A stretch of DNA of 22,698 bases from a virus: positions 1 to 22,698 of the IMG/VR virus record IMGVR_UViG_3300042914_002352; one strand, written 5' to 3'. Shown one piece after another: positions 1-22,698 of this stretch. Each line of letters starts with the position of its first letter. The first letter of the stretch is position 1. The notes beneath the pieces are model-generated. The model searched no databases. It had not been told where the DNA came from and saw nothing but the letters and a program-made list of their open reading frames with translations. A program made the translations under genes and the position numbers.

Positions 1-131
1 ACGCAGTGGCCGTTTAGGAACAGGCCGAAAAAAGACGGCAGGGCAAGGAATGTCGGCGCGGTTCGGACGTTGCACTGAGCCGTTGCTGCGGTAAGTGCCG
101 CGCAAAGTATGAGGGTAAGGAGTGGTTTCAT
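1..131 (-). CDS. Partial small exported protein after the lysozyme
   Basis: The reading frame starts with ATG at 131 and runs off the left edge of the window after 43 codons. The N-terminus is a textbook export signal: MKPLL, a hydrophobic stretch (TLILCAALTAATA), then Q19-C20. Cleavage by signal peptidase I after ATA, or a poor lipobox ending at C20, are both possible; Q just before the Cys is atypical for a lipoprotein. A second hydrophobic run (FLALPSFFGLFLN) follows. It lies about 120 bp downstream of the lysozyme and beyond a strong terminator, so it is probably a separate transcription unit. A lysis accessory (spanin- or holin-like) role would fit the place, but nothing visible proves it and the C-terminus is missing. 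Confidence 0.5.
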   Translation of the reverse strand, partial: MKPLLTLILCAALTAATAQCNVRTAPTFLALPSFFGLFLNGHC

Positions 132-171
132 GTGGGCTTATACGTTCCATTGCGCCACCTGTTACAAAGAA

Positions 172-201
172 AAAAGCCACCCGGACGAACAGGTGGCTTT
201 T
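172..201 (-). terminator. Intrinsic terminator ending the late operon
   Basis: A 10-bp perfect stem (AAAAGCCACC / GGTGGCTTTT) encloses a 10-nt loop. On the - strand it is followed by a run of six T, the layout of a Rho-independent terminator, about 50 nt past the lysozyme stop. Because the stem is flanked by A and T runs, it could work in both directions. A second, longer inverted repeat (154-163 with 188-197) competes for the same arm. Confidence 0.75.
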
Positions 202-213
202 CAACCTAAATCA

Positions 214-248
214 ATCACATGAAAAAAGAATCGTGTGTAAATGTAGTG
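214..248. repeat. Direct repeat, copy 1 (left end of late operon)
   Basis: Positions 214-228 read ATCACATGAAAAAAG, identical over 15 bp to 21964-21978. A looser match ending in GTAGTG follows (243-248 here, 21989-21994 in copy 2). The copy sits just past the lysozyme stop and before the terminator hairpin, the same place copy 2 has after its own upstream gene. Function unknown. Confidence 0.6.
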
Positions 249-249
249 A

Positions 250-759
250 TTATGCTACGTGCGGCCAAGGCTGGCTGAAAAATAAATCTGCTTCGGCCTT
301 TCTACGCCTTACCAAGCCTTGCAGCCTTACGCCGCCACCTGTGATGTATCGCGTTTCAAACCAACTGCGTATTTCCGATGCTGGCGCACGGCGGTTCACA
401 AGCTGAAATAGCCTATTGCTTCCACCTGTGTTGTACGTGTGGCTCACAAGGGCATCGAACTGATGCTGTGATACGGGTACTGTAAGTGAACGCAACACGC
501 GGCGGCCAAACACTTGCAAGTCTTCTGCAAGGGCTTTTTCTGCCTTTTCAGGGGTGTTTATTGTTGCCCGAGAAAAGGCCAAGGCTCTGTTGTTTGCGCC
601 TTTGATAAACTGCCCGTTTATGGTCATTGCTCTACCCCATCCTTCCGTCCAAATTTGAGCAGGGCACATCTTTGGCTGCAAGCCTATTTGGCCGAGGTCG
701 CCGTCATGTAAAGACTCGAACTGCTTAATGAGGTCTATGCCTCGCTGCGATACTCTCAT
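250..759 (-). CDS. Endolysin: GH24 (T4-type) lysozyme
   Basis: A 169-aa muramidase that cleaves the N-acetylmuramic acid to N-acetylglucosamine bond of peptidoglycan for lysis. The opening matches GH24 enzymes (GIDLIKQFES), with E15 as the probable general acid. The family triad E-8-D/C-5-T is visible as E15, C32 and T38 (CPAQIWT), with Cys in place of Asp and about eight extra residues (DGDLGQIGLQPK) between Glu and Cys. 'WTEGWGR' replaces the usual WTIGYGH. A later segment, SHTYNTGGSNRLFQLVN, matches the substrate-cleft motif. No signal peptide or SAR segment is seen, so release needs a holin or other helper. It is the last gene of the late operon, 18 bp after its neighbour and upstream of a strong terminator. 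Confidence 0.9.
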   Translation of the reverse strand: MRVSQRGIDLIKQFESLHDGDLGQIGLQPKMCPAQIWTEGWGRAMTINGQFIKGANNRALAFSRATINTPEKAEKALAEDLQVFGRRVLRSLTVPVSQHQFDALVSHTYNTGGSNRLFQLVNRRAPASEIRSWFETRYITGGGVRLQGLVRRRKAEADLFFSQPWPHVA

Positions 760-777
760 ACTAATACGGCGGTATTG

Positions 778-1422
778 TTACGCTTTTTTGTAGTTGATTA
801 CGCAGTCGAAATCTCCAGTTGAGTCAGGAATAATAGTTATTTCAATAAGAATATTAGCCCCTTGTCCTCTTGCTACAATAAAATTAACATCTCCACCATT
901 ACTACCGTTAAACGTTGCAATTGCTGTAGTAGCAGCAGAACCTACGGGTGTTGATACCAAAAAAGACATACTTCCCGCGCTAGCATCAGCCTCGTACTCT
1001 ACCCTGAGCCTCACATCAACCGTATCGCCGTAGTCGGTGTACCTTGCAATAACAGGAGTAGCTACAACAGCGTTATCCTCCAGCGTAACCACCGGCACGT
1101 AGTCGCCTTGGGGGATAAAAACAATAGGGTTAGCAGGGTCGGTGTTATCAACGATGTCGCCTGTAACGCTCGCAACGCCACCACCACCGCCGCCGCCCGC
1201 AGTATTCAAAAACTCCTGCAACGCCTCGGCAAGCTCATCGGCGCTCCCCGATGCCGGAGAGTCAACCTCGGTGTACAGAAACTCGTACCGGTCTAAGTTA
1301 AAGTCGGTAATCCGCACATAGTCGCCGAACACGTCTATCCTGCAATTGTCCTTCCGTATTACCGTGTCAACGCTACCTGAGGTAATCGTCAACGTCAATG
1401 TCTGATTGGTGATTGTTGTCAT
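778..1422 (-). CDS. Beta-rich virion-type protein with paralogue domain and Gly linker
   Basis: 214 aa in two parts. Residues 1-74 are clearly related to the 73-aa protein made by the gene just upstream: both share T-L-x-L-T, G-[ND]-[WY]-[IV]-x-I-x-DF, FL[FY]x-EV and x-SGSA-x-x-L. A run of seven glycines follows, then VASVTGDIVDNTDP, a segment typical of fibre and appendage proteins of Bacteroidota phages. The remaining 110 or so residues are rich in V, T, A and G and look like a beta-sandwich. The start overlaps the preceding stop as ATGA. Probably a minor virion or appendage protein; no enzyme motif is seen and the exact role is unknown. Confidence 0.7.
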   Translation of the reverse strand: MTTITNQTLTLTITSGSVDTVIRKDNCRIDVFGDYVRITDFNLDRYEFLYTEVDSPASGSADELAEALQEFLNTAGGGGGGGVASVTGDIVDNTDPANPIVFIPQGDYVPVVTLEDNAVVATPVIARYTDYGDTVDVRLRVEYEADASAGSMSFLVSTPVGSAATTAIATFNGSNGGDVNFIVARGQGANILIEITIIPDSTGDFDCVINYKKA

Positions 1423-1640
1423 GATTGTAAGTATGCCCTTAATGTGTTTAACAGCGCCACAGCGCTACCGCTCGAAGGCGCTGTTACCTCGGAAAATAGA
1501 AACGTGATCGGAGAGCTTGTGAAGTCGCGTATCGTTATCCAATTGCCATTTCTCACCAAGGTAGTATTCTTTTTGGTGAAGCTATAGCTCACACCGCCGC
1601 GCTCTACCGTCAACTCTAGGGTGTCGTTTAGAATAGTCAT
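1419..1640 (-). CDS. Small beta-rich protein, paralogue of neighbour's N-terminus
   Basis: 73 aa starting at the ATG at 1640. The frame is open upstream to a GTG at 1655, but the ATG makes the usual ATGA overlap with the connector gene and has GGAGGGG six bases upstream, so it is preferred. The sequence alternates short beta-strand-like segments (TLELTVERG, VSYSFTKK, WITIRDF, ITFLFSEV) and ends in a helix (ALLNTLRAYL). It matches residues 1-74 of the next gene and, more weakly, the 73-aa protein at 17300-17521. Function unknown; a small structural or assembly protein is plausible given its place between connector and lysozyme. Confidence 0.7.
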   Translation of the reverse strand: MTILNDTLELTVERGGVSYSFTKKNTTLVRNGNWITIRDFTSSPITFLFSEVTAPSSGSAVALLNTLRAYLQS

Positions 1641-2182
1641 CGCTTGCCCCTCCACAGCCCTGCTCCGCTCTGCCTATTCACCTCATCGGCCACAGCGTCG
1701 CGGTAATCTACCTTGTCTCCAGCAGCGCTTATGCGTATGCTGCCAGTCGTTTTAGAGCCTCCACACTTCCACTCGGGGTAGTCCTTAGCGTTATCATTCA
1801 AAAACTTAACAAGCCTTTCTTCGTAGTTCACCGCCGCCTCCTTAGCAAGCCCCACCTGAGCATGTACGTCTGCCGTCGATGCCTGCACGCTGCCCTCAAC
1901 AGTCTTATTCACCACGCCATTGCTTGTCACCGTCACCCGATTGTGCGTTATTAGCCTCGCATAAGTGCGGTAAGCCAACACCGGAACAATCAACTCATCC
2001 AGCTCAGGGTAGTTTAGCGGGGAGATATCCTCCACTACCTTGTCATACAGCTCAGCACCCAGCAGGTTTCTAAGATCAAGCTCCTGCGTTTCGGTGATAA
2101 AAGGCTCAATCCTGCCCCCCGCAACGTTATTTGTCAACGGCCTGTACCTTTTGATGTCCTCAATTGTGATTATGTTTCTCAT
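1637..2182 (-). CDS. Head-tail connector-like protein (DUF6712-like)
   Basis: 181 aa. The opening MRNIITIEDIKRYRPLTNNV, the segment LRNLLGAELYDKVVED and a following helical region (ELIVPVLAYRTYARLI) match my memory of the DUF6712 family of Bacteroidota phages, thought to be head-tail adaptors. The sequence then has a polar stretch (SNGVVNKTVEGS) and a helix with NYEERLVKFLNDN. The gene comes directly after the portal gene with an ATGA overlap, which is where connectors usually lie. The family assignment is from recognition of sequence style, not a search. Confidence 0.7.
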   Translation of the reverse strand: MRNIITIEDIKRYRPLTNNVAGGRIEPFITETQELDLRNLLGAELYDKVVEDISPLNYPELDELIVPVLAYRTYARLITHNRVTVTSNGVVNKTVEGSVQASTADVHAQVGLAKEAAVNYEERLVKFLNDNAKDYPEWKCGGSKTTGSIRISAAGDKVDYRDAVADEVNRQSGAGLWRGKR

Positions 2183-3435
2183 GGCTGTTGATTTGTTGAT
2201 GGGCTTCCTGTTAATTCAAGCCTTGCTTGGTCAATTGATATCCCAAACCTATCAGAAACTAAATGAACTGCTGCATCAACGGTGTACTTGCCTTCATTTA
2301 TTGCTCTGAGAATTTCAATAAAACCAGTTAAACCACCGACAGTTGTTTTAAGTTCATTTGAACCCTCTAACAACGAAGGCTTTTGTTCAATTTTTACAAT
2401 TTGACCCAAAAGCAGACTAAACGTTTGCTCAATTAGTCGCCTATCAGTTGCTGTATAAGCGTTGTAAAATTGATGCGCTTCGTTTATTTCATTCGCTGTT
2501 CCAAGTTTTCCTGCTTGTAATATACCTACCAAAACCGGCGGCTGGTTAAACGCCCTAACAATGCTCTCAATAACGCTTTTCTCGGTGTACTCCCACAGCT
2601 TGTCGTTGTTTTGAATGGTGAACGGTATAAGCTGAGGCGCTTGTGTTTCATCAGTAACCTCCACCACCATAACATTACCGGCTTTTTCAGCTCCTTGAAA
2701 CGCCTCAATGGATTTTATGAACTCTTCCCTTGCATCATCGCTCTCAAACTGCCCTTTGTGAACCAAAAGGTGTGAAGCCATAAAGTTCGTTCGGATATTC
2801 TTATTCTTAAACAGCTTCGTCTGAGCGCTGGTAATAACATCTTCCATCACAGGGTCGATATGCGCCAGCGGGTACTGCCACGCATCAGGGGTTACATACA
2901 AAAGCTGCCCTTTGTAGTTGCCAATCTGCTCTGCCAGCGTCTTACCTTCGCACTCGGCAATTTCATCGAGCACCGTTGCAGGGTTGTAAGGGTGTAGCCA
3001 GTATGTGTCAGCTACGCTAAAAGGCTTGTTTGGATCGCGCTTATCCCAGTTTGGGTGAATACCATACATACCTGCCTTTTTCTCGATGCCAAAGCGCACA
3101 AACTCAAAGGGCATGTGCGAATATTTTATAGGCTCACCAAATGCGTTGTAAGAAACATGCACGGCAAAGCCCCTCCACATGCACCAGTCATTCACACAGC
3201 GCTTAACCACATCAACAAACGTCCTCGGCGCCGCATTGCCGGAAATGGTGATGCCGTCACCGAAAACGTAACGGCTAAACATCTCCGTGCAGCTCGACGC
3301 CACACCCGATGCCTGGATAATATCCATTACCCGCTGCGGATAGCAGTTGTCAGCATCGTACCCTAAGACAGATGCCGCCTTAAAGTCTACGTTGACAGCC
3401 CTTTGGCGAGTCTTACCCGTTACTACCTTGGCCAT
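2179..3435 (-). CDS. Portal protein
   Basis: 418 aa, within the usual portal range. Portal rings sit at one capsid vertex, carry DNA during packaging and join head to tail. Recognisable features are an early segment followed by IIQASGVASSCTEMFSRYVFGDGI, a stem-like helical region (SAQTKLFKNKNIRTNFMASHLLV), then the conserved portal stretch VIESIVRAFNQPPVLVGI and GTANEINEAHQFYNAYTATD, the 'P-P-x-L-x-G' and 'N-x-x-E' signatures of many portals. A C-terminal region (DAAVHLVSDRFGISIDQARL) resembles portal tails. The start overlaps the upstream gene by 23 bp; the end overlaps the connector as ATGA. Its place, about 16 kb downstream of the terminase and after the capsid gene, is unusual. Confidence 0.85.
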   Translation of the reverse strand: MAKVVTGKTRQRAVNVDFKAASVLGYDADNCYPQRVMDIIQASGVASSCTEMFSRYVFGDGITISGNAAPRTFVDVVKRCVNDWCMWRGFAVHVSYNAFGEPIKYSHMPFEFVRFGIEKKAGMYGIHPNWDKRDPNKPFSVADTYWLHPYNPATVLDEIAECEGKTLAEQIGNYKGQLLYVTPDAWQYPLAHIDPVMEDVITSAQTKLFKNKNIRTNFMASHLLVHKGQFESDDAREEFIKSIEAFQGAEKAGNVMVVEVTDETQAPQLIPFTIQNNDKLWEYTEKSVIESIVRAFNQPPVLVGILQAGKLGTANEINEAHQFYNAYTATDRRLIEQTFSLLLGQIVKIEQKPSLLEGSNELKTTVGGLTGFIEILRAINEGKYTVDAAVHLVSDRFGISIDQARLELTGSPSTNQQP

Positions 3436-3919
3436 CGTCTGCCGATTTACGTGGTTTACGCTTTGCCTTTGGCTTTTCTTCCTTAGCCTCCGTGGCCTTC
3501 ACCTCGGCCTTCGGCTTCACCGGCTCAGCACCGAAAGGGCTACCGTCAGCCATGGCCACATTTACCGCCATGCGCGGAAAGTCTTTAACAAGGCGCTCAA
3601 GCTCTTCGTCGGTTGTGTTGTTATTAGTGTAAACCTTAGGGCTGCCGAACGGGCGAAAAGGTTTGGGAATGCTATATTTTACTAACATGCTTGGTGTTGT
3701 TTTGGGTTTACCCTTCAAAGGTACTAATTCATTGGTTAAAGCGTACTGCTTCATTTCTGCCAGCGCCTCAAGCAGGCAGTTGTAACAACCTGCTATTCGA
3801 GGTGTTTTATTTAGCACGTCCTTGTATAAACGAAGAATGCGCCCCACCGCGCCGCTTTGGCTGCGATGGAGCGACACCCTTAATTCATCTACAAGCGCCG
3901 ATAACTCAACGCCAGTCAT
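3413..3919 (-). CDS. Unknown protein upstream of portal
   Basis: 168 aa, not recognised. The N-terminal half is helical (VDELRVSLHRS, RILRLYKDVLNKTP) and holds a single CxxC (C45, C48 in GCYNCLLEAL). A Pro/Lys-rich middle (PLKGKPKTTPS, YSIPKPFRPFGSPKVY) leads to a helix (TDEELERLVKDFPRM). The last 35 or so residues are a disordered-looking Lys/Glu/Ala/Pro tail (KPKAKRKPRKS). It overlaps the portal start by 23 bp and lies one base past the gene before it, so it is made together with the head proteins. A basic tail could bind DNA or a capsid partner, but that is only a guess. Confidence 0.6.
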   Translation of the reverse strand: MTGVELSALVDELRVSLHRSQSGAVGRILRLYKDVLNKTPRIAGCYNCLLEALAEMKQYALTNELVPLKGKPKTTPSMLVKYSIPKPFRPFGSPKVYTNNNTTDEELERLVKDFPRMAVNVAMADGSPFGAEPVKPKAEVKATEAKEEKPKAKRKPRKSADDGQGSNG

Positions 3920-3920
3920 A

Positions 3921-4502
3921 CTATTCAGCTACTAAGGCCTCCAAAGCAGCCAGCGTTGCCGCGTAGCTGGTATCAAAGAATGTAGCCGGCAAGTTTGGCT
4001 CTTTCTCAAACTCGGTAGATACAAGCACCACATTGTACGCGCCCTGCGTGTCTGTGTCTGCTGTGATACGCTCAAGAGTTGCAGGCTTCAATCCGGCTTT
4101 AATACCGTAGATTTCAAAAGCACTATCCCCCGCTGATCCCTTAAACCGGTTCTCAACAATCGCGACAACCTTTTTGGTCACCATGCCTTCAATGTTCTTT
4201 TTAACATCAGGGCCATTGTCGAACACCTTAAAGGTCACCTCATGGTCGTACACATCGCTGTAACGCTGCACAACCAATGCGGCGCGTGGTTCAATCGAAC
4301 TGTTCTTGCCCTCGAACACATACCCCCGAGCACCTGACACCAGCGTGATGCCGGTTACAAGGTTAGGGTTGTCATTGTCAAGCGTTAGCGAGGCAATCTC
4401 GTCAAGGTTGAACAGGTACAGCTTATCTTTTACACCCCCGCTGATTGGGGTGGAGCAATTCAGGAGTTGATCCTGAATAAGCCCTGCGCATCCTGTTGGC
4501 AT
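3921..4502 (-). CDS. Virion structural protein, possible tail-tube protein
   Basis: 193 aa, directly after the capsid gene. It has a beta-rich body with few charged clusters: KLYLFNLDEIASLTLD, ITLVSGARGYVFEGKN, then SDVYDHEVTFKVFDN, VTKKVVAIVENRFKG and SAFEIYGIKAGLKP. The pattern (short N-terminus, 'xLYLFNxDEI', 'YxHEVxFxVFDN', 'AFEIYGIxxGL', ending in 'PATFFDTSYAATLAALEAL') is one I associate with conserved structural proteins of Bacteroidota phages, perhaps forming the tail tube. It has the strongest ribosome-binding site in the window, which suits a protein made in many copies. Tail tube is inference; a head decoration or completion protein is the main alternative. Confidence 0.6.
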   Translation of the reverse strand: MPTGCAGLIQDQLLNCSTPISGGVKDKLYLFNLDEIASLTLDNDNPNLVTGITLVSGARGYVFEGKNSSIEPRAALVVQRYSDVYDHEVTFKVFDNGPDVKKNIEGMVTKKVVAIVENRFKGSAGDSAFEIYGIKAGLKPATLERITADTDTQGAYNVVLVSTEFEKEPNLPATFFDTSYAATLAALEALVAE

Positions 4503-4508
4503 ATCTAT

Positions 4509-4516
4509 ACCTCCTT
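4509..4516 (-). promoter_or_regulatory. Strong Shine-Dalgarno site
   Basis: Reads AAGGAGGT on the - strand, six bases before the ATG at 4502. It is nearly a full match to the 3' end of 16S rRNA, whereas most starts here have none or depend on ATGA coupling. It points to high expression of the structural protein that follows and confirms its start. Confidence 0.7.
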
Positions 4517-4523
4517 TTTACGG

Positions 4524-5582
4524 TTAATAAGCAGCTTGGATGAGGTAGTCCTCCATGATCTTGGCATCAATCTTATACATGCCTCGGAGGTTTGTGGTCT
4601 TATCCTTCTTCTCATACCACTGGTCAAAGTTGAGCGCTGCACTATCAACACCAACCATGATGTTTGACTTGGTGGTGTACAAAGCACGGTGTGGCAAGTC
4701 CCACTTGGTGCCGTTGTCGAAGTCTGCGCGGATAGTGCGATCCCAGAAGTTAAATCCGTAAATAACAGTACCACGGTAAGCAACGCGCTGAATGCCATTG
4801 ATGATGTTCTCCAGTGTAAACACTACCGACTTACTTTCAAGGTAATTGATGTAGTTGTCAAGCAACGACTGAGTGGAGATGATAATTTGGTCTGGCTGAG
4901 TGCGCAAGCGGTAGTCAGACTTTGTTAAAAGCTGGTTGTACACAAGGTATGCACGGTCGGTTGCAAGGTTATCTTGCGCCGCCTTGTTGGCACCTGAGTT
5001 CTCGGAAATGGTAACTCGGCGAGCAGTGTCGGTAGAGCAGATTTCGAAGATTTGCTTCCACAGTCCGTCAATAATGTTGTAGTCGGCAACATCAACGCCG
5101 TTGGTGATTACACCGGCTGGCGAGTCGTTGTAGTTGGCGGCATCTTTATCGTTGAACCACACGATACGGAAGGCATCTTCCAGCATTCCATCGGAGGTGC
5201 GCTCGGCCAAAAAGGCAGCCCACTCGGTTCCGGTAAGGTCGGCTTGGTCTAAGCCCAGCTTCTTGGCGTACACCATGAAGTTACCTTCAAGGTTGCTGTA
5301 GCACTCACTAAGGTAAACCTCAACGGTTTCAGGATCCCAAAACTTTTGTGTTGAAGAAATCTCACCATTGGTAGGTGTGCTGGAGCAGCCGGAATCTTTC
5401 TTGGTTACTTTCTTAAGCAATCCAAGGAATACGATTTGAGTCTTTGCAACAATCCCTTCCTGAATGGTGTGAAACTCGGTGATTGCTGGCTTTTCAAAGA
5501 CAAGCTCTTTTACTGCTTCGTTAAATGATTGCACCTCTTTCCCGTTCCACGTGATTGAGGCTAAGTCGATGATGTTTGGCAT
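4524..5582 (-). CDS. Major capsid protein
   Basis: 352 aa, typical for an HK97-fold capsid subunit without a separate delta domain; the scaffold is supplied by the preceding protease gene. It begins MPNIIDLASITWNGKEV, a form I recognise from Bacteroidota phage capsid proteins. Other capsid-like parts are a helical segment (QKFWDPETVEVYLSECYSNL), LEDAFRIVWFNDKDAA, a loop-rich middle (TDRAYLVYNQLLT), QIIISTQSLLDNYINYLES, and a C-terminal strand region (PHRALYTTKSNIMVGVDS), ending YKIDAKIMEDYLIQAAY. It lies 29 bp after the protease, the normal protease-to-capsid order. The start has no Shine-Dalgarno site but an A-rich leader (ACACAGTAAAATG), as in Bacteroidota. The assignment is by sequence style and context. 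Confidence 0.85.
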   Translation of the reverse strand: MPNIIDLASITWNGKEVQSFNEAVKELVFEKPAITEFHTIQEGIVAKTQIVFLGLLKKVTKKDSGCSSTPTNGEISSTQKFWDPETVEVYLSECYSNLEGNFMVYAKKLGLDQADLTGTEWAAFLAERTSDGMLEDAFRIVWFNDKDAANYNDSPAGVITNGVDVADYNIIDGLWKQIFEICSTDTARRVTISENSGANKAAQDNLATDRAYLVYNQLLTKSDYRLRTQPDQIIISTQSLLDNYINYLESKSVVFTLENIINGIQRVAYRGTVIYGFNFWDRTIRADFDNGTKWDLPHRALYTTKSNIMVGVDSAALNFDQWYEKKDKTTNLRGMYKIDAKIMEDYLIQAAY

Positions 5583-5611
5583 TTTACTGTGTGTTTATGG
5601 GGTTTGAGGTT

Positions 5612-6694
5612 TTACTTGCTTGCTGCTGCCTTTTTGATGGTAGCTTTGATTGAATCTTTGGTGAATCCTTCCGGCTCAGGCGTTGCACGGTTAAACTTTG
5701 TGGTGCGAACAGGAGCGGTGAACTTTTGGTTGAGCTTCGCCTGAATCTGCTCGAGTGCTGCGTTGGCAGTTTCAAGGCCGCCTTCCAACGCCTGCACCTT
5801 TGCCTGCAATGCCGCGTTCTCATCTTTGAGCGCTTGCATTTCCTTTTCTTTGTCATCACCGGCTGCCGCTGGTGCAGCTACCGCTGTAATAACGCCGCCC
5901 TCGGTAGTGATAACAGTACCGTCTGCCAAGGTGTGCTCACCATCCGGCGCGGCGCTGCCGTCTGACAAGGTTACTGCATCACCGACTTCCGGTGCTTCTG
6001 CCTCGGTGTTTATTGTGATTTCAGTACCATCTTCAAGTGTGGTACTCATTGCTTTGGGTTCAGTAGCTTGCGCTTTGATACCCAGCTTGGCCTGAATCGC
6101 TTTGATTCCGGCATCGAGCTTGTTCAGGATGTCTGACATAATCGAGTTGTTATTGGGGTTTTGGATTTGCTGTTTTGGTAGGCGTGCCGCAGCTTTTACA
6201 CCCTGCACCACCTCGGTAATAAAGTTGTAGGTTTTAGCCTCGTCGGCGGTCATCGATGTTTCAGCCTTCATAAGCTCAAGCATCTTTTCCTTTTCTTGGC
6301 CGGTAACCTTTGCGTAGAACCCAGCGAGCCTATCCTCAACGGCGCGTAGCTCGTCTGTCATGCGCTGCATATCATCGGCATCGCCGGCGGCCATGCTCCA
6401 AGGATTGTGAACGAAAAAGGTGCTATTCTCTGTCATTGTGCGCGTGTCGCCTGCAAGGGCAATCACCGTGGCAATGGAAGCGCAAAGCCCTTCGATGCGC
6501 GTTTCAACAGGAACGCCAAAGGAGCGGATGTGATCGTGGATAGCGAAGCCTTCGGAAACATCACCGCCGGGGCTATGGATGTGAACAATGAAAGAATCTT
6601 CGCCTTTAACAGCGCCTTCTGTCTGCTTGGCTACATCGGAGAGGCGCACCTCCCAGCCTATGTCGCCAAATACGTAGATATGCTTTTCTGCCAT
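5612..6694 (-). CDS. ClpP-like prohead protease fused to scaffold
   Basis: 360 aa from the ATG at 6694, which has AAGGGAA upstream; an in-frame TTG at 6721 is less likely. Residues 1-165 are an S14 (ClpP-type) protease: HIHSPGGDVSEGFAIHDHI, nucleophile S73 in GLCASIATVIALAG and H96 in FFVHNPWSM. E145 (AETSMTADEA) stands where ClpP has its catalytic Asp, a possible departure. Such proteases cleave scaffold and capsid proteins during head maturation. From about residue 186 the protein becomes scaffold-like: an Asp-Gly-Thr-rich beta segment (LEDGTEITI, LADGTVITTEGG), then a coiled coil at about 280-324. An internal ATG at 6139 (M186, MSDILNKLDAG) could start a scaffold-only product. The gene precedes the capsid gene and diverges from the + strand gene. 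Confidence 0.85.
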   Translation of the reverse strand: MAEKHIYVFGDIGWEVRLSDVAKQTEGAVKGEDSFIVHIHSPGGDVSEGFAIHDHIRSFGVPVETRIEGLCASIATVIALAGDTRTMTENSTFFVHNPWSMAAGDADDMQRMTDELRAVEDRLAGFYAKVTGQEKEKMLELMKAETSMTADEAKTYNFITEVVQGVKAAARLPKQQIQNPNNNSIMSDILNKLDAGIKAIQAKLGIKAQATEPKAMSTTLEDGTEITINTEAEAPEVGDAVTLSDGSAAPDGEHTLADGTVITTEGGVITAVAAPAAAGDDKEKEMQALKDENAALQAKVQALEGGLETANAALEQIQAKLNQKFTAPVRTTKFNRATPEPEGFTKDSIKATIKKAAASK

Positions 6695-6709
6695 GCTGTA
6701 AAATTCCCT

Positions 6710-6717
6710 TACATTTG
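6710..6717 (+). promoter_or_regulatory. Candidate Bacteroidota promoter for the + strand gene
   Basis: Reads TACATTTG, a full match to the Bacteroidota -7 box TAnnTTTG. A weak -33-like TCTG (6687-6690) lies 19 bp upstream, within the normal spacing. The predicted start of transcription, around 6722-6725, would leave an A/T-rich leader of about 20 nt before the ATG at 6745. An 8-bp match alone is weak; the fit of spacing and location is what makes it credible. Confidence 0.4.
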
Positions 6718-6744
6718 GCAACCCTATTTAACATAATAACGTAA

Positions 6745-7266
6745 ATGAAAGCGCTTGTAATTGGCCGGGGAGAAACAGCCTGTATGCTGCCGGGCTTTGA
6801 TTTGTACATCGGTGTCAATGACTGCCAGTACAATGTCGACCACCTTATTGTAATCGACCCGCCTTTTGTGTTTGAGCATGCGCGGCGAAGCCAAATAGTC
6901 AAGCATCCAGCAAAGCTATTCACAAACCTTGCTGTGTGGGGTGACCTTCGCCCTATCCAGCTTATTGAGCTAGCCCCACGAAGAAACTCAATAGAAACGC
7001 TGGCAGGAAAGGTGCAATATCCATACACAAACAACAGCCCTTACGTTGCTGTGTGCCATGCCTTTTTCCAAGGAGCTACCGAAATAGTAATGTGCGGGGT
7101 TGACATGACCACTCATAAATCACTATCACACCCCAACAAGGTAGATTCTATTCGGCTGCACTATTCTATACTTCACAAGGCGCTTTCAAAGCACGGCTGC
7201 AAGCTATACCTGTATAAAAACCACGGTGTTCTTTCAGGTTACATCCCCGCGCTGAATGGTGCGTAG
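6745..7266 (+). CDS. Rossmann-like glycan-modification protein (possible transferase), opposite strand
   Basis: 173 aa and the only convincing gene on the + strand. It opens with a nucleotide-binding style beta-turn-helix (MKALVIGRGETACML), then YIGVND and DHLIVIDPPFVF, and later SPYVAVCHAFFQGATEIVMCGVDM, typical of a Rossmann-like domain of the MptE/DUF115 or Cst-type sialyltransferase kind, where a conserved 'GVD' follows a helix and strand. C-terminal helix and strand: HYSILHKALSKHGCKLYLYKNHG. Function is not certain. It starts 50 bp from the divergent protease gene and its 3' end overlaps the convergent glycosyltransferase by 28 bp, next to a set of glycan genes, so sugar chemistry is a fair inference. 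Its transcript would be antisense to the late operon. Confidence 0.75.
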   Translation: MKALVIGRGETACMLPGFDLYIGVNDCQYNVDHLIVIDPPFVFEHARRSQIVKHPAKLFTNLAVWGDLRPIQLIELAPRRNSIETLAGKVQYPYTNNSPYVAVCHAFFQGATEIVMCGVDMTTHKSLSHPNKVDSIRLHYSILHKALSKHGCKLYLYKNHGVLSGYIPALNGA

Positions 7267-7988
7267 ATTAACGGCGTTTCGCCGTGTACCGTAAGGGCGG
7301 GCTCTCCGGCCTTCCAGCTTTGGTAGCGATTTACAATTTCATCAACCTTATGAGCGTGGTTTTTTAGAGCCGAAGAATTTACCAGCTTCATTCGAATGTC
7401 ATCCCTAACATAAGAAAGGTGGTGCATCTCTATCTGCTCTCTACTAAACACCAGCACATTGTTGGATGCCAGCTTTCGCGTTGGATCGGCAAGCACCGGC
7501 CATTGAGTGTACTCTTTGAACACTCTATTCATGCCAAGCTTGTAGAAAAGTGGCACATAGTATTCTTCCGGCGTGGCATAGCGGTAGTCCGATGTCTTGT
7601 AATACGTCTGCATCTGACAGGCGCTGGCATCTTTGCCGGAAGCAACAAAGGCTGCCAAAGCATCGCGTAGCTGCTGCTTATTGTAAAGCTCATCGCAGTC
7701 GACCGTTATAAACACATCAGCGCCCTGCTGTTCGGCCAATATCCTACCTACATTGCGCTTATTGCACTCATTAAATGCTCCCGTTCCGGCAACCGGTTCG
7801 TAATGGTATAACACATCAATATCCATAGCCTCAAGCCTTGCTTTAAGGTCGAAGCCTAAGTAGTTGCCGTAGTTGGATTTTGTTTGGTACACCACAATAA
7901 CAACATCGGCCACGGCTCGAATACAGTCGATGGATTGGGGCAGCAGCTCACTGCCGTCAAACACATTATACGCCGCAGCTACCTTCAT
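7239..7988 (-). CDS. Glycosyltransferase, GT2-like
   Basis: 249 aa. The GT-A fold is suggested by an N-terminal strand (MKVAAAYNVFDG), a second nucleotide-binding strand (ADVVIVVYQ) and the metal-binding D97-x-D99 in VFITVDCDELYNKQ. A C-terminal block (IEMHHLSYVRDDIRMKLVNSSA) resembles the region after the acceptor site in this group. It would move a sugar from a nucleotide-sugar donor to an unknown acceptor (lipopolysaccharide, virion protein or DNA). No membrane segment or signal is seen, so it acts in the cytoplasm. The start overlaps the oxygenase stop as ATGA; the 3' end overlaps the + strand gene by 28 bp. Confidence 0.75.
   Translation of the reverse strand: MKVAAAYNVFDGSELLPQSIDCIRAVADVVIVVYQTKSNYGNYLGFDLKARLEAMDIDVLYHYEPVAGTGAFNECNKRNVGRILAEQQGADVFITVDCDELYNKQQLRDALAAFVASGKDASACQMQTYYKTSDYRYATPEEYYVPLFYKLGMNRVFKEYTQWPVLADPTRKLASNNVLVFSREQIEMHHLSYVRDDIRMKLVNSSALKNHAHKVDEIVNRYQSWKAGEPALTVHGETPLIYAPFSAGM
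7271..7285. other. GC-rich hairpin at convergent gene ends
   Basis: ACGGCG-TTT-CGCCGT is a perfect 6-bp stem with a 3-nt loop, four bases past the stop of the + strand gene and inside the 3' end of the convergent glycosyltransferase. There is no T run on either strand, so it is not a standard terminator; it may limit or protect the 3' end of the + transcript. It also encodes part of the glycosyltransferase tail, so chance is possible. Confidence 0.3.
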
Positions 7989-8656
7989 TTGGCATCAGTA
8001 AAAACAGTGTCGCGGGCGTGCCAGTCAATGTCAGGCGCGGTGTAGTAGTACAAAGCAATAGACTTGCGGCTTCTGCCTTGCGGGCATTGCAGCGGCTCGG
8101 GGTGGCCGTGCCAGCTATCATCCGTGGTGCTGAAAACTACCATGGTATTAAAGTCCGGCGTGTAGCGCTTAACAAGGCGTTTTTCTTTGTTATACAACCC
8201 GATGCCGCCAAGCCACTCTTCTTTCCATTCCTCGTTGAGGTAGATAAGCACATTGATACGCCGGTCGGCGCCCCATAGGCCATGCTTATTGAAGTCGACG
8301 TGAACGCCAAGCTTGCCCCCTGGTTTTATCTCATGGTAGCCGCCGCCGATTAGGTAAGGGTCGGGCATGAGGTGGCGTATGCCGGTTAACTCGCTAAGCC
8401 ACAAAAGGAATGTTTCAGAGTTGCACTCCCTAATTAGCTGCTTTGCCGCCGGTGAAAGCTTGGCCTCTCCGTGCGTTACAAGCTTACCTTCGTACTTGTT
8501 GTTAAACTTTCGGTCTGCCACCTTGTCAAGGTCGGGAAATTCATCTGCTACCTGTTTTAGAAAGGTGGCATCCCAAGCGCCATGTATTGCGATGTGTGGG
8601 AAAGGTTCGCCGGTGGCGTACGCCTTCGGGTCGGGTGTTGGGTAGGTAAAAATCAT
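7985..8656 (-). CDS. 2OG-Fe(II) dioxygenase (prolyl/lysyl-hydroxylase-like)
   Basis: 223 aa. The double-stranded beta-helix signature of 2-oxoglutarate/Fe(II) oxygenases is present: H119-x-D121 (GVHVDFNKHG) and H183 (SWHGHP), with R195 or R197 (PQGRSRKSIALYY) as the 2OG-binding arginine. Between them, RRINVLIYLNEEWKEEWLGGIGLYN matches the prolyl-4-hydroxylase-like group. It would hydroxylate a C-H of its substrate, using O2 and 2-oxoglutarate. Relatives are often found beside glycosyltransferases, where the substrate may be a sugar, lipid or protein. Here it lies in the middle of a glycosyltransferase cassette and in a genome with a collagen-like protein. Both starts and stops use ATGA overlaps. 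The fold call is strong, the substrate is unknown. Confidence 0.85.
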   Translation of the reverse strand: MIFTYPTPDPKAYATGEPFPHIAIHGAWDATFLKQVADEFPDLDKVADRKFNNKYEGKLVTHGEAKLSPAAKQLIRECNSETFLLWLSELTGIRHLMPDPYLIGGGYHEIKPGGKLGVHVDFNKHGLWGADRRINVLIYLNEEWKEEWLGGIGLYNKEKRLVKRYTPDFNTMVVFSTTDDSWHGHPEPLQCPQGRSRKSIALYYYTAPDIDWHARDTVFTDAK

Positions 8657-9321
8657 ATTCCGTATTTTCTTTTAAGGTTATCGTAAGCCTTGCGCTGCCC
8701 TTCAGTCATGTGCGCTTTGTTGCCAAGCAGCGATTCGCTTTGGCTACCAAGGTGAACACAAAGAGCGTCGGCAACGAGGCAGTGGTTATGCCCGTGAACT
8801 TTTAGCATGTCGCCTATCCAGTTATCCTGATACCAGTATTCAATCTCGTCAGGCAGCAAGTTGTCAATGCCAATATGCCTGAATACATCAAAGCGCATAG
8901 CGATAAACCACCCGCACAGCACATAGGTGGTGCGGTAGCCGAATGTAATGCCGGTGTATGGCTTATGGTAGATTAGCGTAGGGTCTTTAGGGCTTGCGCT
9001 GTCGGGCTTGTGTTCAAGCAGCTTTAGCAGGCAGTCGGGGCGCGGCTCGATGTCATTGTTAGCCATCACAATGTAGTCGTAGCGCTCAGATATCTCAAAG
9101 CCCCTCTTTATACCCTGCTTCATGGCCTTGTTGTAATTAAAGCCAATGCCGTTGTACTTTACAGCGTTAGCCCCTTCGTAGCTGTGTAGCTTTCCGCTTT
9201 CAACAACCACCACAGTAACATCATGGCCGACCTGATTCTTCATAGCACTAACCGCCGTCTGCGTCATTTTCAGCAGCTTGGTATTTGCCGTATTGCTTAA
9301 GATAACACAGAGGACTTGCAT
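8653..9321 (-). CDS. Glycosyltransferase, GT2-like
   Basis: 222 aa. It opens with the strand MQVLCVILSNTANTK, then a GT-A fold whose donor motif is N89-D90 in YIVMANNDIEPRPDCL, the 'ND' form of the DXD site common in GT2 rhamnosyl- and galactosyl-type transferases. Near the C-terminus DEIEYWYQDNWIGDMLKVHG is the equivalent of the catalytic-base region, followed by HLGSQSESLL. No membrane anchor is seen. It overlaps the upstream transferase by 25 bp and the oxygenase start as ATGA, so all are made together. The acceptor is unknown. Confidence 0.8.
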   Translation of the reverse strand: MQVLCVILSNTANTKLLKMTQTAVSAMKNQVGHDVTVVVVESGKLHSYEGANAVKYNGIGFNYNKAMKQGIKRGFEISERYDYIVMANNDIEPRPDCLLKLLEHKPDSASPKDPTLIYHKPYTGITFGYRTTYVLCGWFIAMRFDVFRHIGIDNLLPDEIEYWYQDNWIGDMLKVHGHNHCLVADALCVHLGSQSESLLGNKAHMTEGQRKAYDNLKRKYGI

Positions 9322-9968
9322 AGGTTTTTGTAAAATTGAATATCCTCATTTGATAGGGCAGTCTTTAGCTGCATCCATGCAGGATCGGGTGAATACTTTG
9401 AAAAGCCGGTGTTGTGCCCCACCCCTCCGGTGTCGCCTATGCCGTGCTTAATGCCCACCGTTATCATTGGCTTTATATCCGCCGTTCTACCTCTTAGCTG
9501 CTTCCAAAGGTCAATGTCCAGCCAAACGTAATCGTCAGCCGGCCACTTAAAACGCTCGAGTGCATCGAGGCGAATAAGGGTAGACATAAGCGAAGCCCTA
9601 CCATGGTGTGGGCTCATCCAATACTTTGAAGCCTTAATGTGGAAGTACAAAGTAAAGCCTATGCCAAACACCTCGGGCTTGCCGTACCGCTGCCAAAGGC
9701 CGACCATGGTGCTTATGTAATCCGGCGAATACCAGTCATCATCCTCCATTATCAACACAGCATCACACCCTGCCTCTTTGGCCATTTTGCAGCCAAGGCG
9801 CACCCGCGCCGTTAGGTCTTTGGTGCCCGGCTGCCACGGCATAATCGATTTGTCGACTATAATCCACAAATGTGGCTGCATAGTTTGTGCGGCCATGTAG
9901 TGCTTAAGCCTTTCTAAAAATACGCCGCGCCTGCTATCGTGGTGTGGAGTTACTACAGCTATCTTCAT
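9297..9968 (-). CDS. Glycosyltransferase, GT-A/GT2-like
   Basis: 223 aa from the ATG at 9968; this start makes the usual ATGA overlap with the upstream gene, so the longer GTG form (10025) is rejected. The protein begins MKIAVVTPHHDSRRGVFLERL, a GT-A N-terminus, and has an acidic metal-binding cluster E75-D76-D77-D78 (LIMEDDDWYSPDYI). Downstream WLDIDLWKQLRG and VGIKHGIGDTGGVGH may be acceptor-side elements. First of the three GT2-like proteins in the cassette. Sugar and acceptor are unknown. Confidence 0.75.
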   Translation of the reverse strand: MKIAVVTPHHDSRRGVFLERLKHYMAAQTMQPHLWIIVDKSIMPWQPGTKDLTARVRLGCKMAKEAGCDAVLIMEDDDWYSPDYISTMVGLWQRYGKPEVFGIGFTLYFHIKASKYWMSPHHGRASLMSTLIRLDALERFKWPADDYVWLDIDLWKQLRGRTADIKPMITVGIKHGIGDTGGVGHNTGFSKYSPDPAWMQLKTALSNEDIQFYKNLCKSSVLS

Positions 9969-10543
9969 ATCCCAGCGCCGTGCGTTGCTAAGTCCTTGTT
10001 CCACTCGTTTATATTCTCCTTGCACTTTACAGCGTAGGCGTGCGCAAGGTCTCGTGATGTAATCACCTTTGGCTCGCCTTCGATTTGCCCGGCGTAAATT
10101 GCGAAAGGTATGTGCGCGTGATTTAACAGCAATATTCCCGGAACATTCTTATCAATCTCATAAGAAATAAAGCTGTCAATCTTCCGGCTGTGAGCCTCTT
10201 CAAAGTAGCCCTCTTTGATATGGGTTTTTGGCAGCATGATATTGAACTTTGTACCCATGGCCACGGTGTCGCGCTTCATTGTAAAGCCGTTGACCTCGCA
10301 GTTAGGCTGAGCCACCAAAAACATCATAAACTCAATTAGGGCATCGATGTCGAACACAAAGACATCCTCCGAACAATTGATAATCATTGCGCCGGTGCCT
10401 GCATACTTGTTGTGCATGGTGTGTAGCACAGCACTGTCGCCCTCGTTGTCAAAGCCTATCGAGGCAATGCCGGGGTAGTTAAAAAAGGCTTGGCTACGCT
10501 CATCGTATGGCTTGGCCTTGTAGTTGGTCATTACTTGCATCAT
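9965..10543 (-). CDS. Unknown protein between HTH and glycosyltransferases
   Basis: 192 aa, not recognised. It has mixed alpha/beta make-up: FFNYPGIASIGFDNEG, SEDVFVFDIDALIEFMMFL, PNCEVNGFTMKRDT, GTKFNIMLPK and VPGILLLNHAHIPFAIYAG, then a helical end (ITSRDLAHAYAVKCKENINEW). No signal, membrane segment or clear catalytic motif is visible. It is coupled by ATGA to the HTH gene before it and to the first glycosyltransferase after it, so it might serve the modification cassette. Three Met codons lie in the first five positions (10543, 10540, 10531); the first makes the overlap and is chosen. Confidence 0.65.
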   Translation of the reverse strand: MMQVMTNYKAKPYDERSQAFFNYPGIASIGFDNEGDSAVLHTMHNKYAGTGAMIINCSEDVFVFDIDALIEFMMFLVAQPNCEVNGFTMKRDTVAMGTKFNIMLPKTHIKEGYFEEAHSRKIDSFISYEIDKNVPGILLLNHAHIPFAIYAGQIEGEPKVITSRDLAHAYAVKCKENINEWNKDLATHGAGI

Positions 10544-10773
10544 AGCTTGTAGAATTTAATTGCTCTGTAAACTGTCATGTGCGACACCTTCCATTTGTCG
10601 GCCACCGCCTGCACCGCCGCAACTTTTGGCAGCTTGTTTACCTTCATCTCTATGTCAAGATCATACAGCATATCCCTGTACATAACAATTTTGGCGTCTA
10701 CAAGTCCGGCGCGAAGCAGGCTCGTTAACATGCCATTCGATGAAAGCTCGTTTATTAAGGCTCTTCTGGTCAT
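10540..10773 (-). CDS. Small HTH protein
   Basis: 77 aa. Residues 50-74 (KVAAVQAVADKWKVSHMTVYRAIKFY) read as a helix-turn-helix: AVQAVADKW forms the first helix, KVSHM the turn and TVYRAIKFY the recognition helix. The first 45 residues are helical (LINELSSNGMLTSLLRAGL). Such small proteins could be DNA-binding regulators or adaptors. It sits between the tape measure and the 192-aa unknown, with ATGA overlaps on both sides, an unusual place for a regulator, and it is expressed with late genes. Confidence 0.6.
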   Translation of the reverse strand: MTRRALINELSSNGMLTSLLRAGLVDAKIVMYRDMLYDLDIEMKVNKLPKVAAVQAVADKWKVSHMTVYRAIKFYKL

Positions 10774-13283
10774 ATAGTGGTTGACACGCGCACCTCGGCA
10801 AAGTCTGTTTGCCCCTTGTTAATGTCAATAACCTTAACCACAGGCGCCGGAAGTTGGCGAAGCGCTGTGAGTAGTGCCGATGTGTCGTTTGTGCCGGAAG
10901 GCGTTGGCTGAAAGTTCACAACGCCATTGGCGAACTTTGGTGCTCCGACAAACTGTTCAAGGAAGCCGGGGTACATGCTTTGAATTGCCCGGGTGCCCCA
11001 TGCAGGAATCACACTCTCGCCCCTAGAAAGGTAGGCCGGTATGCTGTCGGATGTTTCTGTGCCGGGGCCATTGAGGCCTATCACACCTTCAGCAAAGCCC
11101 TGAACAGGTTTGTTTATTACAGCCTTGGCCGCTGCAAATGCAGTGTTCACCAAGGCAGACAACGCCGCAGCGGTGGCAATACCGGCAAATGACTTAGAGG
11201 CTATTTCTTTGGCCACTATCTGAGCAATAGAAACATTCACCGTCTTTTGCAAGGTGTCGAGTAATAAGATACCCACCGACCGGCTAAACTGTTTCAGGTC
11301 TTGCTCCTGTGAGGCAATGGTGTCGCCAAGTATTTGTGCAAGTTGCTGGCCAAACTGTATAGCAGAGCCTATCTGCTGCTCGTATGCCTGATTGGTGGCC
11401 TCGACCTGTTGTGCTAGCGTTTGAAGGTAGGTTTCCAAAGAAATCAATCCATTCTCTTCAATAAAGGCGTAGTAGTCCTCAACGAGCGCCTTGCGGTTGC
11501 CGTTGTACTGCTGCTCTATCAATAACAAGTTGGTAAGCCCTTCTTGGGTTTTAATAAGTATACCCTCCTGTTCAAGCGCCACAAGGTCGATATTAGCCTG
11601 CGCCGCCTGTGCCCTTAACAACGTCTGCTGTCCTATCCTGTCAAGGTCAAACTGCACAAATGAATCTGCCTGAGCCTTCAGCGCTGCAAGCTCTTCTTCG
11701 CGGCGCTTCTTTTCTGCCTCGGTAGCCTTTTTAGCCGCCTCCTGCCTTGCCTGAGATTCTTCGGTAAACTGCTCGTCTACTATTGCCTTAATCCGCTTGG
11801 CCAAATCTTCACGATCCTTCAGCCTTTTCTCGTCAATCTTTTTTTGCTCTTCTGTGGCCTTAACAGATGCCTCAATTTGAAGAGCGGTAATTTCGTTGCT
11901 ACGCTGCCTTACCTCATCTTGCAGCCTTGTTATCTGCGCCTGCGCCGCCTGAACGAACGACTGCCCGGCAGCCCCAAAGCGGGAAATATTGGCCTGAATA
12001 AACGCTATCTGCCGCTCGGCCTGTGCTCTAAAAAACTTTTCTTCTTCGATTGCCAGCGCCTCGGTGTCTTTTCCTGCCGCTTCAAGAAGCCTGCGGCGCT
12101 GGTCAAAGGTTTGCTTTGCCAAATCCAAGCGCCGTTCTTCTGCCCTTATCAACCGCTGCACTTGTGTTTCCTGCCTCCCAAGGGCATCGGTTTGGCTGTC
12201 GGTAAGCCCTAAAAAATCGGTTACTACAGTAATAGCCTCGCCTATCCCATCCACAAACGATTCTAAGCCGGGCAGGAAGTTGAACACCGCCCGCTTTACC
12301 TTGTCGAAATTTGTAATGAGCTCAACCAAGCCAATAACCAAAAGCCCTATACCGGTGGCGGCCAATGCTACACGAAGCAGCTTAAGCGCACCGGTCGACG
12401 TGCCTACAACAACAGCATAGGCACCTTGCGCCGCTGTCAGCGCCTTGGTTTGTGCAAGGGTGATAGTGTCAATGATTGCGCCCTTCTCCTTTATGATGTT
12501 AGCCACATTTAGCGCCACGTTAACACCCGCCGCCGCCTGTGCCAGCTTCTCTTGTGCCTGTTCGTTATCCGAGAATTGAACAGATAGCGCCGTGAAGGCA
12601 CTGCCCAAAAGGCCGGCAGTAACAACGGCATCTTCAAACTGCCGCTTAATGGGGTTCTTTGGCTCCCTGTTACCAAACTCATCGACCTTGCCCGTTGCTT
12701 GGTCAATCTGTAGCCTTAGGTTGGCTGCCTCGTCTGATGCCTCCCTGAAGCGATCGCTGCCAATGTCGGTGTTGTTAATCTCTTCGTCAAGCTCCTTAAG
12801 CCTTTCGCGAAGGGTGGTTAAGCTATTTGCCGCTCTAATGACAGCGCCCTCATAGTCGCCTACGTTGCGCCGAAAGTCACCCACCGCGCCCTCGGTGCCC
12901 TTAAGCTGGTCGGATATATTCTTAATCTGCCGTTGCAGCAACTGCCCGCCTACAGTTGAATCCCGCTGCTCCTGTGATAGCTTATTGTACTGAGCCGTCA
13001 ATACCGACAACTGAGCTCTTAACTGCTCGTTGCTGCCCTGCTCGGCCTTCTTGGCTTGATTGAGCTTTACAAGCTGCTGCTCATTCGACCTGTATTCGCT
13101 TGTGAGGCGCTTAAGCTCAACTGTGTTTTGTAGGTATTCTTCGCTTAGCTCCTTACCAGACACCTGCAACACCTTCTGCTGGTCTTTAAGGTCTTGGATA
13201 GCCTTTTTTAGGCTTACGGCATTTGCCGCCGCCTGCTCGGTGTCAAAGAATACCTCTAGGACAATTGTTTCTTCTGCTGCCAT
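10770..13283 (-). CDS. Tail tape measure protein
   Basis: 837 aa, the longest protein here. Tape measures set tail length and are threaded through the tail tube. The N-terminal 200 or so residues are coiled coil (VSLKKAIQDLKDQQKVLQ, KELDEEINNTDIGSDRFREA). A hydrophobic block at about 300-326 (LKLLRVALAATGIGLLVIG) is typical of these proteins and may meet the membrane during DNA entry. A long charged coiled coil spans the middle (RRLDLAKQTFDQRRRLLEA, AKKATEAEKKRREEELAAL), and the C-terminus has LSRGESVIPAWGTRAIQSM, a common tape-measure ending. By the rule of about 1.5 angstroms per residue the tail would be near 125 nm, which suggests a long-tailed (siphovirus- or myovirus-like) virion. Its start overlaps a 42-aa gene as TGATG. 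Confidence 0.9.
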   Translation of the reverse strand: MAAEETIVLEVFFDTEQAAANAVSLKKAIQDLKDQQKVLQVSGKELSEEYLQNTVELKRLTSEYRSNEQQLVKLNQAKKAEQGSNEQLRAQLSVLTAQYNKLSQEQRDSTVGGQLLQRQIKNISDQLKGTEGAVGDFRRNVGDYEGAVIRAANSLTTLRERLKELDEEINNTDIGSDRFREASDEAANLRLQIDQATGKVDEFGNREPKNPIKRQFEDAVVTAGLLGSAFTALSVQFSDNEQAQEKLAQAAAGVNVALNVANIIKEKGAIIDTITLAQTKALTAAQGAYAVVVGTSTGALKLLRVALAATGIGLLVIGLVELITNFDKVKRAVFNFLPGLESFVDGIGEAITVVTDFLGLTDSQTDALGRQETQVQRLIRAEERRLDLAKQTFDQRRRLLEAAGKDTEALAIEEEKFFRAQAERQIAFIQANISRFGAAGQSFVQAAQAQITRLQDEVRQRSNEITALQIEASVKATEEQKKIDEKRLKDREDLAKRIKAIVDEQFTEESQARQEAAKKATEAEKKRREEELAALKAQADSFVQFDLDRIGQQTLLRAQAAQANIDLVALEQEGILIKTQEGLTNLLLIEQQYNGNRKALVEDYYAFIEENGLISLETYLQTLAQQVEATNQAYEQQIGSAIQFGQQLAQILGDTIASQEQDLKQFSRSVGILLLDTLQKTVNVSIAQIVAKEIASKSFAGIATAAALSALVNTAFAAAKAVINKPVQGFAEGVIGLNGPGTETSDSIPAYLSRGESVIPAWGTRAIQSMYPGFLEQFVGAPKFANGVVNFQPTPSGTNDTSALLTALRQLPAPVVKVIDINKGQTDFAEVRVSTTI

Positions 13284-13411
13284 CAGTTGAGAAAGTAGTA
13301 CATATCAATAAGCTTTTCTTTGCCTTTATACCAGCTTATCAGGCTAAACCTATGGGTTCGCACCCAAACCGTTTTTAGACTCTTAAGCTCTATGTAGGCT
13401 GGCTTTATCAT
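13283..13411 (-). CDS. 42-aa small gene before the tape measure
   Basis: Below the usual length cut-off. The frame opens with ATG at 13411, nine bases past the stop of the tail protein, and its TGA (13285-13283) shares one base with the tape-measure ATG (TGATG), a coupled junction like those elsewhere. The product is basic and aromatic (begins MIKPAYIELK, then KTVWVRTHRFSLISWYKGKE and ends DMYYFLN). It fills a 137-bp gap that otherwise has no gene, and the fit to the junction pattern is the main support. Function unknown; the sequence could also be a leader peptide that helps load ribosomes on the tape measure. Confidence 0.6.
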   Translation of the reverse strand: MIKPAYIELKSLKTVWVRTHRFSLISWYKGKEKLIDMYYFLN

Positions 13412-13420
13412 GTGTCAAAT

Positions 13421-15385
13421 TTAGCCAATTCGCACCAATTCAACCTCGGTCAATTCATTTTGCCCGGTGAACTCCGACACCTCATTGATGTAGTACAAGG
13501 CACCGTACTGTTTAAGCCAAACGGGGCGCGAAAAGTCGAGCGTTTGAATATCAAGGTTAGTAAGTAGAAACTGAGCCTTAAGCACCAAAATATCAGGAAT
13601 GATACCCGATAGTAGCGGCTCGTAGTATTTGCTGTAGATATCCGGCCAAGCCAGCGATAGTTCGCCGCCGTCAAGCACATAGGCTACTGTCTGTGTGCCT
13701 GATGCTGCAATGGTGCTTTGGTTCGGCGCTGAAAATGCTATCCCCGTTGTTGGCCTTGCAACCAATATCCTTGGCTTACCATCCAACTCCACCCTTCCCG
13801 AAGAGTCTAGTGCGCCCTCCCATGCATCCCAGCTTGCCACGTTGTCAATAAGGAGGCAACTATCCTGCTCAACCGGAATAAAGCCGCTAACTATGTAGTC
13901 CTTGCTTTCGTCAAGCTGAATGTTATCAACGGCTATGTCATGGCGATAAAGGTTGCCGTCGGTGTACTTAAAGGTCGTAAGCTGCCCGAAAGCAGGCAGG
14001 GTAAAGCGCCGCTCCGGCGGTGTGCCTACTGTCAGCTTATCACTCCAGTCGTATGGGTTTGCCTTGTTGGTGTCGATGTCGTTAATCTTTGTCATCACCA
14101 CCGCTTGCCGGTACTCGTCTACATCGTAGGTGCTGCCGGTAAACTGAGCCACCTCCTTAAACAGCCTACCCATGTCCCAGTCCGGCAGGTTAGGCGCCAA
14201 AGTGATAGGGCGGTTAAAGTGGGTAACCGGAGCATCTACGGAAAGAAACTCTGCATTCACCTGATAGTCGAGCTTGCCAACTGTGGCCACGTAAACCCCC
14301 AAATAAAGGTAGGTGCGGGAGTTGAGTAGATTGTCGTAAATCTGCTGCTCGGTAACCGACACAGTAAAGCTACCGGTAAATGTACCCTCGCTGTTTAGCT
14401 GCACCAACTCAACAATCTGAAAGTTCTGCAACCCTCCAGCAACGCCATTGCGACGAAGCAAAGCACATCCACCCGCAATCGGGCCAACAGAATCGTAAAG
14501 AGTCAGGTCGTAATCAACCCTAACCGTATAGGTGCCTGGAAGTAAAAGCTCATAGCCCACAACCGAGCTACCTCCCCATGTGGTTCCCTGCTCGTTATTG
14601 GTAACACCCCATCGGTCGGTGCTAGGGTTAAACTCAATTGGTATTATAGCCCATCCGGGTATGCCCTGAATGGTGATAGCATCCAAGCTTGTGCCTTGCC
14701 ACATCACCGAGCCAGCGCCACCGGTGCCGAGATAGTCAGCAAGTATCTCGGGGCTATTGCTAAGGCCTTGAATTGGAATAAGCAAGTTGTCGGTCATGAA
14801 ATCATCATATCCGCTACCTTCAACGCTATACCCAAATCGCGCTGCGCACTCAGATAGCAGCAGCTTAGCGTACACGTGTGGAATAAGCCCCTTGCATTGT
14901 GCAACTGGAACCGCTGTGGATTGAACACCTAGCTGCACTATTGGGTAAACAAAAACGTCATCAACAGAGTTAGCCTTTGCCGCCACGATGCTTGCTTGGT
15001 TCCAGCGGTGGTCGTATGCCCTGAGGTTAAGATCACGCAGCTTGGTTTTCTTAAGCAGGTCAAAGATATTCCCGCTTAACACCTTCAGCTCAACCTCGGC
15101 AATGTCTGAGGCTGTGACTACTATCATGCGTGCGTTGGCGGTAAGCTCTATGCCATCAACGACAAGCTTAGCACCTACAAAGGTGTAAACCTTTCGGCTT
15201 GTGTCGTTGTAGGCAAGCAACCCCAGCGCCTTCCTGTTGCGCCGGTTTAACTGTATGGTGAACTTATTGGTAAAGCTGCCCGAGCGTGTTTTGAAGTCCC
15301 CAATGTTGGCCACTCGCTTGGTAAGCGCCACCACCGCACTCGATGGTAGCTCTATTTCTTGTTCGTCAATATACAGCCGTATCAT
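13421..15385 (-). CDS. Large tail protein (tail tip/baseplate-like)
   Basis: 654 aa. It begins MIRLYIDEQEIELPSSAVVALTKRVANI and then GDFKTRSGSFTNKFTIQLNRRNRKALG, a pattern I know from conserved tail proteins of Bacteroidota phages. The rest is beta-rich with a distal region holding TVRVDYDLTLYD and DYQVNAEFLSVDAPV, then LPDWDMGRLFKEVAQFTGSTYDVD, which resembles a tail hub or tip segment. It is coupled to the upstream tail gene (ATGA) and precedes the tape-measure cluster. I infer a place in the tail tip or baseplate; no enzymatic motif is seen. Identity comes from style and context. Confidence 0.75.
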   Translation of the reverse strand: MIRLYIDEQEIELPSSAVVALTKRVANIGDFKTRSGSFTNKFTIQLNRRNRKALGLLAYNDTSRKVYTFVGAKLVVDGIELTANARMIVVTASDIAEVELKVLSGNIFDLLKKTKLRDLNLRAYDHRWNQASIVAAKANSVDDVFVYPIVQLGVQSTAVPVAQCKGLIPHVYAKLLLSECAARFGYSVEGSGYDDFMTDNLLIPIQGLSNSPEILADYLGTGGAGSVMWQGTSLDAITIQGIPGWAIIPIEFNPSTDRWGVTNNEQGTTWGGSSVVGYELLLPGTYTVRVDYDLTLYDSVGPIAGGCALLRRNGVAGGLQNFQIVELVQLNSEGTFTGSFTVSVTEQQIYDNLLNSRTYLYLGVYVATVGKLDYQVNAEFLSVDAPVTHFNRPITLAPNLPDWDMGRLFKEVAQFTGSTYDVDEYRQAVVMTKINDIDTNKANPYDWSDKLTVGTPPERRFTLPAFGQLTTFKYTDGNLYRHDIAVDNIQLDESKDYIVSGFIPVEQDSCLLIDNVASWDAWEGALDSSGRVELDGKPRILVARPTTGIAFSAPNQSTIAASGTQTVAYVLDGGELSLAWPDIYSKYYEPLLSGIIPDILVLKAQFLLTNLDIQTLDFSRPVWLKQYGALYYINEVSEFTGQNELTEVELVRIG

Positions 15386-16818
15386 GCGCCTTGGTTAAAG
15401 ATTTCGGGAAGCACCACAGAAAATTCAATATCGAAGGTCTTTGTTGCCGCTGGCTTAACGCTGAATGTGCCCGGCTCGATAATGACACCTAACCGTGCGG
15501 AGAATCCTCCCTCGTTAATTATTTGGTAGACCTGTGGGGAGTACAGTATCGTCTTTATGCCTTCTGCATCGTTGGCATCTAAGCCACTCATACCTATCTG
15601 AAACTTTACAAAGGCTCGCTTTTTTAACACCCTGTTAAAAGCCTCAAGTTCTGAAATATTATCAAAGGCCTGCTGGTAAGTGTTGAACGGGTCTACCTGC
15701 AAACTCTCTCGGTAGTTCCCCTCAAAAAGGTATTGAGCCCAGCTCCCATCGGGTGCCAGCCAGCGAAGTCGAAGTGCATTACATGCTTGTTGCGAAGCAG
15801 GCTTAATCTTAACCTTTCTCTGCTCACTTACCCTTGCGTGGTCACTAACACGTTGTAACCAAACATACACTTCAATCCTGTTATCTACTCCCGAAACGCC
15901 GCCAAGGGAATACCTAATCTCATTTATTTTACCGTCTTTTTTTTCTAGCACCGAAACAGGAAATACCTGATTATCCGGCGGTGGATTGTCGGGGGCGTTT
16001 GAATAAACCGTGTGCGTTGCTATCTCCAAATCCTCTCCCCCCATTGCCTCGTCATCCCAAATAAACGCCAATGTATTGATAGCGCCAGCGTATGCCGTAG
16101 GCGTGTCGAAGGCACTTAGGAACTTTTTAGTTTTATCCCCGTTGGTCATGACAAAATCAAAGTAATTGCCATTGTTGGGGTGCCTAACCTGAAAAGCGCC
16201 ATTAACGGCGTAGTAGGTGCCTGGCAGTTGCGCCGCACTGGTATTACTATTTCGCCAAAACTCCTGATACTCGATAGTGAAAGGTAGCGCCATGCCCTCA
16301 GGCTGCTGCTGCCCTGCCGTTGTTAGGTTGTACCCATCGGTGTTGGATAGCAGCGATTGAACGAACCCGCTCACATCCGCCCTTACAATACCATTTGCCA
16401 GCGGCGTATAGCGGAGCCTACCAAGCACGGAGCCGGACAAATCATTAACAGAAACCTCGGTGTAGTACCTTGGCCGCTTTTGGGTGTAGTTAAGGTAGCC
16501 CACCCCGCTGCCGTTGCCTATGTAGGGCGTGTCAATGATGACAACCACACCCACCGGAATAAGGTGTATGGTAAAGTAGCCCTTGTAAAGCTCTGTCTCT
16601 ACCCATATTTGGTCACCTACCACCGTTCCCGCTGGCACATTAGCGCTTAGCGTTAGCTGTGGCCTCCCGCCGCTGTTGGCGATAGCCGTTACAACGCTAT
16701 CCTTTCGGGTGAACTCAAACACATACGGGTTCCATGCTGCATTCCAGCGTGAGTAAACGGGAGGGCTTACGCTGTCATCGATAAGCACCTCGGGTAGCGA
16801 AGTAGGAATAAGGCTCAT
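15382..16818 (-). CDS. Tail protein, unknown exact role
   Basis: 478 aa, beta-rich, with strings such as DQIWVETELYKGYFTIHLIPVG, RPRYYTEVSVNDLSGSVLG, IRYSLGGVSG and NRIEVYVWLQRV. The end, KTFDIEFSVVLPEIFNQGA, has the look of a tail-tip or baseplate protein. It overlaps its neighbours by ATGA on both sides (neck gene before, larger tail protein after), so it is part of the tail set. No catalytic motif or signal peptide is visible. It may pair with the 654-aa protein next to it, as such proteins often occur side by side in these phages. Confidence 0.7.
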   Translation of the reverse strand: MSLIPTSLPEVLIDDSVSPPVYSRWNAAWNPYVFEFTRKDSVVTAIANSGGRPQLTLSANVPAGTVVGDQIWVETELYKGYFTIHLIPVGVVVIIDTPYIGNGSGVGYLNYTQKRPRYYTEVSVNDLSGSVLGRLRYTPLANGIVRADVSGFVQSLLSNTDGYNLTTAGQQQPEGMALPFTIEYQEFWRNSNTSAAQLPGTYYAVNGAFQVRHPNNGNYFDFVMTNGDKTKKFLSAFDTPTAYAGAINTLAFIWDDEAMGGEDLEIATHTVYSNAPDNPPPDNQVFPVSVLEKKDGKINEIRYSLGGVSGVDNRIEVYVWLQRVSDHARVSEQRKVKIKPASQQACNALRLRWLAPDGSWAQYLFEGNYRESLQVDPFNTYQQAFDNISELEAFNRVLKKRAFVKFQIGMSGLDANDAEGIKTILYSPQVYQIINEGGFSARLGVIIEPGTFSVKPAATKTFDIEFSVVLPEIFNQGA

Positions 16819-17309
16819 AGCTGGTTTTTGATGGATGAAACAAATGAGGTAATTAGTGAATTTCGAAGGTCATCGATGCGCCCGTCGTTAACCACGCCCC
16901 TAATAATCTTTGTCGGCTTGGTTCTCCCGTAAAAGTCGGTACCTCGAAACAGCAAGGTGCCGTTTTGGTGTATTGATCGTGCAATGATGTATGCTAAGCT
17001 ATCCTTTGAAGGGGTGCGCCCTCTGCTATCGGGCTTTGGAACAATACCCTTATCATCAATCCATTGCCGTATTGCCTTTCTAAGAGCACCGGCGCCCGCG
17101 TTGGCTGTTGGCTTGCGCCCGTCCTCAGCTGCACCTGCATGCTTAGCGGCATACACCCGTAGGCTTCGGTCGGTAAGCTCATAGCGAAAGCTGTTTTCAA
17201 GCTCTCCCGAGGCGGTGATGCCGGAAGATGCAACGGAGTTTTTAAGGTCGGTTGTGAGCTGCTTGGCGAAGCGCTCAACGATAACCTTGTCGATTGCCAC
17301 TACTGCCAT
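16815..17309 (-). CDS. HK97 gp10-like neck/tail completion protein
   Basis: 164 aa. The order of segments fits the gp10-like neck family: a helix with VERFAKQLTTDLKNSVASSGI, a strand pair (ASGELENSFRYELTDRSLRVYAAKHA), then the AEDGRKP turn, a helical 'AIRQWIDDKGIVPKPDSRGR' segment, and SLAYIIARSIHQNGTLLFRG near the end. Family members join head and tail or end the tail tube. It overlaps the 73-aa gene before it by ten bases and the tail protein after it as ATGA. A tail-terminator role is the alternative. The assignment is from pattern, not a search. Confidence 0.7.
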   Translation of the reverse strand: MAVVAIDKVIVERFAKQLTTDLKNSVASSGITASGELENSFRYELTDRSLRVYAAKHAGAAEDGRKPTANAGAGALRKAIRQWIDDKGIVPKPDSRGRTPSKDSLAYIIARSIHQNGTLLFRGTDFYGRTKPTKIIRGVVNDGRIDDLRNSLITSFVSSIKNQL

Positions 17310-17517
17310 AGCCCTATAAAGATGGCGGCATCGTCTGCCGTGGTGAATGTTTGCCCGTTTATTGCCACCTCGCTAACCGTGAACAGGAATACTCCGGCAT
17401 CGGTGATGAGGTGAAATGAACCTGAATCCACCACCTCAACGGCTTCAATGTTTGCATTTATCTGTTTGTCGGCCACCGTGCTTATGAAGCTGGCTTTGCC
17501 GTTTTCAATTGTTAGTG

Positions 17518-17521
<4 letters not shown>
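17300..17521 (-). CDS. Small beta-rich protein, distant paralogue
   Basis: 73 aa. It starts at the ATG at 17521, coupled by ATGA to the collagen gene. It has short strands ([41 protein letters not shown]) and a helical end ([10 protein letters not shown]). The length is the same as the protein at 1419-1640, and the pattern G-x-[FWY]-x-x-I-x-D followed by FLF-x-x-[SE]-EV is shared, so the two may be distant relatives. Unknown function; its place beside the fibre gene suggests a small appendage or assembly factor. Confidence 0.65.
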
Positions 17522-19103
<1,582 letters not shown>

Positions 19104-19107
<4 letters not shown>

Positions 19108-19921
19108 CGCTTGCGGGTGTTACGTTTAGCCTTTTCAGCCTTTATATCGGTTAGCTTCCTTTCGTAAGCCTTTAAGTCCTTTCGCATCTGTAGCGTTACA
19201 AGTATCTCCATCATAGGAAGGTTTAGGTAGTAGCTGTCTTTGGTCTTATCCCCAGCCGTGAGGCTATCGAGCGTAAGTAGCCAGCCATATTTTTGGAGCC
19301 TGTCAACGCCCGCTGCAACCTCGTCAGGTTCGGGCTGTGCGCCTTCGGCTTTTTGGCTTCGGCTGAACTCAGAAATTTTCCCAAAAAAAAACTGTGAAGC
19401 CTAAAGGCATCGGTGTAGGGCATATTCTCAACCGCCTCAATAAGCTCCTTTAGGCGAGTATCGCTTTCTGAGTATGGCGTTTCACACAAGCACAACGCCA
19501 CACACTCGGCTATGTTATCCTGCGCAATCTTACCACCCTTGCAGATATTCTCATAGCGTATCTGATAGCCGAACTGTAGTTTCGAAGGCTCAAAGGCTGT
19601 GCTGTATTCTTTGCCTGCCAGCGTTATCACCAGCGGCGGCCTTTCATTTGCCACCTCCTGAAAGTTGGGAGCTTCGGTGAACACAAAGCCAACGACCGGC
19701 CAAAGCTCTGAAAGTACAAAGCCGGTTTGGAACCGGTTAACAGTGGCAACGTCAAGGCCGCTAAACAGCGCTATCCAATGGGCTGGGTCTTCCTTGTGCT
19801 CGGAGTCCGACAGCTTAAGCGCCAACATCATTTCTTTGAGTGTGACATCTTCCCAGCTGGAAGGCAGGGAGAATGGCTTTATTTCACCTTCCGGTGTCTT
19901 GTATTTATAGGGTAGCCTCAT
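19104..19921 (-). CDS. Full-length tail-assembly-chaperone-like protein made by -1 frameshift
   Basis: Starting at the ATG at 19921 (ATGA overlap with the terminase), the first 180 codons are read in frame 0 up to a T9 run; reading then continues in the -1 frame for 92 more codons, giving 272 aa. The extension looks fully coding: [15 protein letters not shown], then [35 protein letters not shown] and a Lys-rich end. Its stop forms an ATGA overlap with the collagen-gene start, as at most junctions here, whereas the frame-0 stop leaves a 115-bp gap. Many long-tailed phages make a G/GT chaperone pair this way upstream of the tape measure. A sequencing error (one T missing from T10) would look the same, and is the main alternative. 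Confidence 0.65.
19223..19921 (-). CDS. Frame-0 short form of the chaperone-like gene
   Basis: 232 aa if no frameshift takes place. Residues 1-180 include [53 protein letters not shown] and [21 protein letters not shown], a pattern that I associate with Bacteroidota phage proteins encoded near tail genes. After the T9 run frame 0 gives about 52 residues ([17 protein letters not shown] and on), basic and without an evident fold, and ends 115 bp short of the next gene. An upstream start (19990) extends into the terminase gene and is rejected because the 19921 ATG gives the standard overlap. Confidence 0.6.
   Translation of the reverse strand: MRLPYKYKTPEGEIKPFSLPSSWEDVTLKEMMLALKLSDSEHKEDPAHWIALFSGLDVATVNRFQTGFVLSELWPVVGFVFTEAPNFQEVANERPPLVITLAGKEYSTAFEPSKLQFGYQIRYENICKGGKIAQDNIAECVALCLCETPYSESDTRLKELIEAVENMPYTDAFRLHSFFLGKFLSSAEAKKPKAHSPNLTRLQRALTGSKNMAGYLRSIASRLGIRPKTATT
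19383..19391 (-). other. Slippery T9 run, putative -1 frameshift site
   Basis: On the - strand the sequence reads CAC AGT TTT TTT TTG GGA AAA in frame 0. The run offers the pattern T-TTT-TTT, in which both tRNAs can re-pair one base back; the -1 frame continues GGG AAA ATT TCT. A small hairpin (19317-19330, AACCT-GACG-AGGTT) lies about 52 nt downstream, farther than usual for a stimulator. RNA-polymerase slippage on T9 would give the same product. Confidence 0.6.
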
Positions 19922-21069
19922 AGTGGATATGCTCTGTCGTTGTCTGATGGTATTGATAGGCGCGGCGCTTTGATTGCCCCGAAGCCGCAAAGGCCAACAT
20001 GCCCGTACCGCCCTGCATCCATGCCGTCATCGTCTGCCTTGATAGGCACGTCCGGTTGGTTAGGGTTGTATCGATAGCTGGCTGCTTCACGCTGTAAATT
20101 TACTGATTGCGAGGTTATCTGCAAGGGCTTTGATTTAACAGCGTTGATTCCCGCTATCACACTTTTGTTCGCCCCCCTGGCAATATAGCCAGCCCTCAGC
20201 AGCTCGGTGATAACATCGGGGCGGGCGCTGTCTACGTATATAGCATGGCGCTTGCTCACTTTGCCGTCCATGATCCTAAGCAGGTCGGAGGTGGTAATGC
20301 CCTTTTGGTAAATCACCTCATGCCACTGTATGCTTTGCCCTACCTTACCCACCTCAATAAGCGCCATAGGGTGCTCGAAGCCCACGTCAAGGCCGTAAAC
20401 AAACTCATCCGGCTTGGTGTATGGCTGAATGGTGTAGTGGGTGTACACTGTGTTGCGTGCCCGTGCTGGCAAGCCCTCGCCGTAGATTCTCCAAAGCTCA
20501 GGGTCGGTCTCCTTTAGTAGCTCAATCTCCCGCACCTGCTCGGGGGTAAGGTTGTGGATATTGTCTAGGTACGTGGTAATGATTTTGCAGGCATCTTCCC
20601 GCTCTAGCTCGGCATAGATAGGGTGCTGAATAAGCGATGGGTTGAATGCGTAGATAATACGGTGGCTTGTCCTTAGTTTTAGCTGCTTCACCACTTCCCA
20701 GTTCGCCTCAATCGCTTCATCAACAAACAGGATATGCCGCTTTCGCCCCTGCACCTTGCCCGGCGCATCGAGGCCAAAAAACTCCACAATATTACCGTTA
20801 TGGTAGTATATGTGGTCGGTGGCGTTGTAGCTGCGCGGGTCGTAGATGCCCGCCTCGGTAAGCAGGTCGAAGTAGTCGCGCATGGTAGTTGCCTTCAGGG
20901 CATTGAAGGTGTCGCGGCAGATGCTTATGGTCATGCCGCTGTGCTTTGAACATAGCCAAATAATAAACTGGCTCACAGAATAGCTCTTTCCCGATCGGGT
21001 GCTACCCTGCAAGCCAATGATGCGCTTGTGTGCTATGTTATCCCTTAGGAACCTCAGGTTTGGATTCAT
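19918..21069 (-). CDS. terL: Terminase large subunit
   Basis: 383 aa, of PBSX type. It is the ATP-driven motor and nuclease that packages DNA into proheads. Walker A is G22-STRSGKS (K28), Walker B is ILFVDE with D117 and E118. The nuclease half has the three metal-binding aspartates of the RNase H-like fold: D228 (YGLDVGFEHP), D280 (YVDSARPDV) and D351 (DGMDAGRYG). The gene overlaps the small subunit by 32 bp and couples by ATGA to the frameshift gene. Length and motif order are normal and nothing is missing. Confidence 0.95.
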   Translation of the reverse strand: MNPNLRFLRDNIAHKRIIGLQGSTRSGKSYSVSQFIIWLCSKHSGMTISICRDTFNALKATTMRDYFDLLTEAGIYDPRSYNATDHIYYHNGNIVEFFGLDAPGKVQGRKRHILFVDEAIEANWEVVKQLKLRTSHRIIYAFNPSLIQHPIYAELEREDACKIITTYLDNIHNLTPEQVREIELLKETDPELWRIYGEGLPARARNTVYTHYTIQPYTKPDEFVYGLDVGFEHPMALIEVGKVGQSIQWHEVIYQKGITTSDLLRIMDGKVSKRHAIYVDSARPDVITELLRAGYIARGANKSVIAGINAVKSKPLQITSQSVNLQREAASYRYNPNQPDVPIKADDDGMDAGRYGHVGLCGFGAIKAPRLSIPSDNDRAYPL

Positions 21070-21493
21070 CGGTCATCCATGGTGGCAGCTTGGCCGCCTC
21101 TACCTGATGCTTATGCCCTTCGTATAGCCCAAGGTCGCGGGCAATAATGCTGCTGTTGAAGAAGCCAGCCGCCGCACCTTCGAGCTTTTGGTTGTAGATG
21201 GAATGTTCCACACGTGTAACGATTTCGGAAAACTCAGTGCCTCTTTTGCGCTGGTTGTCGACATCTTCCCACCTGCTAAATCCACAGAACAAGGCAAAGC
21301 CACCTTTTGTCATTGGGCGCATACGCTTAAGATTCACTTCGGTGGCATCCTTACCCCTGTAATCAACCTCTATCAATGGGTTAGCTTCAAGGTGTTCTGC
21401 ATAGGCTACAAACTCACTCCATAGCTGCTCGGCATTTTCGTACTTTGGCGGCCTCCCAAACGGGCTTTTGCGTGTAACAAGGTCTAGGCTCAT
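21038..21493 (-). CDS. terS: Terminase small subunit (DNA-packaging protein)
   Basis: 151 aa. It recognises the packaging site and recruits the large subunit. The N-terminus has a Gly-Arg-Pro-Pro-Lys stretch (SPFGRPPKYENAEQLW), then a helix region (FVAYAEHLEANP), KRMRPMTKGGFALFCGFSRWEDVDN (a helix-turn-helix-like part) and a helical core ending AGFFNSSIIARDLGL, all typical of the GP3-type packaging proteins. It lies directly before the large subunit and overlaps it by 32 bp. The C-terminal tail (PPWMTDESKPEVPKG) is short and acidic. Confidence 0.9.
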   Translation of the reverse strand: MSLDLVTRKSPFGRPPKYENAEQLWSEFVAYAEHLEANPLIEVDYRGKDATEVNLKRMRPMTKGGFALFCGFSRWEDVDNQRKRGTEFSEIVTRVEHSIYNQKLEGAAAGFFNSSIIARDLGLYEGHKHQVEAAKLPPWMTDESKPEVPKG

Positions 21494-21504
21494 GGTGTGT
21501 ATTT

Positions 21505-21912
21505 TTAAGCCTTAACGGCTGTCTGTGAGCAATGGTTTAGTATTCTGTTTATCACCTCGGCTGTTGCCTGCTGCTGCTTCTCCCCCATGTTTTGAAGTAT
21601 GTGGTACTTTTGCAGTGGTTTGAAGGTGTCCTTGTTAATTACCTGAACACTTCTGCCCTCAACCAGCTTTGCAATAACAGCAAGGTAGCCATTCATCAGG
21701 CGGCTATTGGAGGCGTGGTATAGCGTTACAATGCATTCCTTGATAACGGGCATGGCGTAGCTGTCGGAGGTGCAGCGGGTGATTTTGTTTTCAGGGGTGA
21801 AGATGTCGGGGTTTAACGGTACTTTGTCGCCAAGGTCGATTATGTTAAGCAGGGCGGTGTGCCAGCTTACCTCGTCAACGAGTGATTTAACGAACTGCTC
21901 TGCTTTGTTCAT
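21505..21912 (-). CDS. Unknown first gene of the late operon
   Basis: 135 aa, not recognised. It begins MNKAEQFVKSLVDEVSWHTALLN and has a helical N-terminus, then a segment with GDKVPLNPDIFTPENKITR, a middle strand-helix (MPVIKECIVTLYHASNSRL), YLAVIAKLVEGRSVQVINKD, and a C-terminal helix (QQATAEVINRILNHC). Four Cys or His residues are scattered, without a clear zinc motif. It comes right before the terminase small subunit and is the first gene after a terminator, with a candidate -7 box just upstream. The ATG at 21912 is the only reasonable start. A packaging or late regulatory role is possible from position alone. Confidence 0.6.
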   Translation of the reverse strand: MNKAEQFVKSLVDEVSWHTALLNIIDLGDKVPLNPDIFTPENKITRCTSDSYAMPVIKECIVTLYHASNSRLMNGYLAVIAKLVEGRSVQVINKDTFKPLQKYHILQNMGEKQQQATAEVINRILNHCSQTAVKA

Positions 21913-21917
21913 AGGGC

Positions 21918-21925
21918 AAATGTAT
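21918..21925 (-). promoter_or_regulatory. Candidate late-operon promoter
   Basis: On the - strand TACATTTG lies five bases before the ATG at 21912, matching the Bacteroidota -7 box (TAnnTTTG). The same eight bases occur in the divergent region near 6710. Transcription would begin at or within the first codons, so the mRNA would be leaderless or nearly so. No well-spaced -33 TTTG is evident (a TTG 14 bp upstream is too close), so this is a weak call. Confidence 0.3.
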
Positions 21926-21960
21926 AAAAAATATCGGGCAACACCCGAAAGCGCTGCCCG
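21924..21960 (-). terminator. Intrinsic terminator upstream of late operon
   Basis: On the - strand CGGGCAGCGC pairs with GTGTTGCCCG around a six-base loop (TTTCGG): a 10-bp stem with two G.U pairs, then ATATTTTTT. It lies between the upstream coiled-coil gene and the start of the late operon, and ends the upstream unit. Its T run abuts the candidate promoter. Confidence 0.75.
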
Positions 21961-21963
21961 AAG

Positions 21964-21994
21964 ATCACATGAAAAAAGCGGTGCTAAGGTAGTG
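21964..21994. repeat. Direct repeat, copy 2 (right end of late operon)
   Basis: Core ATCACATGAAAAAAG (21964-21978) is identical to 214-228; a looser match ending in GTAGTG (21989-21994) follows, after a four-base length difference. The second half overlaps the stop of the coiled-coil gene. As with copy 1, a terminator hairpin follows in the - strand direction. Function unknown. Confidence 0.6.
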
Positions 21995-22698
21995 TGTTTC
22001 CTTTACTATCCTTAAACTCAGGATGCAGCGGGTGGTCGGCGGGGTTTTCGGGGGCGAGTTGGTGAGATGAGCATCTGATGATTTCTCCATCTTCTAGCCT
22101 AACAGAACAAAGGTGTCCATACCAAATTATAATTTCACCTTTTGGCATATATTGACTCAATACATAAACGGATTTACCAGCAGTGGCAACATACCCATCA
22201 GGAAACGCCACCGGCTTGCTCCAGTCGATTGCTGGCTCGGTGGGTTCGGGCTTCGGTATTAACTCGGGGTTTTCGTGATACTTGCGCTTGGGTTGTGGCT
22301 TTGGTGGCCTGTGGTTTGGGTGTCCTTTGGCAACTTGGATAAACCTACCCCTTGCATCCCTTTTGGCGGTTTTACCGTTGTGGCCGCGCTTATCCATCAA
22401 TTCCGAGTTGATTAATTCAAGGTCATAAATAGTCGCCATCGAACGACTAAGCATATCAATTAGGTCGTTGGCGAGGGCGCGGGCTTCGTCGCGTTCTCTA
22501 TCAACCTCTTTTTTTCTTTTGTAGTAGTATTCAAAACTTTCTTTACAATGCTCTGTATTCTTCTTTTGCAACTCCAACTCCCCCGCCAACCGCGTTGCTT
22601 CGGCTTGGGCTTCGAATAGCTGCTGCTCGATGGACGATTCATGCTTCTCATTCCCCTCGCGCTCGACCACTATCCAGTCGCCGCCGCGCAAGTATGGG
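21984..22698 (-). CDS. Partial coiled-coil protein (cut by the window edge)
   Basis: About 235 aa are seen. The frame stays open to the right edge (the only starts in view are weak TTG-type codons), so the true N-terminus probably lies outside. The visible part begins with a charged coiled coil (SSIEQQLFEAQAEATRLAGEL and on), reaching about residue 80. A Lys/Arg/Pro-rich link (KRDARGRFIQ, PPKPQPKRKYHENP) follows and resembles AT-hook or disordered linkers. The C-terminal 80 residues form a compact beta domain (VAFPDGYVATAGKSVYVL, EIIIWYGHLCSVRLEDGEII). Not recognised; its function, perhaps early or regulatory, is unknown. A terminator and the repeat follow it. Confidence 0.6.
   Translation of the reverse strand, partial: PYLRGGDWIVVEREGNEKHESSIEQQLFEAQAEATRLAGELELQKKNTEHCKESFEYYYKRKKEVDRERDEARALANDLIDMLSRSMATIYDLELINSELMDKRGHNGKTAKRDARGRFIQVAKGHPNHRPPKPQPKRKYHENPELIPKPEPTEPAIDWSKPVAFPDGYVATAGKSVYVLSQYMPKGEIIIWYGHLCSVRLEDGEIIRCSSHQLAPENPADHPLHPEFKDSKGNTLP

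Follow-up and report, generated by a model that had tools for sequence, protein, structure and literature searches.

Comparison of homologues indicated that the gene following the terminase large subunit gene (terL) in the window, i.e., the whole 22,698-nt stretch of DNA analyzed here (the 22.7-kb virus record IMGVR_UViG_3300042914_002352), very probably undergoes programmed -1 ribosomal frameshifting that would produce the short and long forms of a tail-assembly chaperone pair. Most ribosomes would read the codons AGT TTT TTT TTG (19393-19382), which hold the slip heptamer, straight through to give the 232-aa short form. A minority would slip back one base, with both tRNA-Phe on T_TTT_TTT, and make a 272-aa form carrying a helical C-domain. 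The comparisons described below show the in-register conservation of the heptamer, protein-level selection on the -1 extension and the existence of single-frame homologues; we infer that the ribosome rather than the polymerase slips, as well as the ratio of short to long form and the role as a chaperone. The device itself is a known phage frameshift, found here to be widespread in a protein family not annotated for it.

Slip site and reading frames in the window

The structural genes of the record lie on the minus strand, and the features discussed are listed in Table 1. On recheck, the gene coordinates, the T9 run at 19383-19391 and the 115 bp without a frame-0 gene given in a first-pass annotation of this DNA were all correct. 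The -1 extension up to an ATGA overlap and the total of 272 aa described there were confirmed as well, with the extension amounting to 93 codons if counted from 19385. No stop codon interrupts the -1 frame from the slip until the TGA at 19106-19104, which overlaps the next start (19107), and the long product thus comprises 179 + 93 residues with its junction at residue 179. The frame-0 product continues for 53 codons beyond the slip, and this tail received low AlphaFold confidence (about 41-52) in the model of the frame-0 form.

Table 1. Positions of the slip-site gene and its neighbors in the window.
Feature	Position	Strand	Evidence
Frame-0 gene, short form, 232 aa	19223..19921	-	ORF; ATG 19921, stop 19225-19223; homologues after terL in L002, L003, L004, L008
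Slip heptamer T_TTT_TTT, frame-0 register	19385..19391	-	Present in 81/81 sequences assembled
T9 run around the heptamer (A9 on + strand)	19383..19391	-	Unchanged in L002, L003, L004, L008
-1 extension, 93 codons + TGA, predicted helical C-domain of the 272-aa form	19104..19385	-	Conservation, codon-position signature
Overlap read in both frames, 162 nt, slip to frame-0 stop	19223..19384	-	ORFs, codon-position variation
Terminase large subunit, upstream neighbor	19918..21069	-	Pfam Terminase_3 3.7e-14; PHROG terL 3.6e-33
Terminase small subunit	21038..21493	-	PHROG 606, 7e-28
Next gene: ~150-aa N-terminal domain in tail-terminator slot, then collagen-like and fibre part	17518..19107	-	Pfam Collagen
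Tape measure protein, downstream	10770..13283	-	PHROG 20660, 1.6e-6

The pattern of substitutions differs on the two sides of the slip. In the largest clade of the family, the frame-0 third position was the most variable one upstream of the slip; inside the overlap, pairwise differences were 0.42 at -1 third positions versus 0.13 and 0.25 at the others, and after the frame-0 stop they were 0.48 versus 0.08 and 0.19. This switch in the third-position signature indicates that coding passes to the -1 frame at the slip, and by this measure the -1 frame downstream of it is under protein-coding selection. In the three close relatives of the window described below (L002-L004), -1 third-position variation was 0.53 after the frame-0 stop and 0.23 in the overlap, which suggests, on the basis of these three sequences, that constraint in the window's clade extends to the frame-0 tail.

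The -1 part could alternatively be a separate gene started inside the overlap, with no fusion, and gp39 of Nonlabens phage P12024S has been annotated in that way. This candidate was rejected on its late and unconserved start codons, as no ATG, GTG or TTG appears in the -1 ORF of the window until codon 57 of 93 and start positions are not conserved. Additionally, homologues of the two parts are fused, and a separate gene would leave the heptamer unexplained; we consider an internal start very improbable.

Homologues and constancy of the heptamer

When the frame-0 protein was used as a single query sequence, no relatives were recovered from viral contigs or annotated phages; they were reached instead with terL, with a profile built from an alignment, with a DNA motif and by fold search. 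A terL profile gave no match against genome contigs. The terL search led to three IMG/VR contigs (L002, L003 and L004), with terL 66-70% identical to that of the window, in which the gene after terL has the window's design and an unchanged T9. Their frame-0 proteins are only 33-35% identical to that of the window; the -1 extensions are better conserved (47-53% identical), and each of them overlaps the gene that follows by an ATGA. A further contig (L008), found by the alignment-profile search, is 18-21% identical, yet AGT TTT TTT TTG and ATGA are again present. The first-pass annotation had suggested that homologues be compared for a conserved slippery run; the T9 run is invariant in these four genomes and the heptamer is widespread beyond them. 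An uninterrupted gene without a run of T, named there as contrary evidence, was found in none of the close relatives, and only distant ones have a single frame. Comparison of homologues thus strongly supports the -1 frameshift that had been proposed.

Scans with the DNA pattern around the slip produced many AT-rich noise matches, and a match was retained only if both of its frames were open. The retained matches comprised ten contigs among L022-L032, which form another group of phages and each have a -1 extension of 79 codons, and a Pelobium manganitolerans prophage (L056/L102); neither is an independent test of the motif by which it was found. A profile of the frame-0 part, in which the motif was not used, was then run on 400 genomes of the Sphingobacteriales (the order of P. 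manganitolerans) and matched in 77. Both domains could be located in 70 loci. Of these, 69 have the C-domain at -1 and an in-register T_TTT_TTT, and the remaining one (L168) retains CAT TTT TTT intact but has a frame broken upstream. Run lengths among the 69 loci were T7 (43), T8 (6), T9 (15) and T10 (5). The motif played no part in the 69/70 figure or in finding phage P12024S, L008 and the terL relatives, apart from L105, which is counted among the 69 and is the same locus as L102. In one host chromosome (L138:2142-10200), terS/terL, the frameshift gene, the terminator slot and two structural genes were observed with no head genes nearby, and remnants of this kind may lie behind profile matches in the 77 genomes.

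At 40% identity, the 81 sequences assembled fall into 11 clusters. Directly before the slip they have CAT, GGT, AAT, TAT, AGT, TTT, TGT, ACT or CTT, i.e., this codon encodes nine different amino acids and always ends in T. Among 15,215 codons from the upstream parts of the family, only one other in-register T7 occurs. Where Phe-Phe is present, the heptamer would be expected from base composition in 13% of lineages, and even 8 independent lineages thus yield a probability of about 1e-7. The T9 run is thus not a product of chance, since it is invariant at 33-35% protein identity and an in-register T7 is so rare elsewhere. As judged from these alignments, the heptamer is conserved in the frame-0 register beyond the need of the protein.

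Homopolymers are error-prone in sequencing. A single missing T, or a broken gene, could therefore mimic a frameshift in what is truly a single 272-aa frame, as the first-pass annotation had noted. Flavobacterium phage 6H is a real case of that kind: its gene (L196:10352-10927) is broken and was rejected as another frameshift on a 2-base length difference from the gene of FPSV-F7 (L197:1504-2385), which is one continuous 293-aa frame. For the T9 of the window, a sequencing error was already refuted by conservation across relatives. A missing T is further ruled out by the same -1 offset and heptamer in 69/70 independent assemblies, with T7, T8, T9 or T10 and never another frame, so that an error of sequencing or assembly has next to no chance of being the explanation.

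Both arrangements of the gene occur in named phages. The protein gp38 of the isolated phage P12024S was found by fold search and matches the frame-0 model of the window (E 2.4e-6). Its gene (L195:23136-23830) resembles that of the window in following terL, in a T9 in register (CTT TTT TTT TAT) and in a -1 extension, here of 81 aa, the last part of which is gp39; it differs in a shorter N-part (150 aa to the slip) and in its annotation as two separate hypothetical genes. For gene 3 of Elizabethkingia phage TCUEAP1 (180 aa, directly after terL), the alignment covers residues 169-264 of the window fusion and so spans the shift at 179 (E 2.7e-6, from a small set of pairwise comparisons). Bacteroides phage BS-TP3 gp55 (PHROG 28240) and the genome locus L193 match both parts of the fusion profile in order. 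BS-TP3 gp55 and TCUEAP1 gene 3 share with the window gene the slot after terL and homology across the shift junction but are continuous in one frame, have no T run and have a shorter N-part. Additionally, models of the N-part and the C-part, which come from two frames, match the same single-chain phage proteins (A0A6J5N3F3 and A0A6J5SVK3), the matches of the C-domain being weak (E 0.03-0.06). Natural single-frame fusions of this kind indicate that the long product is a meaningful protein.

Probable slippage by the ribosome and candidate stimulators

The two frames could also be joined by RNA polymerase slipping on the T9 run, adding a base to some transcripts from which ribosomes would then read the long frame unshifted. 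Runs of T9 to T10 are present in the window's lineage and several others and are within reach of polymerase slippage. However, a long homopolymer is not what is kept, as 43 of the 69 profile-found loci have T7 only, which is too short for usual polymerase slippage. Ribosomal frameshifting is favored since the constant element is a codon-registered heptamer rather than a run length, and polymerase slippage in place of it appears rather improbable, although it could contribute in the T9 lineages.

Constructs with U_UUU_UUU shifted far less readily in E. coli than those with A_AAA_AAG (PMC5009743), and low-level shifting is thus expected. Two other phage chaperone genes gave measured frameshifting of 6-7% (PMC3711429). 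With RNAalifold, no downstream pseudoknot or hairpin common to a clade was found, and the fold downstream of the slip in the window was no better than shuffles; among the sequences folded, strong stem-loops just after the slip were observed only in L105 and L008 (z -3.75 and -2.25 versus shuffles). No upstream Shine-Dalgarno-like element was found in the window.

A different picture emerged for the T7/T8 clade of Sphingobacteriales prophages (L106-L135 and L146-L185, e.g., L107), in which GGAGG starts exactly 24 nt before the heptamer. It occurs at this position in 48/48 T7/T8 sequences with CAT, in one T9 member of the same clade and in one TAT-T7 sequence, and in none of the 31 other T9-T10 sequences. 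The motif is kept at synonymous positions, with GAG used in 49/49 cases versus 31% elsewhere, and the preceding codon is ACG, ATG or GTG with its final G fixed. A possible hairpin presenting GGAGG (GGGUA/UGCCC) showed very little variation among the sequences. In Bacteroidia the anti-Shine-Dalgarno is occluded, but prfB frameshifting, for which it is required, has been retained (PMC8710568). A stimulator role for GGAGG is therefore possible; it is a candidate Shine-Dalgarno-like stimulator, although its gap of 19 nt to the heptamer is long and the clade represents one lineage.

These observations led to a tentative proposal, which we hold with somewhat less than even confidence. U_UUU_UUU would be kept in the tail chaperone gene of Bacteroidota phages by two routes, either as an unaided U9-U10, as in the window, or as U7 with an invariant GGAGG at -24, and the 162-nt overlap in the window's lineage may be dual-coding with a functional frame-0 tail. 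If this is true, the combination of U7 and GGAGG would represent anti-Shine-Dalgarno-assisted frameshifting at an unusually long spacing, with GGAGG acting in a phylum whose ribosomes occlude that sequence at initiation.

Gene order and the probable tail-chaperone role

The two forms are most likely a Bacteroidota tail-assembly chaperone pair working like G/GT of phage lambda, by analogy with which the N-part common to both would coat the tape measure, and the C-domain, carried by the less abundant long form, would recruit the tail-tube protein. With lambda (Xu 2004; review PMC5009743) the window gene would share two nested products of one gene arising from a -1 shift at X_XXY_YYZ, a helical C-domain added to the longer one, and a long-tailed phage with a tape measure. 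They differ in the heptamer, which is U_UUU_UUU in the window and G_GGA_AAG in lambda, and in position: lambda G/GT adjoins the tape measure, whereas the window gene lies between terL and the terminator slot, with the tape measure five genes away. A place immediately ahead of the tape measure is usual for such chaperone genes but does not strictly define them. The frame-0 part of the window gene, unlike that of lambda, extends well past the slip, and no sequence homology between the two is detectable.

The first-pass annotation had placed the tape measure about 6 kb from the slip gene (5.8 kb was found) and had called this location unusual. That claim did not hold, as the slot after terL is the usual one for this gene in Bacteroidota siphophages, frameshifted or not. 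There, the slip gene heads a block of terminator slot, neck-like gene, two structural genes and tape measure that is common to these phages with and without the frameshift. The neighbor described as a fibre gene does have a fibre part but begins with a domain of ~150 aa (18658-19107), which is a separate gene in L002 (153 aa, L002:7912-8373) and L008, so that the neighbor is not simply a fibre. In the window and in L004 (5708-7588), this domain carries long, differing C-terminal fibre-like parts; the terminator slot is annotated as DUF1834 or minor tail U in Bacteroides phages.

Elsewhere in the window, genes for a 2OG-Fe(II) oxygenase (7985-8656, Pfam 7e-17) and glycosyltransferase-like proteins (within 7239-10025) are found in a cassette with a collagen-like protein (KGDKGD), and hydroxylation and glycosylation of the collagen-like phage fibre is possible. 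A 173-aa ORF with no Pfam match (6745-7266) lies on the plus strand inside this otherwise minus-strand cassette.

The tail-chaperone reading of the first-pass annotation was supported by gene order, by the two isoforms and by a tape measure gene in the same phage, and not by any significant sequence or fold match to a proven chaperone. The slip gene of the window has no Pfam match, and one family member weakly matches Phage_TAC_7 (0.024). Foldseek against the PDB returned nothing significant; the HK97 chaperone 2ob9 (Z 2.9, 65 residues, rmsd 4.3) was a weak fold match among unrelated rows. Sequence searches of solved structures gave none for the N-part and one chance match for the C-part. Due to this lack of significant homology to known chaperones, the pair is likened to G/GT and common descent is not claimed.

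The frameshift could thus be real and the protein something other than a tail chaperone, e.g., a factor for head completion or packaging that exists in two forms, as its place beside terL and at a distance from the tape measure would allow. However, the structural block headed by the gene runs as far as the tape measure, and in long-tailed phages a pair of isoforms arising from a -1 shift is the hallmark of tail chaperones (PMC5009743, PMC4493119); we regard a function outside tail assembly as unlikely. In phage TP901-1, a fixed fusion of the chaperone pair gave particles that look normal and do not infect (PMC4493119).

No published description of this frameshift family was found among the open-access papers searched. 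For a large group of phages and prophages of Bacteroidota, the results point to a gene, unannotated or split by annotators, that likely encodes the tail chaperone. To our knowledge, ribosomal frameshifting in Bacteroidota has been little studied beyond prfB, and the family offers a natural series of slip sites, comprising T7 with GGAGG, T9, T10 and single-frame relatives, for studying frameshifting by Bacteroidota ribosomes.
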